Assembly: GCF_039830135.1 (NCBI RefSeq)
Contig: NZ_CP156081.1
Span: 1,102,001 to 1,166,000 of the forward strand
Length of the DNA: 64,000 nucleotides
Origin: Defluviimonas sp. SAOS-178_SWC
Lineage (GTDB): Bacteria > Pseudomonadota > Alphaproteobacteria > Rhodobacterales > Rhodobacteraceae
Direction of reading: 5' to 3'
Position numbers and translations under genes: made by a program. The number at the start of each line of letters is the position of its first letter. Position 1 is the stretch's first letter. This document shows positions 1 to 64,000 of the stretch, piece by piece. The notes beneath the pieces were generated by a model, which was not told where the DNA came from, did not search any database, and saw nothing but the letters and a program-made list of their open reading frames with translations.

Positions 1-923
1 ATCGGCGGGATCGCGACGCAGACGCCGACGGCAAAGATGTTGGGGTATTTCGGGTTGCGCTGATGCTCGTCGACGATGGTGAAGCCGCGCGGATTCGACA
101 GCCCCTCGATCCCCATGAGCGGCTTGATGCCGCGGAAGGCCGGCAGCATCATCGCGAAGCCGAAGGGCATTTCCTTCTCGGCCTTGACCGAGCCGTCATC
201 CGCGATCTCCTCGACCACCATCTTGCCGTCCTCGACCTTCTTCACGCGCGACGAGGTTATCCACTTGATGTGATGGTTGCGCATCTCGCCTTCGAGAAGG
301 CCCTTGGTATCGCCCACCCCGTCGAGGCCGAGATGGCCGATATAGGGTTCCGAGGTGACGAAGGTCATCGGCACCTTGTCGCGGATCTTGCGGCGGCGGA
401 GCTCGGTATCGAGGATGAAGGTGAATTCGTAGGCCGGCCCGAAGCACGACGCGCCCTGAACCGCGCCGACGATGATGGGACCGGGGTTCTTGCAGAACTC
501 CTCGAACTTCTCGCCGGCGATTTCGGCATGGTCGATGTGGCAGATCGACTGGGTGTGGCCGCCGTGCGGGCCTAGCCCCTCGATCTCGTCGAAGGCGAGT
601 TCCGGGCCGGTGGCCACGATCAGGTAGTCGTAGTCGATCGAGGTGCCGTCGACGAGGTCGAGCCGGTTCTCCTCGGGGTGCAGCTTCTCGGCCGCGACCG
701 GTTTGAATGCGATGCCCTTCTTCTTCATCGCCTCGGTGAGATCGACCGTGATGTCGTCGCGCTTGCGCCAGCCGACCGCGATCCAGGGATTGGACGGGAC
801 AAAATGATAGAGCGGATCCTTGGTGACGACCGTGATCCTGTCTTCCTTGCGGATCTGGTCGGCGAGTTCGTAAGCCATGATGGAGCCGCCAAGCCCCGCC
901 CCGAGAACGACGATATGTGCCAT
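1..923 (-). CDS. Sulfide:quinone oxidoreductase-like FAD-dependent oxidoreductase, 3' end cut by window
   Basis: The 307 residues visible start with a dinucleotide-binding motif (VVLGAGLGG, residues 5-13) and continue as a two-dinucleotide-binding-domain flavoprotein. Cysteines at 128 (SICHIDH), 159 (GASCFGPAYEF) and 302 are present; the first two match the positions of two of the three redox-active cysteines of sulfide:quinone reductases, and the third conserved cysteine would lie beyond the window edge. SQR oxidises sulfide at the membrane and passes electrons to quinone. The start is fixed by a strong GGAGGAAC Shine-Dalgarno 5-12 bases upstream of ATG 923. It is a separate unit, downstream of the terminator that ends the purine operon. 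A flavocytochrome c or another SQR-like type cannot be excluded without the C terminus. Confidence 0.8.
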   Translation of the reverse strand, partial: MAHIVVLGAGLGGSIMAYELADQIRKEDRITVVTKDPLYHFVPSNPWIAVGWRKRDDITVDLTEAMKKKGIAFKPVAAEKLHPEENRLDLVDGTSIDYDYLIVATGPELAFDEIEGLGPHGGHTQSICHIDHAEIAGEKFEEFCKNPGPIIVGAVQGASCFGPAYEFTFILDTELRRRKIRDKVPMTFVTSEPYIGHLGLDGVGDTKGLLEGEMRNHHIKWITSSRVKKVEDGKMVVEEIADDGSVKAEKEMPFGFAMMLPAFRGIKPLMGIEGLSNPRGFTIVDEHQRNPKYPNIFAVGVCVAIPP

Positions 924-998
924 TAGCTGTTCCTCCCCAGCATGACAGCCGGAACCCGGCGTCGAATCAGCATCATATATGAAAGTGCGAATGTGTTT

Positions 999-1012
999 AT
1001 GATCTGTGTCAA
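999..1012 (-). promoter_or_regulatory. FNR/FnrL-like box upstream of the SQR-like gene
   Basis: Read on the minus strand the site is TTGACACAGATCAT, 8 of 10 matches to the FNR-family consensus TTGAT-N4-ATCAA. It lies about 75 bases upstream of the SQR-like start codon. A perfect 10-base palindrome, TCATATATGA, sits closer to the gene at 973-982. Oxygen-dependent control of sulfide oxidation is an inference only. Confidence 0.35.
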
Positions 1013-1070
1013 AGCCCCGCGTGGAGGGGGCAAGGCCGGAAATGCCGCGACGCGGGCCGGGAAAAGCAAA

Positions 1071-1093
1071 GCCCCGCGCTTTTGGCGCGGGGC
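1071..1093 (-). terminator. Rho-independent terminator of the purine operon
   Basis: GCCCCGCGC (1071-1079) and GCGCGGGGC (1085-1093) form a perfect 9-bp stem around a 5-base loop. On the minus strand the stem is followed by TTTGCTTTT. It lies about 50 bases beyond the stop codon of the BMP-family gene and closes the operon before the SQR-like gene. Confidence 0.8.
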
Positions 1094-1141
1094 CGCTGGC
1101 CGCGCGACGCGGCCTGCACGTGCGTAGAGACTTGGGCCGGC

Positions 1142-2227
1142 TTACTGCGGAATCTCGCCGCTGATGCCCTCGACGAAGAAGTTCATGCCAAGAAGCGTGC
1201 CGTCGTCCGAGACCTCGCCATCGGCGAGCCAGGCCGACCCGTCCTGCTTGTTGAGCGGGCCGGTGAAGGGGTGATAGGTTCCCGCCGCAATCGCGTCGCG
1301 GACGCCTTCGGCCTCGGCCTTGACGTCGGCCGGCACCGCGTCGGTGATCTCGCCGATCAGCACCTCTCCGCCCGCGATACCTTCCCAGGCGTCGATCTGT
1401 TCATAAGACCCGTCGAGAAGGGCGCCGACGCGCTTGACGTAGTAGGGGGCCCAGTTATCGACGATCGACGAGACCCGCGGGGAGGGCTTGTATTCGGCCA
1501 TGTCCGAAGCCTGGCCGAAGCCGATCACGGCGCCGTTGGTCTTCGCCGCTTCCGCGAGCGGTGCCGTCGAGTCGGTATGCGACGCGATCACGTCGACGCC
1601 CTGCTCGATCATCGCCTTGGCGGCGTCCGCTTCTTTCGCCGGGTCGAACCAGGTATAGGCCCAGATCACCGAAAGCTCGACATCCGGATTCACCTTCTTG
1701 GCATGCACGTAGTAGGAGTTGATCCCCATGATGACTTCGGGGATCGGGAACGAGGCGATGTAGCCGATCTTGTTCGACTTGGTCATACGGCCCGCAATCG
1801 TGCCCTGCACCGCGCGGCCCTCATAGAAGCGGGCGTTGTAGGTCGAGACGTTCGGATGCTCGCGCTTGTAGCCGGTGGCGTGTTCGAACATCACGTTGGG
1901 GAATTTCGCCGCCACCGCGTTGGTCGGATCCATGTACCCGAAGGACGTGGTGAAGATGATGTTGCAGCCGGAAAGCGCCATCTGGGTCAGCACCCGCTCG
2001 GCATCCGCGCCCTCGGGCACGCTCTCCTGAAAGGCGGTCTCGACCTTGTCGCCGAACTCCGCCTCGACGGCCAGCCGGCCCTGATCGTGCTGGTAGGTCC
2101 ATCCGCCGTCACCGATCGGGCCGACATAGACGAAGCAGGCCTTGACGTGGTCCATCTGCGCCTGAGCGGCGCCGCCAAACGCGAGGAAACCCAGGGCGGC
2201 GGTCGCAAGAAGCGTTCTTCGTTTCAT
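1142..2227 (-). CDS. BMP family ABC transporter substrate-binding protein (purine/nucleoside type)
   Basis: A 361-residue periplasmic binding protein. The start MKRRTLLATAALGFLAF gives a normal Sec signal peptide with cleavage expected after AQA (about residue 23); longer readings upstream lack one. The mature part has the BMP/PnrA-like pattern, beginning KACFVYVGPIGDGGW and containing GCNIIFTTSFGYMDP. Known members of this family bind purine nucleosides or related compounds. It is the last gene of an operon that starts with xanthine dehydrogenase and contains the matching permeases and ATPase, so a purine base or nucleoside is the likely ligand. The ligand itself cannot be read from the sequence. 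Fifty bases separate it from the preceding permease. Confidence 0.9.
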   Translation of the reverse strand: MKRRTLLATAALGFLAFGGAAQAQMDHVKACFVYVGPIGDGGWTYQHDQGRLAVEAEFGDKVETAFQESVPEGADAERVLTQMALSGCNIIFTTSFGYMDPTNAVAAKFPNVMFEHATGYKREHPNVSTYNARFYEGRAVQGTIAGRMTKSNKIGYIASFPIPEVIMGINSYYVHAKKVNPDVELSVIWAYTWFDPAKEADAAKAMIEQGVDVIASHTDSTAPLAEAAKTNGAVIGFGQASDMAEYKPSPRVSSIVDNWAPYYVKRVGALLDGSYEQIDAWEGIAGGEVLIGEITDAVPADVKAEAEGVRDAIAAGTYHPFTGPLNKQDGSAWLADGEVSDDGTLLGMNFFVEGISGEIPQ

Positions 2228-2277
2228 TCTCTTTTCTCTCCTGTTGGTCGGGGCATTGCCCCCGTGGTTGCGTGGCC

Positions 2278-3219
2278 TCAGCGCGAGGCGTGGAAGTTCT
2301 GGCCAAGGGCGGCGGGGGCGTTCAGGCTCGCCCGGCCACGGCCAGAGGACATGATGACCAGAACGATGATGGTTATCAGATAGGGCGACATTGCCAAGTA
2401 CTCGACCGGGATCCTGATCGGGAACGCGTTCGAGGCCTGAAGGTTGAGCTGCAGGACCGAGATGCCGCCGAAAAGGTAGGCGCCGACCAGGACCCGCCAG
2501 GGCCTCCAGCTCGCGAAGACGACGATGGCCAGTGCGATCCATCCCGCGCCGGCGGTGATCCCGTCGGTCCATTGCGGCACCCGGACCAGGCTGACATAGG
2601 CGCCGCCGAGACCGGCCATCGCGCCGCCGAAAAGGATCGCCAGCACCCGGATGCGCACGACCTTGTAGCCGAGCGCATGCGCCGCGTCGTGGCTTTCGCC
2701 GACCGCGCGCAGGATCAGGCCGGCGCGGGTATATTTCAGCACCGCCCAGACCGCCGCGACGACCGCGATGGAGCCATAGACCATCCAGTCATGGGTGAAG
2801 AGTACCCGGCCGAAGAAGGGAATGTCGGCCAGCGGTCCGAGCGGCAAGACCCCTGTCGGCGGCGGCTTGATGCCGTTGTAGCCCTGCCCGAGCAGGCTGG
2901 AGAGGCCGAGCCCAAACAGCGTGAGCGCGAGGCCCGTCGCCACCTGATTGGCAAGGAAGACCTGCGTCAGGAGGATGAAGACGAGGCTCAGCACCGCCCC
3001 TCCTGCCGCCCCACCGAGAAAACCCAGGAGTGGACTTCCGCTGTGGACTGCGGTGATGAAACCGCAGATCGCGCCCATGATCATCATTCCCTCGACGCCG
3101 AGGTTCAGGACGCCGGCCTTCTCGACGACCAGTTCGCCGATCGCGGCCAACATGATCGGCACCGAGGCGACCATCAGCGAGGCGATCAGGACCGCCGGAT
3201 TGATCCCGTAGAAATCCAT
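2278..3219 (-). CDS. ABC transporter permease, BPD_transp_2 family (nucleoside/purine importer subunit)
   Basis: This 313-residue, strongly hydrophobic protein is one of the two membrane subunits of the importer. The ATG at 3219 shares its A with the TGA of the upstream permease gene (TGATG), so translation is coupled; the start MDFYGINPAVLIAS is preferred over in-frame upstream extensions that run into the neighbouring gene. It resembles the second permease of BMP-linked nucleoside importers, which pairs with a longer first permease. It should form the channel through the inner membrane with the product of the next gene upstream. Confidence 0.88.
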   Translation of the reverse strand: MDFYGINPAVLIASLMVASVPIMLAAIGELVVEKAGVLNLGVEGMMIMGAICGFITAVHSGSPLLGFLGGAAGGAVLSLVFILLTQVFLANQVATGLALTLFGLGLSSLLGQGYNGIKPPPTGVLPLGPLADIPFFGRVLFTHDWMVYGSIAVVAAVWAVLKYTRAGLILRAVGESHDAAHALGYKVVRIRVLAILFGGAMAGLGGAYVSLVRVPQWTDGITAGAGWIALAIVVFASWRPWRVLVGAYLFGGISVLQLNLQASNAFPIRIPVEYLAMSPYLITIIVLVIMSSGRGRASLNAPAALGQNFHASR

Positions 3220-4310
3220 CAGCGAGCCTCCTTCATGAGCAACGGGAACCGGATGCGATAGTTGGACAAAAGATCCACCGCGAGGAGGAAGAAAAGGAGC
3301 ATCCCCTGAAACGCCTGGATCGCGGCAGAGGGCAGGCCGAGCATGAACTGCGCCAGCTCTCCGCCGATATAGGTCAGCGCCATCAGAAGGCCGGCCAGAA
3401 GGATGCCGATCGGGTTCAGACGGCCGAGGAACGCCACGATGATCGCGGTGAATCCGTAGCCCGAGTTGAAGTCGATGGAGATCTGTCCGGCCGGTCCCGC
3501 GACCTCGAACAGCCCGGCGAGGCCGGCGAGCGCGCCCGATATCCCCATGCAGAGGATCACCAGTTTGTTCGGGCTGACCCCGGCAAAGCGCGCGGCACGA
3601 GGGGCTTGCCCGGCGAGCTTGATCTGGAATCCGAGGATATGGCGCTGAAGAAGGATATAGGCCGCGATCACCGCGATGAAGGCCGCGACGACGCCCCAAT
3701 GCATGCCGGTCCCCGCGATCAGTTCATGGTTCGCCGCCGATGGATACTGGCCAAGGTTCCGCGACCCCGGAAATCCGCCCCCCTCGGGATTGCGCAGGAG
3801 GCCGAGCGACATGGAGGCGAGGATGTTCTCGGCCACGTAGACCAGGAGAAGCGAGACGAGAATCTCGTTGGTGCGAAACTGCGTCTTCAGGATCGCCGGG
3901 ATCATCGCCCAGATCAGCCCGCCAATCGCGCCCGCGATCACCATCAGCGGGAAGATGAACCACGCCTCCAGCGGATACAAGGCAAGGCCCACCCCGGCGC
4001 CGCAGACCGCGCCCATGATGTACTGCCCCTCGGCGCCGATGTTCCAGATCCCGGCGCGGAAACCCAGCGACAGGCCGATGGCGATCAGGATCAAGGGCCC
4101 CGCCTTCACCAGAAGCTGCGGCCGCGAATAGGCCGCGAACTGCGCGTTGAAGAGGGGATCCCAAAAGATCGTCCTGATCGCCTCGAACGGGTCCTTGCCG
4201 AGAATCGCGAACATCAGCCCGCCCGCGATCATCGTCAGGATCACGGCAAGGAACGGCGTGCCCCAGGCCCAGAACCGCGACGGTGTCGGGCGCTTTTCAA
4301 GAATGAGCAT
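3219..4310 (-). CDS. ABC transporter permease, BPD_transp_2 family (larger subunit)
   Basis: A 363-residue integral membrane protein beginning MLILEKRPTPSR, with a cytoplasmic N terminus and multiple hydrophobic segments. The start at 4310 is supported by GGAGGTGCACC immediately upstream; further ATGs upstream lie inside the ATPase gene without a better ribosome site. It overlaps the end of the ATPase gene by 14 bases. Together with the 313-residue permease it forms the heterodimeric channel of a BMP-type importer. Confidence 0.88.
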   Translation of the reverse strand: MLILEKRPTPSRFWAWGTPFLAVILTMIAGGLMFAILGKDPFEAIRTIFWDPLFNAQFAAYSRPQLLVKAGPLILIAIGLSLGFRAGIWNIGAEGQYIMGAVCGAGVGLALYPLEAWFIFPLMVIAGAIGGLIWAMIPAILKTQFRTNEILVSLLLVYVAENILASMSLGLLRNPEGGGFPGSRNLGQYPSAANHELIAGTGMHWGVVAAFIAVIAAYILLQRHILGFQIKLAGQAPRAARFAGVSPNKLVILCMGISGALAGLAGLFEVAGPAGQISIDFNSGYGFTAIIVAFLGRLNPIGILLAGLLMALTYIGGELAQFMLGLPSAAIQAFQGMLLFFLLAVDLLSNYRIRFPLLMKEAR

Positions 4311-5832
4311 GGTGCACCTCCGCTTCATGCATGCCATGCGCTCCGCCGAGCATCAGGCCGATCTGGTCGATGGTCAGTCCCTTCGTCGGCACCGGGTCCG
4401 ACAGCCGGCCTTCGTTGAGGGCGGCGAAACGGTCGGCGATCTCCATGATCTCGTCGATATCCTGGCTGATCACCACGACTGCCGCGCCGGCCGAGGCCCG
4501 ATTGAGGAGCGCCTGCCGGATGAAGGCCGCCGCCGCCGCATCGACGCCCCAGGTCGGCTGGTTGACGACGATCACCTCGGGCTCCTGCATGATCTCGCGG
4601 CCGAGGACGAATTTCTGGAGGTTGCCGCCCGAAAGCGCCCGCGCCGCCGTGCCGATGCCGGGGGTCCGCACGTCGAACGTCTCGACGACGTCCTCTGCGA
4701 AGGCCCGCGTCTGTGGCCAGTCTATGAATCCCCTCCTCGTCAGATGCTTGCGCACCGAACCTGAGAGAAGCGCGTTCTCCATCAGGCTCATATCCGGCGC
4801 GGCGGCATGGCCAAGCCGCTCCTCCGGAGCCGTGCAGACGCCATCCTTCCGGCGGTCGTTCGGGCCGAGATGGCCGATACCGCGACCGTGGATCTGGATC
4901 CTGTCCGGTGCCGTCCGGATCTCGCCCGAAAGCGCCAGCAGCAATTCGTCCTGCCCGTTCCCGGCGACGCCGCCGATGCCCAGGACCTCGCCTTGCCGCA
5001 CTTCGAACCAGATATCCTTGAGGCTTGTCCCGAACGCACTCGGCGACGCGACGCTGAGGCCCCCGACCTTCAGGGCCACCGGCCCCGGTTCGGCCGCCGC
5101 CCGCTCCGGCGGGTTGAGCGTCGCACCCACCATCATCTCGGCCATCTCGCGCGCCGATTTATCGCGCGGGGTACAGGTGCCGACGACCTTGCCCCGGCGC
5201 AGGATCGTCGCCTCGTCGCAGAGCGCCTTTATCTCCTCGAGCTTGTGGCTGATGTAGAGGATCGACGTCCCCTCCGCCGCGAGCTGCCGGAGCGTGCCGA
5301 AGAGGATGTTCACCTCCTGCGGCGTCAGCACACTGGTCGGTTCGTCCATGATCAGGAGTTTCGGATCCTGCAAGAGGCAGCGCACGATCTCCACCCGCTG
5401 GCGCTCGCCGGCGGAGAGATCGCCCACCAGCCGTGACGGGTCCAGCGGCAGGCCGTATCCCTCCGAGACTTCGCGGATACGCCCCGCGAGTTCCCGCATC
5501 GGCGGCGGGTTGTCCATGCCGAGCGCCACGTTCTCCGCCACGTTCAGCGCGTCGAAGAGGCTGAAATGCTGGAACACCATCGCGACGCCGAGGCCCCGCG
5601 CCTCGCGCGGCTCGGACGGCGCATAGGTGCCTCCGCGCAGGGTCATCCGCCCCTCGTCGGGCTTCACCAGGCCGTAGATCATCTTGACCAGCGTCGACTT
5701 GCCGGCACCGTTCTCGCCCAGAAGCGCGTGGACCTCGCCCGCGCCGATCCGGAACGAGACGTCATCGTTCGCCTTCACGCCGGGATAGGACTTGCTGATC
5801 CCCTCGACGCTTAGCAACACATCCCCTGTCAT
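4297..5832 (-). CDS. ABC transporter ATP-binding protein with two nucleotide-binding domains
   Basis: A 511-residue double ATPase driving the importer encoded next to it. NBD1 is complete: Walker A GENGAGKS (39-46), signature LSAGE (139-143), Walker B LLIMDEP (159-165). NBD2 is degenerate in the way usual for this family: GVAGNGQDEL in place of a Walker A, an intact ALSGGNLQK signature, and NQPTWGVD where Walker B would have DE. Only one site is therefore expected to hydrolyse ATP. The start overlaps the end of xdhC by 4 bases (ATGA). The C terminus is histidine-rich (MHEAEVHHAHS). Confidence 0.92.
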   Translation of the reverse strand: MTGDVLLSVEGISKSYPGVKANDDVSFRIGAGEVHALLGENGAGKSTLVKMIYGLVKPDEGRMTLRGGTYAPSEPREARGLGVAMVFQHFSLFDALNVAENVALGMDNPPPMRELAGRIREVSEGYGLPLDPSRLVGDLSAGERQRVEIVRCLLQDPKLLIMDEPTSVLTPQEVNILFGTLRQLAAEGTSILYISHKLEEIKALCDEATILRRGKVVGTCTPRDKSAREMAEMMVGATLNPPERAAAEPGPVALKVGGLSVASPSAFGTSLKDIWFEVRQGEVLGIGGVAGNGQDELLLALSGEIRTAPDRIQIHGRGIGHLGPNDRRKDGVCTAPEERLGHAAAPDMSLMENALLSGSVRKHLTRRGFIDWPQTRAFAEDVVETFDVRTPGIGTAARALSGGNLQKFVLGREIMQEPEVIVVNQPTWGVDAAAAAFIRQALLNRASAGAAVVVISQDIDEIMEIADRFAALNEGRLSDPVPTKGLTIDQIGLMLGGAHGMHEAEVHHAHS

Positions 5833-6770
5833 CCCGCGCGCTCCTCGTTATTATGTCTGGCGCTTTTGTCTTTCAGTAGGTCGGCCGCGACCCCGATGGC
5901 AATCGCCTGCGGATGCTTCCCGAGGCCAGGATCGCCAATCGGGCAGCGGATGCGCGAAATCTGGGCGTCCGAATGATCGAGTGCCCTCAGCCGCGACCGG
6001 AACCGCGCCCATTTGGTCTCCGAGCCGATCAGGCCAGCGCTGCCGAACCCGTGACTTAGAAGCCGGTGGCAAAGCTCGAGGTCGAGCGCGTGGGAGAACG
6101 TCAGGATGAGGTGCTCGGCTTGGGCCGGTGCCCCGGCAACCAGATCGGCCGGGTTTGCGGCGACATGCTGAACAATGCCGTCAGGCACCGTGTCCGGAAA
6201 ACGGCCCGCATCGGTGTCGATCCAGGTGACCCGCAGGCCGGGCAGGGGGGCGAGCACCGCGACCAGCGCCCGGCCGACATGGCCCGCGCCCCAGATCCAG
6301 AGCTCGCGCGCGGGCACGGTCAGGGGTTCGATCATCCAGCCCTGGATGGCTTCCGCGACCAGCGTTCGAGTCCCGTTCCGGGCCGCGCGCAGACGTTTGA
6401 CGACCTTCAGCGGGGCTTCGCCGTCAAAACCCGGCATGGGCCGCACGACCGCATCCTCGATGCCCCGAATCCGCTCCGTGTCCCAGATTTCGGTCAGGAG
6501 GAGCACCGCTCCGCCGCAGCACTGGCCGATATTCGGACCGAGTGGCACCTTGTCCAGCCGGTCTCCGGTGGCAAGTGCCGCTCGCGCCTGTTTGGCGGCT
6601 TCATATTCCAGGGCGCCGCCGCCGATCGTGCCTTCCTGGCCGGTCGCCCAGACCAGCATCGCCGTCCCGGCTTCCCTCGGCGTAGACCCGGCCCGGTTGG
6701 CGATCACGACCCGCGCCACCCGGCCCTCGCGGGCGACGGCCCGTGCCAGCGCCTGAAGATCGAAGCTCAT
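5829..6770 (-). CDS. xdhC: XdhC, xanthine dehydrogenase molybdenum cofactor insertion/sulfuration chaperone
   Basis: A 313-residue XdhC/CoxF family protein. XdhC binds molybdenum cofactor, promotes its sulfuration and delivers it to XdhB; it is not part of the mature enzyme. Family landmarks are NRAGSTPREAGTAMLV near the N terminus and PNIGQCCGGAVLL near residue 100, followed by a Rossmann-like C-terminal half (ELWIWGAGHVGRALVAVL). ATG 6770 overlaps the xdhB stop by 4 bases (ATGA), giving the xdhA-xdhB-xdhC order known from Rhodobacter. Confidence 0.95.
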   Translation of the reverse strand: MSFDLQALARAVAREGRVARVVIANRAGSTPREAGTAMLVWATGQEGTIGGGALEYEAAKQARAALATGDRLDKVPLGPNIGQCCGGAVLLLTEIWDTERIRGIEDAVVRPMPGFDGEAPLKVVKRLRAARNGTRTLVAEAIQGWMIEPLTVPARELWIWGAGHVGRALVAVLAPLPGLRVTWIDTDAGRFPDTVPDGIVQHVAANPADLVAGAPAQAEHLILTFSHALDLELCHRLLSHGFGSAGLIGSETKWARFRSRLRALDHSDAQISRIRCPIGDPGLGKHPQAIAIGVAADLLKDKSARHNNEERAG

Positions 6771-9184
6771 TGTGCCGCCCCCCGTGCGCGCCTGACCGCC
6801 GCAAGCACGGCCTCCGCCGTCGCCGGCGCCTGCAGGTCGGGGTAGTGCGGGCCGCAGGCCGCGCAGGCGTTCGACAGGGCCGAGAAGACCGAGATCCCGT
6901 GCATGAAGGGCGGCTCGCCCACCGCCTTCGACCGGTAGATCGTCTCCTCCCGGTTGGCCCCGTCCCAGAGCGACACATTGAAGATGCGCGGCCGGTCCGA
7001 ACAGGCCGGAATCTTGTAGGTCGACGGCGCATGGGTGCGAAGCCGGCCCTTGTCGTCCCAGACCAGTTCCTCCGTCGTCAGCCAGCCGGCGCCCTGCACA
7101 TAGCCGCCCTCGATCTGGCCGATATCGATCGCGGGGTTCAGGCTCGTCCCGCAATCATGCAGGATGTCGGCGCGCAGGATGCGGTTTTCCCCGGTCAGCG
7201 TGTCGATCACAACCTCGCTGACGGCGGCACCATAGGCGAAGTAGTAGAACGGCCGCCCGCGTCCCGCCTTGCGGTCCCAGGTGATCTTCGGCGTCGCGTA
7301 GAACCCCGTGGAGGACAGGCTCACGCGTCCCTGGTAGCACCGCGCCGCCGCCTCGGCGAAGGTCATCTCCGCGCCGCCGACGAAGACCTTGCCCTCCTCG
7401 AAATGCACCTTTGCGGGCAGGGTCTGATGCTCGGCGGCCAGGAACGCCGCCATCCGCTCGCGGATCGTGTCGCAGGCGGCCTTCACCGCCATGCCGTTGA
7501 GATCGGACCCCGAGGAAGCCGCCGTGGCGGAGGTGTTGGGCACCTTGGCGGTGTCCGTCGCAGTGATCGCCACCACGGACGCATCCACCCCGAACCCCGC
7601 CGCCGCCACCTGCGCGACCTTGCGGAACAGGCCTTGGCCCATCTCGGTCCCGCCGTGGTTGAGATGGATCGACCCGTCCGAATAGACATGGACGAGGGCG
7701 CCGGCCTGATTGAGATGCGTGAGGGTAAAGGAAATCCCGAACTTCACCGGTGTCAGCGCGATCCCCTTCTTCAGGATCGGATTTGCCGCGTTCCATTCGG
7801 CAACCGCTTCCCGACGCGCTTCGAATTCGCTCGATCTCTCCAGCGTTGCGACCAGCCCGTTCAGGATGAAATCCTCCACCGGCATGTGGTAAGGCGTCGT
7901 CTGGTGTCCTCCCGCCTTTGGCATCGGCGCATGGCTGTCCACGAGTGCCGCTGCCCCGCGCGACGTAGCGCTCGCATCTGGCGGAAGGACGCTTTCGCTT
8001 CCCGTGGTCACTTCACCGGAATCTGCTGCGAGCGAAGCATCCGATGCATCCGCATAGAAATTCGCCTTCCGCACCGCGACCGGGTCGAGCCCGAGCGCAT
8101 GCGCCACATGGTCCATCACCCGCTCGATCCCGATCATCCCCTGCGGCCCGCCGAACCCGCGATAGGCGGTCGCGGACTGGGTGTTGGTCCTCAGCCGGTG
8201 GCTCTCGATCCGCACGTTTTCAAGGTGATAGGCGTTGTCCGCATGAAGCATCGCCCGGTCGGCGACCGGCAGGCTCAGGTCCTGCGCCCAGCCGCAGCGG
8301 GCAAGCTGCAGGAACTCGATCCCGAGAATGCGGCCCTCCGCATCGACGCCGGCCCGGTATGCGATGCGGAAATCGTGGCGCTTGCCGGTGATGATCATGT
8401 CGTCGTCGCGGTCATAGCGCATCTTCGCGGGCCGCCCGAGAAGCCGCGCCACCAGCGCGCAGGAGACGGCGAGGGCGTTGCCCTGGCTCTCCTTGCCGCC
8501 GAAGCCGCCGCCCATGCGGCGGATCTCCACCCGGACCGCGTTCATCGGCAGGCCGATTGCCTCGGCCACTTTGTGCTGGATCTCGGTCGGATGCTGGGTC
8601 GAGGACTGGACGATCACGCCACCCTCGGCCGGCAGCGCCAGCGCCGCCTGGCCTTCGAGGTAGAAATGCTCCTGCCCGCCCATCTCGAAGCGGCCTTCGA
8701 TGACGCGCGGCGCGGATGCGATGGCTTTCGCCGCGTCGCCCTTCGACCAGATCACCGGACCGCCCTCGAACCGGCTGTCCGCCGCCATCGCGTCATCGAC
8801 GGTCAGGATCGCCGGCAGGTTCCGGTACTCGATCCGGCCCAGCCGCGCGGCCTTGCGCGCCGCGAGGTGGCTGTCCGCGATCACCAGGAAGACCGGCTGG
8901 CCGACGTAATGCACCGTGCCCGTGGCGAGGAGCGGCTCATCGTGAATCGACGGCGAGACATCGTTGGCGAAGGGCAGATCCGCCGCTGTCCAGACCGCGA
9001 CGACCCCCGGCGCGGACCGGACCGCATCGAGGTCGAGCGAGACGATCTCGCCATGCGCCACGGTCGAGAGCCCGAAGGCCAGGTGCAGCGCGTTCGCCGG
9101 CAAGGGCACGTCGTCGATATAGCGGGCCGAACCCGTCACATGGAGCCCGGCGGAATCGTGCGGAAGCGGTTTCGCGACGCTCAT
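6767..9184 (-). CDS. xdhB: Xanthine dehydrogenase, molybdopterin-binding subunit
   Basis: An 805-residue Mo-cofactor subunit that hydroxylates hypoxanthine and xanthine to urate. Characteristic stretches include [15 protein letters not shown] (about 169-183), [14 protein letters not shown] (about 222-235), [10 protein letters not shown] and the late VGEPPF motif, whose Glu757 corresponds to the catalytic base of the family. It starts 4 bases inside the end of xdhA. Oddity: residues about 379-427 form an Ala/Ser/Asp-rich insertion before the conserved [14 protein letters not shown], where close relatives have a shorter link; this stretch also has less GC-biased codons. The reading frame stays open and the active-site residues are intact, so the enzyme should be functional. 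Confidence 0.95.
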
Positions 9185-10545
9185 GCCTCCACCTCCAGCA
9201 CCGATACTGGCGCGCCAGACCTTTCGTGGAAATAGCGCAGGAGCATGTTTCCAGCCGTCTCAAGCCGGTACGAGGCCGAGGCCCGCATGTCCGTCATCGG
9301 GGTGAAATCCGTGGCGAAGGCGGGCAGGGCCGCCTCGATCGTGGCGAGCGTCCAGTCGTGCCCGACCAGCGCCGCCTCGACCGCCGAAGCGCGCTTCGGA
9401 ATGCCCGCCATGCCGCCGAACGCGATCCGTGCGCTTGCCACTTTCGAACCTTCAAGACCGACACTGAAGCAGCCGCAGACCGCGGAGATGTCCTGATCGA
9501 ACCTTTTCGACAATTTGTAGCAGGCAAGGCCCGGTGCCGTTTCGGGGATCGTCACCGCCTCGGCAAACTCGCCCGGACGGCGGTCCTGCTTGCGGTAATC
9601 GAGGAAGAAATGCTCCAGCGGCATCTCGCGCCGCTCGTCGCCCCGGCGGAGATGCAGCACCGCCCCCATCGCGATCAGGGCCGGTGGGGCATCGCCGATG
9701 GGCGAGCCGTTGGCGATGTTACCGCCGATCGTTGCCGCGCCGCGCACCTGTTCGGAGGCAAAGCGCCGCAAGAGTTCGGCAAGGGCCGGGTGCGGTCCCG
9801 CCATCGCCCGGCGAAGCGCCGCGATGGTCACGCCGGCGCCGACCTTCCAGCCGCCGGGGATGGCCTTGATCCGTTGCAGATCTGCACAGGCATGAAGGAA
9901 GGCGACCTCGGGCAGGTCTTTCAATTCCTTCGTGACCCATAGCCCGACATCGGTCGCCCCGGCGATCAGAGTGGCGTCCGGATGCGCGAGATACCACGCG
10001 GCCAACTCGTCCGACGAGGCAGGCGCGAAGGGCGCGGGGCCTTCGGACTTGGGCGGGACATCCACGGCCCAGCCCGGAACCGGCCTGGCCGCAACCGCCT
10101 CGGCCGCGCGCAGGATCGGCGCATAGCCGGTGCAGCGGCAAAGATTGCCGGCGAGGTAATCGTCGTGATCGGTTGCGCCGTTGCGGTGCGCCGTCGCCAT
10201 CGACATGACGAAGCCGGGCGTGCAGAAGCCGCACTGGCTGCCGTGATTTTCGACCATCGCGGCCTGCACCGGGTGCATCTCGCCTGCTGGCCCGGCAAGG
10301 CCCTCCACCGTGCGCACAGCCTTTCCATGGAGTTGCGGCAGAAACAGGATGCAGGCGTTGAGCGCGCGGGTGCCGTCGCCATCGGTCACCATGACCGTGC
10401 AGGCCCCGCAATCGCCTTCATTGCAGCCTTCCTTGGTTCCGGTCAGTCCGCGCGTTTCGCGCAGCCAATCCAGAAGTGTCCGCGTCGGGCTTTCGCCGGA
10501 CACGGTCACTGGCGTTCCGTTCAAAAGAAACGCTATGTCGTTCAT
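9181..10545 (-). CDS. xdhA: Xanthine dehydrogenase, iron-sulfur and FAD subunit
   Basis: A 454-residue electron-transfer subunit. The N-terminal plant-type [2Fe-2S] domain shows [13 protein letters not shown] with a later Cys in LNACILFLP. The second [2Fe-2S] domain has [11 protein letters not shown] and GNLCRCTGY. The C-terminal half is a CoxM-type FAD domain ([25 protein letters not shown]). Electrons pass from the molybdenum centre in XdhB through these clusters to FAD and NAD. It is the first gene of the operon; promoter elements must lie in the 270 bases between it and the divergent DUF6544-like gene. Confidence 0.95.
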
Positions 10546-10654
10546 TGAATGAACCCGCCGCCTTCTCCTCGCTCCGGTCAGGTTGCGCTGTCGCCCGATG
10601 CGGCGTAAAGCGAAAAGCGCTCCGGTCTCCCACTCTCAGTGAAGCGCCGAAGCC

Positions 10655-10685
10655 TTTGCAAGGCAAGCATAACTTGCAGGCAAAA
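10655..10685. promoter_or_regulatory. Candidate operator dyad in the xdhA upstream region
   Basis: GCAAG-CATAA-CTTGC (10663-10677) is a perfect 5-bp inverted repeat with a 5-base spacer, enclosed by TTTGC (10655-10659) and GCAAA (10680-10684). It is about 110 bases upstream of xdhA and is the clearest symmetric element in this 270-base divergent region. I do not know the regulator. Confidence 0.3.
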
Positions 10686-10815
10686 CGAATAAGCAGTTTC
10701 TCGGATTCCCGTACAATCCCTGGCCGAAGGCCTCCCGTCGCGCGGCTGGCAATGCGGTTAAGACCAGTCCATAGTTCGAGAATTGACGGGTGGCGCCTCG
10801 GCGGAGCGGATCAGG

Positions 10816-11634
10816 ATGCAGACAGTGCTCGCTCTTATCGTCCTCGGCCTGCTGGGGCTGATTGCGGGCCAGGTTGCCGCCAGCCGGCAATTCCGGGCCC
10901 GAATCCTCACGCTGGCCGGAGAGCTTCGCAAGGCCCCCCCGACACGGAACATCGAGGCGGCTCTACCGCCGGTGGTCGCCGATTTCGCGCGCCGCGCGGG
11001 GGCGGATCCTGCGCGCCCGTTGCGGATCGCGAGCTTCAATCAGCACGCGGAGCTTCGGCTCCGCCCCGGCGGCGCCTTCACGAAGATCGCCGCGTGGCAG
11101 CTGATCTCTCTCGGCCGGCCGGGATTCCTGTGGGATGCCCGCGCGGCCGGCGTGTTGCCCCGGTTCCATGTCCTCGACGCCTATGTCGCCGGGGCCGGGC
11201 AGTTGGAGGCGCGGGCCCTCGGCTCGATCCCTCTCGCGCGCGAAACGGGGGCGGAGATCGACCTCGCGGAGGCGTTCCGCTACCTCGCCGAATTGCCCTG
11301 GGTGCCGGACGCCATTCTTGGAAATCCCGAGCTTTCCTGGCGTGTCATCGGGGCCGACGCGGTCGAGGTTCGGATGAAGGCGGCGGGGGGCACCGCGCGG
11401 GTCAGGTTCCGGTTCGATGGCGAGGGCGACATCGTCAGGATGGACGCGCAAGGCCGGCCGGCGAAGGATATCAACGGACAAAGCGCCCGCTTCGACTGGC
11501 GTGGGCGATACTGGGACTATCGCGAGATCGGCGCGCGCCGCATTCCGGCCCGGGCCGAGGTGGGCTATGTCTACCCGTCCGGCTATGAGGTCTATTTTCG
11601 CGGAGAGATCACCGGCTATCACCTCTCGGACTGA
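10816..11634 (+). CDS. DUF6544-like protein with N-terminal membrane anchor
   Basis: A 272-residue protein of unknown function that resembles the DUF6544 (formerly DUF6920-type) family. The first 20 residues from M at 10816 (MQTVLALIVLGLLGLIAG) form one hydrophobic segment, either an anchor or an uncleaved signal. The rest is a soluble region with conserved-looking patches such as LPWVPDAIL, SARFDWRGRYWDYREI and RIPARAEVGY, typical of that family. An in-frame start 33 bases earlier adds a polar extension before the hydrophobic segment and is less likely. It is monocistronic, divergent from the xdh operon and about 100 bases ahead of dnaE. The family assignment is from pattern recall and not tested. 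Confidence 0.7.
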   Translation: MQTVLALIVLGLLGLIAGQVAASRQFRARILTLAGELRKAPPTRNIEAALPPVVADFARRAGADPARPLRIASFNQHAELRLRPGGAFTKIAAWQLISLGRPGFLWDARAAGVLPRFHVLDAYVAGAGQLEARALGSIPLARETGAEIDLAEAFRYLAELPWVPDAILGNPELSWRVIGADAVEVRMKAAGGTARVRFRFDGEGDIVRMDAQGRPAKDINGQSARFDWRGRYWDYREIGARRIPARAEVGYVYPSGYEVYFRGEITGYHLSD

Positions 11635-11733
11635 CGTCTTGCGGCCGCAATGCCGGCGCTTCACGGCAAGGGAATCGCCGCCGCGGCAAGAATCCGCGTG
11701 AAAATCCGTCGCCGCTCGCCTATGCCAAGAAGC

Positions 11734-14700
11734 ATGTCCACCTCCCCCCGATTCATCCATCTGCGCGTCCACACCGAATACTCGCTTCTTGAAGGCGCGG
11801 TGCCGGTGAAGAAGCTCGTCGGGCTTTGCGACAAGATGCGGATGCCCGCTATCGCGGTGACCGACACCAACGACATGTTCGCCGCCCTGGAATTCTCGGT
11901 GCTCGCCAAGGGGGCCGGTGTGCAGCCCATCGTTGGCTGCCAGGTGTCGCTCGACTACGATCCCGCGCAGCCCGGAGAACGCACCCGCCCGCCGGCGCCG
12001 GTGGTTCTGCTCGCGCAGAACGAGGCGGGCTACATGAACCTGATGAAGCTCAATTCCTGCCTCTACCTGCGCGGTGACGGCTCTTTGCCCCACGTCACGG
12101 CGGAGGAGCTGGGGGCGCATTCGGACGGGCTCATCTGTCTTACCGGCGGGCCCGACGGGCCGCTCGGCCGGTTGCTTCAGGCGGGGCAGGGGGCGAAGGC
12201 GGAGGCGCTTCTGAAACGCCTCGCCGCGACCTATCCCGACCGGCTGTACGTCGAACTTCAGCGCCATCCGGGCGAGGGTGGGCAATATACAGAGGCGGAG
12301 CGGCTGACCGAACGCGGCCATGTCGAACTGGCCTATGCGCAGGGCTTGCCGCTCGTCGCGACGAACGACGTCTATTTCCCGAAGCCTGCCATGTACGAGG
12401 CGCACGACGCGCTGATCTGCATCGCCGAAGGCGCCTATGTCGACCAGCAGGAACCGCGCCGCCGCCTGACGCCGCAGCATTACCTCAAAAGCCCCGAGGA
12501 AATGGCCGCCCTTTTCGCCGATCTTCCGGAGGCCCTTGAAAATACCGTGGAGATCGCCCGGCGCTGCGCCTTCGCGGCCTACAAGCGCAAGCCGATCCTG
12601 CCGAGATTCGCCGATGACGAGGTGCAGGAATTGCGTCGGCAGGCGACGGAGGGGCTGAACGCCCGCCTCGCGATCATCCCGCATGCGGTGCCTGTCGAAG
12701 ACTACGAGAAGCGCCTTGAGTTCGAGCTCGGCATCATCGAGCAGATGGGCTTTCCGGGCTACTTCCTGATCGTTGCCGATTTCATCAAATGGGCCAAGGA
12801 TCACGATATTCCCGTCGGGCCGGGGCGCGGCTCCGGTGCCGGATCGCTCGTCGCCTACGCGCTCACGATCACCGACCTCGATCCCTTGCGGTATTCGCTC
12901 CTCTTCGAGCGGTTCCTCAACCCCGAGCGGGTCTCGATGCCCGACTTCGACATCGACTTCTGCATGGACCGGCGCGAAGAGGTGATCCGCTACGTGCAGG
13001 AACGCTACGGGCGCGAGAAGGTGGGGCAGATCATCACCTTCGGCGCGCTCCTGTCGAAGGCGGCGATCCGCGATGTCGGCCGCGTGTTGCAGATGCCCTA
13101 CGGGCAGGTGGACCGGCTGTCGAAGCTGATCCCGGTCGAAGGGGTGAAGCCGGTCTCGATCGAAAAGGCGTTGGCGGACGAGCCGCGCTTGCGCGAAGCG
13201 GCGCGCGCGGAAGAGGTCGTGCAGCGGCTTCTCGATTATGCGCAGCAGGTCGAAGGGTTGCTTCGCAATGCCTCGACCCATGCCGCAGGCGTCGTCATCG
13301 GCGACCGGCCGCTTGACGAGCTGGTGCCACTTTACCAGGACCCGCGGTCCGACATGCCCGCGACCCAGTTCAACATGAAATGGGTCGAGGCGGCGGGGCT
13401 CGTGAAGTTCGACTTCCTCGGGTTGAAAACCCTGACCGTCATCCAGAACGCCGTGGACCTGATCAGCGGCGGCGGCCGGCACCTGCATATCGCCGCCGAC
13501 GGAAGCCGGCTTTACGAGCCACCGGAGGGTGCGGTCGACCAGATCAACGCGATCCCCTTGGATGACGAGCCCACATACAAGCTCTATGCCGCCGCCAAGA
13601 CCGTCGCCGTCTTCCAGGTGGAAAGCTCGGGCATGATGGACGCGCTGAGGCGCATGAAACCCACCTGCATCGAGGACATCGTGGCGCTCGTGGCGCTCTA
13701 CCGCCCCGGCCCGATGGAGAACATCCCGACCTATTGCGACGTGAAGAACGGGGTGAAAGAGCTTGAATCCATTCACCCTTCCATCGACGATATCCTCGCC
13801 GAGACGCAGGGTATCATCGTCTACCAGGAACAGGTGATGCAGATCGCGCAGGTCATGGCCGGCTATTCGCTCGGCGGCGCCGACCTTCTGCGCCGCGCCA
13901 TGGGCAAGAAGATCGCCGAGGAGATGGCGAAGGAGCGCCCGAAATTCATCGAAGGCTCCACCGCGAACGGGGTGGACAAGAAGAAGGCCGGAGAAGTTTT
14001 TGATCTTCTGGAGAAATTCGCGAATTACGGCTTCAACAAATCGCACGCCGCCGCCTATGCCGTGGTCAGCTACCAGACGGCATGGCTGAAGGCCAACCAC
14101 CCGGTCGAATTCATGGCTGGCGTGATGAACTGCGACATTCATCTCACTGATAAACTTGCGATTTATGCCGAAGAGGTGCGCCGGGGCCTTGAGATCGGCA
14201 TCGTGCCGCCCTGCGTCAACCGCTCGCTCGCGACCTTCTCGGTCCACGGCGGTGAAATCGTCTACGCCCTCGGCGCGCTCAAGAATGTCGGCATCGAGGC
14301 GATGAAGCTGATCGTCGAGGCGCGGGGGGAAAAGCCCTTCGCGACGGTCTTCGACCTTGCCCGCCGCGCCGATCTGAAGCGGATCGGCAAGCGACCGCTG
14401 GAGATGCTGGCCCGCGCCGGGGCCTTCGACCAGCTCGATCCGAACCGTGCCCGGGTCTTCGCGGCGCTGGATGCGCTGACCGCCTATTCCGCCGCGATCC
14501 ATGAGGGCCGCGCCTCGGCCCAGGTATCGCTCTTCGGCGAAGCGGGCGAGGATCTGCCAGAGCCGCGCCTGCCGCAGTGCGACGACTGGCTGCCGGCCGA
14601 ACGGCTCGCCCAGGAACATCAGGCGATCGGCTTCTACCTTTCGGGCCATCCGCTCGACGATTACGCGCCGGCGCTGAAGCGCAAGGGCCTGCTGACCCTT

Positions 14701-15243
14701 GCCGAGTTGCAGGAAAAGGCCGAGCGCGACGGCGCCGCCGTCTCGCGCGTCGGGGTTCTCGTCTCCGGTCTTCAGGATCGCAAGTCCGCGCGCGGCACGC
14801 GGTTCTTCCGGATGAACATTTCGGACCCGACCGGGCAGGTCTCCGGCATGGCGCTTTTCCCGGAGGATTTCGATGCCTGTCGGCGGGTCTTCGACCAGAC
14901 CCATCAGGTCGTGATGACGCTGGAGGCGCGGTTTGCCGAGGGGCAGTTCGATCCCGTCGCGCGGTCCGTGGCGCCGATGGAGGGCGTCGTCGCCGATGCC
15001 GGCGGGGCGGGGCTGCGGATTCATGTGGAAAACGACTCGGCGGTCGCCTCGGTCGCAGCGCTTCTGAACCGCATGGTCGAAGAGGCGAAGATCCGCTCGC
15101 GCGGGCCGATCAGCTTCTGCATCGCCGACCGCGAGACCGGCGAGGAGGTCGAGGTCTCCGTCGGCCGCGATTTCCCCGTCAATCCCCAGATCAAGGGGGC
15201 GATCAAGGCGATGGGCGGCGTGGTCCTCGTCGAGGAAGTGTGA
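11734..15243 (+). CDS. dnaE: DNA polymerase III alpha subunit
   Basis: The replicative polymerase catalytic subunit, 1169 residues from ATG 11734. It opens with the PHP domain (FIHLRVHTEYSLLEGAVP), followed by the polymerase core with GPGRGSGAGSLVAYA and the catalytic aspartates in PDFDIDF (Asp404, Asp406, Asp408). The C-terminal part includes an OB-fold region (RVGVLVSGLQDRKSARG) involved in binding single-stranded DNA. Length matches alphaproteobacterial DnaE1, not the shorter error-prone DnaE2, and no imuA/imuB gene lies nearby. An alternative ATG at 11722 adds four residues; neither has a strong Shine-Dalgarno. Confidence 0.97.
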   Translation: MSTSPRFIHLRVHTEYSLLEGAVPVKKLVGLCDKMRMPAIAVTDTNDMFAALEFSVLAKGAGVQPIVGCQVSLDYDPAQPGERTRPPAPVVLLAQNEAGYMNLMKLNSCLYLRGDGSLPHVTAEELGAHSDGLICLTGGPDGPLGRLLQAGQGAKAEALLKRLAATYPDRLYVELQRHPGEGGQYTEAERLTERGHVELAYAQGLPLVATNDVYFPKPAMYEAHDALICIAEGAYVDQQEPRRRLTPQHYLKSPEEMAALFADLPEALENTVEIARRCAFAAYKRKPILPRFADDEVQELRRQATEGLNARLAIIPHAVPVEDYEKRLEFELGIIEQMGFPGYFLIVADFIKWAKDHDIPVGPGRGSGAGSLVAYALTITDLDPLRYSLLFERFLNPERVSMPDFDIDFCMDRREEVIRYVQERYGREKVGQIITFGALLSKAAIRDVGRVLQMPYGQVDRLSKLIPVEGVKPVSIEKALADEPRLREAARAEEVVQRLLDYAQQVEGLLRNASTHAAGVVIGDRPLDELVPLYQDPRSDMPATQFNMKWVEAAGLVKFDFLGLKTLTVIQNAVDLISGGGRHLHIAADGSRLYEPPEGAVDQINAIPLDDEPTYKLYAAAKTVAVFQVESSGMMDALRRMKPTCIEDIVALVALYRPGPMENIPTYCDVKNGVKELESIHPSIDDILAETQGIIVYQEQVMQIAQVMAGYSLGGADLLRRAMGKKIAEEMAKERPKFIEGSTANGVDKKKAGEVFDLLEKFANYGFNKSHAAAYAVVSYQTAWLKANHPVEFMAGVMNCDIHLTDKLAIYAEEVRRGLEIGIVPPCVNRSLATFSVHGGEIVYALGALKNVGIEAMKLIVEARGEKPFATVFDLARRADLKRIGKRPLEMLARAGAFDQLDPNRARVFAALDALTAYSAAIHEGRASAQVSLFGEAGEDLPEPRLPQCDDWLPAERLAQEHQAIGFYLSGHPLDDYAPALKRKGLLTLAELQEKAERDGAAVSRVGVLVSGLQDRKSARGTRFFRMNISDPTGQVSGMALFPEDFDACRRVFDQTHQVVMTLEARFAEGQFDPVARSVAPMEGVVADAGGAGLRIHVENDSAVASVAALLNRMVEEAKIRSRGPISFCIADRETGEEVEVSVGRDFPVNPQIKGAIKAMGGVVLVEEV

Positions 15244-15293
15244 CGCGAGGCCGGACGGGCCGTCACTTCTCACGGAAATAGGGAATGCCGGCG

Positions 15294-16367
15294 CTAGCCG
15301 ATCCGCCGCCCGAAACCTCGCGCGAAACTGACCGCAAGGATGATCCGCAGGAGATGATGCGCCGTCACGTAGAGGATGGACATCTTCAGCGACAGCGCGA
15401 TCAACCCCATCTCGACCAGCCCGCCCGGCGCGAAGGCAAGGAAGACCCCGCGCGCCGGCTCGCCGACGAGGGGCGCGATCAGGAAGGCGACCGCCGCCGC
15501 GCCGCCGATGCTGATCACGCCGTTCATCAGGGAAAGCTGAAGCGCTTCGAGGATACGCTGCTTCGGCATGCCGGCGAAGCGGACGCCGAGGGAGGTGCCG
15601 ATCACGACCTGCGCCGCCGCGATCATGGCGCCTGGTGGCACCGATTCAGTCCACCCCGCCATATGCGCCGCAGCTGAAAGGAGGATCGGGCCGAGGGCCT
15701 GGCCGGCCGGCAGCTTCAGCTGCACGCCGATCACTGCCCCCAAGACTGCCGCAATTGTCAGGATCGCGACGTCCGTCAGCTTGAGCTCATGCCCCGCCAC
15801 GGCAGCCCCGCCGGCCGAACCCACCGCATGGCCTTCCATCCAGGAAAACGCCACCGGCACCAGAACGATGGTGAGGATCAGCCGCAGGAATTGCAGCATG
15901 GCGAGCATCTGCACATCCGCGCCGGCCTCCTCTCCGAGCTGCACGGTTTCGACCAGCCCGCCCGGCGCGGCCCCGTAGAACGCGGTCACGGCGTCGGTCC
16001 GGCCGGTGGCCCTGATCGCGCGGTAACCGAGATAGTGGACGATCGGAATGAAGAGGCAGAGCACGAGGAGCGAGGGCACCCAGTGGGGCGCTTCCTGCAG
16101 GATCTCGGGCCGCGCCGCGCCGCCGATGGCAATCCCGATGATCGGCACGAAGATCATCCGGATCTTTTGCGGCGCCTGCGGCAGATGACCGAGGGGCCGG
16201 AGGCCGCCGACCGACGCCGCGCCAACCGCCAGAAGGGAACCGAGGAGCATCGGCAACGGCAGGTGCAGGGCCTGGGCGGCCATCCCGCCGGCCGTTCCCG
16301 CCGCGTAGGTCAGGAAGACGGTCGGCCAGTGCGGGGCGCCGAAGACGCGCTCGATGAGATGGGGCAT
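15294..16367 (-). CDS. AbrB-duplication family integral membrane protein
   Basis: A 357-residue polytopic membrane protein with about ten hydrophobic segments arranged as two related halves; FYGAAPGGLVE in the first half and FAPGGLVEMGL in the second are matching copies of the family motif. The family is often labelled AbrB family transcriptional regulator after the E. coli AbrB (AidB regulator) entry, but nothing here looks DNA-binding, and a transporter role is more plausible though unproven. It converges with dnaE, with 50 bases between stops, and lies 75 bases downstream of slyX on the same strand. Confidence 0.8.
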   Translation of the reverse strand: MPHLIERVFGAPHWPTVFLTYAAGTAGGMAAQALHLPLPMLLGSLLAVGAASVGGLRPLGHLPQAPQKIRMIFVPIIGIAIGGAARPEILQEAPHWVPSLLVLCLFIPIVHYLGYRAIRATGRTDAVTAFYGAAPGGLVETVQLGEEAGADVQMLAMLQFLRLILTIVLVPVAFSWMEGHAVGSAGGAAVAGHELKLTDVAILTIAAVLGAVIGVQLKLPAGQALGPILLSAAAHMAGWTESVPPGAMIAAAQVVIGTSLGVRFAGMPKQRILEALQLSLMNGVISIGGAAAVAFLIAPLVGEPARGVFLAFAPGGLVEMGLIALSLKMSILYVTAHHLLRIILAVSFARGFGRRIG

Positions 16368-16442
16368 GGGCAGTCCGGGCTGTAACGGCGCGAAGGCGTT
16401 CCGCGCCTCAACCTGCCCGGCACTTCGGTCGAGGGCAAGGCC

Positions 16443-16649
16443 TCACCAGTGCGGCGGTTTCTGATCGGCAAGCGGGATGGTCCCCGATGCCTCGGCTTCC
16501 GCTTCCGCCGCGCGCTCCATCAAGAGCCGCACGCGACGGGTCAGGAGGTCGATCTCGCGCGACTGCCCCGTGATGACCTCTGAAAGGTCGTCAACCGCGC
16601 GCCTCAGATGCGCGATCTCCTCTTCCGCCTTTTCCAACCGCTCGTTCAT
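16443..16649 (-). CDS. slyX: SlyX family protein
   Basis: A 68-residue protein that is almost entirely heptad coiled coil ([18 protein letters not shown]) with a polar tail ending PPHW, the hallmark of SlyX proteins, which normally end PPHY or PPHW. The biological role of SlyX is unknown. It is divergent from hisS, with 133 bases between start codons. Confidence 0.85.
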
Positions 16650-16782
16650 CGCCTCTCCAGCCCGTCGATGCGCCCGAATGATGCCCCGGCCCGCGTCCAG
16701 GTCAACGCCGTATCGGCTGCCGCTTGTTCGCCGCCGCCCCTTCCGCTACACCCGCGCCCGAACCTATGGGAAGGGTCGAACG

Positions 16783-18270
16783 ATGGCCAAGGAAAAGGGA
16801 CCGAGAAGACCGCGCGCGGAAACGCCGAAGGGCTTTCGCGACTATTTCGGCGCCGAGGTGGCCGAACGCAAGGCCATGCTCGACACGATCGCCGGGGTCT
16901 ATCACCGCTACGGTTTCGATCCACTGGAAACCTCGGCCGTCGAGACGGTCGAGGCGCTCGGCAAGTACCTGCCCGATGTCGACCGCCCGAACGAGGGCGT
17001 CTTCGCCTGGCAGGACGAGGATCAGGACTGGCTGGCGCTCCGCTACGACCTGACCGCCCCGCTCGCACGCGTTGCCGCGCAGTACCGCAATGACCTGCCG
17101 AGCCCCTACCGGCGCTACGCGATGGGCCCGGTCTGGCGCAACGAGAAGCCGGGGCCGGGACGGTTCCGGCAGTTCTACCAATGCGATGCCGATACGGTCG
17201 GTTCAGGTTCCGTCGCGGCGGATGCAGAGATCTGCGCGATGCTCTCCGACGTGTTCGAGACGTTGGGGCTAGGTGGCGATTACGTCGTGCGGGTGAACAA
17301 CCGGAAAGTCCTGAACGGCGTGATGGAGGTCGCGGGCGTGCTCGACCCCGCCGATCCCGAGAAGTTCGCCCATGAGCGCGGGATCGTGATGCGCGCCATC
17401 GACAAGTTCGACAAGTTCGGCGAGGCGGGCGTCCGCGCGCTGATCGGCAAGGGCCGGATGGACGAGAGCGGTGATTTCACCAAGGGCGCGGGACTTTCGG
17501 ACGAACAGGCCGACACCGTCATGGGGTTCATGAACGCCAAGGCCGGCGACAACGAAGCGACGATCCTCAGGCTGAAGACGCTCGTCGGCGGTTCTGCCAC
17601 GGGGCAGGAGGGCGTGCAGGAACTGCAAGACATCGCCTCTCTCCTCGCCGCCCAAGGCTACGGCCCCGACCGCATCGTCATCGACCCCTCGGTCGTCCGT
17701 GGCCTCGGCTACTATACCGGCCCGGTCTTCGAGGCCGAACTGACCTTCGAGATCACCGACGAGAAGGGCCGGCCGCGTCAGTTCGGCTCCGTCGCCGGCG
17801 GCGGTCGCTACGATGACCTCGTCAAGCGCTTCACCGGCCAGTCGGTGCCCGCGACCGGCGTCTCGATCGGGGTGGACCGGCTTCTCGCGGCGCTTCACGC
17901 CAAGGGCCGGGTCGCTGCCGATACACGCGGCCCGGTGATCGTCACCGTCATGGATCGTGACCGCATGGCCGACTACCAGGCGATGGCGACCGAGCTGCGT
18001 CGGGCGGGGATTCGCGCCGAGGTCTATCTCGGCAACCCGAAGAACTTCGGCAACCAGCTCAAATACGCCGACAAGCGCAACGCCCCGATTGCCGTGATCG
18101 AAGGCGCCGACGAGGCCGCGCGCGGTGTCGTCCAGCTCAAGGACCTCTACCTCGGTGCGAAGATCGCCGCCGAAGCCTCTCACGAGGAATGGAAAAGCCA
18201 GCCCGCCCAGACCGAGGTCGCGCGCGCCGACCTCGTCGCCGAGGTGCGCCGCCTTCTGGGGATGGCCTGA
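16783..18270 (+). CDS. hisS: Histidyl-tRNA synthetase
   Basis: A 495-residue class II aminoacyl-tRNA synthetase charging tRNA-His. Visible landmarks are the N-terminal PKGFRDYF, motif 2 ([18 protein letters not shown]), the histidine-specific [13 protein letters not shown] and motif 3 ([13 protein letters not shown]), followed by the anticodon-binding domain. The ATG at 16783 follows AAGGGTCGAACG, an acceptable ribosome site. It directly abuts hisZ: TGA ends at 18270 and ATG starts at 18271. Having hisS next to hisZ and hisG puts a synthetase and its catalytically inactive paralogue in one transcript. Confidence 0.97.
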
Positions 18271-19362
18271 ATGGCGGCGAAGGCGGAAGCCCGGACCGAG
18301 GCCGCGCGCCTGATGGCCGCCTTCCGCGACGCGGGTGCCCAGCCGGTCGAGGCCGACATCCTTCAGCCCGCCGAAGTGCTCCTCGACCTTTACGGCGAAG
18401 ATATCCGCGCCCGCGCCTATGTCACCAACGACCCCTTGCGCGGCGAGATGATGCTGCGCCCCGACTTCACCGTGCCGGTGGTGCAGATGCACATGTCGGA
18501 CGGGGCGGATCCGGCGCGCTACTGCTACTCGGGCGAGGTCTTCCGCAAGCAGGAACATCTGAGCGCCCGGAAATCCGAATATGTGCAGGTCGGCTACGAG
18601 GTCTTCGACCGCGAGAACCCCGCCGCCGCCGATGCCGAGGTCTTCGCGCTGTTCGCCGACCTCCTCGCGCCGCTCAAGCTGCGGGCCGCGACCGGCGATA
18701 TCGGCATCCTGACCGAGGCGGTGCGCGGGCTAAGGACGCTCGAAAGCCGCAAGGCGGCGCTTCTACGCCATATCTGGCGGCCGCGCCGCTTCACCCAGTT
18801 GCTCGACCGCTTCGGCGGCCGCGCGCCGGTCCCGGAAAGCCGCGCGCGCCTCCTCGCCGCGCTCCGGGACGGCACGCCTCTGACCGACGCCCCGCTCATC
18901 GGTCTGCGCTCCGAGGCCGAGATCGCGACCCGCCTTGCCGCTCTTCAGCAGGATGCCGCCGCCCCGCCGATCGCGGGCGAGGAGGTCGCGCGGCTCGAAG
19001 ACCTCCTGAACCTCTCTGCGAAATCGCCCGCCGCCCTCGCGCATCTCCGCGACCTCGCGCGCGAGATGCCGGAGATCGGCCCCGCCGTGGACCGGCTCGA
19101 AGCGCGGCTCGCGGCCCTTGCGGCGAAGGGCGTCGACGTGGATGCCCTCGATTTCGAGGCGAGCCACGGCCGCACCACGCTCGAATATTACGACGGTTTC
19201 GTGTTTTCCTTTCATGCCGCCGACCCCGACCTGCCGCCGGTGGCCTCGGGCGGGCGCTACGACGCGCTGACGGCGGTCCTCGGTCACGGCCGCTCGATCC
19301 CCGCCGTGGGCGGCGTGATCCGGCCCGGCCTCGTCGCCGATCTTGGGGGCGCGCCATGCTGA
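18271..19362 (+). CDS. hisZ: ATP phosphoribosyltransferase regulatory subunit
   Basis: A 363-residue HisZ, a histidyl-tRNA synthetase paralogue that lost aminoacylation and acts as the regulatory partner of short-form HisG. It keeps the class II fold (PQPVEADILQPAEV-type start, MMLRPDFTVPVVQMHM, late SGGRYDAL) but lacks the anticodon-binding domain and the histidine-specific motif of HisS. It overlaps hisG by 7 bases, which should keep the two subunits in balanced synthesis. Confidence 0.94.
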   Translation: MAAKAEARTEAARLMAAFRDAGAQPVEADILQPAEVLLDLYGEDIRARAYVTNDPLRGEMMLRPDFTVPVVQMHMSDGADPARYCYSGEVFRKQEHLSARKSEYVQVGYEVFDRENPAAADAEVFALFADLLAPLKLRAATGDIGILTEAVRGLRTLESRKAALLRHIWRPRRFTQLLDRFGGRAPVPESRARLLAALRDGTPLTDAPLIGLRSEAEIATRLAALQQDAAAPPIAGEEVARLEDLLNLSAKSPAALAHLRDLAREMPEIGPAVDRLEARLAALAAKGVDVDALDFEASHGRTTLEYYDGFVFSFHAADPDLPPVASGGRYDALTAVLGHGRSIPAVGGVIRPGLVADLGGAPC

Positions 19363-20060
19363 AACTCGGTGTCCCCTCCAAGGGCCGGCTGATGGACCAG
19401 ACCTTCGACTGGTTCGGCGCGCGCGGCGTCACGCTGCGGCGCACCGGGTCCGACCGCGAATATGCCGGGGCCGTCGATGGCGCCGACGGGCTTGAACTCG
19501 TCCTCCTCTCGGCCGGCGAAATTCCCCGCGAACTCGCTGCGGGGCGCATTCATCTTGGCGTCACCGGTTCCGACCTCGTCCGCGACAAGCTGGCCGACTG
19601 GGACCGGCAGGTCGCGGAACTCGCGCCGATGGGCTTTGGCCATGCTGACCTCATCATCGCCGTCCCCGCCGCCTGGCCCGACGTCGACACGCTCGACGAC
19701 CTCGACGCCGCCGCCTCTGCCTTCCGCCGCGCGCATGGCCACCGGCTGCGCATCGCGACGAAATACCACCGTCTGGTGCGTGACTTCCTGGCCGCGAACG
19801 GTGTCGCCGACTACCAGCTCGTCGACAGTCAGGGCGCGACCGAGGGCACGGTGAAGAACCTCACCGCCGAGGCCATCGCCGACATCACCTCGACCGGCGA
19901 GACGCTGCGCGCCAACCACCTGAAGATCCTGACCGACGGCCTCATCCACCAGAGCCAGGCGACGCTCTACGCCGCCCGCGCCGCCGACTGGGGCAACGGC
20001 GCCGAAACCGTACTTGCCGATCTGGCCGGGCGCTTGGGGCTCGACCCGGTCCGCGTCTGA
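19356..20060 (+). CDS. hisG: ATP phosphoribosyltransferase catalytic subunit, short form
   Basis: HisG catalyses the first, committed step of histidine synthesis: ATP plus PRPP to phosphoribosyl-ATP. At 234 residues it is the short form without the C-terminal ACT-like regulatory domain, which agrees with hisZ directly upstream. It begins LKLGVPSKGRLMDQT; the phosphoribosyl-binding region DSQGATEGTVKNLTAEAIAD and the end of the second lobe are intact. The start overlaps the hisZ stop by 7 bases. The rest of the his pathway is not in this window. Confidence 0.95.
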   Translation: MLKLGVPSKGRLMDQTFDWFGARGVTLRRTGSDREYAGAVDGADGLELVLLSAGEIPRELAAGRIHLGVTGSDLVRDKLADWDRQVAELAPMGFGHADLIIAVPAAWPDVDTLDDLDAAASAFRRAHGHRLRIATKYHRLVRDFLAANGVADYQLVDSQGATEGTVKNLTAEAIADITSTGETLRANHLKILTDGLIHQSQATLYAARAADWGNGAETVLADLAGRLGLDPVRV

Positions 20061-20068
20061 TCCTTCAC

Positions 20069-20145
20069 TTTGCCCGAAATACCTCGGGGGGGAGGGCCCC
20101 CGGCCCTCAGGGGGCAGCGCCCCCCTCCCGGCTCCGGGGTCAGCG
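20069..20145. repeat. GC-rich intergenic repeat, probable bidirectional terminator
   Basis: The gap between the convergent hisG and DUF1489 genes carries TTGCCCGAAATACCTCGGGG followed by stacked G/C runs; GGGGGC-AGC-GCCCCC (20110-20124) can form a tight hairpin. A related element, starting TTGGCCCGAATTTCCCGG, occurs at 26863-26925 between iolC and iolD. Both share the order CCCGAA-short AT stretch-G run-C run. Confidence 0.5.
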
Positions 20146-20571
20146 CAGCCCGATCTCGGCCAGCGCCAGCGCCATCTCCTCGGGCAGCGTACTGTCGGCG
20201 GCGCGGATCTGCGGCAGGTCGCGCGGGCTGTCCGCCGGATCGAGATAGCGCCAGCCCTGGAACGGCCGTCGCGCCGCCGCTTCGGTGCGGATCACCTCCG
20301 GCTCCATCACGATCCCGCAGCGGCGGATGCCATCGCCGCGATCCACCTCGTCGAGCCGCACGATCCGCTGGCGGCAGAGGATCACCCCCTTGATGACCCA
20401 GTAAAGTGATCCGCCCGCCAGCACCTCGGCCTCGCGCTTCGGCCACATCCGGGTGACGTGGCGGCGCTCTCCGGTAGGGTAGGGCGCGGGATGCGTGCGC
20501 TGCCAGTCGAGCAGATCCTCGACGGAATCCGCGCCGACGCAGAGCTTCAACAGGTTCACGAATCCGGCCAT
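20140..20571 (-). CDS. DUF1489 family protein
   Basis: A 143-residue protein matching DUF1489, a small family of unknown function common in Alphaproteobacteria. The typical N terminus is seen (VNLLKLCVGADSVEDLLDWQ) along with HVTRMWPKR and YWVIKG. Start M at 20571 was chosen because the family begins at this position; the 16 residues upstream in the same frame are unlike it. It is convergent with hisG and divergent from nrdJ. Confidence 0.85.
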   Translation of the reverse strand: MAGFVNLLKLCVGADSVEDLLDWQRTHPAPYPTGERRHVTRMWPKREAEVLAGGSLYWVIKGVILCRQRIVRLDEVDRGDGIRRCGIVMEPEVIRTEAAARRPFQGWRYLDPADSPRDLPQIRAADSTLPEEMALALAEIGLR

Positions 20572-20620
20572 CTTACCCCCAAGACCTTGCCATTCTAGCC
20601 GCCGTGACCCCGAGATCAAG

Positions 20621-20649
20621 TTGACCGGCGCGGCAGGGGGGCGTATCTT
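20621..20649 (+). promoter_or_regulatory. Sigma-70-like promoter of nrdJ
   Basis: TTGACC (20621-20626) and TATCTT (20644-20649) are separated by exactly 17 bases and lie 36 bases before the nrdJ start codon. No cobalamin riboswitch fits into the remaining leader. Confidence 0.6.
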
Positions 20650-20684
20650 GGCCGTCCTTCCCGAAGACCGAGGACCGCCTGCCG

Positions 20685-23192
20685 ATGAGCCGTTTCGCCG
20701 CCCCGATCGCCGAGCAAATCTGGGACATGAAGTATCGCTTCAAGTCGGCGGACGGCACACCCATCGACGGTACGGTCGAGGACAGCTGGCGCCGTATCGC
20801 CCGCGCCGTCGCCGTGGTCGAGAAGACGCCCCCCGAATGGGAGGATCGCTTCTACGCCGCTCTCGAGGATTTCCGGTTCCTCCCCGCCGGCCGGATCACC
20901 GCCGGCGCCGGCACCGGCCGGTCGGTGACGCTTTTCAACTGCTTCGTCATGGGCACGATCCCCGACAACATGGGCGGCATCTTCGACGCGCTGAAGGAAG
21001 CCGCGCTGACGATGCAGCAGGGCGGCGGCATCGGTTACGACTTCTCCACCATCCGTCCGCGCGGGGCGGAGGTGAAGGGCGTGGCCGCCGACGCCTCCGG
21101 TCCGCTCAGCTTCATGGATGTCTGGGACGCGATGTGCCGCACGATCATGTCGGCCGGCTCGCGGCGTGGCGCGATGATGGCGACGATACGCTGCGATCAC
21201 CCCGATGTCGAGGCCTTCATCGAGGCCAAGCAGGATGCCGCGCGGCTCAGGATGTTCAACCTCTCGGTTCTTGTCACCGATCCCTTCATGGCGGCGGTCA
21301 AGGCCGATGGCCCGTGGGAACTGGTCTTCGACGACAAGGTTTACAAGACCGTGCAGGCGCGCGACCTCTGGAACCGGATCATGCGCGCGACCTACGATTA
21401 CGCCGAGCCGGGCGTGATCTTCATCGACCGCATCAACGCCGCGAACAACCTCAACTATGTGGAGACCATCGCCGCCACCAATCCCTGCGGCGAACAGCCC
21501 CTGCCGCCCTATGGCGCCTGTCTTCTGGGCTCGGTCAACCTCGCCCGGCTGGTGACGGACCCGTTCGGCAACGGCGCCGGGCTTGACGAGGAGGCGCTGG
21601 ACGAGCTCACCCGTACCGCCGTGCGGATGATGGACAATGTCGTCGACGCCTCGCGCTTCCCGCTGCCGGAGCAGGAGGCGGAGGCACGGGCCAAGCGCCG
21701 CATCGGCCTCGGCGTGACCGGGCTTGCCGACGCGCTGCTGATGGTCGGGCTGCGCTACGGGTCGGAAGAGGCGGCCCGGCAGACTGAAGTATGGATGCAC
21801 AGGATCGCGCGGGCGGCCTACCTCGCCTCGGTGGAGCTTGCGAAGGAGAAGGGCGCGTTCCCCCTGTTCGACGCCGAGAAATACCTCGCCTCGGGCAACA
21901 TGAGGCACATGGATGCGGATGTGCGCGACGCGGTTCGAGAACATGGCATCCGCAACGCGCTGCTGACCTCGATCGCGCCGACGGGGACGATCTCGCTTTA
22001 CGCCGGCAACGTCTCCTCCGGGATCGAGCCGGTCTTCGCCTATGCCTACAAGCGCAAGGTGCTGCAAAAGGACGGCTCGCGGACCGAGGAAGAGGTGGTC
22101 GACTACGCCGTCCAGCTCTGGCGCGAACGCTTCGGCGACAGGCCGCTGCCCGAACATTTCGTCAACGCCCAGACCCTGCCGCCGCTCGACCATGTGCGGA
22201 TGCAGGCGGTGGCGCAGAAATGGGTGGATTCGTCGATCTCCAAGACCATCAACTGCCCCGAGGAGATCAGCTTCGAGGCCTTCAAGGACATCTACATGGC
22301 GGCCTGGGACCAGGGCTGCAAGGGCTGCACCACCTACCGCCCGAACGCGGTGACGGGGAGTGTGTTGAGTGTTGAACCGGAGAACAAAGAAGTAAGCGAC
22401 CCGCAAGCAGTTTCTCACCGTATTAAGGTGGCAATGGAGTCTGCGGATATATCTACTCAGCAGCAATTGGCTGATGCGGCAGGCTTGTCCAAATCCTATG
22501 TTAGTCAGCTGCTGTCTGGCTCTCGCGCTGTCAGTCGTGACTCGGTTGAGAGATTGGCGGCCGCTCTGAATGTAAGCCCAGCGTGGCTAATGTTTGGAGA
22601 CGGGACTGCCCCCGAAGTCCTCTCCAAGGACGGCGCCGAACCGCTCACCCCGCATGGCGACGTGATCTACCTTTCCGAACCCCTCGACCGGCCGCAATCG
22701 CTGGAAGGCGCGACCTACAAGCTCAAATGGCCCGACAGCGAACACGCGATCTACATCACGATCAACGACATTGTCCAAGGCGGCCACCGGCGGCCCTTCG
22801 AGGTCTTCATCAACTCCAAGAACATGGAGCATTTCGCCTGGACCGTCGCGCTGACGCGCATGATCTCGGCCGTGTTCCGCAGGGGCGGCGACGTGTCTTT
22901 CGTCGTCGAGGAGCTGAAGGCCGTCTTCGATCCGCGCGGCGGGGCGTGGATGCAGGGCCGCTACATTCCTTCCATCCTCGCGGCCATCGGCGGGGTGATC
23001 GAACGCCACATGATCGCCATCGGCTTTCTGGAAGGCGAGGGGCTCGGCCTCAAATCCGATCCCAAGGCGCAGGCGCTGGCGGTGGGCGACGCGCCGCGCG
23101 GACCGGCCTGCCCCTCCTGCGGGCAGTTCGGCATGCAGATGATCGAAGGCTGCATGACCTGCCCGTCCTGCGGCCATTCGAAATGCGGCTGA
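20685..23192 (+). CDS. nrdJ: Adenosylcobalamin-dependent (class II) ribonucleotide reductase with inserted XRE domain
   Basis: An 835-residue B12-dependent reductase that makes deoxyribonucleotides with or without oxygen. The radical-enzyme core is intact: Cys86 in FNCFVMG, the substrate-site motif NPCGEQ (Asn266, Cys268, Glu270), and PTGTISLYAGNVSSGIEP. The C terminus carries a zinc-ribbon-like region with CPSCG, CMTCPSCG and a final KCG (809-835). Between the barrel, which ends CKGCTTYRPNAVTG (about 558), and the C-terminal region resuming near GDVIYLSEPLDRP, residues about 559-641 are a Cro/CI-type helix-turn-helix domain instead of the usual short low-complexity linker. The frame is open throughout. 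The inserted piece has about 49% GC at third codon positions by my count, against 100% in the 33 codons just before it. Confidence 0.95.
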   Translation: MSRFAAPIAEQIWDMKYRFKSADGTPIDGTVEDSWRRIARAVAVVEKTPPEWEDRFYAALEDFRFLPAGRITAGAGTGRSVTLFNCFVMGTIPDNMGGIFDALKEAALTMQQGGGIGYDFSTIRPRGAEVKGVAADASGPLSFMDVWDAMCRTIMSAGSRRGAMMATIRCDHPDVEAFIEAKQDAARLRMFNLSVLVTDPFMAAVKADGPWELVFDDKVYKTVQARDLWNRIMRATYDYAEPGVIFIDRINAANNLNYVETIAATNPCGEQPLPPYGACLLGSVNLARLVTDPFGNGAGLDEEALDELTRTAVRMMDNVVDASRFPLPEQEAEARAKRRIGLGVTGLADALLMVGLRYGSEEAARQTEVWMHRIARAAYLASVELAKEKGAFPLFDAEKYLASGNMRHMDADVRDAVREHGIRNALLTSIAPTGTISLYAGNVSSGIEPVFAYAYKRKVLQKDGSRTEEEVVDYAVQLWRERFGDRPLPEHFVNAQTLPPLDHVRMQAVAQKWVDSSISKTINCPEEISFEAFKDIYMAAWDQGCKGCTTYRPNAVTGSVLSVEPENKEVSDPQAVSHRIKVAMESADISTQQQLADAAGLSKSYVSQLLSGSRAVSRDSVERLAAALNVSPAWLMFGDGTAPEVLSKDGAEPLTPHGDVIYLSEPLDRPQSLEGATYKLKWPDSEHAIYITINDIVQGGHRRPFEVFINSKNMEHFAWTVALTRMISAVFRRGGDVSFVVEELKAVFDPRGGAWMQGRYIPSILAAIGGVIERHMIAIGFLEGEGLGLKSDPKAQALAVGDAPRGPACPSCGQFGMQMIEGCMTCPSCGHSKCG
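22359..22607 (+). other. Foreign in-frame segment in nrdJ encoding an XRE/Cro-CI helix-turn-helix domain
   Basis: Residues 577-640 of the nrdJ product form a five-helix XRE domain: QQLADAAGLSKSYVSQLLSG (593-612) is the helix-turn-helix, and LAAALNVSPAWLMFGDG (624-640) is the ending typical of phage CI-like repressors before their S24 protease part. GC over 22381-22600 is about 52% by hand count, and codons such as AGA, CTA, ATA and GTA, nearly absent from flanking nrdJ, are used. No repressor protease domain, no stop codons and no obvious target-site duplication are visible. It looks like an acquired domain kept in frame; what DNA it might bind is unknown. Confidence 0.88.
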
Positions 23193-23380
23193 AGCCGGGC
23201 TTCGGGATTTCGGGATTCCGGTAGGAAATGCCCTTTTTGGGGCGAGGCTTTTTCACCTATTCCCGCCCTCAGCGGCCCACGTCTTTTGACTTTGCGACAA
23301 GGCATATCCGACGGCGCGCGCGACCATGTCGCATTTCCGGCCGATAGGGTCCTTGTGCTGAACGCGGGCGAATGGCGACT

Positions 23381-24157
23381 TCAGGCCGAAAGCCAGTTGA
23401 AAGATGCGTCGATATCCGCGCTGTCCGGAGCGGCAATCAGGCCGGGTTCCGTGCATTCGAACGAGAACGCGCCCTCGTAGCCTTCCGCGAGAAACCGGCG
23501 CACCTGGCCTCTGTTGTCGCAACGGTCGTCCCGGCAGATCAGTCCGCGATGGCCATCCTGCCTGGCATCCAGCGCAACATCGGGATCGGATATGCCGGAG
23601 ATATGGACAATGCCGGTATGGTGGGGGAACAATTCGCTCTCGCCCGCGATGACATGCTGGAACGTGTCATGGACCAGCTTGAAGGCGCCCACACCCCCGA
23701 CCGCTTCGATCGCGTCGACCAGTTCGGCTTTGCGCGGCAAAGTCGAGGTTTCGAATCCGATCGGTTCGATCAAGGGCAGGACCGCCCGGCCCGCGACCAT
23801 CGGCAGGATATCCCGCATCACGTCGCGCAGGGGCCGGGTCGGCCGAGCGTCGACGCTGGGGATCAGGCTGATCGTCTCGGCCCCCGCCGCCTCGGCAATG
23901 TCGATGAGGGCCTGGATCTGTGTCGCGCGCTCGTCGTCCCAGACGTTGAAGCCGTAGACCTCGGACAGGCCGAGGAAGCGCAGTCCCCTCGTGCGGGCCA
24001 TTTCGGCCGCGTGCGCGGGCGCGATCCCGTCGAAAAGGGGGCGTCCCAGGTCGTTGCGCGGCTCGACGCCGACACAGCCGAGCCCGGCCGCGAGGTCGAG
24101 AAAAGCCTCGAACGGAAGATCTCGGGCCGTCTTCTGGTTCAACGCCCGCGCGATCAT
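23381..24157 (-). CDS. IolI-like TIM-barrel isomerase (2-keto-myo-inositol isomerase type)
   Basis: A 258-residue AP-endonuclease-2/xylose-isomerase-like TIM barrel. Likely metal and active-site stretches are GVEPRND, LIEPIGF, VHDTFQH and FSFECTEPG, which supply the Glu/His/Asp ligands usual in this fold. Members at this place in iol clusters are called IolI and isomerise inosose. ATG 24157 overlaps the iolB stop by 4 bases, so it is the last gene of the inositol operon. Substrate specificity is inferred from context only. Confidence 0.75.
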   Translation of the reverse strand: MIARALNQKTARDLPFEAFLDLAAGLGCVGVEPRNDLGRPLFDGIAPAHAAEMARTRGLRFLGLSEVYGFNVWDDERATQIQALIDIAEAAGAETISLIPSVDARPTRPLRDVMRDILPMVAGRAVLPLIEPIGFETSTLPRKAELVDAIEAVGGVGAFKLVHDTFQHVIAGESELFPHHTGIVHISGISDPDVALDARQDGHRGLICRDDRCDNRGQVRRFLAEGYEGAFSFECTEPGLIAAPDSADIDASFNWLSA

Positions 24158-24960
24158 GCGTCGCGGTCCATGATCCACTTGGCCGCCGGATCGGGAATGA
24201 AGCGCCACTTGCGCAATGGACCGGCCATCACGTTGAGGTAATACATCTCGAACCCATAGGGCGCGCCGCACGGGTGGTGGCCGCGCGGAACGCAGACCAC
24301 ATCGCCATCTGAAACCGCCATGGTCTCGTCGAGGGTGCCATCTTCCGTGTAGACGCGCTGTATCCCGAACCCATTTTCCGGGTTCAGCCGATGATAGTAG
24401 GTCTCTTCGAGATAGGTGCTGTTCGGAAAATCGTCCTCGTCGTGGCGGTGGCTCGGATAGCTCGACCAATGCCCGTCAGGCGTAAAGACTTCGGTCACGA
24501 GCAGGCTGTCGCAATAGTCTTCATTTTCCATCGCTATGTTGTTGATATAGCGCGTGTTTGTGCCCTTGCCACGCTCGGTGAGCGTGATGCCGTCCGGACC
24601 GATGCGCCGCGCCGTGTGGCCGGAACGACCGGGGGCCGCACAAACGGCAATGGTACAGTCGGTCGTGGCCGTCGCCTCCCACGCGTCGTCATTCGGGACA
24701 TACAGGCAATGCGGCGGCGTCTTCTCGAATACGTTGATCCGGTGGCCCAGCTCGCCCCAGTCCTGTCCGGCCGCCTTGAAGGTCGCCTTGCCTTCGACCA
24801 TGACCACGATCACCTCATTGCGGCCCGTGGCCTCCGCCGCTGTCTCTCCGGGCCGCAGCTTGTAAAGACCGAAGCCCACATAGCGCCAGCCTGCGCTTTC
24901 GGGCGTGATCTGGTGCACCTTTCCATGGGTGCCGAAGGGCTTTTTCAACAGGTCTGCCAT
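24154..24960 (-). CDS. iolB: 5-deoxy-glucuronate isomerase
   Basis: A 268-residue bicupin of the IolB family, converting 5-deoxy-glucuronate to 5-dehydro-2-deoxy-gluconate in myo-inositol breakdown. Metal-binding cupin motifs are clear: SSYPSHRHDEDDFPNSTYLEE with paired histidines and glutamates, and the later GDVVCVPRGHHPCGAP. Length and start (MADLLKKPFGTHG) fit the family. It lies 15 bases downstream of iolD. Confidence 0.95.
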   Translation of the reverse strand: MADLLKKPFGTHGKVHQITPESAGWRYVGFGLYKLRPGETAAEATGRNEVIVVMVEGKATFKAAGQDWGELGHRINVFEKTPPHCLYVPNDDAWEATATTDCTIAVCAAPGRSGHTARRIGPDGITLTERGKGTNTRYINNIAMENEDYCDSLLVTEVFTPDGHWSSYPSHRHDEDDFPNSTYLEETYYHRLNPENGFGIQRVYTEDGTLDETMAVSDGDVVCVPRGHHPCGAPYGFEMYYLNVMAGPLRKWRFIPDPAAKWIMDRDA

Positions 24961-24975
24961 CGTCTCATCCTTTGG

Positions 24976-26832
24976 TCAGTTCGTGAGCCGCGCCTTGACG
25001 ATCTGGGTAAGATACTCCGCGTAGCGGTCGCGCTGTTTCTGGCGGTTGGACGTCTCGGGTACGGCCACGTCCCAGAAGTACCCGTGCTCGCCGGCGCGGG
25101 CTTCGATTCCGGTTCCGGGGAAATCCCTGGCGATGGTCTCGATCACGATGACGGTCGGGATATTGCGGGTCCGCGCGGCCTTGATTTCGGCCTCAAGCTG
25201 ATCGGTATCCTTGGCCTTCACCGCATGCGCGCCCATCGACGCCGCGTGGGCGACATAGTCGATCTCGGGCTGCACCTCGACGTTGCAGTCGACATACATG
25301 TTGTTGAAGGGCTCGCCGCCGCAGCCCATCGTTTGCAGGCGGTTGATGCACCCGTAGCCCCGGTTGTCGGTGAGCACCGCCGTGAACGGCACACGGCGCA
25401 TCACCGCCGTCGCCAGTTCCGAGTTGGCCATCATATAGCTGCCGTCGCCGACGAAGCAGATCACCTCGCGCTCGGGTCGCGCGAGCTTGAGCCCCATCGC
25501 GCCCGCCACTTCGTAGCCCATGCACGAATAGCCGTATTCCATGTGATAGCCGCCCTGGCTCGGCTTCCAGAGCAGCTTGAGCGCGCCGGGCATGGTGCCG
25601 GCCGCACACATCGCGACCGCATCGTCTCCGGTCGCGCGTTGCACGGCGCCGATCACCTGCCCGTCGGTGGGCTTGGCCGCCTGATCCTCGGGCCGGGCGC
25701 AATGGGCATCTACGGCGCGCAGCCAGTCGTCGCGCATCGCTGGGTCGAAGGCACGGGCCCTATAGTCGCCCAACGCCACACTGAGTGCATCCAGCGCCAC
25801 CTTGGCATCCGCCACAAGGCTTTCGGCCCCGTGCTTCGCCGCGTCATATCCATGCACATTGATCGAAATGAGCCTGGCCTTCTGGCTGAACATGGTCCGC
25901 GACCCGGTCGTGAAGTCTTGCAGGCGTGTGCCCACGCCGATCACCACGTCGGCGGTTTCGGAGATCGCGTTCGCGGCGGCCGAGCCGTCGACACCGCTCG
26001 CCCCGAAATTCATCGGATGCGATTGCGGCAGGGACGACTTCCCGGCCTGCGTCTCTGCCACGGGAATGCCGTGTCTGGTCGCAAATTCGGCCAGCGTCTC
26101 TTCGGCCTGCGAATAGACAACGCCACCGCCCGCGATGATGATCGGGTTCTTGGCTCGCTTTATGGCCGCCGCCGCACGTGCGACTTCTTCTACATCCACT
26201 CCCGGGCGGCGAATGCGCCAGACGCGCGGCTCGAAGAACTCGACCGGGTAATCATAGGCCTCGGCCTGCGTGTCCTGACAGAAGGCCAGCACGGCAGGGC
26301 CGCAATTGGCCGGGTCTGTCATCACCCGCAGGGCGCGCGGCAACGCGCTGAGGATATGCTCGGGCCGCGAGATCCGGTCGTAATAGCGGCTCACCGGGCG
26401 GAAGCAGTCATTCGCGCTCACCGTGCCATCGTCGAAATCCTCGACCTGCTGCAAGACCGGATCAGGACGACGCGTGGCGAACACGTCGCCCGCCACGATC
26501 AGGACCGGCAGCCGGTTCACATGCGCCAGCGCCGCCGCCGTTACCAGGTTCGTGGATCCGGGCCCGATGGACGAGGTGACCGCGTGAGCGCGCGTGCGCT
26601 TCTTGCCCTTGGCATAAGCGATCGCGGCATGACCCATGGTTTGCTCGTTCTGCCCGCGCCATGTCGGGAACACGTTCTGATAGGCGTGCAGCGCCTCGCC
26701 GATCCCGGCCACGTTGCCATGCCCGAAAATCGCCCACATCCCCTCGATGAACCGCTCGCCATCCTCGGTCATCTGCACCGAGAGCCATTTCACCATCGCC
26801 TGGGCTGCGGTCAGCCGGATCGTCTCGCTCAT
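24976..26832 (-). CDS. iolD: 3D-(3,5/4)-trihydroxycyclohexane-1,2-dione hydrolase
   Basis: A 618-residue thiamine-diphosphate enzyme that opens the ring of the trihydroxycyclohexane-dione intermediate of inositol degradation. It has the three-domain layout of acetolactate-synthase-like proteins: N-terminal PYR domain starting MSETIRLTAAQAMVKWL, a central Rossmann domain (IIIAGGGVVYSQAEE), and the ThDP domain with GDGSYMMANSELATA and, about 20 residues on, TDNRGYG. Ninety-five bases with a GC-rich repeat separate it from iolC upstream, an unusually long gap in this operon. Confidence 0.95.
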   Translation of the reverse strand: MSETIRLTAAQAMVKWLSVQMTEDGERFIEGMWAIFGHGNVAGIGEALHAYQNVFPTWRGQNEQTMGHAAIAYAKGKKRTRAHAVTSSIGPGSTNLVTAAALAHVNRLPVLIVAGDVFATRRPDPVLQQVEDFDDGTVSANDCFRPVSRYYDRISRPEHILSALPRALRVMTDPANCGPAVLAFCQDTQAEAYDYPVEFFEPRVWRIRRPGVDVEEVARAAAAIKRAKNPIIIAGGGVVYSQAEETLAEFATRHGIPVAETQAGKSSLPQSHPMNFGASGVDGSAAANAISETADVVIGVGTRLQDFTTGSRTMFSQKARLISINVHGYDAAKHGAESLVADAKVALDALSVALGDYRARAFDPAMRDDWLRAVDAHCARPEDQAAKPTDGQVIGAVQRATGDDAVAMCAAGTMPGALKLLWKPSQGGYHMEYGYSCMGYEVAGAMGLKLARPEREVICFVGDGSYMMANSELATAVMRRVPFTAVLTDNRGYGCINRLQTMGCGGEPFNNMYVDCNVEVQPEIDYVAHAASMGAHAVKAKDTDQLEAEIKAARTRNIPTVIVIETIARDFPGTGIEARAGEHGYFWDVAVPETSNRQKQRDRYAEYLTQIVKARLTN

Positions 26833-26862
26833 CTCTTTCGTCCTCTCAGGGGCCTCTTCATC

Positions 26863-26925
26863 TTGGCCCGAATTTCCCGGAGGGCGGCGTCAGCCGCGGG
26901 GGCAGGGCCCCCTCTCCCCGCTCCA
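26863..26925. repeat. GC-rich intergenic repeat between iolC and iolD
   Basis: The element begins TTGGCCCGAATTTCCCGGAG and runs into GGGGGCAGGGCCCCC. It is the second copy of the type seen at 20069-20145. Here it lies inside an operon rather than between convergent genes, so it may attenuate transcription or act as an mRNA processing/stability hairpin. Confidence 0.45.
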
Positions 26926-26927
26926 GA

Positions 26928-28850
26928 TCATGCAGCCCGGGCCGCCTTGGCCCGCGCCGCATCCCAGACCCCGCACAGGCGCGCGTAGCGCCGGGCCATT
27001 TCGGCCACCGCCTCGGCATCCGTCAACGCGCCCTTCATCCAGCCACGCGCCACATCACCGAAGATCGTCCGGCCCACGGCGAAGCCCTTGACCAACCCGA
27101 AGCCTGCCGCGACCTCGAAACTCGCCGCCAGTTCGGCTTCCGGGGCATCCAGCCCCAGTACCACGATCCCGCGCGTATGCTTGTCATTTTCCTCGATGGC
27201 GGCAATGGCCTGCTGCCATCCCGCTTTCGTCTTCATCGGTTCGAGCTTCCACCAGTCCGGGTAGACCCCGAGCGCGTAGAATTGCCGGATCAAGGTGGCG
27301 GTCGTATCGGAAGCGACAGCCGCCACCTTGGAAGGAATGATTTCGAGCAGGAATTCCAGGCCGTTACGGCGCGACGCCTCGAAGAGCCGCTTCACCGTCG
27401 CCTCCTGCCGCGCGCGGGTCGTGTTATCGTCATCGGGGTGGCAGAAGCACAGAACCTTAACCACCTCTTCACGCGCCCATTGCGTGAGACCGCCACAATC
27501 GGCGCCCAGCTCTGGCTCCAGCTCCAGCGGGCGCGAGCCCGGCCATTCGCAGGGGCGCCCGATCCACAGGCCGGAACCGCTCGCCGCATGCAGTGCCCCC
27601 CGTCCGATGCGGTCGTCGCAGAGTATGCCATAGCCCGGACGCCCGTCCTGCACCTGACGCGCGACCGCGAGGCACAGCTTCTTGAACGCGCCGCCCTTGG
27701 CCAGCGTGTAGCCCGGCATCTCTTCCAGTTGCATCCGGTGATCGAAGGCGAAAACCCGGTAATCGGGCCAGTCGGGCAGCGAGCGGGTGTGGCGGGTCGT
27801 CGACCAGTGGATCTGTTCCAGCTCCGGATCGTTGCGCAGATCGGGCTGCTTGACACCGCGCTTCAGGAAAAACTCCAACTCGGTCAGCGACGGGTAAGCC
27901 GGAGTACAGCCATGGCGTGAAACGGCAAACGCCCCGCAGGCATTGGCGTATTCGAGCGCCTTCGGCCAGTTCTCGCCATCGAGCCAGCCCTTCATCAGCC
28001 CCGAGAAGAATCCGTCGCCCGCGCCCAGCACGTTGAACACCTCGATCGGAAAGCCGGGACCAGTCTGCCCTTGATCGAGGCTGTCGGGGATCGCGCCGTC
28101 GAAGGCCACGGCGCCCTTCGCGCCGCGCTTGCAGACCAGCGTTGCGCCCGAGACCGCGCGCACCGCGCGCAGCGCCGCGATCGTGTCGGTCGAGCCGCCG
28201 GCGATATGGAATTCCTCCTCGGTGCCGACGATCAGGTCGAAGAGATGCAGCGTCGCCATCAGCTTCTCGGTCACGTCGGCGCTCTCGACGAAGCGGCTTT
28301 CGCCGTCGCCATGGCCCGCCACCCCCCAGAGGTTCGGCCGGTAGTCGATGTCGAGCGCTGTCTGCGCGCCATGCTGGCGTGCCAGTTCCAGCGCCTTCAG
28401 CACCGCCGCCTTGGTGCGCGGATGGCTGAGATGGGTGCCGGTGGCCAGCACGCTTCGGGTCTGAGCGATCAGCGCCTCGTCGATGTCCTCCTCGCTCAGC
28501 GCCATGTCCGCGCAGTTCTCGCGGTAGAAGATCAGTGGGAACTGTTCCTCGTCGCGGATGCCGAGGATCACCAGCGCGGTCAGATGCTCGGGGTCGGTCT
28601 TCACGCCGCTAACATCGACGCCCTCGCGCAGAAGCTGTTCACGGATGAAACGGCCCATATGCTCGTCACCCACCCGGGTGATCAGGCCCGAGCGCAGCCC
28701 CAGCCGCGCCGTGCCGCAGGCGATATTCGTCGGAGAGCCCCCGATATACTTCTCGAAAGACCCCATATCCTCCAGACGTCCGCCAATCTGCGCACCGTAA
28801 AGATCCACACCGGCCCGCCCAATCGTGATCACGTCGAGTGTTTTCTTCAT
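26928..28850 (-). CDS. iolC: IolC fusion: 5-dehydro-2-deoxygluconokinase plus DUF2090 aldolase-like domain
   Basis: A 640-residue bifunctional-looking protein. Residues 1-330 are a PfkB-type sugar kinase (GGSPTNIACGTARLG at 37-51; GAGDGFFSGL with catalytic Asp279) that phosphorylates 5-dehydro-2-deoxygluconate. The C-terminal 300 residues are a DUF2090 domain, a class I aldolase-like barrel expected to act as the next enzyme, 5-dehydro-2-deoxyphosphogluconate aldolase (IolJ role), as no separate iolJ is in the cluster. Start MKKTLDVITIGRAGVD at 28850 places the kinase fold at the N terminus; one base separates it from the preceding gene's stop. Confidence 0.92.
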   Translation of the reverse strand: MKKTLDVITIGRAGVDLYGAQIGGRLEDMGSFEKYIGGSPTNIACGTARLGLRSGLITRVGDEHMGRFIREQLLREGVDVSGVKTDPEHLTALVILGIRDEEQFPLIFYRENCADMALSEEDIDEALIAQTRSVLATGTHLSHPRTKAAVLKALELARQHGAQTALDIDYRPNLWGVAGHGDGESRFVESADVTEKLMATLHLFDLIVGTEEEFHIAGGSTDTIAALRAVRAVSGATLVCKRGAKGAVAFDGAIPDSLDQGQTGPGFPIEVFNVLGAGDGFFSGLMKGWLDGENWPKALEYANACGAFAVSRHGCTPAYPSLTELEFFLKRGVKQPDLRNDPELEQIHWSTTRHTRSLPDWPDYRVFAFDHRMQLEEMPGYTLAKGGAFKKLCLAVARQVQDGRPGYGILCDDRIGRGALHAASGSGLWIGRPCEWPGSRPLELEPELGADCGGLTQWAREEVVKVLCFCHPDDDNTTRARQEATVKRLFEASRRNGLEFLLEIIPSKVAAVASDTTATLIRQFYALGVYPDWWKLEPMKTKAGWQQAIAAIEENDKHTRGIVVLGLDAPEAELAASFEVAAGFGLVKGFAVGRTIFGDVARGWMKGALTDAEAVAEMARRYARLCGVWDAARAKAARAA

Positions 28851-28851
28851 G

Positions 28852-29790
28852 TCAGAACCCTGTCCTTGCAAGGAAGGCGCGGGAGGCCGCGAGATCGCCG
28901 AGCACCCCGTCCGCGTTGCGCGGATCGCGTTCCTGTTCGATGGTGATGTAACCTGCATATCCAAGTTCGCTCAGAAGCGCCCGGATCGCAGGATAATCGA
29001 TATTTCCTTGGCCGATCGGACACATGACACCTTCGGCGCAGGCTTCGAAAAAACGGATTTTCTCGCCCATGACGCGGTCGAACACCGTCGGGTCGATATC
29101 CTTGAAATGGATGTAATCGAGGCGATCCCAGTAGCGGCGCAAACTCGCGACCGGGTCCATGCCGGCATAGGCCAGATGGCCGGTGTCAAGGCAAAGCCCC
29201 GCCACGTCGGGTCCGATATCGACAGTGAGCCGTTCGAGTTCATCCTCGAATTCGATATAGCCGCCCGCATGGGGGTGGATGGTGGCGCGCACATCGTATT
29301 CGTCGCGGGCGCAGTCGGAGATTGCCCGGATGTTTTCGACCATCCCGGCCCAGGCGTCGTCCGACAGACGCGGCGCACGGTCGGAATGCCCGGCTGCAAA
29401 GTCGCGCTCGTCATGGCCCCAATCCATCACCGTCAGGTAAGGCGCGGGGAAGCGTTGCCGGTCATGGCGGACAGGCGCGGGCAGCGCCGTGATGAAGGCG
29501 CAGATCTCACGCGTCTGCCGCAACAGGTTGTCGCGGTTCGCGGGATTCACAAGGTCGTCGAAGATCGTCCCTGCAACGATGCTCAGCGCCCGTTCCTGCA
29601 GCGCCGCGCCGACGGTTTCGACATCGAGCGGCATGTAGCCGTAGGGCCCGAGTTCCAACCCGCCAAAGCCCGCCGCGGCGGCCTCGTCCAGCACCTTCTG
29701 CCAGCCGGGCAGATTCGGGTTCGCCACATCGTCCACGCCCCAGCAACAGGGGGCGCAGGTGATGGTGATGTGGGGGTCAGCTTGCGACAT
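28852..29790 (-). CDS. IolE-like TIM-barrel protein (probable inosose dehydratase role)
   Basis: A 312-residue xylose-isomerase-like TIM barrel beginning ITCAPCCWGVDD, with GLELGPYGYMP, IHPHAGGYIEFEDE, LCLDTGHLAYAG and YITIEQERDP as the strand ends that carry metal ligands. In iol clusters a protein of this fold dehydrates 2-keto-myo-inositol. The N terminus differs from the classical IolE start, so it could be a divergent IolE or a related isomerase. It is directly coupled to iolC (stop one base before the iolC start codon) and overlaps the ABM gene by 14 bases. Confidence 0.65.
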   Translation of the reverse strand: MSQADPHITITCAPCCWGVDDVANPNLPGWQKVLDEAAAAGFGGLELGPYGYMPLDVETVGAALQERALSIVAGTIFDDLVNPANRDNLLRQTREICAFITALPAPVRHDRQRFPAPYLTVMDWGHDERDFAAGHSDRAPRLSDDAWAGMVENIRAISDCARDEYDVRATIHPHAGGYIEFEDELERLTVDIGPDVAGLCLDTGHLAYAGMDPVASLRRYWDRLDYIHFKDIDPTVFDRVMGEKIRFFEACAEGVMCPIGQGNIDYPAIRALLSELGYAGYITIEQERDPRNADGVLGDLAASRAFLARTGF

Positions 29791-30061
29791 TGATCGTCTC
29801 GAAAGTCAGGCGTTCGTGGAATTGCTCATGGAATGCAATGAAGGTCTTGGTATGCGCCTGAGCCATGTGGAAATCATGCGCCGCCTCGTCGATCCAGGAT
29901 TCGACGAAGACGAGCCGGTCGGGATTGTCCGTGCAGGTATAGAAATCATAGGCGATGCAGCCCGGTTCGGCGCGGGTTGCGAGTTGGACTTCGGGCGCGC
30001 GCGCAAGGATTTTGTCGCGCGCGCCAGGTTTGCACTCGATGGTGATGATGAACTTGTACAT
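29777..30061 (-). CDS. Antibiotic biosynthesis monooxygenase (ABM/YgiN-like) domain protein
   Basis: A 94-residue single-domain dimeric alpha+beta barrel type protein (FIITIECKPGARDKIL at the start, then GCIAYDFYTC and LVFVESWIDEAAHDFH). Such proteins include cofactor-free quinol monooxygenases such as YgiN. Its presence inside an inositol operon suggests it deals with an oxidisable dione or enediol intermediate, but that is speculation. It overlaps the IolE-like gene by 14 bases. Confidence 0.85.
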   Translation of the reverse strand: MYKFIITIECKPGARDKILARAPEVQLATRAEPGCIAYDFYTCTDNPDRLVFVESWIDEAAHDFHMAQAHTKTFIAFHEQFHERLTFETINVAS

Positions 30062-30114
30062 CGGTCCCTCCCGATGGGCGCGACCCCGGAGCGGTTCCGG
30101 GGCCGGACCGGGTC

Positions 30115-31056
30115 TCAGCGGATGATCGTCGCTTGCAGCGCGTCGATGGACGAGCGGATGCCGGCCTCGGTGGACATGGTGAAATCTTCCATCTCAAGCG
30201 AAACCCAGTCGTTGTAGCCCATCATTCCAACGACCGAGAAGAACTCCTTCCAGTATTGCAGGTCGTGCCCGGCGCCGACCGCGACGTAGTTCCAGCTGCG
30301 ATTGGCGACGTCGGTCACCTCCTTCAGCTCCAAGAGGCCGTTGACGTCGGCCAGACCGCGCTCGATCCGGGTGTCCTTGCCGTGGACATGGTGGATCGCG
30401 TCGCCCAGCGCGCGCGCCACGGCGATCGGCTCGGCGCCCTTCCAGAAGAGGTGGCTGGGGTCGAGGTTCATGCCGACCATCGGGCCCACTTCGCCCCGCA
30501 GCCGGAACAGGGTCTCGGGGTTCCAGACCAGCATCGCCGAGAAGTTTTCCAGCGCGTATTTCTCGACGCCGCAGGCCTTTGCATGGGCCACCAGATCGTG
30601 CCAGAGCGGGAAGGCGCGGTCTTCCCACTGGTAGCGGTCGCGCTCGGGCATCTCGTCGGGCCAGGACTTGGTGTAGACCAGCCAGTTCGGGACCATGTCG
30701 CCCGGCGCCGCTTCGGGCAGGCCCGACATGGTGACGATCTTCTTCACGCCGATCTCGCCGGCAAGCCGGATCGTCTCCTTCATCTCTTTCAGGTGCCGCT
30801 TGCCCATGGCGCCCGGATCGAGCGGGTTGGCCGAGCAGTTGAGCGCGGCGATCTCGAGCCCGCGCGCCTTGATCTCGGCCAGCTTGCTCTTCAGCAGGCC
30901 CTTGTCCTTCAGGAGTTCATCGGCGCGGAAATGCGGCCCCTTGGACCAGCCGCCGCCGGTCATCTCGATGCCCTCGACACCCAGTTCGACGCATTTGTCG
31001 AGCATGTCGGTGAAGGAGAGGGTGCCCATCACATCGGTGCAAATGGAAAGTTTCAT
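30115..31056 (-). CDS. Sugar phosphate isomerase/epimerase family TIM barrel
   Basis: A 313-residue member of the AP-endonuclease-2-like barrel family (start MKLSICTDVMGTLSF; LENFSAMLVWNPET; MNLDPSHLFWKG; HVHGKDTRI; WVSLEMED). The conserved His/Glu/Asp pattern implies a divalent metal site. Proteins of this type usually sit beside Gfo/Idh oxidoreductases and ABC sugar importers, as here, and epimerise or isomerise the oxidised sugar. The exact substrate is unknown; an inositol stereoisomer is plausible. Confidence 0.8.
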   Translation of the reverse strand: MKLSICTDVMGTLSFTDMLDKCVELGVEGIEMTGGGWSKGPHFRADELLKDKGLLKSKLAEIKARGLEIAALNCSANPLDPGAMGKRHLKEMKETIRLAGEIGVKKIVTMSGLPEAAPGDMVPNWLVYTKSWPDEMPERDRYQWEDRAFPLWHDLVAHAKACGVEKYALENFSAMLVWNPETLFRLRGEVGPMVGMNLDPSHLFWKGAEPIAVARALGDAIHHVHGKDTRIERGLADVNGLLELKEVTDVANRSWNYVAVGAGHDLQYWKEFFSVVGMMGYNDWVSLEMEDFTMSTEAGIRSSIDALQATIIR

Positions 31057-31080
31057 CTCTCGTGATCCTTGCTGAGAGGG

Positions 31081-32250
31081 TTATCTGAAATCGACCCAGG
31101 CCGCGCCCGCATCGGCCGAGCGCACGCAGTTCTCAAGCCAGCGCACCCCTTCGGTGCCCGCCTCGATACCGGGATAGTGGTGGGTTTTCAGGAACGCGGT
31201 GTCGCCGCGCTTGGCCGCGTCGATGGCCTCGGCGATCCACAGGTAGATGTTCGACCAGCTGTCGCCCAGCCCCTCGGTATGCAGCGCGCCCATGCGGTCG
31301 CAGGCGAGGCTTTCATTCTCGAGATAGGGCATCCCGTGATGCAGGATGCGCTCGGGCTCGCCCTGCACCTGATAGACCAACTGGTCAGGATGGCTGTCCG
31401 ACCACGCCACCGAGGCTTTGGAGCCAACGAATCTATACCGCTGCGACCCCATGTTTCCCGCATCGACCGAGGACACCCAGAGCCGCCCGCGCGCGCCGTT
31501 GTCGTAATGCATGAGCACCGTCGCGTGGTCTTCCAAGGGCGCGCGCGAGGGGATGAAGGCGGTGCGGTCGCAGAGCAGCTTCTCGACCTTCAGATGCGGC
31601 AGCACGACCTCGGACAGGTAGTAAAGATGCGTACCGATATCGCCCAGAACGAAGGTCGGGCCGGCGGTCTTGGGGTTGGTACGCCATTTCACGGCATCGG
31701 CGCTGTCATCGTCGCCCGCGTTGAAGCCGTGGGTATAGGCCATGTCGACGATGCGGATCTCGCCCAGCATCCCCTTTGCGACCATCGCGGCCATCTGATG
31801 CACCAAGGGGTGCCCCGTGAAGCCGTAGGTCACGCCGACAATCAGTCCCTTGGACGCCGCGAGCGCTGCCACCTCGTCGCATTCGGCAACGGTGAAGAAC
31901 AGGGGCTTCTCGCAGATGACGTGGAGCCCCGCTTCGAGACAGGCCATGGTGATCTCGTAATGGGTGAAGTTCGGGGTGGCGATCGAGACCACCTCGACCC
32001 CGTCCGCGCGCCCGGCTTCGCCCGCGATCATCTCCTGGTGGGTCGCGTAGCAGCGATCCCCGGCCACGCCGAGCCTGGTGCCGAAATCGCGGCCGCGCGC
32101 GGCATCGAGGTCGAACGCCCCGGCGATCAGCTGATAGGTGCCGTCGCGCAGGGCGCCGGTCCGGTGCTTGTAACCCACCTGCCCGGTGCGGCCGCCGCCG
32201 ATCATGCCCCAGCGCAGTGGCCGTTCAATCGTTCTTTCACCGTTGATCAT
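31081..32250 (-). CDS. Gfo/Idh/MocA family NAD(P)-dependent oxidoreductase
   Basis: A 389-residue oxidoreductase with N-terminal Rossmann motif GMIGGGRTGQVGY, the family EKP motif in VICEKPLFFT, and a C-terminal alpha/beta domain with GDIGTHLYYL. It is distinct from the IolG candidate next door and resembles the longer members found in scyllo-inositol, rhizopine and similar operons. Placed between the epimerase and iolG, it probably dehydrogenates a second inositol isomer or derivative. Confidence 0.85.
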   Translation of the reverse strand: MINGERTIERPLRWGMIGGGRTGQVGYKHRTGALRDGTYQLIAGAFDLDAARGRDFGTRLGVAGDRCYATHQEMIAGEAGRADGVEVVSIATPNFTHYEITMACLEAGLHVICEKPLFFTVAECDEVAALAASKGLIVGVTYGFTGHPLVHQMAAMVAKGMLGEIRIVDMAYTHGFNAGDDDSADAVKWRTNPKTAGPTFVLGDIGTHLYYLSEVVLPHLKVEKLLCDRTAFIPSRAPLEDHATVLMHYDNGARGRLWVSSVDAGNMGSQRYRFVGSKASVAWSDSHPDQLVYQVQGEPERILHHGMPYLENESLACDRMGALHTEGLGDSWSNIYLWIAEAIDAAKRGDTAFLKTHHYPGIEAGTEGVRWLENCVRSADAGAAWVDFR

Positions 32251-32280
32251 GGTGTCTTGCTTTCTCAGATGCCGGTCAGG

Positions 32281-33306
32281 TCACTCGGCCGCAATCGCGG
32301 AGGCGGTGCCGTAAAGGGCAGGTTTCTCGATCATGCTGATGCTCTCGCGCGCGCCGCTGGCGACCGCGCGCAGCGCGGCGTCGCCGACCAGCGTTGCCGC
32401 ATAACCGTCCCAGGTCGACGGACCCGTCGCCGTGCCTTGCCCCGCCGCCACGATCCATTCGCGGAACTCCTGGTCGTAGGCCTCGATGAAGCGCTCGCGC
32501 CAATCCTCGGGGATCGCCTGGCGAATGCCGTGGCGATCCGAGATCACCGTCGCCGGGCGATTGGGCAGCGCCGCCACGCCCGTCTCGCAGCTGACCTCGC
32601 CGCGGATGTCATAGCCGTAGGCGATGTTGACCGAGATCTCGACGTCGACGATTGCGCCTGAGGACATGTACAGCAGCACGATGGTAGGATCGCGCAGATC
32701 GCCCCCCCGGCTCGACCGGCGCGGGACGCGCACTTCGACCGCGGCCACTTCGTCGTCGAGCAGCCAGCGCGAGATATCCGCGTCATGCACCAGCGTGTCG
32801 TTAAGCGGCATGTCCGAGGTGTAGAGCCCTTCGGGCACCGACGCATTGCGGTGAGTGGAGTGATACATCAGCGGCGCACCGAGGCTGCCGCCGTCGATCA
32901 CCGCCTTGAGCCGGCGATAATCGGCATCGAAACGCCGCATGAACCCGACCTGCACAAGGCGGCGGCCGAAGCCCACCTCGGCCTCGATCACGCGCTTGGC
33001 GGCGGCTTCCGAGGTGACGAGCGGCTTCTCGCAGAACACCGGCTTGCCCGCCGCGATACAGTCGAGCAGCTGTTCCTCATGCGCCGGCCCCCAGGAACAG
33101 ATCACCACCGCCTCGACCTTGTCCGAGTGAATGAGGTCCTTCGGCGTGCGAAAAACCTGCGCGCCATTCGGAGCCGCCGCTTCGGCGCGGGCTTGGTCGA
33201 TATCGGTGACGGCCGTGACCTGTGCCCCGGAAAGAACCTGGGTAAGGCGCCGGATATGATCGCACCCGATCATTCCGGTGCCGATGACGCCGATTTTCAG
33301 TGCCAT
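32281..33306 (-). CDS. iolG: Inositol 2-dehydrogenase
   Basis: A 341-residue Gfo/Idh/MocA enzyme that oxidises myo-inositol to 2-keto-myo-inositol with NAD. The Rossmann start [17 protein letters not shown], the EKP catalytic lysine motif in [10 protein letters not shown], and [17 protein letters not shown] with the later [12 protein letters not shown] (Asp/His active-site region) fit inositol dehydrogenases closely. It is the entry enzyme for the iolDEBC products encoded downstream. Confidence 0.88.
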
Positions 33307-33316
33307 TTCGAGACCC

Positions 33317-34216
33317 TCACTTGAAATGCTTGTCGATCAGGCGCTGCATCTCGCCGCGCATGAAGCGGCCGGACTCGTCGGCCTTTTCTTCCCAGGCGAA
33401 GACGCAGGCGGTCATGATCCCGTCGAAGCCGATCTCGGCCAGCGTGCGGTAGAAGTCGTCCCACGGCACCTCGCCCTGGCCGATGTTCAGGTGCTGGTGC
33501 ACCCGCGCGGACGACCCCGGCGGGTTGATGATGTAGCGCAGGCCAGAACTGGCCTTGTGGTTGAACGTGTCGGCGATGTGGACATGGGCCAGCACGTCGG
33601 CGCACTCCTTCAGCATCGCGACGGTGTCGTCGCCGAAATAGAAGGTGTGCGGCGTGCAGTAGAGGAACTTGACCCGGGGGCTGTTCACCGTGCGGATCAG
33701 GTCGACCGAGGGCTGAAGCGTCTCGACCCAGTCCTCGGGATGCGGCTCGATATGCAAGGAGATGCCCTCGCGCTCGAGGATCGGCACCAGTTCGTCCATC
33801 GAGCGCCACCAGGCATCCTCGCAGGCCTCGATCATCGAGCCGGTGTGGCAACAGTAGCAGGTGCCCTTGTCGGGATGCGGGCCGCGGCCGAATTCCGAGT
33901 TCATCGTGTCGACTTCCATCTCGACCGCGATCTCGATGGCGCGCTTCCAGTGGCGCATGGCGGCCTTGCGCTCCTCCTCGTCGTTGGAGGCCCAGCGGTA
34001 CATCGGCAGGAGCGTGGCAATGCCGACCCCGGCGTCCTTCAGCGCCTTCCTGAAGCTCCTGATCCGGTCGGGGAAGACGCGCGGCGCCTTGAACCATTCA
34101 AGGAAATCCCCGCGCGGGGAAAGTTCGATCCAGTCGTAGCCGAGGTCCTTTACCTTCGCAGGCAGGTCCTCGAGGCTGAGGTGGCGATGCATGTACGGGT
34201 CAAGCGCGATCTTCAT
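33317..34216 (-). CDS. iolH: IolH-like TIM-barrel protein
   Basis: A 299-residue xylose-isomerase-like barrel. The start [19 protein letters not shown] and the late [19 protein letters not shown] resemble IolH proteins of actinobacterial inositol clusters; the latter loop is very characteristic. Other barrel-end motifs are [20 protein letters not shown] and [10 protein letters not shown]. IolH has no firmly established reaction and is thought to be an accessory isomerase or epimerase for inositol isomers. A Cys-rich CYCCHTGS stretch (about residues 119-126) is unusual. Confidence 0.72.
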
Positions 34217-34285
34217 GTCCGGTCCTCCGGGCTGTGGTGGTGAATGCCCGCGCCGGACGCGACCGGCGCAGGCGGGGAGGTAGGG

Positions 34286-35116
34286 TTATTCGGCGGGCTG
34301 GATCCGGGGCGCATGGCTCTCGTGGGTTTCCATGTAGCCCTCGATCGAGGCTTCGAGATCGGCCATGGTCTCGCCGCCCGCCATCAGGTCGGTGATTTCC
34401 TCGCGGGTCTTCTCGCCCTTGCGGAAATCGGCCGCGATCGCGCCCCGGATCAACACCGCGAAGTGGTCCCCCACGGTCATCGCGTGCATCACCTGGTGGG
34501 TGATGAAGATCACCGCGAGTCCGCGCTTCTTGGCCTCGTTCACGATCCGCAGCACATGCGCCGCCTGCTTGACGCCAAGCGCCGCGGTCGGTTCGTCGAG
34601 GATCAGCACGCGGGCGCCGAAATAGACCGCCCGCGCAATGGCGAGCGACTGGCGCTCCCCGCCCGACAGGCCGCCGACAAGGCGGTCGCCGTCGTCGATC
34701 CGGGTGATGCCCATCTTCTGGACTTCTTCCACGGCAATCCGGTTCGCCGTGTTGCGGTCGAAGACCTTGAACGGTCCCCAGCCCTTGGTCGGCTCCACGC
34801 CCATGAAGAAGTTGCGCCCGACCGACATCAGCGGATAGGTGCCGCCGAACTGGTGCACCGTGGCGATACCGCGGTCCTGCGCGTCGCGCGGCCCGGAAAA
34901 GCTCACCGGCTGGCCATCGACAAGGATCTCGCCGCGCGTCGGCGCGTGAACCCCCGCCAGCGTCTTGATCAGCGTCGACTTGCCGGCGCCGTTATCGCCC
35001 AGAAGGCAGAGCACTTCGCCTTCGCGCACCTTGAGCGAGATTTCGTGGAGAACGTCGATCGGGCCGAAGCTCTTGTCGACATTTCTCAGTTCGAGAACCA
35101 CTTTCGCGTCGGACAT
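34286..35116 (-). CDS. Sugar (inositol) ABC transporter ATP-binding protein, single NBD
   Basis: A 276-residue ATPase with one complete NBD: Walker A GDNGAGKST (40-48), signature LSGGE (150-154), Walker B LILDEP (171-176). Unlike RbsA-type proteins it has no second NBD, so it must act as a homodimer, as in the FrcA fructose system. It is followed by a 29-base gap or less to the permease upstream and precedes the catabolic genes. Ligand inferred as inositol from the operon. Confidence 0.9.
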   Translation of the reverse strand: MSDAKVVLELRNVDKSFGPIDVLHEISLKVREGEVLCLLGDNGAGKSTLIKTLAGVHAPTRGEILVDGQPVSFSGPRDAQDRGIATVHQFGGTYPLMSVGRNFFMGVEPTKGWGPFKVFDRNTANRIAVEEVQKMGITRIDDGDRLVGGLSGGERQSLAIARAVYFGARVLILDEPTAALGVKQAAHVLRIVNEAKKRGLAVIFITHQVMHAMTVGDHFAVLIRGAIAADFRKGEKTREEITDLMAGGETMADLEASIEGYMETHESHAPRIQPAE

Positions 35117-35120
35117 GGTT

Positions 35121-36116
35121 TCAGCCTTTCTTCTTTCTGACGGCGCTCATCGCCTTTTTTCGGAAGGTTTCGTTCATTCCGACCGCGACAAGAAGCATGA
35201 TGCCGATGATGAGGTTGGACCAATTGCGGTCGATGCTGGTGAAATCGATACCCTTGTTCACCACGGCGAAGGTGATCGTCCCAACGAACACGCCGGTGAT
35301 CGACCCGAAGCCGCCGGTCAGGAGCACGCCCCCCACCACGACGCTCACGATGATGTTGAAGATGTCGCCCATCCCGCCCGACACCTGGGCCGAGTTGAAC
35401 TGGATGGCGTTGCACATGCCGACGAAGGACGCCGCGGTCGCCGTTCCCACGAAGAGGCAGATGGTGATCCGGTCCACCGGGATGCCGGCATTGCGGGCGC
35501 TGACCTTGTCGCCGCCGATCGCGAAGATCCAGTTGCCGTACTTGGACTCGTGCATGACGAACCAGACCACGACGGCGAGGCCGATCCACCAGAGGATCAC
35601 GACCTGATGGTTGCCGCCGAACATCAGGTCCCCGAAGAGCGTCTTGGCCCAGCCGGGCGCGCTCAGCGGAACCGACGCGGCCCCGGTCAGGAGCTTGGAG
35701 CCCGCCAGCACGATCCCCTGCATGGCGACAAGCGTGCCGAGCGTGACGATCAGCGAGGGAACCGTGGTGCGCGTGACGATGAAGCCGTTGAACAGGCCCA
35801 CGATGAGGCCGATGGCCAGCGCGCCGAGAACACCGAAGATCATCGGCAGGCCGAAGTAGCCGGTGATGATGGCCGTCGTCATGGCGCCCGCCGGGATCAT
35901 CGCCCCGATCGAGATGTCGATCTCGCCCGAGATCATCAGCAAGCCCACGAAGAGCGCCACGATGCCGATCCGCGCCGCATAGTTGACCCAGCTGGCCGCG
36001 CCCATCAGCTTGCCCAGATCGACGCCGCCAAGCACCACATAGAAGGCCAGCACGCCGACAAGGCTCAGAATGGAGGCTGCCGAGGGACGGCGAAGCATTC
36101 CTGCGATCATGTCCAT
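35121..36116 (-). CDS. Sugar (inositol) ABC transporter permease
   Basis: A 331-residue RbsC-like inner-membrane permease (BPD_transp_2) with typical LMISGEIDISIGAMIPAGAM and GGVLLTGGFGSITGVF. Start MDMIAGMLRRPS at 36116 follows GAGGGCGGAACC; the longer in-frame reading runs into the next gene. Its partner is the related 339-residue permease immediately upstream, 10 bases away. Confidence 0.9.
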   Translation of the reverse strand: MDMIAGMLRRPSAASILSLVGVLAFYVVLGGVDLGKLMGAASWVNYAARIGIVALFVGLLMISGEIDISIGAMIPAGAMTTAIITGYFGLPMIFGVLGALAIGLIVGLFNGFIVTRTTVPSLIVTLGTLVAMQGIVLAGSKLLTGAASVPLSAPGWAKTLFGDLMFGGNHQVVILWWIGLAVVVWFVMHESKYGNWIFAIGGDKVSARNAGIPVDRITICLFVGTATAASFVGMCNAIQFNSAQVSGGMGDIFNIIVSVVVGGVLLTGGFGSITGVFVGTITFAVVNKGIDFTSIDRNWSNLIIGIMLLVAVGMNETFRKKAMSAVRKKKG

Positions 36117-36126
36117 GGTTCCGCCC

Positions 36127-37146
36127 TCACTTCTTCTTGCTTGCATAGGCCATCGCGAGGGCACGGAACGTGTCGTTCGACAGGACCGCCGCGAGCAGGA
36201 GCGCCCCGATGATGATGGAGCCGATATTGGGGTCGAGCGCGGCGAAGAAGATGCCCTGGTTGACGACCGCGAAGGTCATCGTGCCGAGCACGATCCCCAC
36301 GATCGAGCCCGCCCCGCCGGTCAGCAGCACGCCGCCGATGACCACGCACATGATCGAGTTGAAGATGAAGGACTGCCCGCCCGCGACCTGCGCGCTCTGG
36401 TAGGTCATCAGTTGCGCGATGCCGACGAAGGCGGCGCAGAAGCCCGACAACATGAACAGCGCGATCTTGAGCCTGGCGGTCGGAACCCCCGCGTTGCGCG
36501 CACTCTCGGCATCGCCGCCGATCGCGAAGATCCAGTTGCCGACCGGCGAGACGTGCAGGACGTAGAAGAACAGCGCCACGAAGCCCAGCCACCAGAAGAT
36601 CGACACGTTGAACATGCCGTTGATGAAGGTGCCCAGAAGCGACTTGGTGACCGGGTCGGGCACGTAGCTGAGGCTGGTGGAACCCTTGATCAGCACCGCG
36701 AAGCCGAGTGTGAGCCCCATCACGGCGAACATCACGCCGATCGTCACGATCAGCGAGGGGATCGCGGTGCGGGTGACCAGCAATCCGTTGGCCAGGCCGA
36801 CCAGCACCCCGACGCCAAGACCGCCGAGGATACCGACCAGCGCCGGAAGCTCGTAGTGACCGCTCAGCAATGCCGCCGTCACCGAGGCCGCGGGCACCAC
36901 CGCGCCCACCGACATGTCGAACTCGCCGGAAATCATCAGCAGACCGACCGGCAGCGCGATGATGCCGACCTCGGCCGCGATATTGAGCCAACTCGACCAT
37001 CCGGGCGCGCCGACAAAGACGGCGCCGCCAAGGATTGCGAAGAAGAGGTAGACGACCACAAACCCGAGGAATGACCCCGTCTCCGGCCGTCGAACGAGAC
37101 TGCCGAGCGAAAAGCTTGTCGCGCCGGCTTCCGATTGCATCGACAT
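36127..37146 (-). CDS. Sugar (inositol) ABC transporter permease, second subunit
   Basis: A 339-residue RbsC-like permease, clearly a paralogue of the neighbouring 331-residue subunit (LLMISGEFDMSVGAVVPAAS and GGVLLTGGAGSIVGIV match its motifs). Two different permeases with one single-NBD ATPase suggest a heterodimeric channel, in contrast to the homodimeric RbsC or FrcC arrangement. Confidence 0.9.
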   Translation of the reverse strand: MSMQSEAGATSFSLGSLVRRPETGSFLGFVVVYLFFAILGGAVFVGAPGWSSWLNIAAEVGIIALPVGLLMISGEFDMSVGAVVPAASVTAALLSGHYELPALVGILGGLGVGVLVGLANGLLVTRTAIPSLIVTIGVMFAVMGLTLGFAVLIKGSTSLSYVPDPVTKSLLGTFINGMFNVSIFWWLGFVALFFYVLHVSPVGNWIFAIGGDAESARNAGVPTARLKIALFMLSGFCAAFVGIAQLMTYQSAQVAGGQSFIFNSIMCVVIGGVLLTGGAGSIVGIVLGTMTFAVVNQGIFFAALDPNIGSIIIGALLLAAVLSNDTFRALAMAYASKKK

Positions 37147-37291
37147 CTGTGCGGTTCCTGTTGCATCTGGTTTGCCGACCTCACGCCCGTCAATTCGGAG
37201 CAGGCCGTCCTGGAGGTGGCCGCCAGCGCGGGGCGCGCGGCCACCCTCGTTCTTCCGGGCGCGGGTTTGCGATCCGCGCCCGCGTGCCGGA

Positions 37292-38266
37292 TCAGCGCGC
37301 GCCGGCCTTCACGCCCTCGATCACCTGCTCGACGTTGTTCATGTCGATGACGCCCGGACCCGTGAGGATCTCGCGGGTCGGGATGGTCACGCCGTAGGTG
37401 ACGTAGTTGTTCAGGATCGACACGGCGAAGAAGCCCTGCTGGTAGCCTTGCTGGTCGATGGCGCAATCCTGCGTGCCCGCCTGGATATTGGCCAGGATCG
37501 AGTCGTTGAAGTTCATGCCGCAGACATGGACCTGACCCGCCTTGCCGGCCTGCTGGATGCCGCTGACGGTGGCGTTGGTGTCGCCGTCGCCGATGGCGAA
37601 CATCGCGTCGATGTCGGGGTTCTGAAGCAGATGCGCGCGCACGGCCTGGGCCACGGCGGTCGCGTCGCCGAAGGCGGTCGCCGGAAGCTGGAGCGTCGAT
37701 CCGGTGCCGCCGTTTTCCTTCAGCCCGTCGTTGAAGCCATTGCAGAAGGCCTCGATGTTGGCCGCGCCCGGCAGCGTGTTGACGCAGGCGCCGTTCTTGT
37801 GCCCGGCCTTCGCCAGATATTCGCCGCCCGCGAAGCCGGACTTGTAGTCCACCGCGCCGACATAGTTCATCGCGCCAAGACGGTCGGCCGCCTCGAGCCC
37901 GCCGGCATTGTAGATCACCAGCGGAATGCCGGCGTCGACGACCGCCTTGAAGGCCGGATCCATCGCTTCGGGCACCCAGTCCGGGCCGACAATGGCGTCT
38001 GCCCCCTGGTCGATCGCCTGGCGGATCAGTTCCGCGGCATCGGGGCCGAGATTGTCGTAGTTCTGCGGGCCAAGCCAGGTGACCGAGCCGCCCTGGGCCT
38101 GCGCCACGATGCCGGCATCCTCGGCGCCTTTCTTCACGCGCGACCAGAACGGATCGTCAGGTTTTCCGCCGATAACGTAGATGTCGGCCGCGATGACGGC
38201 GGATGCGGCGCAGGCCGCAGCAATGGCAGTCGCGGCCGTGGCCGCGAGCCGGGTGAATTTTGTCAT
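37292..38266 (-). CDS. Sugar (inositol) ABC transporter substrate-binding protein
   Basis: A 324-residue periplasmic binding protein of the ribose/galactose-binding type (peripla_BP_4). The start MTKFTRLAATAATAIAAACA gives a Sec signal peptide ending near VIAA (about residue 27). The mature protein starts DIYVIGGKPDDPFW, with the ligand-lobe stretches AIVGPDWVPEAMDP and FAIGDGDTNAT. It is the first gene of the operon, divergent from the LacI-type regulator. Inositol as ligand rests on the downstream iol genes. Confidence 0.9.
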   Translation of the reverse strand: MTKFTRLAATAATAIAAACAASAVIAADIYVIGGKPDDPFWSRVKKGAEDAGIVAQAQGGSVTWLGPQNYDNLGPDAAELIRQAIDQGADAIVGPDWVPEAMDPAFKAVVDAGIPLVIYNAGGLEAADRLGAMNYVGAVDYKSGFAGGEYLAKAGHKNGACVNTLPGAANIEAFCNGFNDGLKENGGTGSTLQLPATAFGDATAVAQAVRAHLLQNPDIDAMFAIGDGDTNATVSGIQQAGKAGQVHVCGMNFNDSILANIQAGTQDCAIDQQGYQQGFFAVSILNNYVTYGVTIPTREILTGPGVIDMNNVEQVIEGVKAGAR

Positions 38267-38350
38267 GATGTCTCCTCCGGTGCCCCGCTCTCCTCCGCAG
38301 GGCTTCAGTGACGGAGAGGTTAGGGTGTGAAAGAGATTCTGGAAACAAGT

Positions 38351-38394
38351 AATGAATATTTTGATTGCGAAAATATCATTTTGTGTCATTCATT
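38351..38394. promoter_or_regulatory. Candidate operator for the divergent LacI-family regulator
   Basis: The 153-base divergent region contains the AT-rich dyad ATATTTT-gattgcg-AAAATAT (38356-38376), 7 bp arms with a 7-base spacer, within a wider pair AATGAAT (38351-38357) and ATTCATT (38388-38394). It lies about 90-110 bases upstream of the binding-protein start and about 45 bases upstream of the regulator start, suited to control both. Confidence 0.55.
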
Positions 38395-38419
38395 ATGAAA
38401 TACTCACGGAGCGAACATC

Positions 38420-39454
38420 ATGAACCGTCCGACAATCGCCGATCTGGCCAGGGAGGCCGAAGTCTCTGTTTCGACGGTGAACCGGATCCTCTCCGGCACG
38501 GCGCGCGTCAAGCCGATGACCGTGCAAAGGGTGCAGGCCGCAGCCGAGAAGATCGGCTTCTACGGTCTTGGCGCGATCGAAGACCAGCTGCGAAAGAGCG
38601 CGCCGCATTACCGGCTCGGGTTTCTGCTCCAGCAATCCTCGCGCGAGCTCTACCAGCTCTTCGGGCGCAAGATCACCGAAGCCTGCCGCTCACGCCCGCT
38701 CGACGTCGTCGATCCGCTGATCGACTTCGTGGATCTGCTCACGCCCGACAACATCTCCCAACGCCTGCGCGCCTTGGGTCAAGCCTGCGATGCGGTCGCG
38801 ATCATCGCGGCTGACCATCCGCAGATCGGCCATACCATCCGCGAACTCCACGAGATGGGCAAACCTGTCGTCGCCTATATCACCGACCAGTCGGCGCCCG
38901 AACGCGCGGGGTATGTCGGAACCGACAACTGGAAACTCGGGCGCACGGCCGCCTGGTTCATCTCGCAGATGACGCACGGGCCTGGGCGCGTGGCGGTTTT
39001 TCTGGGCAACCACCGCTACCAGTGCCAGGATGTCGCCGATGCCAGCTTCCGCTCCTATTTGCGCGAACACGCTCCGCATCTGGTTGTCGAGGACAGCCGG
39101 CCAACCCACGAGGAAACGGCAGAAGCCTATCGCATGGTCAGGGAACTGCTGCAGACGACCGACGACCTGACGGGCATCTTCATGGTCGGCGGCGGAATTT
39201 CCGGCGTCCTGCGGGCATTACGCGAGGTGCCGGAAGAACGCCGGGCGGGTATCAAGCTGATCTGCCGCGATATCGGCCCAGAGACGCGCAAGGGCCTGTC
39301 GGAGGGATTGATCACCGCCGCGCTTTGTCACCCGCCAGAGGCGACCCCGGCGGCGCTTGTTCAATCCATGATCGACGCGGTTGAACAGGGCACAAGCATG
39401 ACGCCGGTGCAAAGAGCGATCCCGTTCGAAATCGTCACCCCGGAGAATGTCTAG
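38420..39454 (+). CDS. LacI family transcriptional regulator, probable inositol operon repressor
   Basis: A 344-residue LacI/GalR-type regulator. Residues 5-24 (TIADLAREAEVSVSTVNRIL) are the helix-turn-helix and the following stretch ends in the hinge region near FYGLGA; the C-terminal two thirds is a periplasmic-binding-protein-like effector domain (GYVGTDNWKLGRTAAWFI). It is transcribed away from the inositol operon across an AT-rich dyad. The effector is probably inositol or an early intermediate. It converges with mprF, with 13 bases between stop codons. Confidence 0.88.
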   Translation: MNRPTIADLAREAEVSVSTVNRILSGTARVKPMTVQRVQAAAEKIGFYGLGAIEDQLRKSAPHYRLGFLLQQSSRELYQLFGRKITEACRSRPLDVVDPLIDFVDLLTPDNISQRLRALGQACDAVAIIAADHPQIGHTIRELHEMGKPVVAYITDQSAPERAGYVGTDNWKLGRTAAWFISQMTHGPGRVAVFLGNHRYQCQDVADASFRSYLREHAPHLVVEDSRPTHEETAEAYRMVRELLQTTDDLTGIFMVGGGISGVLRALREVPEERRAGIKLICRDIGPETRKGLSEGLITAALCHPPEATPAALVQSMIDAVEQGTSMTPVQRAIPFEIVTPENV

Positions 39455-39467
39455 GGCGAGCCCGGCC

Positions 39468-42059
39468 CTAGTTCACCAAGTTTCGCACGCCGCCCGAGAT
39501 CAGCACGTTGAGATCGTAAAGTACCCGGGGCACCGCGAGGCCGCCGGGGCTGGCAAGGTAGTGCGGGGTCCAGACCGGATCGAACTTCTGCTTGAACGCC
39601 CTCAATCCCTCGAAACGGTAGAAATGCTCTCCGTGTTCGTAAAGAAGGCCGCCCATCCGGTTCCAGAAGGGGGCGAAGCGCCGGTCGTCGAGGCCCGAGA
39701 ACGGCGCCGCGCCAAGCGTGAACCAGTGAAAGCCGCGGTCGCGGGCCCAAAGGAGAAGCTCGGCGAAAAGCGCATCCATCGCATAGTTTGGCCCGGCGGG
39801 ATCGTAGCGCATGAGGTCGGGCGACACCTCGTGCCGGTCAGCACCCTGCCAGAGATTGGCGAAAGCGAGGATCGGGCCGCTTGGCCCGCGCCGAAGAACC
39901 GCCACGTCGAAATTCCGCAGGTAGGGTTCCGAAAAGGCGCCGAGCGAGAACCCTTTCTCTTCGCCCTGCTTCAGCGCCAGCCACGCGTCGGAGACCGTCT
40001 TGAGATCCGGCAGGACGGGGCCGATCCCGGCCGCGGGGATCACCTCGAAGACAAGGCCCTCGCGGCCGGCGCGGGATCTGGCGTGGCGGAAGTCCTTGCG
40101 GGCCGCGCCGTCGAGGGTGAATTGCGCAAGAGCGACCCTCGCAACCTCGCCGATCTTCATGATCGAAAGGCCGAGGTCCAGGTAGGTGGTCAAGAACTGT
40201 TCCGTCACCGCATTGAAGGCGACACGTCGGCCCATCTTGTCGGCCCGTTCACGAAACATCCGGATCAGCGCCCGGCCGGATTCGGGCTTTCCCACCGGAT
40301 CGCCCTGCGCGATGAGAGTGCGGCCGGTGTCAGCGTAGGCAAGGAAGGCTTTCTCGTCGGGGCTGATCAGAAACGATTTGTCGCCGGTGAGAGCAAGCTG
40401 CGCCCCGGCGCGCGGGCAGGCCGCCAGAAGCTCGCGCACGCGAGCCGGCACGGGCTCGGGCGTGCGGGGTTTGCTGCGGGCGGCGAGGAGCGATTGCAGG
40501 CTTATGCCACCGAAGATCACCGCCGCCGCAAGCGAAGCCCGCAGGAAGCGCGAGGCGCCGCCCTGCCAGGCGACCTGCCACCAGAGCGCGTCGCGATAGG
40601 CGGTGTGGGCATGAACGACGAACCCGATCCAGATGATCGTGGCGAGAAGTGCGGCTAGGCTGACGATCCACGCCCCGTCCAGCCGGAAGAGGGTTCCGCC
40701 CTCGATCCGGTAGAAGGCCGGCCGGAAGAGCGCCAGCAGACCCAGCGAGGCCAGCATCGACAGGGCCTCCTGCCAGTCGAGCCCCTTGGCGAGCGAGGCG
40801 ACGATGCCGACCGCCATAAGAGCCGTCGCCACGACCCAGGCGCGGAAAAGGCGCCGGTACAGCCCGCGGGCGATGATGATCAGGAGCACCCCGGCGATCG
40901 ACCCTGCGAGGTGCGATGCCTCGACGAAACCCAAGGGCAGGATGTCGCGCAGGATGCCGAGCCGCGTCTCGTCAGGCGGCAGGCTGCCGGAGGCCAGAAG
41001 GATCGCGCCGGCGATCAGGGCGATCCCGGCCGCGATGACGGGCGCGGCCGGCTGGGCGATCCGGTAGGCGCCGAGCGCCGCCTTGCCGAGGCTGCGTCGC
41101 TCTTCCACCGCCCAGGCGAGGCCGAGCCCGGCTGCGGCCAGCAGAAAGGGCAGGAAGAAGTAGAGGATCCGGTAGATGAGGAGGGCGGCCAGAACATCCG
41201 GCTCCGCCCCGGCGCCGAGACCGGCGACGAGCGCTGCTTCGAACACGCCAATGCCGCCCGGCGCGTGGCTGAGAACGCCCAAGGCGACAGCGCCGACATA
41301 GATGACGAAGAAGACCACGAAGTTCGCCACGATCCCGTCGGGCAGAAGAACATAGAGGCTGGCGGCCGCGACGACCATGTCGGCGACCGCGATGAGAGTG
41401 ATCGCGGCGGCGAGACCGAGCGGCGGCAGCTCAATCCGGACGCGGCCGATGCGGAACTGCCGGTGGCCGAGGGCCAGCCAGCCATAGATGGCGACAAGCA
41501 GGATCAGCAGTCCCGCCCCGGCCATGGCTTCCGTTCCGGGGCTGATCGGCAAGCCCGCGCTCAGCCCTTGGGGATGGAAGCTGAACAGGAGGCCGAGCAC
41601 CGTTGTCAGGCCGAGAAAGAAGGCGAGCCAGGTCATCCCGACGATATGGGCAACGGTCGTGAGATCGACCCCGAGCGCCGAATAGATCCGCATCCGGACA
41701 CTGCTGCCGGTAAGCCAGGACGCGCCGAGGAAGTTCGAGATCGCGAAGCCGCTGGCCCCGGCCACGGCGGCGAGGCGCAGAGGCACTTTGCCCGGCGCAA
41801 GGCTCCGCAACGCCGCGACGTCGTAGAGCGACAGGGCGGCGTAGCTCGCAGCGACGCAAAGCAGCGCCGTGCCAAGGCTCGGAAACGGGATCGCCGACAA
41901 CGCGGCCCGGACGTCGTGCCACTGGACCGAGCGCGAAAAGTGATGAAGCACCCCGATGCCGATCGCGACGATCAGCAAGGGGAAGGCGATCCTCACCGCC
42001 GGATGTGCGATCGCTCGCCCAACGCCGCCGCCGCGATTGCCGGTTTCGGCACCGTTCAT
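39468..42059 (-). CDS. mprF: MprF-type bifunctional phosphatidylglycerol lysyltransferase/flippase
   Basis: An 863-residue membrane protein. The N-terminal 550 residues hold a long series of hydrophobic segments forming the flippase part (including SHAPGGIGVFEAAL, a motif shared with the UPF0104/LPG-flippase family). The C-terminal 300 residues are a DUF2156 GNAT-like synthase domain that transfers lysine or alanine from aminoacyl-tRNA to phosphatidylglycerol (FWNRMGGLLYEHGEHFYRFEGLR). The product alters membrane charge and cationic peptide resistance. Start MNGAETGNRGGG at 42059 was chosen because the upstream reading is arginine-rich and non-family. Amino-acid specificity is not clear from sequence. 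Confidence 0.88.
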   Translation of the reverse strand: MNGAETGNRGGGVGRAIAHPAVRIAFPLLIVAIGIGVLHHFSRSVQWHDVRAALSAIPFPSLGTALLCVAASYAALSLYDVAALRSLAPGKVPLRLAAVAGASGFAISNFLGASWLTGSSVRMRIYSALGVDLTTVAHIVGMTWLAFFLGLTTVLGLLFSFHPQGLSAGLPISPGTEAMAGAGLLILLVAIYGWLALGHRQFRIGRVRIELPPLGLAAAITLIAVADMVVAAASLYVLLPDGIVANFVVFFVIYVGAVALGVLSHAPGGIGVFEAALVAGLGAGAEPDVLAALLIYRILYFFLPFLLAAAGLGLAWAVEERRSLGKAALGAYRIAQPAAPVIAAGIALIAGAILLASGSLPPDETRLGILRDILPLGFVEASHLAGSIAGVLLIIIARGLYRRLFRAWVVATALMAVGIVASLAKGLDWQEALSMLASLGLLALFRPAFYRIEGGTLFRLDGAWIVSLAALLATIIWIGFVVHAHTAYRDALWWQVAWQGGASRFLRASLAAAVIFGGISLQSLLAARSKPRTPEPVPARVRELLAACPRAGAQLALTGDKSFLISPDEKAFLAYADTGRTLIAQGDPVGKPESGRALIRMFRERADKMGRRVAFNAVTEQFLTTYLDLGLSIMKIGEVARVALAQFTLDGAARKDFRHARSRAGREGLVFEVIPAAGIGPVLPDLKTVSDAWLALKQGEEKGFSLGAFSEPYLRNFDVAVLRRGPSGPILAFANLWQGADRHEVSPDLMRYDPAGPNYAMDALFAELLLWARDRGFHWFTLGAAPFSGLDDRRFAPFWNRMGGLLYEHGEHFYRFEGLRAFKQKFDPVWTPHYLASPGGLAVPRVLYDLNVLISGGVRNLVN

Positions 42060-42493
42060 CGGGGTGCAGTCTTGTCGAAAGGGCGGCGTATCGTCGTATC
42101 CGGCATGGCTCGGTTCCTTGAACTCCAGATGTCGCAGCGGCCCCATTTGTAATGAAGCACGGTCCCGTCTGGCCGGCCAGTATCTGCATCCTACAGGGGC
42201 CACAAATCTTGCCGAAAGATTACATCGACGTAGATCGAGCCCGAGGAGGTCCGCGCGACGTTCCCGGATCGACGAGAGCACTCCGCCGTATTCGCTTCCA
42301 GTGCACCCGCTCTTTCGGACGCGTTCATCGGGGCGTGATCGTCGGGTGCGGTCGGTCGTGGTGCCATCAGGGGGCATGCTTCTGTCCGCAGTCGGTTCGT
42401 TGGGCGCGCCGCATGTTGGCGGTCGAAGCCGAGGCCGGCGGTGCAAATAGTGCTGATCATTGGCACCCCGCAGGTCGGCTATGAGTGCGTCAC
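42060..42493. other. 434-base stretch without a recognisable gene
   Basis: Open frames exist on both strands but are arginine-rich and match nothing I know. There is no tRNA-like fold, transposase remnant or clear terminator I can support. It marks the junction between mprF and the unknown four-gene operon and may contain the mprF promoter. Confidence 0.5.
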
Positions 42494-43138
42494 CTAGTCC
42501 TCATAGGCGATCAGAATGCTCCTGTGAGCGCGGGTGGCGGAGCCGATCATCGCGGTGGCGTCGCGCAATGCCACACTCAGTCTTTCCGGCACCGAGTCGT
42601 CAGGGGGCAGATCCTGTCCGATCCCGGCACTGCCGGCGCGGCCCTGCACGAGCGTCGCCAAGTCGTCACGAATTCGGACGCAGTCGGACCGGCTCAGCCA
42701 TCCGCAGGATTGTTCAATGTATCTCGCTTCGCCGAGCACGGTCCACCACGGGCTTTGGCTGAAAAGCAGCCGGATGGAATCGCCGCGCACCAGTCGGCCC
42801 GTCAGCTTGCGCCATCGCGGGTTACTCATGCCCCATTCTTCGATCTCGACGAAACCGCTCGCAAGGCTCGACGACAGCGACCCGATCGCCGTCAGATACG
42901 GCGCAAGCATCACCAGAGCCCACTCGCCTGTCTGGTCGGCTTCGTCATCCAGTGCCAGCCAAGTGTCATCGACGCGCATGTCGTTGTAGACGGGATTGCC
43001 GCTGTTGGCGCGATAGGTCTCCCGTGCCGCCGCCCACAGCTTTTCAGTTCGGCTGGCCGGATCGTCATCCCAGAGAGAATCCATTGCGGCGAGATAGGAG
43101 GCATCATCCAGTGCGTAGGCGTGATGGTATCGCGCCAC
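42494..43138 (-). CDS. Hypothetical protein, 214 residues (unknown operon, gene 4)
   Basis: I do not recognise this protein. It starts with GTG, three bases after the stop of the lipoprotein gene, so it is probably translated in the same operon. It is a soluble, acidic, tryptophan-rich sequence (LAAMDSLWDDDPAS, SQSPWWTVLGEA, EQSCGWLSRSD) without signal peptide or membrane segment. A stretch ALVMLAPYLTAIGSLSSSLAS is moderately hydrophobic. Being cytoplasmic and last in the operon, it could be a chaperone or immunity-type partner of the other products, but this is a guess. Confidence 0.6.
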   Translation of the reverse strand: MARYHHAYALDDASYLAAMDSLWDDDPASRTEKLWAAARETYRANSGNPVYNDMRVDDTWLALDDEADQTGEWALVMLAPYLTAIGSLSSSLASGFVEIEEWGMSNPRWRKLTGRLVRGDSIRLLFSQSPWWTVLGEARYIEQSCGWLSRSDCVRIRDDLATLVQGRAGSAGIGQDLPPDDSVPERLSVALRDATAMIGSATRAHRSILIAYED

Positions 43139-43141
43139 GGC

Positions 43142-43576
43142 TCAGGTGCCAGGCACGCAGGCGGCGGGGGTAAAGCCGTTTGGATTGGCCGTGGCGTAAG
43201 TTGCGGCGGCGGCGGCGGCCACATTGGGAGGTGTGCCGACCGGCGCGTTGATGCTCCAATGGCCGGGCGGCGGCGTGGCGGCCCCGGTATAGCCCGGAAG
43301 GCCCTGAACAGCGCCGTCGGTGACGACGAACGCGTAGGCGCAGGGCTTGTTGCCCGGCGGCGCGTCGAAGGTCGACATGTCCGGGTTGAACCGGAATTGC
43401 GACGGCGAGGTCTTGGCCTTTCCGTTCGACCGCGCGTCAAGCCCGCGATAGACGATGACGGTATCCTCCGCGGGTCCGCCCTGAATATTGGTACAGGACG
43501 CCAGAGCGACCGTCGCGGCAGCGATGAGAAGAAGGTTGCGTCCAAAGCCGGTCATGTCTTGATGCGTCATGATCAA
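43142..43576 (-). CDS. Hypothetical lipoprotein, 144 residues (unknown operon, gene 3)
   Basis: The N terminus has a hydrophobic segment NLLLIAAATVALASC with a lipobox LASC; Cys28 (Cys21 if the start is the internal Met at 43555) would be lipidated, placing the protein in a membrane facing the periplasm. The rest is rich in Pro, Ala and Asn (TPPPGHWSINAPVGTPP) with cysteines at about 79 and 140 that could form a disulfide. No family is recognised. ATG 43576 overlaps the stop of the 85-residue gene by 4 bases (ATGA). Confidence 0.6.
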   Translation of the reverse strand: MIMTHQDMTGFGRNLLLIAAATVALASCTNIQGGPAEDTVIVYRGLDARSNGKAKTSPSQFRFNPDMSTFDAPPGNKPCAYAFVVTDGAVQGLPGYTGAATPPPGHWSINAPVGTPPNVAAAAAATYATANPNGFTPAACVPGT

Positions 43577-43830
43577 TGGTCCCGTTTGATTTGAGATTTC
43601 AATTCTTCTTTCGAATAGGGTCGCATTACGTAGGAAAAAAAGCTGTGCAGTTGGGGGCGCGTATGGACAAGCACAACCCTGTTGAACGCGGCCGGCCCAA
43701 CATACCGCAAACTTTTCATATACGTCCGGTCATTGGATCGGCGCATGCCCGGCATTACGATAAAGACCGGGACCGGCCATTTGTCCGAAATAAGTCTTCC
43801 GTCCTCCGTCGGGTATCCGTCGTTGGCCAT
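43573..43830 (-). CDS. Hypothetical protein, 85 residues (unknown operon, gene 2)
   Basis: An 85-residue protein of unknown function with a hydrophobic centre (WPVPVFIVMPGMRR) and a basic C terminus (KEELKSQIKRDH). It is preceded by AAAAGG and starts 24 bases after the stop of the 469-residue gene. Base composition is well below the window average (about 40-50% GC in 43561-43680). The 4-base overlap with the next gene is the main evidence that it is real. Confidence 0.5.
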   Translation of the reverse strand: MANDGYPTEDGRLISDKWPVPVFIVMPGMRRSNDRTYMKSLRYVGPAAFNRVVLVHTRPQLHSFFSYVMRPYSKEELKSQIKRDH

Positions 43831-43854
43831 TCAGAATACCTTTTCCGGCGCAGA

Positions 43855-45264
43855 TCAGGTTGCGCTGACGCTGGCGGTATCCACGATCTTTGTCACGCCC
43901 GACATGATCGAGATGGGTGAAGAGGTAAAGGCGGCATTCACCTTGAACGACACTGACGTATCCGACGGCGCCGGAGATGTCTCGACCGTGACCGCGCTGG
44001 GTTGTCCGGAGACGCTCACCGAAATCGAACTGGCCGTGTGACCTCCCAGCAGGTCCGCGCCTTTGATCGCGTAGATCTGGCCATTCTTAAGCGGGCCGGT
44101 AACCTTGTTGCCGTTGCTGTCCTCGAAGCCGTTCACAGTGGGGGTGGTTCCCGGCGTCGCCGCAGCGACCACGGTGTAGGCCGAACCGGTCGACACGACG
44201 TTTATGGTCTTGGCGGGCGGAGTCGATCCTGTGACCGGCTCCAGGTGCGCCACAATCGTCGCCGGGCTGGCCTTTGGCATAGCCTTCGTCGGCGTGAACG
44301 ACACCATGTTGCCCTGCGGATCGCCCACCGGCATGCTTTCGCCACCCTCGAAGTCGACAGTGAACGACACTTTCATATCGGCCGGCACCTCGCCGATCTC
44401 GGTCAGGAATACGCCGAGGATATGGTAGGTCTGACCGGTGGTCAGCGCATTGACTGCGGTCGCGCCGGAATCCGTCTCGACCGCCGTGACTGTTGGCTTG
44501 CGCTCGACAAGATCCTGAAGGAAATCAACAAGCTCAAGGTATTCCAGGTCGCTTTCGACGGACAGGAGGTCACCGCCGTACTTCCGGATGAAATTCGGCG
44601 TCACGAACATGTAGGTGTCCTTGTGCAGCAGCAGGTGCAGCGAGGATGTTTGTTCTTGGATGCAGGGTCCGAGCTTGAAGCTCTGGCTGGCTATCTTGGA
44701 ATCAACGTAGCAGACCAAGGCGCTGACGATCGGCATGCCCATCAGGTATTCGCAGACGAACACGATGGTGCCGACGCGGCCGTCGCTCTTGTCGCTCTTG
44801 CCGCTGATGGAAAGGCCGCGTTTCGCAATGGATGAAATCATCGCTTGTGCGAAGACCAATTCGCCCGACCCCGTCGCCAGCCCGAGAAGCCCTTCGATCA
44901 ACTCCCGGCTGACCGTTACCCCCCACGACGAGATCTCATGGGTGACGTCCTCCTGGCTCACCTGGATAAAGAGGCCCGACCCTCCAACGATGCCCTCGAT
45001 CGCTTCGTAGTCGTAGATCGAATAAAACTTGCCTGTCTTCTTGTTGATCGTGGTGGCCATCGCCCGCGTCATTGCCGAGAAAAAGACGGAAACCTCGGCG
45101 AAGACATCGCGTACTTCTTGTGAGATTTCTTCCGATCCGATTTCCGTCGAAGCCATCATGATATTGCCAGTCTCGTTGAAGACATAGCGCTTCACGGCCT
45201 GAAGATTAAAAGGGTCCGGGTCCGGAACGGTGAGTTTCGTTGAGGGGACTGTCGCGTCAGCCAT
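43855..45264 (-). CDS. Unknown 469-residue protein with two C-terminal Ig-like repeats (unknown operon, gene 1)
   Basis: The product is not recognised. Residues 1-255 form a novel-looking globular part without signal peptide (NIMMASTEIGSEEISQEV; SIYDYEAIEGIVGGSGLFI; TIVFVCEYLMGMPIVSAL; KDTYMFVTPNFIRKYGGD). Residues about 257-355 and 375-469 are two related beta-rich repeats sharing PTV-x(8)-G-x(2)-V, then L-x(2)-GQ-x-Y-x-I-x-G, as in IPT or other Ig-like domains. The start at MADATVPSTK follows GGAG at a good distance (TTGGAGATAAATATG); a start 12 bases earlier is possible. It leads a four-gene operon and is preceded by an AT-rich upstream region. Confidence 0.7.
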   Translation of the reverse strand: MADATVPSTKLTVPDPDPFNLQAVKRYVFNETGNIMMASTEIGSEEISQEVRDVFAEVSVFFSAMTRAMATTINKKTGKFYSIYDYEAIEGIVGGSGLFIQVSQEDVTHEISSWGVTVSRELIEGLLGLATGSGELVFAQAMISSIAKRGLSISGKSDKSDGRVGTIVFVCEYLMGMPIVSALVCYVDSKIASQSFKLGPCIQEQTSSLHLLLHKDTYMFVTPNFIRKYGGDLLSVESDLEYLELVDFLQDLVERKPTVTAVETDSGATAVNALTTGQTYHILGVFLTEIGEVPADMKVSFTVDFEGGESMPVGDPQGNMVSFTPTKAMPKASPATIVAHLEPVTGSTPPAKTINVVSTGSAYTVVAAATPGTTPTVNGFEDSNGNKVTGPLKNGQIYAIKGADLLGGHTASSISVSVSGQPSAVTVETSPAPSDTSVSFKVNAAFTSSPISIMSGVTKIVDTASVSAT

Positions 45265-45788
45265 ATTTATCTCCAAGTGTTCAATCTGAATAGATGACTG
45301 GAAATAAACAGCAACCCATCACGTCAAGTCATAAACAGACTTTGGCATCTTAATAATTCGAATCGATATATTGGTTATTTTGTGCGCGCGAATAGCGGCA
45401 GCGTCGCGAAAATAATCAAGGCATTTATCGTGGAGGTTGTGCGAGAGCTGGCGTGAATGGCCCAAATCGGAACGTCTTGAAGGGGGGGTAGGGGCCTGGC
45501 GTCGGGCGTTGCCGAACCAAGCCGGATTGAGGCCGATCCGGATGGTGCCTGGGGGCCGGTGAAGGCCGGACCCAGTCCATTCGTTTACATCTCAACGCGC
45601 CCGAAGACGACCCGCTTGGGCGTGACGCTTTACGTCCGTTTCCCACTCTCCCGTCGCAACCCGAAGGATCAGCCTCGCGGGGGGCGAAACGCTGAAGACC
45701 GCGTCGTCCCCCGCCACGGTGGGGGCGGCAGAAGGCAGAAAGGCCCGGCGGGCGCCGAGCGCGGCTTAGGCGTATCCTTGACCTCAGG
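45265..45788. other. 524-base intergenic region upstream of the unknown operon
   Basis: 45265-45425 is markedly AT-rich (about 37% GC in 45301-45360 by hand count) and should hold the promoter of the four-gene operon; on the minus strand TTGCTG and TATTCA are 16 bases apart just upstream of the start. The perfect palindrome ATTCGAAT lies at 45356-45363. From about 45480 to 45788 the composition returns to GC-rich and I see no gene, RNA or terminator. Confidence 0.5.
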
Positions 45789-46490
45789 CTACATCGACCG
45801 TGTTACGCCGCCATCGACCCGAAGGCTCTGGCCGGTGATATAGCTGCTGTCATCGCTGAGCAGGAACGCCGCCGCCTTCGCCTGTTCTTCCACCCGCGCG
45901 AGGCGTCCGAGCGCCGACATGTCGGCATATTTCTGCGGCAGGTCGAGACTGTCCGTGAAGCCGGGAAGCAGGCAGTTCATACGGATATTCGCCGGGCCGT
46001 AGCGATCCGAAAAGAGCTTGGTGAAGCTGGAGACGCCAACGCGGTAGACGCTGGATGTCGGGAAAGCCAGAGACGGCTCAAAGGCCGAAAACGTCGTGAT
46101 GTTCACGATCGATCCGCCCCCCTGCTTTTCCATGACAGGGCCGAGCAACTTTGCCATGCGGATGACCGGCTTCAGCACCATCTCGTGCGCCCGGTCCCAA
46201 TCCTCTTCCGGGATCGCGAGAAGATCGCCTTTAGGGGGGCCGCCGACATGGATCAGGCAGGCGTCGACGCGGCCATAGGATTCCATCGCCAGATCGAAGA
46301 TCGCCTGCGTGTCCCCGGCGGTTTCGGCCTTGCCGCGATGCGCGACGCCGCCGAGTTCGACGGCGAGCTTTTCGCAGCTTTCCGATGGAGACATCAGCGC
46401 CAGCTTGTAGCCGCGCTTGTCCATCTCGCGGGCGGTGGCGGCGCCCATGCCGCGGCCGCCGCCGATGATGAGGCATATTTTCTGTGTCAT
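45789..46490 (-). CDS. SDR family oxidoreductase lacking the canonical catalytic lysine
   Basis: A 233-residue short-chain dehydrogenase/reductase-like protein. The cofactor-binding start IIGGGRGMGAATAREM and the C-terminal SSYITGQSLRVDGG are standard. In the active site, however, the YxxxK motif reads YRVGV, so the lysine is replaced by valine, and the preceding serine position is displaced. This places it in an atypical SDR subgroup; it may bind NAD(P) without classical catalysis or use another residue. GAGGAAACGG precedes ATG 46490. It is isolated between the unknown operon and pcaQ. Confidence 0.85.
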   Translation of the reverse strand: MTQKICLIIGGGRGMGAATAREMDKRGYKLALMSPSESCEKLAVELGGVAHRGKAETAGDTQAIFDLAMESYGRVDACLIHVGGPPKGDLLAIPEEDWDRAHEMVLKPVIRMAKLLGPVMEKQGGGSIVNITTFSAFEPSLAFPTSSVYRVGVSSFTKLFSDRYGPANIRMNCLLPGFTDSLDLPQKYADMSALGRLARVEEQAKAAAFLLSDDSSYITGQSLRVDGGVTRSM

Positions 46491-46891
46491 TCCGTTTCCT
46501 CAGAACCGTTCGATGAATAGGGGGAGACGTCAGTTTCGGGCGGTTCACCCGCGATCAGCAGCATGGGCCAGGCCGCGATGACCGTGCCCCGTGGCGTAGA
46601 AAACGCCGCGCGCTTTGGCCGACGCCGACATGACAGGTACCGTATCAGGACAGGAGAGGCTATGTTCCATCCAGTTCCGTTGCGTTCCGGTCGCGCAGGT
46701 TGGGAAGAGCTTGGCGCGCGTTCCACCGCGATCTTCGCGTCGAACGGTTCGTGAGCCTCGGGGCCCGGCGCCTATCCGAGATAAGGTTTGGAGCCATCTT
46801 GCAGCGACGCGACCAATTGCGGGCGCGCGCCACTGTTTGGCAGCAGATGAACATGGCCAACTTGACGAGAAAGGGATCCCCGCATTTCCGG
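46491..46891. other. 400-base region without a recognisable gene
   Basis: The region separates the SDR gene from the end of pcaQ, both on the minus strand. Short open frames on either strand are arginine-rich and match no family. It presumably contains the SDR promoter; I see no terminator or repeat. Confidence 0.5.
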
Positions 46892-47806
46892 TCATTCCAG
46901 ATCCAGTATCCGCGCCGCGCGGTGCACCGCCTGAACGAAGAGCTGGCCGGCCGCCGTCTCGGAGGCGCTGGCGCGCCGCATGAGCCCGACCGGCGCGCGC
47001 GTCAGCGGAGTCTCGATCGGCAGCTGCATGAGCGAGCCCTCCGCCACCTCCCGCGCGACGACGCCCCTTGAAATGAACCAGATCGCGTCGGACTGCTTGG
47101 TGTAGGCCCGCCCAAGCGCGCCGGAGACGGTTTCGATCCGCCGCGGCGGCGGGGCGATGCCCTGCGCGATCAGGAGGCGCTCCACGAAGGGCCGGATCGC
47201 GGCGCCCGGTGGCGGAAACAGCACCGGCCAGTCGCCGATCCGGCGCAGGTCGGGGTTGGCGAGGATCGGATGACCGGGCCGGACCACGACCGCGACATCC
47301 TCAAGGTAGAGCTGGGCGAAGCTGAGCCCCGACATCGTCTCGGGCTCCCCCAACCGGCCAATCACGAGGTCGAGACTGCCGGCGCGCAGCTGATCGGTCA
47401 GATAGCCGTGCGGGCCATCAAGCACGATGAGCCGCATCCGGGGCGCCAGGTTCGTCATCTGCACCAGCACCTCCGGCATCAGCCGCGCCGCGACCGACGG
47501 CAGCGCGCCGACCCGCAGTTGCAAGGCCCCGGCGCGCTCCGCCTCGCTGATCCCGGCCAACCCCTGTTCCAGCGCGGTCAGGCTGGTCTGGGCGTAGGCG
47601 TGGAACAGTTCGCCCTGCGCCGTCAGCGCCACGCCGCCCCGGCCCCGGGTGAGCAGCTCGACCCCGAGGATCTGTTCAAGCTCCGACAGGGTGCGCGAAA
47701 TCGCGGGCTGTGTCAGGAACAACCGCTCGGCCGCGCGTTTCAGGCTGCCCTGCCGGACGATTTCGGTCAGTGCCTCCAGATGGCGGATCTTGATGCGACG
47801 ATCCAT
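46892..47806 (-). CDS. pcaQ: LysR-type regulator PcaQ of the protocatechuate operon
   Basis: A 304-residue LysR family activator. The start MDRRIKIRHLEALTEIV is typical of PcaQ/GbpR proteins; the helix-turn-helix lies at about 17-36 (GSLKRAAERLFLTQPAISRT). The C-terminal effector domain follows. PcaQ activates pca genes with a pathway intermediate as coinducer. It is divergent from pobA with 86 bases between the starts, as expected for a LysR regulator and its target. An alternative ATG three codons upstream is possible. Confidence 0.9.
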   Translation of the reverse strand: MDRRIKIRHLEALTEIVRQGSLKRAAERLFLTQPAISRTLSELEQILGVELLTRGRGGVALTAQGELFHAYAQTSLTALEQGLAGISEAERAGALQLRVGALPSVAARLMPEVLVQMTNLAPRMRLIVLDGPHGYLTDQLRAGSLDLVIGRLGEPETMSGLSFAQLYLEDVAVVVRPGHPILANPDLRRIGDWPVLFPPPGAAIRPFVERLLIAQGIAPPPRRIETVSGALGRAYTKQSDAIWFISRGVVAREVAEGSLMQLPIETPLTRAPVGLMRRASASETAAGQLFVQAVHRAARILDLE

Positions 47807-47808
47807 GA

Positions 47809-49061
<1,253 letters not shown>

Positions 49062-49062
<1 letters not shown>

Positions 49063-49850
49063 TGCTGAGCGCGAACCTAAACGGGGTCGATATCTGTTAT
49101 GTCGATCAGGGGCCCAAGGACGGCCCGGCGGTCATGTTCGCCAATTCGCTCGGCACCGATTACCGGGTCTGGGACGATCTCCTGCCGCACCTGCCTGCCG
49201 GGCTGCGCGTGGTGCGCTACGACAAGCGCGGCCACGGGCTGAGCGACGAGCCCTCCGGCCCCTATACGATCGAGAACCTGGCCGACGATGCCGCCGGTCT
49301 GATCCGGCATCTCGGCCTTCGCGATACCGTGTTCGTCGGCCTGTCCGTCGGCGGCCTGATCGGCCTGTCGCTCGCCGCGCGGCACGGCGGGCTCCTGCGC
49401 GGGCTCGTGATTTCGAACAGCGCCGCGAAGATCGGCGATGAGCCGCTGTGGCGGGACCGGATCGCCGCGATCCGTACCGGCGGCCTGACCAGCATCGGCG
49501 CGCCGACGATGGAGCGCTGGTTCTCGTCCGCCTTCCGTCAGAGCGGCCGCGCCGCGCCCTGGCAGCGGATGCTCGAACGCCAGCCGGTCGAGGGCTACAT
49601 CGCCTGCTGCCAGGCGATCGCCGCTGCGGACCTGCGCACGGCGGCACGGGGCCTGAACCTGCCGGTGCACCTGATCGCCGGGACCGAAGACGGCTCCACC
49701 CCGCCCGACGTGGTCCGGGCGACGGCCGACCTGATCCCCGGCGCGCGGTTCTCGGTGATCGAGGGCGCCGGCCATATCCCTTGCGTCGAGGCCCCCGCCG
49801 ACTACGCCGCGATTCTCACCGGTTTTCTTGAGGAAGTTGGCCATGTCTGA
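49062..49850 (+). CDS. pcaD: 3-oxoadipate enol-lactonase
   Basis: A 262-residue alpha/beta-hydrolase that opens 3-oxoadipate enol-lactone. The catalytic triad is visible as Ser95 in GLSVGG, Asp210 in GTEDGS and His238 in GAGHIP. Length matches stand-alone PcaD; it is not fused to PcaC as in some bacteria. It overlaps pobA by one base and pcaC by 8 bases. Confidence 0.95.
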
Positions 49851-50244
49851 CCGCTATGCCCTTGGAATGCAGGTTCGCCGGGAGGTTCTCGGCGATACCC
49901 ATGTCGATCGCGCCGAGGCCGGCAAGACCGAGTTCGACGCCCCCTTCCAGGAACTCATCGCCAGCTCGGCCTGGGGCACCGTCTGGGCCAGCGACGGCAT
50001 CAGCCGCCGCGAACGCTCCATGCTGACCCTCGCGCTTCTGGCCGCGACCGGAAATTTCGAGGAGATCCCGATGCATGTCCGCGCCACCGCGCGCACCGGC
50101 GCCTCGCGCCGCGACGTGCTCGAGGCGTTCCAGCATGTCGCCATCTATGCCGGCGTGCCCCGCGCGAACCACGCGCTCAAGCTCGCCAAGCAGACCTATG
50201 CCGAAATGGACGCTGAAACCCCTGCCGAGGAGGGCAGCCGATGA
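49843..50244 (+). CDS. pcaC: 4-carboxymuconolactone decarboxylase
   Basis: A 133-residue AhpD-like fold protein that decarboxylates 4-carboxymuconolactone to the enol-lactone used by PcaD. The start [18 protein letters not shown] and the central [15 protein letters not shown] are characteristic of PcaC. Translation is coupled to both neighbours: 8-base overlap with pcaD and 4-base ATGA overlap with pcaH. Confidence 0.95.
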
Positions 50245-50963
50245 CACCCGCAGAATATTACCAGCGCGACAGGCGCCTGCATCCGCCCGCGCATGTCCCG
50301 AGCTACAAGACATCCGTGGCGCGCAGCCCGCGCTATTCGATGATTTCGCTGCAGAACTCCGTGAGCGAGATCACCGGCCCGGTGTTCGGCCATAACGATA
50401 TCGACCCGATCGACAACGACCTCATCAAGAACTACGCCAAGACCGGCGATCCGGTGGGCGAGCGCATCATCGTCCACGGCCGGGTGCTTGACGAGAACGC
50501 GCGGCCGGTGCCGAACACTCTGGTCGAGATCTGGCAGGCCAATGCCGGCGGGCGCTACCGTCACAAGAAGGACACCTACCTTGCGCCCATCGACCCGAAC
50601 TTCGGCGGCTGCGGCCGCACGCTGACGGACGAGAACGGGTATTATTTCTTCCGAACGGTGAAGCCCGGCGCCTATCCCTGGCGCAATTGGGTCAACAACT
50701 GGCGGCCCGCCCATATCCACGTTTCGATCTTCGGCTCGGGCTTCCTGCAGCGGCTCATCACCCAGCTCTATTTCGAGGGCGACCCGCTGATCCCGCTTTG
50801 CCCGATCGTCCAGACGATCCCGGACCCGGACGCGATCGAGCAGTTGACCGCGAAGCTCGACCTCAATGCGACGATCCCGCTGGATTCCATCGCGTACAAA
50901 TTCGACATCGTTCTTCGGGGCCGCCGGTCGACCCTGTTCGAGAACCGGCTGGAGGGGAACTGA
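50241..50963 (+). CDS. pcaH: Protocatechuate 3,4-dioxygenase beta subunit
   Basis: A 240-residue intradiol dioxygenase subunit that carries the Fe(III) site and cleaves protocatechuate to 3-carboxy-cis,cis-muconate. All four iron ligands can be assigned by comparison with the Pseudomonas enzyme: Tyr106 (GRYRHKK), Tyr145 (GAYPWRN), His158 and His160 (PAHIHV). It pairs with PcaG, whose start codon lies one base after the pcaH stop. Confidence 0.97.
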
Positions 50964-50964
50964 C

Positions 50965-51657
50965 ATGCCGCAGAATCTGAATTACCTTCGCGAAACCGCC
51001 TCGCAGACCGCTGGTCCTTACGTCCATATCGGGCTCGCGCCCGGCGCCGCGGGTTTCGACATCTACCGCCAGGAGCTTGGCTGGGACATCGCCGGGCCGA
51101 ATGCCAGGGGCGAACCCATCCGCGTCGAGGGGCTGGTGATCGACGGCATGGGCAGCCCGGTGAAGGATGTGCTGCTTGAGGTCTGGCAGGCCAATGCCGA
51201 CGGCAACTACGCCCACCCCGAGGGCGGCGGGCCGGTCGAAGAGGGCTTTCGGGGTTGGGGCCGCGTCATCACCGATTTCGAAACCGGCGAATGGGGTTTT
51301 GATACGGTCAAGCCGGGCGCGGTGACCCCGCGTGCCAAGTTGACGTCGAGCGTGGCCCAGAAGGTCCGCGAAACCCATCCCGACTGGCAGGGCCGCGCCG
51401 ACGAGACGCACGCGCCGATGGCGCCGCACCTCAACCTCTGGATTGTCGCGCGCGGCATCAATATCGGGCTCAACACCCGGATGTATTTCGAGGACGAGGC
51501 TGAGGCGAACGCCGCCGATCCGGTCCTGAACCTGATCGAGTGGGAACACCGCCGCGCGACCCTGATCGCGAAGAGGACGGAGCGCGACGGCAAGATCGTC
51601 TATCGCTTCGATATCCGGCTCCAGGGCGACAACGAAACCGTCTTCTTCGACATCTGA
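50965..51657 (+). CDS. pcaG: Protocatechuate 3,4-dioxygenase alpha subunit
   Basis: A 230-residue intradiol dioxygenase-fold subunit that lacks the iron ligands and completes the active-site pocket of PcaH. It begins LNYLRETASQTAGPYVHIGL, typical of PcaG, and contains EVWQANADGNY, parallel to the [11 protein letters not shown] of PcaH and showing common ancestry. The start at 50965 immediately follows the pcaH TGA. Confidence 0.95.
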   Translation: MPQNLNYLRETASQTAGPYVHIGLAPGAAGFDIYRQELGWDIAGPNARGEPIRVEGLVIDGMGSPVKDVLLEVWQANADGNYAHPEGGGPVEEGFRGWGRVITDFETGEWGFDTVKPGAVTPRAKLTSSVAQKVRETHPDWQGRADETHAPMAPHLNLWIVARGINIGLNTRMYFEDEAEANAADPVLNLIEWEHRRATLIAKRTERDGKIVYRFDIRLQGDNETVFFDI

Positions 51658-51666
51658 GATCGCGAC

Positions 51667-52500
51667 ATGACCAAACCCTGCATCATCTGCGTGGCGATCA
51701 CCGGTTCGCTCCCCACCAAGGAAAACAACCCCGCGGTGCCGATCACGGTTGCCGAGCAGATCGAGTCGACCCACGAAGCCTTCGAGGCCGGCGCGACCAT
51801 CGCGCATTGCCATGTGCGCGACGACGCGGGCAAGCCGACGAGCGACCCGGAGCGGTTCGCAGCGCTGAGGGCCGGGATCGAGAAGCACTGCCCGGGCATG
51901 ATCGTGCAACTCTCGACCGGCGGCCGTTCGGGCGCGGGTCAGGCACGGGGCGGAATGCTGCCCCTTGCGCCCGACATGGCCAGCCTCTCGGTCGGTTCGA
52001 ACAACTTCCCGACCCGCGTTTACGAGAATCCGCCGGACCTCGTGGACTGGCTCGCGTCGGAGATGATCAAGTATGATGTGAAGCCCGAGATCGAGGCCTT
52101 CGATCTGAGCCACATCCTGCAGGCGTCGAGGATGTGGAAGGACGGGCGGATCAAGGATCTGCCCTATGTCCAGTTCGTGATGGGCGTGAAGAACGCGATG
52201 CCCGCGGATCGCGACGTCTTCGACTACTACATCCACACGGTGAAGCGCCTTTTCGGCGAGGACGCGCCTTGGTGCGCGGCTGGCATCGGCCCGAACCAGA
52301 TCGTTCTGAACGAATGGGCGATCTCTTCGGGCGGCCATGCGCGCACGGGCCTCGAGGACAACGTGCGGATCGGTCGCGACACCCTGGCGCCGTCGAACGC
52401 GGCGCTGGTGAAGCGCGCCGTGGATCTATGCGAGAAATATGACCGCCCCGTCGCGACCTGCGGGCAGGCGCGGGCCATATTGGGTCTGCGTGCCGCATGA
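51667..52500 (+). CDS. BKACE (3-keto-5-aminohexanoate cleavage enzyme) family protein
   Basis: A 277-residue zinc-dependent beta-keto acid cleavage enzyme family member. The metal-binding HCHVRD (His47, His49) and the later SVGSNNFPTRVYEN, GIGPNQIVLNEWA are family features. BKACEs condense a beta-keto acid with acetyl-CoA, releasing acetoacetate and a new CoA ester. Within a pca operon the likely substrate is 3-oxoadipate, giving succinyl-CoA and acetoacetate; this would stand in for PcaIJ and PcaF, which are not in the window. The substrate is inferred, not shown. It overlaps pcaB by 4 bases. Confidence 0.88.
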   Translation: MTKPCIICVAITGSLPTKENNPAVPITVAEQIESTHEAFEAGATIAHCHVRDDAGKPTSDPERFAALRAGIEKHCPGMIVQLSTGGRSGAGQARGGMLPLAPDMASLSVGSNNFPTRVYENPPDLVDWLASEMIKYDVKPEIEAFDLSHILQASRMWKDGRIKDLPYVQFVMGVKNAMPADRDVFDYYIHTVKRLFGEDAPWCAAGIGPNQIVLNEWAISSGGHARTGLEDNVRIGRDTLAPSNAALVKRAVDLCEKYDRPVATCGQARAILGLRAA

Positions 52501-53786
52501 TGTTGACCGACGGCCTCTTCAGCGACATCGAGCTTCGCGCCGTCATGGATGCCGGGGCGCAACTGCAAGCGATGCTGCGGGCCGAGGCCGCGCTGGCGCG
52601 GGCCGAGGGCCGTCTGGGCATCATCCCGGAGGATGCCGCCAAGGCAATTGCCCGCACGGCCGAAGACCTGAGGCCAGACCCCGAAAGGCTGATCGCCGTG
52701 ACCGCGAGATCCGGCATTCCCGCGCAGGCGCTGGTTGGCGCGCTGAAATCGGCCTGCGGGGCGCATGGTGACTGGGTCCATTTCGGCGCCACCTCGCAGG
52801 ATATCCAGGATACCGGGCTGGTTCTGCAACTCTGCACCGCGCTGGACCTCATCGAGGCACGGTTGATCGGACTGGAGGCCGAACTCGCCACGAAGGCATC
52901 GGCGCATGCCGGCCTGACCATCGCCGCCCGGACCCGGTTCCAGATCGCGGCACCGACGACGCTTGGGGCAAAGATCGCCGTCTGGCGCGCGCCGCTCTCG
53001 CGCCATCTCGACCGGCTGGCCGAGCTGCGTCCGCGCCTCCTGAACGTCTCGCTCTACGGCGCGGCGGGCACCGGCGCGGCGCTCGCCCCCCGGATGCCCG
53101 AAGTTCGCCGCGCGATGGCCGATGACCTCGGCCTTGGCGCCGCCGACATCCCCTGGCACGCGGCCCGCGACGCGATCGCGGAGCTTGGCGGATGGATGGC
53201 GCTGGTGACGGGCTCCCTCGGCAAGATCGGCGCCGACCTCATTTTGCTCGCCCAGTCCGGGATCGGCGAGGTCACGGCGGGCACCGGCGGCGGATCCTCG
53301 ACCATGCCGCAGAAATCGAACCCGGTCGCGGCCGAGGCGCTGGTCAGCCTCGCGCGGCTCAACGCGGGCGCCATTTCCACGCTGCATCAGGCGATGATCC
53401 ATGCGCAGGAACGCGACGGATCGGCGCTCGCGCTCGAATGGCTCGTCCTGCCCGAGATGGTGATCCGCACCGGCGCCGCGCTGCGCCTCGCGCAGGAGCT
53501 GGCCCGGACACTGACACCGGACCCGGTGCGGATCGACGCGACGTTCCGCAAGGACCGGGGCGCGATGCTGGCCGAGGCGGCGGGCTTCTATCTCGCGCAT
53601 CAGATGCCGCGCGCCGAGGCGCTGAAGATCGTCGCAACCGCTTTGGCCGAGATCGGCAGGAGCGAGACCGAAACCCTGGCCGGGGCGCTTGCGCGCCTTC
53701 AACCAGGTCATGACTGGGCGCGCATTCTTGCGCCCGGGGCAAATACCGGCGAAGCGGGCGAGTTCTCTCGCCCAACGAAATCATAA
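52497..53786 (+). CDS. pcaB: 3-carboxy-cis,cis-muconate cycloisomerase
   Basis: A 429-residue fumarase/argininosuccinate-lyase superfamily enzyme that lactonises 3-carboxymuconate to 4-carboxymuconolactone. The superfamily signature GSSTMPQKSNP is at 266-276, and HFGATSQDIQDT at 95-106 carries catalytic histidine-region residues. Two adjacent ATGs (52497, 52500) are possible; the first gives the usual 4-base overlap. It completes the set pcaB, C, D, G, H. Confidence 0.95.
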   Translation: MMLTDGLFSDIELRAVMDAGAQLQAMLRAEAALARAEGRLGIIPEDAAKAIARTAEDLRPDPERLIAVTARSGIPAQALVGALKSACGAHGDWVHFGATSQDIQDTGLVLQLCTALDLIEARLIGLEAELATKASAHAGLTIAARTRFQIAAPTTLGAKIAVWRAPLSRHLDRLAELRPRLLNVSLYGAAGTGAALAPRMPEVRRAMADDLGLGAADIPWHAARDAIAELGGWMALVTGSLGKIGADLILLAQSGIGEVTAGTGGGSSTMPQKSNPVAAEALVSLARLNAGAISTLHQAMIHAQERDGSALALEWLVLPEMVIRTGAALRLAQELARTLTPDPVRIDATFRKDRGAMLAEAAGFYLAHQMPRAEALKIVATALAEIGRSETETLAGALARLQPGHDWARILAPGANTGEAGEFSRPTKS

Positions 53787-53798
53787 GGGAGGACCACC

Positions 53799-54824
53799 AT
53801 GAAACATCTACTGCTCGCCACCGCCGCCTTCGCAGGGCTGGCCGGGGCCGCTGCCGCACAAGAGGTTGTGCTGCGCGTTGAACATTTCCTGCCCGCCGAC
53901 TCGACGATCCAGCGCGACGTGCTGGAGCCGTGGAGCAAGGCGGTCGAGGACCAGTCCGGCGGCCGGATCGACGTTCAGATCTATCCTTCGATGCAGCTTG
54001 GCGGCAAGCCGCCGCAGCTCTTCGACCAGGCCCGCGACGGGGTCGTGGACGTGTCGTGGACGCTGCTCGGCTACACGCCGGGCCGGTTCCCGATGTCGGA
54101 AGCGTTCGAATTGCCGTTCATGGCCGGCACTGCGGCCGAGACCACGGCGGCGTTGCAGGACTACCAGGCGAAGTACCTCGGCGACGAGTTGAAGGACGTG
54201 CATGCCCTGATGCTCCACGCGCCCGCGGGCTACAAGATCCATACCAGGGACAAGACGGTCGCCAGCATGGCCGACCTCGCCGGGCTGAAGATCCGCGCGC
54301 CCTCGCGCACGATGACCGACGGGTTGAACGCGCTCGGCGCGACCGCCGTCGGCATGCCGGTGCCCGAGGTGCCGCAGGCGCTGACCACCGGCGTGATCGA
54401 CGGCGCGGTCATTCCGTGGGAGGTCTTCGGCACGCTGCGGATCGAGGAGGTCGCCAAGGATCACACTGAATTCGGCCATGAAAATGGCGGCATGTCGACT
54501 TCGGTCATGGCGTTGGTGATGAACCAGGCCAAGTATGACGGCCTGCCGGACGATCTGAAAAAGGTGATCGACGACAACTCCGGCGCGACGCTCGCCGCGA
54601 TGGCGGGAACGGCTTTCGACAAGGCTGAAGACGATCAGCGCAAGATGGCGGTCGATGCCGGCCATACGATCACGATCATCCCGGAGGCCGATATCGCCGA
54701 ATGGCAGACCGCAAGCCAGCCGGTGATCGACGCCTGGGTCAAGGCGATGAACGACGCCGGCCATGACGGCCAGGCCATGCTCGACGACGCCAGGGCGATG
54801 CTCGCCAAGGCGATGGGCATGTAA
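53799..54824 (+). CDS. TRAP transporter substrate-binding protein, DctP family
   Basis: A 341-residue periplasmic solute receptor with signal peptide MKHLLLATAAFAGLAGAAAA cleaved near residue 20. Arg166 in GLKIRAP corresponds to the conserved arginine that binds the ligand carboxylate in DctP proteins. AGGGAGGACC precedes the ATG, 12 bases after pcaB, so it is in the same operon. A hydroxybenzoate or related aromatic acid is the likely ligand, which DctPQM would import using the sodium gradient. Confidence 0.92.
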   Translation: MKHLLLATAAFAGLAGAAAAQEVVLRVEHFLPADSTIQRDVLEPWSKAVEDQSGGRIDVQIYPSMQLGGKPPQLFDQARDGVVDVSWTLLGYTPGRFPMSEAFELPFMAGTAAETTAALQDYQAKYLGDELKDVHALMLHAPAGYKIHTRDKTVASMADLAGLKIRAPSRTMTDGLNALGATAVGMPVPEVPQALTTGVIDGAVIPWEVFGTLRIEEVAKDHTEFGHENGGMSTSVMALVMNQAKYDGLPDDLKKVIDDNSGATLAAMAGTAFDKAEDDQRKMAVDAGHTITIIPEADIAEWQTASQPVIDAWVKAMNDAGHDGQAMLDDARAMLAKAMGM

Positions 54825-54844
54825 GGACGAGGAAGGAGGGCGGT

Positions 54845-55360
54845 ATGTCCGAACCATTGACCGAACACGGCCATCCGGTGCCGCTGCCCGGCTGGATTGC
54901 CGCTCTCTGTCGCGTCTTTGCCGGGATCGGCGGCGTTGTGCTTGTCGGGATGATGCTGATGACGGTCGTCAGCGTCACCAAGCGCACCCTGTTCGGAGCG
55001 CCGATCTCGGGGGATTTCGAACTCGTCGAGATTGGCAGCGCGATCGCGATCTTCTGCTTCCTGCCGTGGTGCCATTCGGTGGGCGGGAACGTGCTGGTCG
55101 ATTTCTTCACGATGAAGGCGAACCCGCGGATGAACAACGCGCTGGAGGCATTGGGAGACCTCCTCTACCTCGCGATCGCGGCGCTCCTGATGTGGCGCCT
55201 GATCCATGGCGGCATCGACATGCAAGCCTATGGCGAACAGTCGATGGTGCTGCGGATCCCGGTCTGGTGGAGCTTCCTCATCATCGTCCCCGCGATGGGG
55301 CTTTTGGTCGCCACCTGCGCGGCGACGTTTTGGGGACACTTGCGGAAGGCCATGACATGA
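54845..55360 (+). CDS. TRAP transporter small permease, DctQ family
   Basis: A 171-residue membrane protein with four hydrophobic segments, the standard DctQ size and topology (AALCRVFAGIGGVVLVGMML; PVWWSFLIIVPAMGLLVA). GGAAGGAGGG stands just before the ATG. It overlaps the dctM start by 4 bases (ATGA). Confidence 0.9.
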   Translation: MSEPLTEHGHPVPLPGWIAALCRVFAGIGGVVLVGMMLMTVVSVTKRTLFGAPISGDFELVEIGSAIAIFCFLPWCHSVGGNVLVDFFTMKANPRMNNALEALGDLLYLAIAALLMWRLIHGGIDMQAYGEQSMVLRIPVWWSFLIIVPAMGLLVATCAATFWGHLRKAMT

Positions 55361-56676
55361 ACGGAATTTCCGCCGGACTGACGGGTTTTGGGGTTCTGCT
55401 CGCCCTGATGGCGATCCGTGTGCCGATCGGTGTCGCCATGCTGGCGGTCGGGATCGGGGGTTACGGCCTCTGGACCGGGGTCACGCCACTTCTGGCCTTT
55501 CTCAAGACTTCGACCTACTACCAGTTCTCGACCTATTCGCTGTCGGTGATCCCGCTCTTCGTGCTGATGGGGGAATTCGCTACCCATGCCGGGATGAGCC
55601 GCGCGCTCTACCGCACCGCCGCAGCCTTCCTTGGCCATCGCAAGGGCGGGCTCGCGATGGCCTCGATCGGCGCCTGTGCGGCCTTTGGCGCGATCTGCGG
55701 CTCCTCGCTCGCCACCGCGGCAACCATGGGCCAGGTCGCCTTGCCCGAGATGCGCCGCTACAACTACAGCGGCGCGCTCGCCACCGGGTCGCTGGCCGCC
55801 GGCGGGACGCTCGGCATCCTGATCCCGCCCTCGGTGATCCTGGTGCTCTACGCGCTGATGACCGAACAGAGCATTGCCAAGATGTTCGTCGCGGCGATCG
55901 TGCCGGGGGTGCTGGCCGCCCTGGGCTACATGATCGCGGTCTCGATCTTCGTGCGCCGCAATCCGGCCGACGGTCCGGCCGGGCCGCGCGTACGCTGGCC
56001 CGAGCGGATGATCGCGCTGAAGGAGACGTGGTCGCTGATCCTGATTTTCGCGCTGGTGATCGTGGGCATGTATCGCGGCTGGTTCACGCCCACCGAGGCG
56101 GCTGCGGTCGGCGCATTCGGCACCGGGGTGCTTGCGATCCTGCATGGCGGGCTGCGGCTCAAGGGGCTGATGCACTGCCTGCGTGGCACGGCCGCGACCT
56201 CGGCGATGATCTTCCTGATCCTGCTCGGCGCAGAGATCTTCAATGCGTTCCTCGCCCAGACCCAGACGCCGATGCTGCTGGCGAACGCGATCCAGGCCTC
56301 GCAGATGACGCCGATGCTGGTGCTCCTGTCGATGCTGGCGCTTTACCTGCTGCTCGGCTGCGTCATGGACTCGATGTCGATGCTGCTGCTGACGATCCCG
56401 ATCTTCTACCCGATCATCGCGGGGCTGGACTTCGGCATGCCGCGGGAGGACACGCTGATCTGGTTCGGCATTCTGGCGGTGGTCGTGGTCGAGGTGGGCC
56501 TCATCACGCCGCCCGTGGGGATGAATGTCTTCGTCATAAACGGCATGGCACGCGACGTTCCGATGATCGAGAGCTTCCGCGGAGTTCTTCCGTTCCTCAT
56601 CAGTGACATCGTGCGCATCGGCTTTCTGATCGCGCTGCCGGTGATCTCGCTGGGCCTGGTGCGGATTTTCGGGTAG
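55357..56676 (+). CDS. TRAP transporter large permease, DctM family
   Basis: A 439-residue polytopic membrane protein that forms the transport channel with DctQ. Landmarks are IRVPIGVAMLAVGIGGY near the N terminus, AICGSSLATAATMGQVALPEMRR, and GLITPPVGMNVFVINGMA. It is the last gene of the pob-pca-TRAP operon. Ninety-nine bases of featureless sequence separate it from the convergent flavin monooxygenase gene. Confidence 0.93.
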   Translation: MNGISAGLTGFGVLLALMAIRVPIGVAMLAVGIGGYGLWTGVTPLLAFLKTSTYYQFSTYSLSVIPLFVLMGEFATHAGMSRALYRTAAAFLGHRKGGLAMASIGACAAFGAICGSSLATAATMGQVALPEMRRYNYSGALATGSLAAGGTLGILIPPSVILVLYALMTEQSIAKMFVAAIVPGVLAALGYMIAVSIFVRRNPADGPAGPRVRWPERMIALKETWSLILIFALVIVGMYRGWFTPTEAAAVGAFGTGVLAILHGGLRLKGLMHCLRGTAATSAMIFLILLGAEIFNAFLAQTQTPMLLANAIQASQMTPMLVLLSMLALYLLLGCVMDSMSMLLLTIPIFYPIIAGLDFGMPREDTLIWFGILAVVVVEVGLITPPVGMNVFVINGMARDVPMIESFRGVLPFLISDIVRIGFLIALPVISLGLVRIFG

Positions 56677-56775
56677 GCGGTGCCTGTGCCTCTCGGCTGG
56701 ATTCCTTCAAGGGCCTCGACCTGATTTGCGTGGCCGGCCTTCACCGCTGGATAGGTATCTGCGGCATAGCGGGGA

Positions 56776-58692
56776 TCAGCGATCCCCGGCAACCGGCAGC
56801 AGGAAGCCGTCGAAGAACCGCGCGAGTTCCGCGTGGGCATCGAAGGGCAGCACATGGGCGACGTATTGGTCCGGCCGCACGACCACCAGCGCGCCGGTCT
56901 TGCGGTCGATTCCGCGCAGATCGAAGATGTCGCGGCCGGGGTTCGGGTCGGCGCAAAACATCTTTTCGTAGTCGATCAGACCGAATGTGCCCTTGCGCGG
57001 CATAAGAAGCCCCGGCAGCGCCTCGAGCGCGACCTCCCGGCTCGGTTGTTGGCAGACGGCCCGCAGGTCGATGCGGCTGTCGGTGTCGGCGCCGGCAGGT
57101 GTGTATTTCCGGATCGGCGAGTTCGGCGCCGTTTCGAGGAAGTCGCATAGCTTGCGCAGGGCGGAGCCATCGGCGGTCGGATCCTCGTCCGGGCAGAAGG
57201 CGAAGACGTGCCAGCGCGCATCGGCCTGCACGGTGTGGCCCAGTTCCATCGGCTTTGCGTCGGCCAGCCGCACCACGGGCGCGGAGTGGAGCCGTGCGCC
57301 AATCGGGAAGCCCGGCGCCAGCGCCTGCCAGCGTGCCGCCCCGGTCAGGGTCGAAGGCTTGTAGGTCACCGACATGCCCGCCGTGTAGCGCCCGTGTTCG
57401 ATGAAATAGCGCTGGAACTTCGGCGCGTTGCCATCGCCGCCGTCCTCGGGGCGTTCGCTCATGATCCGCGCCCATTCCCGGTCGAAGTCGATCAGGTCTT
57501 GCGCCACCGCCTGCCGTTCGGCCGAATAGCTGTGCAGGATTTCGGGCGCGCAGCGCCCCTGCAGCACCGAGACCAGCTTCCAGCCGAGGTTGAACGTGTC
57601 GCCCATCGACACGTTCATGCCCTGGCCGGCCTTGGGGCTGTGGGTGTGGCAGGCATCGCCGGCGATGAAGACATGGGGCAGGCGGGTTGCCACTTGATCG
57701 GCAGGCACGTCGTCGAACTTGTCGGTCAGGCGCTGGCCGATCTCGTAGACCGACCACCAGACCACGTCTTTCACCTCGAGCGAATAGGGGGCGAACACGC
57801 GTTGCGCCGCCGAAATGAGCTTGTCGACCGTGACGTCGCGGTTGACCCGCTCGCCTTCGCTGAGCTTCTCCAGCTCGATATAGATCCGCACGAGGTAGCC
57901 GCCCTCGCGCGGGATGATGAGAACGCTGCCCGCGTCGGCGGACTGGATCAGCGACTTGCAGCGGATGTCGGGAAAGTCGGTGACGGCAAGAACGTCCATC
58001 ACGCCCCAGGCCTGGTTGGCGGAATCGCCGACAAGCTCGCGCCCGATGGCGCGGCGCACCTGGCTGCGCGCGCCGTCGCAGCCGACGACGTAGCGCGCCC
58101 GAAGCGTCCGGGTGGGGCCGGCGGCCCCCTCGGCCGGTTTCAGCGTGACCGTCACCGGGTAGTCGGCAGCCTCCGGGTCGATCGTCAGGCCGGCGAGTTC
58201 GAGCCCGTAATCCGGCTCCAGCCGCGAGGGCGACTTGCGCATGATGTCGAGATACATGTCATGCACGCGCGCCTGGTTGAGGATCATGTGCGGCATTTCC
58301 GACAGACCGTCCTCGACATCCTGCACGCGCCCGTTGCGCGCGATCCTCGCAGGGTCCTTCGGGTCGGGCTTCCAGAATGTCGTCTCGTTCACCCAGTAAC
58401 CCTGTTGCAGGATCGTGTGCGCGAAGCCGAAGGCGTTGAACATCTCCATCGACCGGCACGAGATGCCGTCGGCCTGACCCTTGTCCATCGGGCCGGACTT
58501 GCGTTCGACGATCCGGGTGCGGATGTCGGGGAAGGCGGAAAGCTGCGCGGCGAGCGTCAGGCCCGCCGGTCCGCTGCCGATGATGAGCACGTCGAGTTCC
58601 GCCGGAAGACCGGCTTTGGCGGTGTCGCGCCCCGGCGCCGCGTCGCGCAGCTCGGGATCGCCGGGGTGAAATCCATTCAGATAGTACTGCAT
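56776..58692 (-). CDS. mobA: 3-hydroxybenzoate 4-monooxygenase (MobA-like FAD monooxygenase)
   Basis: A 638-residue flavoprotein of the phenol-hydroxylase group. The N terminus MQYYLNGFHPGDPEL and the FAD motif GSGPAG (39-44) resemble 3-hydroxybenzoate 4-hydroxylase of Comamonas; GQADGISCRSMEMFNAFGFA, VGDSANQAWGVMDVLAVTD and HTHSPKAGQGMNVSM match that enzyme closely in recall. The reaction gives protocatechuate, feeding the neighbouring pca genes. The C-terminal thioredoxin-like domain is present. The start at 58692 leaves the regulatory dyad outside the gene; an ATG 18 bases upstream is less likely. Confidence 0.88.
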   Translation of the reverse strand: MQYYLNGFHPGDPELRDAAPGRDTAKAGLPAELDVLIIGSGPAGLTLAAQLSAFPDIRTRIVERKSGPMDKGQADGISCRSMEMFNAFGFAHTILQQGYWVNETTFWKPDPKDPARIARNGRVQDVEDGLSEMPHMILNQARVHDMYLDIMRKSPSRLEPDYGLELAGLTIDPEAADYPVTVTLKPAEGAAGPTRTLRARYVVGCDGARSQVRRAIGRELVGDSANQAWGVMDVLAVTDFPDIRCKSLIQSADAGSVLIIPREGGYLVRIYIELEKLSEGERVNRDVTVDKLISAAQRVFAPYSLEVKDVVWWSVYEIGQRLTDKFDDVPADQVATRLPHVFIAGDACHTHSPKAGQGMNVSMGDTFNLGWKLVSVLQGRCAPEILHSYSAERQAVAQDLIDFDREWARIMSERPEDGGDGNAPKFQRYFIEHGRYTAGMSVTYKPSTLTGAARWQALAPGFPIGARLHSAPVVRLADAKPMELGHTVQADARWHVFAFCPDEDPTADGSALRKLCDFLETAPNSPIRKYTPAGADTDSRIDLRAVCQQPSREVALEALPGLLMPRKGTFGLIDYEKMFCADPNPGRDIFDLRGIDRKTGALVVVRPDQYVAHVLPFDAHAELARFFDGFLLPVAGDR

Positions 58693-58716
58693 GCCGCGGC
58701 GCCTCCCCATGAAATG

Positions 58717-58730
58717 ATAAGTTGACTTAT
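58717..58730. promoter_or_regulatory. MarR-type operator 1 (mobA proximal)
   Basis: ATAAGT-TG-ACTTAT is a perfect 6-bp inverted repeat with a 2-base spacer, 25 bases upstream of mobA. A related site lies exactly 50 bases away on the marR side. Confidence 0.65.
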
Positions 58731-58766
58731 TATTTTGCACGGATCGGCGAGGGGCGCAAATAAAAA

Positions 58767-58780
58767 GTATGTCGTCTTAT
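58767..58780. promoter_or_regulatory. MarR-type operator 2 (marR proximal)
   Basis: Read on the minus strand the site is ATAAGACGACATAC, 10 of 14 identical to operator 1, with the same preceding TGA (TGATAAG in both). It lies 48 bases upstream of the marR start codon. Confidence 0.5.
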
Positions 58781-58827
58781 CAATTTTCGGCTATGGTCCG
58801 CCGGAGACGGCTACCGGAGAGAGCGGA

Positions 58828-59283
58828 ATGGATAGGGCAGACGGCCAACCCAAAAGCCCCCTGCTGCCGGGGCACCTGATCCGGCGCCTGCATCAGATTT
58901 CGACCCAGGTCTTCCACGACCGCGTGCGCGAGGCCGGGTTCGACCTGACGCCGGTGCAGTTCGCGGCGCTGGACGCGCTGCGCTACCAGCCGGGGATGGA
59001 CCAGGCGGGGCTCGCGCAGGCGATCGCGAAGGACCGCGCGACCGTGGGGGCAGTGGTCGACCGGCTGGTGCAGAAGGGGCTCGTGTCGCGGATCGTCAAC
59101 CCGCAGGACAAGCGCGGGCGGGAGCTGCGGCTGACCGGGCAGGGGGAGGAGCTTGTAGCGGCGCTGACGCCGGTCGTGGTGGCGCTGCAACCCGACATCC
59201 TGCCGGGGCTGAGCCCGGAGGAATACCGCCGGTTCGTGGCGCTCGCCGCAAAGGCGGCGACGGCGGCAAGCGAGAGCGGCTGA
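58828..59283 (+). CDS. MarR family transcriptional regulator
   Basis: A 151-residue winged-helix regulator. The MarR DNA-binding region runs through LTPVQFAALDAL, GLAQAIAKDRATVGAVVDRLVQKGLV and the wing NPQDKRGRELRLTGQG. It is divergent from mobA with two matching operator-like dyads between, so it probably represses mobA and itself and responds to 3-hydroxybenzoate or a similar phenolic. The start at 58828 is preceded by GGAGAGAGCGGA. It converges with the acyl-CoA dehydrogenase gene. Confidence 0.88.
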   Translation: MDRADGQPKSPLLPGHLIRRLHQISTQVFHDRVREAGFDLTPVQFAALDALRYQPGMDQAGLAQAIAKDRATVGAVVDRLVQKGLVSRIVNPQDKRGRELRLTGQGEELVAALTPVVVALQPDILPGLSPEEYRRFVALAAKAATAASESG

Positions 59284-59287
59284 GCGG

Positions 59288-60772
59288 CTAGGCCGCCAGC
59301 CGCCTGCCGATCGCCAGCGCGATCAGTGCCGCCGTCTCTTGCGCGAAGCCGTGCGCCTCGGCGCGCAGATCGGCCATGCCGGCCAGGGCCCGCGCCCGGG
59401 CCGTCCACGCATCGGCCTGCGCCCGCACCTCCGCATCGCCGGGCGCAAGCCTGGTAGCCAGTTCCGCGAACTGCCCGATCGCGCGGCCTTCGTCGAAGCG
59501 CAGCCCGCGCGTGGCGAGTGTCAGGGCATGGATGCCGTTCGTGCCCTCGTAGATCGCGGTAATCCGCGCGTCGCGCCAGACCTGCGACAGGCCGTACTCT
59601 TCGAGGTAGCCATACCCGCCGAGGATCTGGATGCCGAGATCGGCGGCGCGAATGCCTGCATCGGTCGCGTGGATCTTGCAGAGCGGCGTCAGGAACTCGA
59701 CCAATGCGGGGCGGGCGCCACTCTCCAGTTCGGCGAGCGCGATGTGACACATCGCGCGGGCAATCCGGGCGCTGTCGCATTGCTCGGTCAGCATGCGCTG
59801 CACGTCGGGATGATCGGCGAGCGTCGCGGGCGCGCCATCCGGCAGGCGGCCCTGCCGGCGCTCGGCGGCATAGGCGGCGGAAATCGCGTGGGCACGGGTG
59901 GCATGCGCCACGCCCTGCAAAGCGACGTCGAGCCGGGCATGGTTCATCATCGTGAACATCGCGGCAAGCCCCTTGCCCTCTGCCCCGATCAGTTCGGCGC
60001 GGGCGCCGTCGAACTCGATCTGGCAGGTGGGGGAGGCGTGCAGCCCCAGCTTCTCCTCGATCCGTGTCACCGCGACGGCGTTTCGCAGCCCTTCGACGTC
60101 GGAAAGGCAGAGAAACAGCGACAACCCCTTCACGCCATCCTCGGCTGCTCCGGTGCGCGCGAGCACCAGATGCAGGATCCCCTCGGACATGTCCTGATCG
60201 CCGCCCGAGATGAAGATCTTCTGCCCGTCGATGCGCCAGCCCGCGCCGTCGCGGCTGGCCCTTGTGCGAATGCGTGACAGGTCGGATCCCGCGCCTGCCT
60301 CGGTCAGACACATGGTCGAGAGCCACGCGCCCGATGTCAGCTTCGGGATATAAGCGGACTGCTGTTCGGGCGTCCCGTGGGCGAGCAGCGTCGAGATCGC
60401 CCCGGGCACGAGGCCCGTGACCATCTGCAACGAATGGTTCGCGCCCGAGAAGATCTCGGACACGGCCGCGGCGGTCAGGTGGTCCATCGCCTGTCCGCCG
60501 AAGCCCTCCGGCGCGGTCAGGCCCTGCCACCCGCCTTCGGCCAGTTCGGCATAGGCCGCGCCGAACCCGTCGGGCATCCGCACCCGGCCGTTTTCCAGCC
60601 GGCATCCCTGCCGGTCGCCCGGCGCGTTGAGCGGCGCGATCACCCCCTCGGCGAAGGCAGCGAAATGCCGGATCACCTCCTCGGAGAGCTCCGCGTCGCG
60701 CGCGGGCACGTCGCCCGCGAAGGTCCGCAGGCTGAAGAGGATGTCGTCGACGGGGGCCTGGAAGGGGGTCAT
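59288..60772 (-). CDS. Acyl-CoA dehydrogenase
   Basis: A 494-residue flavin-dependent acyl-CoA dehydrogenase. It contains the FAD-binding stretches CLTEAGAGSDLSRI and ISGGDQDM, a late RITAIYEGTNGIHALTLATRGL, and an N-terminal extension before GWQGLTAPEGFGG plus a C-terminal helical extension, as in the larger FadE-type subgroup. Being the last gene of an operon with hydroxycinnamate-CoA genes, it could desaturate dihydro-p-coumaroyl-CoA or related phenylpropanoyl-CoA. The substrate is inferred. Confidence 0.88.
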   Translation of the reverse strand: MTPFQAPVDDILFSLRTFAGDVPARDAELSEEVIRHFAAFAEGVIAPLNAPGDRQGCRLENGRVRMPDGFGAAYAELAEGGWQGLTAPEGFGGQAMDHLTAAAVSEIFSGANHSLQMVTGLVPGAISTLLAHGTPEQQSAYIPKLTSGAWLSTMCLTEAGAGSDLSRIRTRASRDGAGWRIDGQKIFISGGDQDMSEGILHLVLARTGAAEDGVKGLSLFLCLSDVEGLRNAVAVTRIEEKLGLHASPTCQIEFDGARAELIGAEGKGLAAMFTMMNHARLDVALQGVAHATRAHAISAAYAAERRQGRLPDGAPATLADHPDVQRMLTEQCDSARIARAMCHIALAELESGARPALVEFLTPLCKIHATDAGIRAADLGIQILGGYGYLEEYGLSQVWRDARITAIYEGTNGIHALTLATRGLRFDEGRAIGQFAELATRLAPGDAEVRAQADAWTARARALAGMADLRAEAHGFAQETAALIALAIGRRLAA

Positions 60773-60803
60773 CGGTGCCTCGGGTCGTGGTTGGTCCGGA
60801 AGA

Positions 60804-61685
60804 TCAGGCGTTCAGGCCCAGAAGGCGCATCGCGTTTTCCTTCAGGATCAGCGGGCGCACCTCGTCGCGGAACTCCGCCTTGTCGAAGGCATCGAGCCAT
60901 TTCTCGGGTGCGATCATCGGCCAGTCCGACCCGAACAGCATCTTCTTCTTCAACATCGTGTTGGCATATTGCACGAGGATCTTCGGGAAGTATTTCGGCG
61001 ACCAGCCCGATAGGTCGATGTAGACGTTGGGCTTGTGCTGGGCGACCGACAGCGCCTCTTCCTGCCAGGGGAAGGACGGGTGCGCGAGGATGATCGGCAT
61101 GTCGGGGAAGTCGACCGCGACATCGTCGATGATCATCGGGTCCGAATACTTGAGCCGCATCCCGTTGCCGCCCCGCATCCCCGAGCCGACGCCGGTCTGT
61201 CCAGTGTGGAACAGCGCGGGCTTGCCGGACTCGGCAATCGCCTCGTAAAGCACATAGGCCGCCCGATCATTGGGCCAGAAGCCCTGCATCGTGGGGTGGA
61301 ACTTGAAGCCCTGAACGCCGTGGTTTTCCACCAGGTCCCGGGCCTCGCGCGCGCCGAGCTTGCCCTTGGCCGGGTCGATCGAGGCGAAGGGGATCAGGAT
61401 ATCGTCGTTCTTGGCGCAGGCATCGGCGACCTCGTAATTGTCGTAGCGCCGGTAGCCCGTCTCGCGCTCGCTATCGACCGGGAAGATCACCGCGGCGATA
61501 TTCATCTTGCGATAATGCGCGGCCGTTTCGTCGATGGTCGGAGGATGCGACCAGGGCGCGCCGAAATATTTCGCCATCGTCGATTGCAGATCGTCATAGC
61601 CGTCGTCGGCATGACAGCCGCAGGCTTCCTCGGCATGGGTGTGGAAGTCGATCGCGCGGACCTTGTCGAAGTCGATGTTCTTCAT
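60804..61685 (-). CDS. Amidohydrolase family protein, CouO-like beta-ketoacyl-CoA hydrolase
   Basis: A 293-residue amidohydrolase_2 type TIM barrel. Metal-site motifs are AIDFHTHAEEACG near the N terminus, FHTGQTGVG, LAHPSFPWQEEAL and the closing GSDWPM. It resembles CouO of actinobacterial p-coumarate pathways, a metal-dependent enzyme that cleaves the 4-hydroxyphenyl-beta-ketopropionyl-CoA side chain to release 4-hydroxybenzoate. The adjacent CoA-ligase gene agrees with this. The insertion CGCHADDGYDD early in the sequence is a short Cys/His-bearing loop. Confidence 0.75.
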   Translation of the reverse strand: MKNIDFDKVRAIDFHTHAEEACGCHADDGYDDLQSTMAKYFGAPWSHPPTIDETAAHYRKMNIAAVIFPVDSERETGYRRYDNYEVADACAKNDDILIPFASIDPAKGKLGAREARDLVENHGVQGFKFHPTMQGFWPNDRAAYVLYEAIAESGKPALFHTGQTGVGSGMRGGNGMRLKYSDPMIIDDVAVDFPDMPIILAHPSFPWQEEALSVAQHKPNVYIDLSGWSPKYFPKILVQYANTMLKKKMLFGSDWPMIAPEKWLDAFDKAEFRDEVRPLILKENAMRLLGLNA

Positions 61686-61696
61686 CTTAAGCCTCC

Positions 61697-63562
61697 TCAG
61701 ACGCGGATCAGCGCCGGGTCTTCGTTGTCGTAGAGCCTTTCCAGCAAATCGGCGCGGCGGGTCAGGATCTTCTGGATGTTGAGCGATCCCTTGTCGGTGA
61801 TCTCGTGATGTTCGAGCGAGGGCGGCTCGGCCAGGACGATGGCACGGGTGATGCGCTTGGCCGAGCCTGTGACCTGGGCATTCATGTCCCGCAGGCGCTC
61901 CTCGATCCGGGCCATCAGATGAGGCTCGGTGATCGCGCCCCGAGTGACGTCGGAACTGGCCAGCGCGGGGGTCGGGAAGACGAACAGCCCGACCTCGCCG
62001 CGGTCATGGCCGCAGATCACCACGTCCTGCGCGATGCCCGAAAGCTCCTTGAGCGCGGACATGCGCAGGTTGCCCGCCTGCACCCAGGTCCCGGTTTCGA
62101 GCTTGAAGTCCTCGGAGACGCGGCCATCGAAGACCAGCCCGCGCTGCGGATCCTCCGGATCGACGAATTTCACGGCGTCGCCGGTGATGAAGAAGCCTTC
62201 ATCGTCGAAGGCCTTGGCGGTCCGTTCCGGGTCGTTGTAATAGCCTGGCATCACGTTCGGGCCCTTCACCCGGACCTCGCAGCGCATGTCCTCGTCGGGG
62301 ATCAGCTTGACGATCACGCCGGGCAGCGGGACGCCGATCACGCCCGAGCGGCCGATGGGTTCATGCACCATCAGGCAGGCCGGGGCGGTCTCGGTCAGGC
62401 CCCAGCTCGAGATCATCATCGGCAATCCGCCGCGCGCTTCGATGCAGAACTGCTCGAGCGCCTCCCAGACCGCCTGCGGCAGCGAGGCGCCGGCGTAGAA
62501 CAGCAGGTCGAGATCCTTGCAGAGATGCTTTTGCAGTGCCGGATCGTCCTTCAGGGCTTCGGCGAGCATGCCCCAGCCGACCGGCACGTTGAAGGCCAGC
62601 GTTCCCGGCCGGTCGGTGCGGTTCCCGAGCGTGGTGGCAAAGCCCTTGCCCGTGGGCTTGCCGCTGTCGATGGTCAGCGTGCCGCCGTGGGCGAGCATCA
62701 TGTTGACGTTGTGGCTGCCGCCGAAGACATGGTTCCAGGGCAGCCAGTCGGTGATCCGAGGCGGGTGATCGTCGAGGAAGGGCAGGACGACGCCCATCTG
62801 CACCTGGTTGACGCACATCATCCGGTGCGTGGTCAGCACGCCCTTGGGGTCCGAGCTTGAGCCCGAGGTGAACAGGATCTTGGCCAGGGTGTCGGGGCCG
62901 ACCGTCGCGTGGACGGCATCGACATCGACCGACGGCTCGCCCGCCAGCAGGTCGGCGAAGGGGGTGATCGGCCGCCCCGCCTCTCCGCGCACCGCGACGA
63001 CCTCGACATCCGCCAGTTCGGGAAGCTCGACCGCGGCCCGGTACCGGGTCGCGTCGTCGACGAAGGCGAGCTTCGGTTTGACCTTGTCGAGCACGTAGGT
63101 CAGCCGACCGTGGGCCTCGGTGATCAGCGAATACTGCTCGGCCAGCGGCACCACCGGCACGCCTGCATATTGCGCACCGAGCGACAGGAGCAGATGGTCG
63201 AGCCCGTTGCCGGACATGATCACGATACAGTCGCCCTGGCCCAGACCGCGCTTGATGAGTGCGGCGGCGACGGCGCGCACCTGCGCGAGCAGTTCGGCAT
63301 AGGTGACATTGCGCCAGCCGGGGCCGACCTCGGGCCGTTCGGATACCGCGACGCGGTAGGGCGCTTCCCTGGCCCAGCGGTTGAGCCAGGCACCCGTGTT
63401 CGGAACCGGGTCGGGCAGGTCATAGCCCGAGCCCAGCAGGATCGTGCCGTCGGTTCGGCGCTCCACCGTCACCTTGTGCGGGACATTGCGCGTCAGCGTC
63501 AGCTTGCGCGCCCATTCGGCGCGGGCGGCAGGCTCGTTCGGTGCTGCGGGAATTGCGGTCAT
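61697..63562 (-). CDS. fcs: Feruloyl-CoA synthase-type acyl-CoA ligase
   Basis: A 621-residue AMP-forming ligase of the ANL superfamily that activates hydroxycinnamates such as ferulate or p-coumarate. The P-loop ILFTSGSSSDPKGVLTTH, the ISSWGLTETAPA motif, and FFITGDAVKFVD with FDGRVSEDFKLETGTWV (in place of the common K-GY hinge) are features of the feruloyl-CoA synthase subgroup. It is 11 bases upstream of the CouO-like gene and 23 bases after the crotonase gene, all one operon. Confidence 0.88.
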   Translation of the reverse strand: MTAIPAAPNEPAARAEWARKLTLTRNVPHKVTVERRTDGTILLGSGYDLPDPVPNTGAWLNRWAREAPYRVAVSERPEVGPGWRNVTYAELLAQVRAVAAALIKRGLGQGDCIVIMSGNGLDHLLLSLGAQYAGVPVVPLAEQYSLITEAHGRLTYVLDKVKPKLAFVDDATRYRAAVELPELADVEVVAVRGEAGRPITPFADLLAGEPSVDVDAVHATVGPDTLAKILFTSGSSSDPKGVLTTHRMMCVNQVQMGVVLPFLDDHPPRITDWLPWNHVFGGSHNVNMMLAHGGTLTIDSGKPTGKGFATTLGNRTDRPGTLAFNVPVGWGMLAEALKDDPALQKHLCKDLDLLFYAGASLPQAVWEALEQFCIEARGGLPMMISSWGLTETAPACLMVHEPIGRSGVIGVPLPGVIVKLIPDEDMRCEVRVKGPNVMPGYYNDPERTAKAFDDEGFFITGDAVKFVDPEDPQRGLVFDGRVSEDFKLETGTWVQAGNLRMSALKELSGIAQDVVICGHDRGEVGLFVFPTPALASSDVTRGAITEPHLMARIEERLRDMNAQVTGSAKRITRAIVLAEPPSLEHHEITDKGSLNIQKILTRRADLLERLYDNEDPALIRV

Positions 63563-63585
63563 CTCTCCCCCCGGTGTGCTCTGGA

Positions 63586-64000
63586 TCAGCGGAATACAGG
63601 CGCGCGCTTTTCGAGAAAGGCGCGAAGGCCTTCCTGCGCATCGGGTGTAGTCTGCACGAGTGCCGCGCAGAGGCTTTCGGTGAACAGCCCGTCGGCGCGC
63701 GACATGTCGTTGATGCGTGAGAGCGCCTGGACCATGAAATAGTTGGACATTGGTGCGTTGCCGGCGATTTCGGCAGCGAGCCTGCGTGCCAGGGGCAGCG
63801 CTTCGCCCGCGCCGACGCTGTAATGGGTCAGGCCGAGGCGCAGCCCTTCCTCGGCATTGTATTTCCGCCCGGTCAGCATCATCTCGACCATCCGGTCGGC
63901 GCCGAGGATGCGCCCCACGCGGACCGAGGCGCCGCCGCCCACGAAGATCCCGCGCCGGCCCTCGGGCAATTGGAAGATCACCGAAGGCTCGGCGATGCGC
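63586..64000 (-). CDS. Crotonase family enoyl-CoA hydratase, 5' end cut by window
   Basis: The last 137 residues of an enoyl-CoA hydratase/isomerase family protein are present. RGIFVGGGASVRVGRILGADR contains the GGG substrate-pocket stretch, followed by MMLTGRKYNAEEGLRLGL and a C-terminal FLEKRAPVF, all typical of crotonases. With the ligase it would hydrate the hydroxycinnamoyl-CoA double bond. Whether it also cleaves the product to an aldehyde (Ech type) or only hydrates it cannot be told from this half. Confidence 0.85.
   Translation of the reverse strand, partial: RIAEPSVIFQLPEGRRGIFVGGGASVRVGRILGADRMVEMMLTGRKYNAEEGLRLGLTHYSVGAGEALPLARRLAAEIAGNAPMSNYFMVQALSRINDMSRADGLFTESLCAALVQTTPDAQEGLRAFLEKRAPVFR

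Follow-up and report, generated by a model that had tools for sequence, protein, structure and literature searches.

The window (the whole 64,000-nucleotide stretch analyzed here) carries nrdJ, whose frame runs uninterrupted from its ATG to its end, leaving the gene intact (Table 1). Its product belongs to NrdJ_Z (NCBIfam TIGR02504, 587.3 bits against a cut-off of 399.95), with Pfam matches to PF00317 at residues 8 to 79, PF02867 at residues 85 to 551 and the TSCPD domain further downstream. A model of the whole protein found its best match in NrdJ of Thermotoga maritima, and the sequence match to that protein stops at query residue 561. Barrel cysteines 86, 268, and 279 and tail cysteines 809, 812, 823, 826, 829, and 834, the catalytic and C-terminal redox residues, respectively, are all kept; in a 50-sequence alignment, the former are invariant and the latter nearly so (≥90%). 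Between the conserved sequence that closes the barrel, TYRPNAVTGSVL, and the TSCPD domain sits an inserted helix-turn-helix (HTH) domain. Judged from its sequence, the gene codes for a complete class II ribonucleotide reductase (RNR) carrying an XRE/CI-type HTH, and the open frame, Pfam matches, and cysteine positions bear out an earlier note on this DNA, which had described an in-frame nrdJ with its cysteines kept and a complete HTH. The same genome encodes a second, long class II NrdJ (1,232-amino-acid open frame), as do all 13 Rhodobacteraceae genomes listed from a draw across the phylum, 12 of which also have the short NrdJ. Therefore, the short NrdJ is probably not the sole RNR of the genome, and constraint on it may be lower. 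No riboswitch or other known RNA reached Rfam gathering scores between positions 19500 and 24500.

Table 1. Features of nrdJ and its upstream region, in positions of the window
Feature	Residues	Position	Strand	Basis
Likely promoter TTGACC-17-TATCTT, common to HTH-less relatives		20621..20649	+	Sequence and alignment
nrdJ, predicted adenosylcobalamin-dependent ribonucleoside-diphosphate reductase with internal HTH	835 aa	20685..23192	+	Open frame from ATG
Catalytic part, comprising the all-alpha N-terminal domain and the barrel	1-561	20685..22367	+	Ends at conserved TYRPNxVTGSVL
Low-GC3 stretch (GC3 49%), described in the earlier note as acquired		22359..22607	+	Codon composition
Linker slot	562-662	22368..22670	+	Linker reading across genomes
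XRE/CI-type HTH cassette, five helices	574-640	22404..22604	+	Pfam and structure model
TSCPD domain	678-776	22716..23012	+	Pfam
C-terminal cysteine-rich tail	C809-C834	23109..23186	+	Cysteine positions and alignment

The cassette matches Pfam families HTH_3 (residues 591 to 635, E = 2.3e-11, 44.0 bits against a gathering score of 23) and Phage_CI_repr (residues 580 to 641, E = 5.3e-6). No S24 or oligomerization C-terminal domain was matched by Pfam in NrdJ; the TSCPD domain follows the HTH instead. An AlphaFold model built with 50 sequences (mean pLDDT 80.7), which replaced an earlier model of mean pLDDT 46, gave the structure prediction that the earlier note had proposed as a check: five helices over residues 576 to 637, with pLDDT of 84 to 95 across residues 581 to 640. 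Since this confident domain sits between two stretches with pLDDT below 50 (residues 564 to 571 and 641 to 666), it is predicted to be separately folded and held by two flexible tethers. The third-position GC content (GC3) that had made the insert look foreign was reproduced, at 49% over the 83 codons of the low-GC3 stretch against 100% in the preceding 33 codons; every other 83-codon span of nrdJ has a GC3 of at least 84%. An intein was rejected, as NrdJ has no Pfam match to any splicing domain. Mis-assembly is unlikely because the genome is assembled in two contigs, of which the one holding the window spans 4.17 Mb, and because the same architecture recurs in many other genomes.

Read across genomes, the HTH insertion is recurrent at one fixed linker site, and not the singular event that had been supposed. 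Among 296 Rhodobacteraceae genomes, 272 had an NrdJ match, and the homologue search suggested in the earlier note returned an HTH-type insert at the same linker in at least 36 of these 272 (34 matches spanning the query, plus G221 and G029, with the sequences read); many genomes of the family have no HTH in NrdJ. Linkers are 88 to 134 amino acids long in the HTH-bearing genome loci read and 9 to 43 amino acids long in the HTH-less Rhodobacteraceae read. In the genus of the window, 22 genomes were searched, 19 matched at the cut-off, and the main-copy linker was readable in 17, of which 8 held an HTH-type insert and the other 9 had linkers 20 to 34 amino acids long. The HTH-bearing proteins of the genus are 80 to 87% identical to the window's NrdJ over their full length, and their eight cassettes represent seven types, with L010 and L012 sharing one (71% identical) whose recognition by Pfam is borderline. 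Had every close relative carried this domain with host-like codons, the reading of the earlier note would have been contradicted; instead, the relatives' domains differ or are absent. HTH_3 was matched at E ≤ 0.01 by 49 of 54 genome-derived HTH-bearing linkers, and the five that fell short include L010, L051, and L067, with weak HTH scores only. P0007 carries two HTHs in tandem.

Cassettes differ even between nearly identical enzymes. We compared 153 HTH-bearing sequences, including near-duplicate genomes from two sources and 120 database proteins, many of them metagenomic, selected for their resemblance to the slot of the window's NrdJ; the comparison was ungapped, so that pairs differing in length received falsely low N-part identities and fall outside the bins below. 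Nineteen listed pairs, some involving near-duplicates, combine an N-part identity of at least 97% and a C-part identity of at least 95% with an HTH identity below 50%; their backbones are 97 to 99.8% identical and their cassettes merely 24 to 44% alike. Differing domains on near-identical flanks, the pattern of an exchangeable specificity locus, are what these pairs have. HTH identity was below 50% in 14 of 52 pairs at N-part identities of 98% or more and in 22 of 38 pairs at 95 to 98%; in the other 38 of the 52, many of which are near-duplicates, cassettes were at least 50% identical (median 94%). In P0002, P0008, and P0030, N-parts are 99.6 to 99.8% and C-parts 100% identical, with HTH identities of 35 to 44%, and further examples of exchange are L038/P0039 (HTH 25%), P0024/P0034, P0020/P0061, and P0016/P0040. 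P0022 and P0040, each labeled Ruegeria pomeroyi in its source, share 98.9% of the N-part, 95.9% of the C-part, and 35% of the HTH. Together with P0016, they share every letter from VSAGWLLFGDGEAPTVVAK up to the linker's end; therefore, one joint lies within the conserved end of the HTH.

The converse, related cassettes on diverged backbones, occurs in P0030/P0012 (cassettes 82%, N-parts 87%) and P0046/P0012 (cassettes 85%, N-parts 84%). At the DNA level, aligning relatives, as had been advised for locating the ends of the insertion, revealed a drop in identity at both edges of the slot in five pairs, from mostly 80 to 98% in the flanks to 32 to 63% in the interior. On a FastTree phylogeny of 243 backbones with the linker removed, HTH presence required 40 changes (shuffled mean 72, minimum 63); with 49 cassette families defined at 55% identity, family changed 88 times (shuffled mean 100, minimum 97). 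Some phylogenetic signal is left, but overall the cassette is largely uncoupled from the backbone. On a finer scale, P0102 and P0113 are 100% identical in their N- and C-parts and differ at five positions of the HTH, two of which fall where the alignment places helix 3.

Deviating composition is general among the cassettes. The HTH core has a lower GC3 than the N-part in 52 of 54 genomes, the deficit reaching at least 10 points in 48 (median −26 points), and HTH-less linkers (n = 88) have a median offset of −5. Six genomes lack the 10-point deficit (L051, L052, L060, L062, L101, and L110), five of which form one related group with cassettes 65 to 78% alike and acidic representatives in L051 and L060. 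Across 106 representatives, core charge has a median of +2 and a lower quartile of 0; acidic cores include those of L060 (−8), L067 (−6), L051 (−4), and L061 (−4), and some acidic cassettes may be unable to bind DNA. For dN/dS, we took the 16 closest pairs within cassette families, 9 of them from the group represented by the acidic L051 and L060; the HTH had values of 0.12 to 0.29 in the 11 unsaturated pairs, and the N-part had values of 0.10 to 0.21. In the main family, of which 27 of 38 representatives were read, helix 3 has an arginine at r4 in 26 of 27, a tryptophan at r8 in 27 of 27, and an asparagine at r7 in 19 of 27, with r1 and r2 variable.

Where the cassettes come from can be approached through their relatives. 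The kinship to phage CI-type repressors proposed in the earlier note holds at the level of profiles and distant matches: of 54 cassettes, 48 match the phage family phrog_4 and 48 match phrog_8, and among phage records the window's HTH is closest to one with 43.5% identity across 95% of the domain, another reaching 51% over 75%. All 66 phage records matching this HTH fell below 60% identity. Viral contigs yielded matches of 33 to 50%, several in proteins that by eye resemble full repressors, and a cassette of a different type matched a small viral-contig regulator at 61% identity. When the window's cassette was searched against 120 genomes at E ≤ 0.001, 8 of 54 hits lay in NrdJ (the window's own, the three ranking directly below it, and four others) and 46 elsewhere. 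Four other cassette types, each searched against 150 Rhodobacteraceae genomes at E cut-offs of 1e-5, 1e-8, 1e-8, and 1e-6, had 6 of 6, 4 of 4, 3 of 5, and 2 of 5 hits in NrdJ, respectively, the remainder being free-standing frames of 117 to 257 amino acids. These hits thus describe a pool of NrdJ-resident cassettes linked to ordinary XRE regulators. The low likeness to sampled phage repressors, together with the NrdJ-only hits of two types, leaves recent capture from a phage unsupported. Shared-word searches, insensitive for HTH domains, found no close free-standing donor among 53 and 14 candidates, respectively, in the protein database. A phage-borne, HTH-bearing nrdJ was rejected as the vehicle: by reading, no cassette was seen in 4 of 171 matching phage records or in the 50 parsed of 53 viral-contig NrdJ loci, and three long viral NrdJ linkers had no Pfam match at E ≤ 0.1. 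Forty plasmid records matched, 12 of them listed, and all fell short of 80% query coverage.

One candidate target for such a domain, the nrdJ promoter itself, would make NrdJ a transcriptional autoregulator resembling a trigger enzyme. The earlier note had raised this possibility, placing a promoter 36 bases upstream; the promoter-like pair is present immediately upstream, with TTGACC at 20621 and TATCTT at 20644 separated by a 17-base spacer, and it ends 35 rather than 36 bases before the ATG. Control of the NrdJ level would also be useful. However, L007, with an HTH, and L018, without one, have nearly the same backbone (97% identical) and nearly the same 110 upstream bases (96%), and the core promoter remains recognizable across a 14-genome alignment, L010 excepted, next to cassettes that are unrelated or absent. 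Only two inverted repeats lie at the promoter, both long-spaced. In 16 genomes of the genus, a comparison that left out L010 for its differing upstream region, the median upstream similarity was 60 between HTH-bearing and HTH-less genomes, 64 among the former, and 56 among the latter, and the promoter sequence does not track the HTH as it would in an autoregulating trigger enzyme. Because HTH-bearing and HTH-less relatives have the same upstream region, the nrdJ promoter is disfavored as the target of the HTH, and we regard autoregulation as highly improbable.

Outside the Rhodobacteraceae, the same linker holds something else. In other Alphaproteobacteria, 56 loci were taken (10 of them picked mostly for long open frames), 4 could not be parsed, and of the 52 parsed, 46 came from the 131 outside genomes with a match. 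The motif [QE]x(1-2)LP[LF] occurs in the NrdJ linker of 42 of these 52 loci, against a shuffled mean of 0.25 and maximum of 2, a control that is rough because the loci are related. It occurs in 0 of 89 HTH-less and 0 of 178 HTH-bearing linkers of the Rhodobacteraceae set; a looser form, Q..?L[PALSDV][LF], was found in 32 of the 52 outside linkers and 4 of the 178 HTH-bearing ones. We know of no case of clamp binding by NrdJ. Caulobacter HdaA binds the β-clamp via QFKLPL (PMC3836487), and the linker motif of these other Alphaproteobacteria resembles this sequence and so is clamp-binding-like. No HTH cassette was seen by reading the 52 parsed linkers. A single one of the 131 outside genomes with a match spanned the slot (L235), with a tandem-repeat linker instead of an HTH, and the genomes beyond the parsed loci were judged by the end of the match alone. 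Among the open-license papers listed, none described an RNR with a clamp motif or an RNR at the replisome.

The fixed site, the HTH content, the swaps of cassettes, their deviating composition, the low dN/dS within the cassette families measured, and the lack of covariation with the promoter can each be read from the sequences, and a changing DNA specificity is the best reading of them, with its target inferred. We tentatively propose, at somewhat less than an even chance, that the NrdJ linker of Rhodobacteraceae is an exchangeable XRE/CI-type DNA-specificity slot, most plausibly directed at mobile-element DNA. Since the solved NrdJ homologue is a dimer, each enzyme would present a pair of HTHs, in the manner of a phage repressor, and could bind DNA with it. 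Strains may swap cassettes through recombination in the conserved nrdJ flanks, and swaps would be kept since a new DNA specificity is useful. That specificity, in what would be the least secure step, is most plausibly aimed at operators that phages or different mobile elements bring in, with NrdJ-HTH working constitutively, either in a repressor-like manner or as a DNA sensor. It seems doubtful to us, yet worth stating, that in Rhodobacteraceae the NrdJ dimer carries a hypervariable repressor-type HTH, exchanged horizontally, as an enzyme-borne system of immunity or DNA sensing that renews its specificity through cassette swaps, tying deoxynucleoside triphosphate (dNTP) supply to the recognition of foreign DNA.

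The main rival to the specificity slot is a general tether to DNA or the replisome, in which the HTH keeps the reductase beside DNA and dNTP production close to where they are used in synthesis; for this, one XRE domain would be as good as another, and cassette identity would drift freely. The clamp-binding-like motif in the same linker of 42 of 52 outside loci, the nearly shuffled distribution of cassettes on the backbone tree, and the flexible tethers predicted around the HTH speak in its favor. However, HTH-less Rhodobacteraceae have neither motif nor HTH, acidic cassettes exist, and in some lineages replacement outpaces change in the backbone (backbones 99.8% identical), which suggests an advantage of change; we consider a tether unlikely. 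Alternatively, the HTH fold might be a compact docking domain with a protein-interaction or structural role, recognizing for instance phage antirepressors or regulators rather than DNA. HTH folds do occur in enzymes of the PDB, such as phosphonate dioxygenases and an epoxidase (profile search), and one acidic family has host-like GC3 (acidic in L051 and L060; L062, L101, and L110 belong by GC3), but the prevailing core charge is not negative, most cassettes match repressor families, and helix 3 of the main family keeps r4, r8, and mostly r7 constant around variable r1 and r2, making such a role improbable.

The earlier note had also allowed for a tolerated neutral insertion, with a linker that takes any small folded domain and swaps that serve no function. 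Linker length and content vary in phage and viral NrdJ relatives as well, L235 has its tandem repeats, the genome has a second RNR, and the frames of L069 and P0108 appear disrupted downstream of the HTH. Against these stand the 49 of 54 long inserts of the family that match HTH_3 and the low dN/dS in the measurable pairs, because of which neutrality is disfavored and, in our estimate, distinctly improbable. Differing domains on near-identical enzymes suggest an undescribed role on DNA. Replacement of the cassette with the rest of the enzyme near-constant, as in some lineages, points to an unexpected selection on DNA specificity and raises the question of what a reductase binds on DNA and why this should continually change. 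The finding bears on whether dNTP synthesis is coupled to phage defense or, because the corresponding linker of related bacteria has a motif resembling one that binds the clamp, to the replication fork. In line with the earlier note, which knew of none, no description of an NrdJ-HTH fusion was found among the open-license papers listed.

Several known systems share parts of this architecture. The window's protein resembles class II RNRs of the NrdJ type (TIGR02504; T. maritima NrdJ, PDB 1XJE) in barrel, cysteines, and fold, but its HTH sits beyond the part matched to the T. maritima enzyme. The HTH resembles XRE/CI-type phage repressors (434, P22 C2, and S24-type CI) in fold and profile match; in contrast to these, it lacks the repressor C-terminal domain and is fused within an enzyme. 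RNR genes tolerate added modules such as inteins, domain inserts, and fusions, as in NrdJ-HTH. Examples are a Grx/ATP-cone fusion (PMC6187632) and an intein-bearing Aquifex RNR (PMC8772380); unlike an intein, the HTH remains in frame within the enzyme, which has no intein match. With this HTH, NrdJ also comes to resemble the trigger enzymes and enzyme-HTH fusions. PutA, BirA, and NadR are metabolic enzymes with a DNA-binding domain, as NrdJ-HTH would be, but control of its own promoter is unsupported for NrdJ, and its HTH varies among near-identical enzymes. In this it resembles the polymorphic HsdS loci, whose target-recognition domains, which set specificity, are exchanged between conserved flanks, with the difference that the host protein of the NrdJ cassette is an enzyme of nucleotide metabolism.

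The linker between the catalytic barrel and the TSCPD domain of the short class II ribonucleotide reductase NrdJ is not always occupied by a single helix-turn-helix (HTH) cassette. By reading of the sequence, the 926-amino-acid database protein P0007 holds two differing HTH cassettes in tandem, and at locus L235 (genome G556) a ERSPDINLPAPLFEAPAPA-like unit, repeated in tandem roughly four times, makes up the linker in place of a domain. Relatives of NrdJ on viral contigs (L338, L356, and L357) have long linkers, of up to approximately 170 amino acids and of other content, for which a Pfam search returned no match; the linker of viral NrdJ therefore also accepts insertions.

One cassette group (loci L051, L060, L062, L101, and L110) has a host-like third-position GC content and an acidic core, acidity having been measured in L051 and L060. 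DNA binding has possibly been lost in this group. Two HTH-bearing NrdJ frames, locus L069 (genome G029) and protein P0108, lose homology past the HTH or shortly before the TSCPD part and look, from their sequences, as if disrupted in frame or misassembled.

Upstream of nrdJ, promoter-like sequences lie on both strands and, in an alignment judged by eye, are conserved across most aligned genomes; the upstream region of locus L010 is unlike that of the others.

Features associated with nrdJ and its linker
Feature	Location	Description
Upstream region of nrdJ	window 20569-20650	short; shared by nrdJ and a reading frame in divergent orientation
Second, long class II NrdJ	G000:C2:1809586-1811418	1232-aa open frame; same genome as the window
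QAELPL-like motif	NrdJ linkers of loci L239, L246, L248, L149 (examples)	non-Rhodobacteraceae Alphaproteobacteria

Outside the Rhodobacteraceae, the pattern [QE]x(1-2)LP[LF] was counted in 42 of 52 parsed alphaproteobacterial NrdJ linkers, and in none of the 267 linkers of the Rhodobacteraceae set. This QAELPL-type sequence resembles a beta-sliding-clamp-binding motif and suggests that class II ribonucleotide reductase may dock on the replisome.
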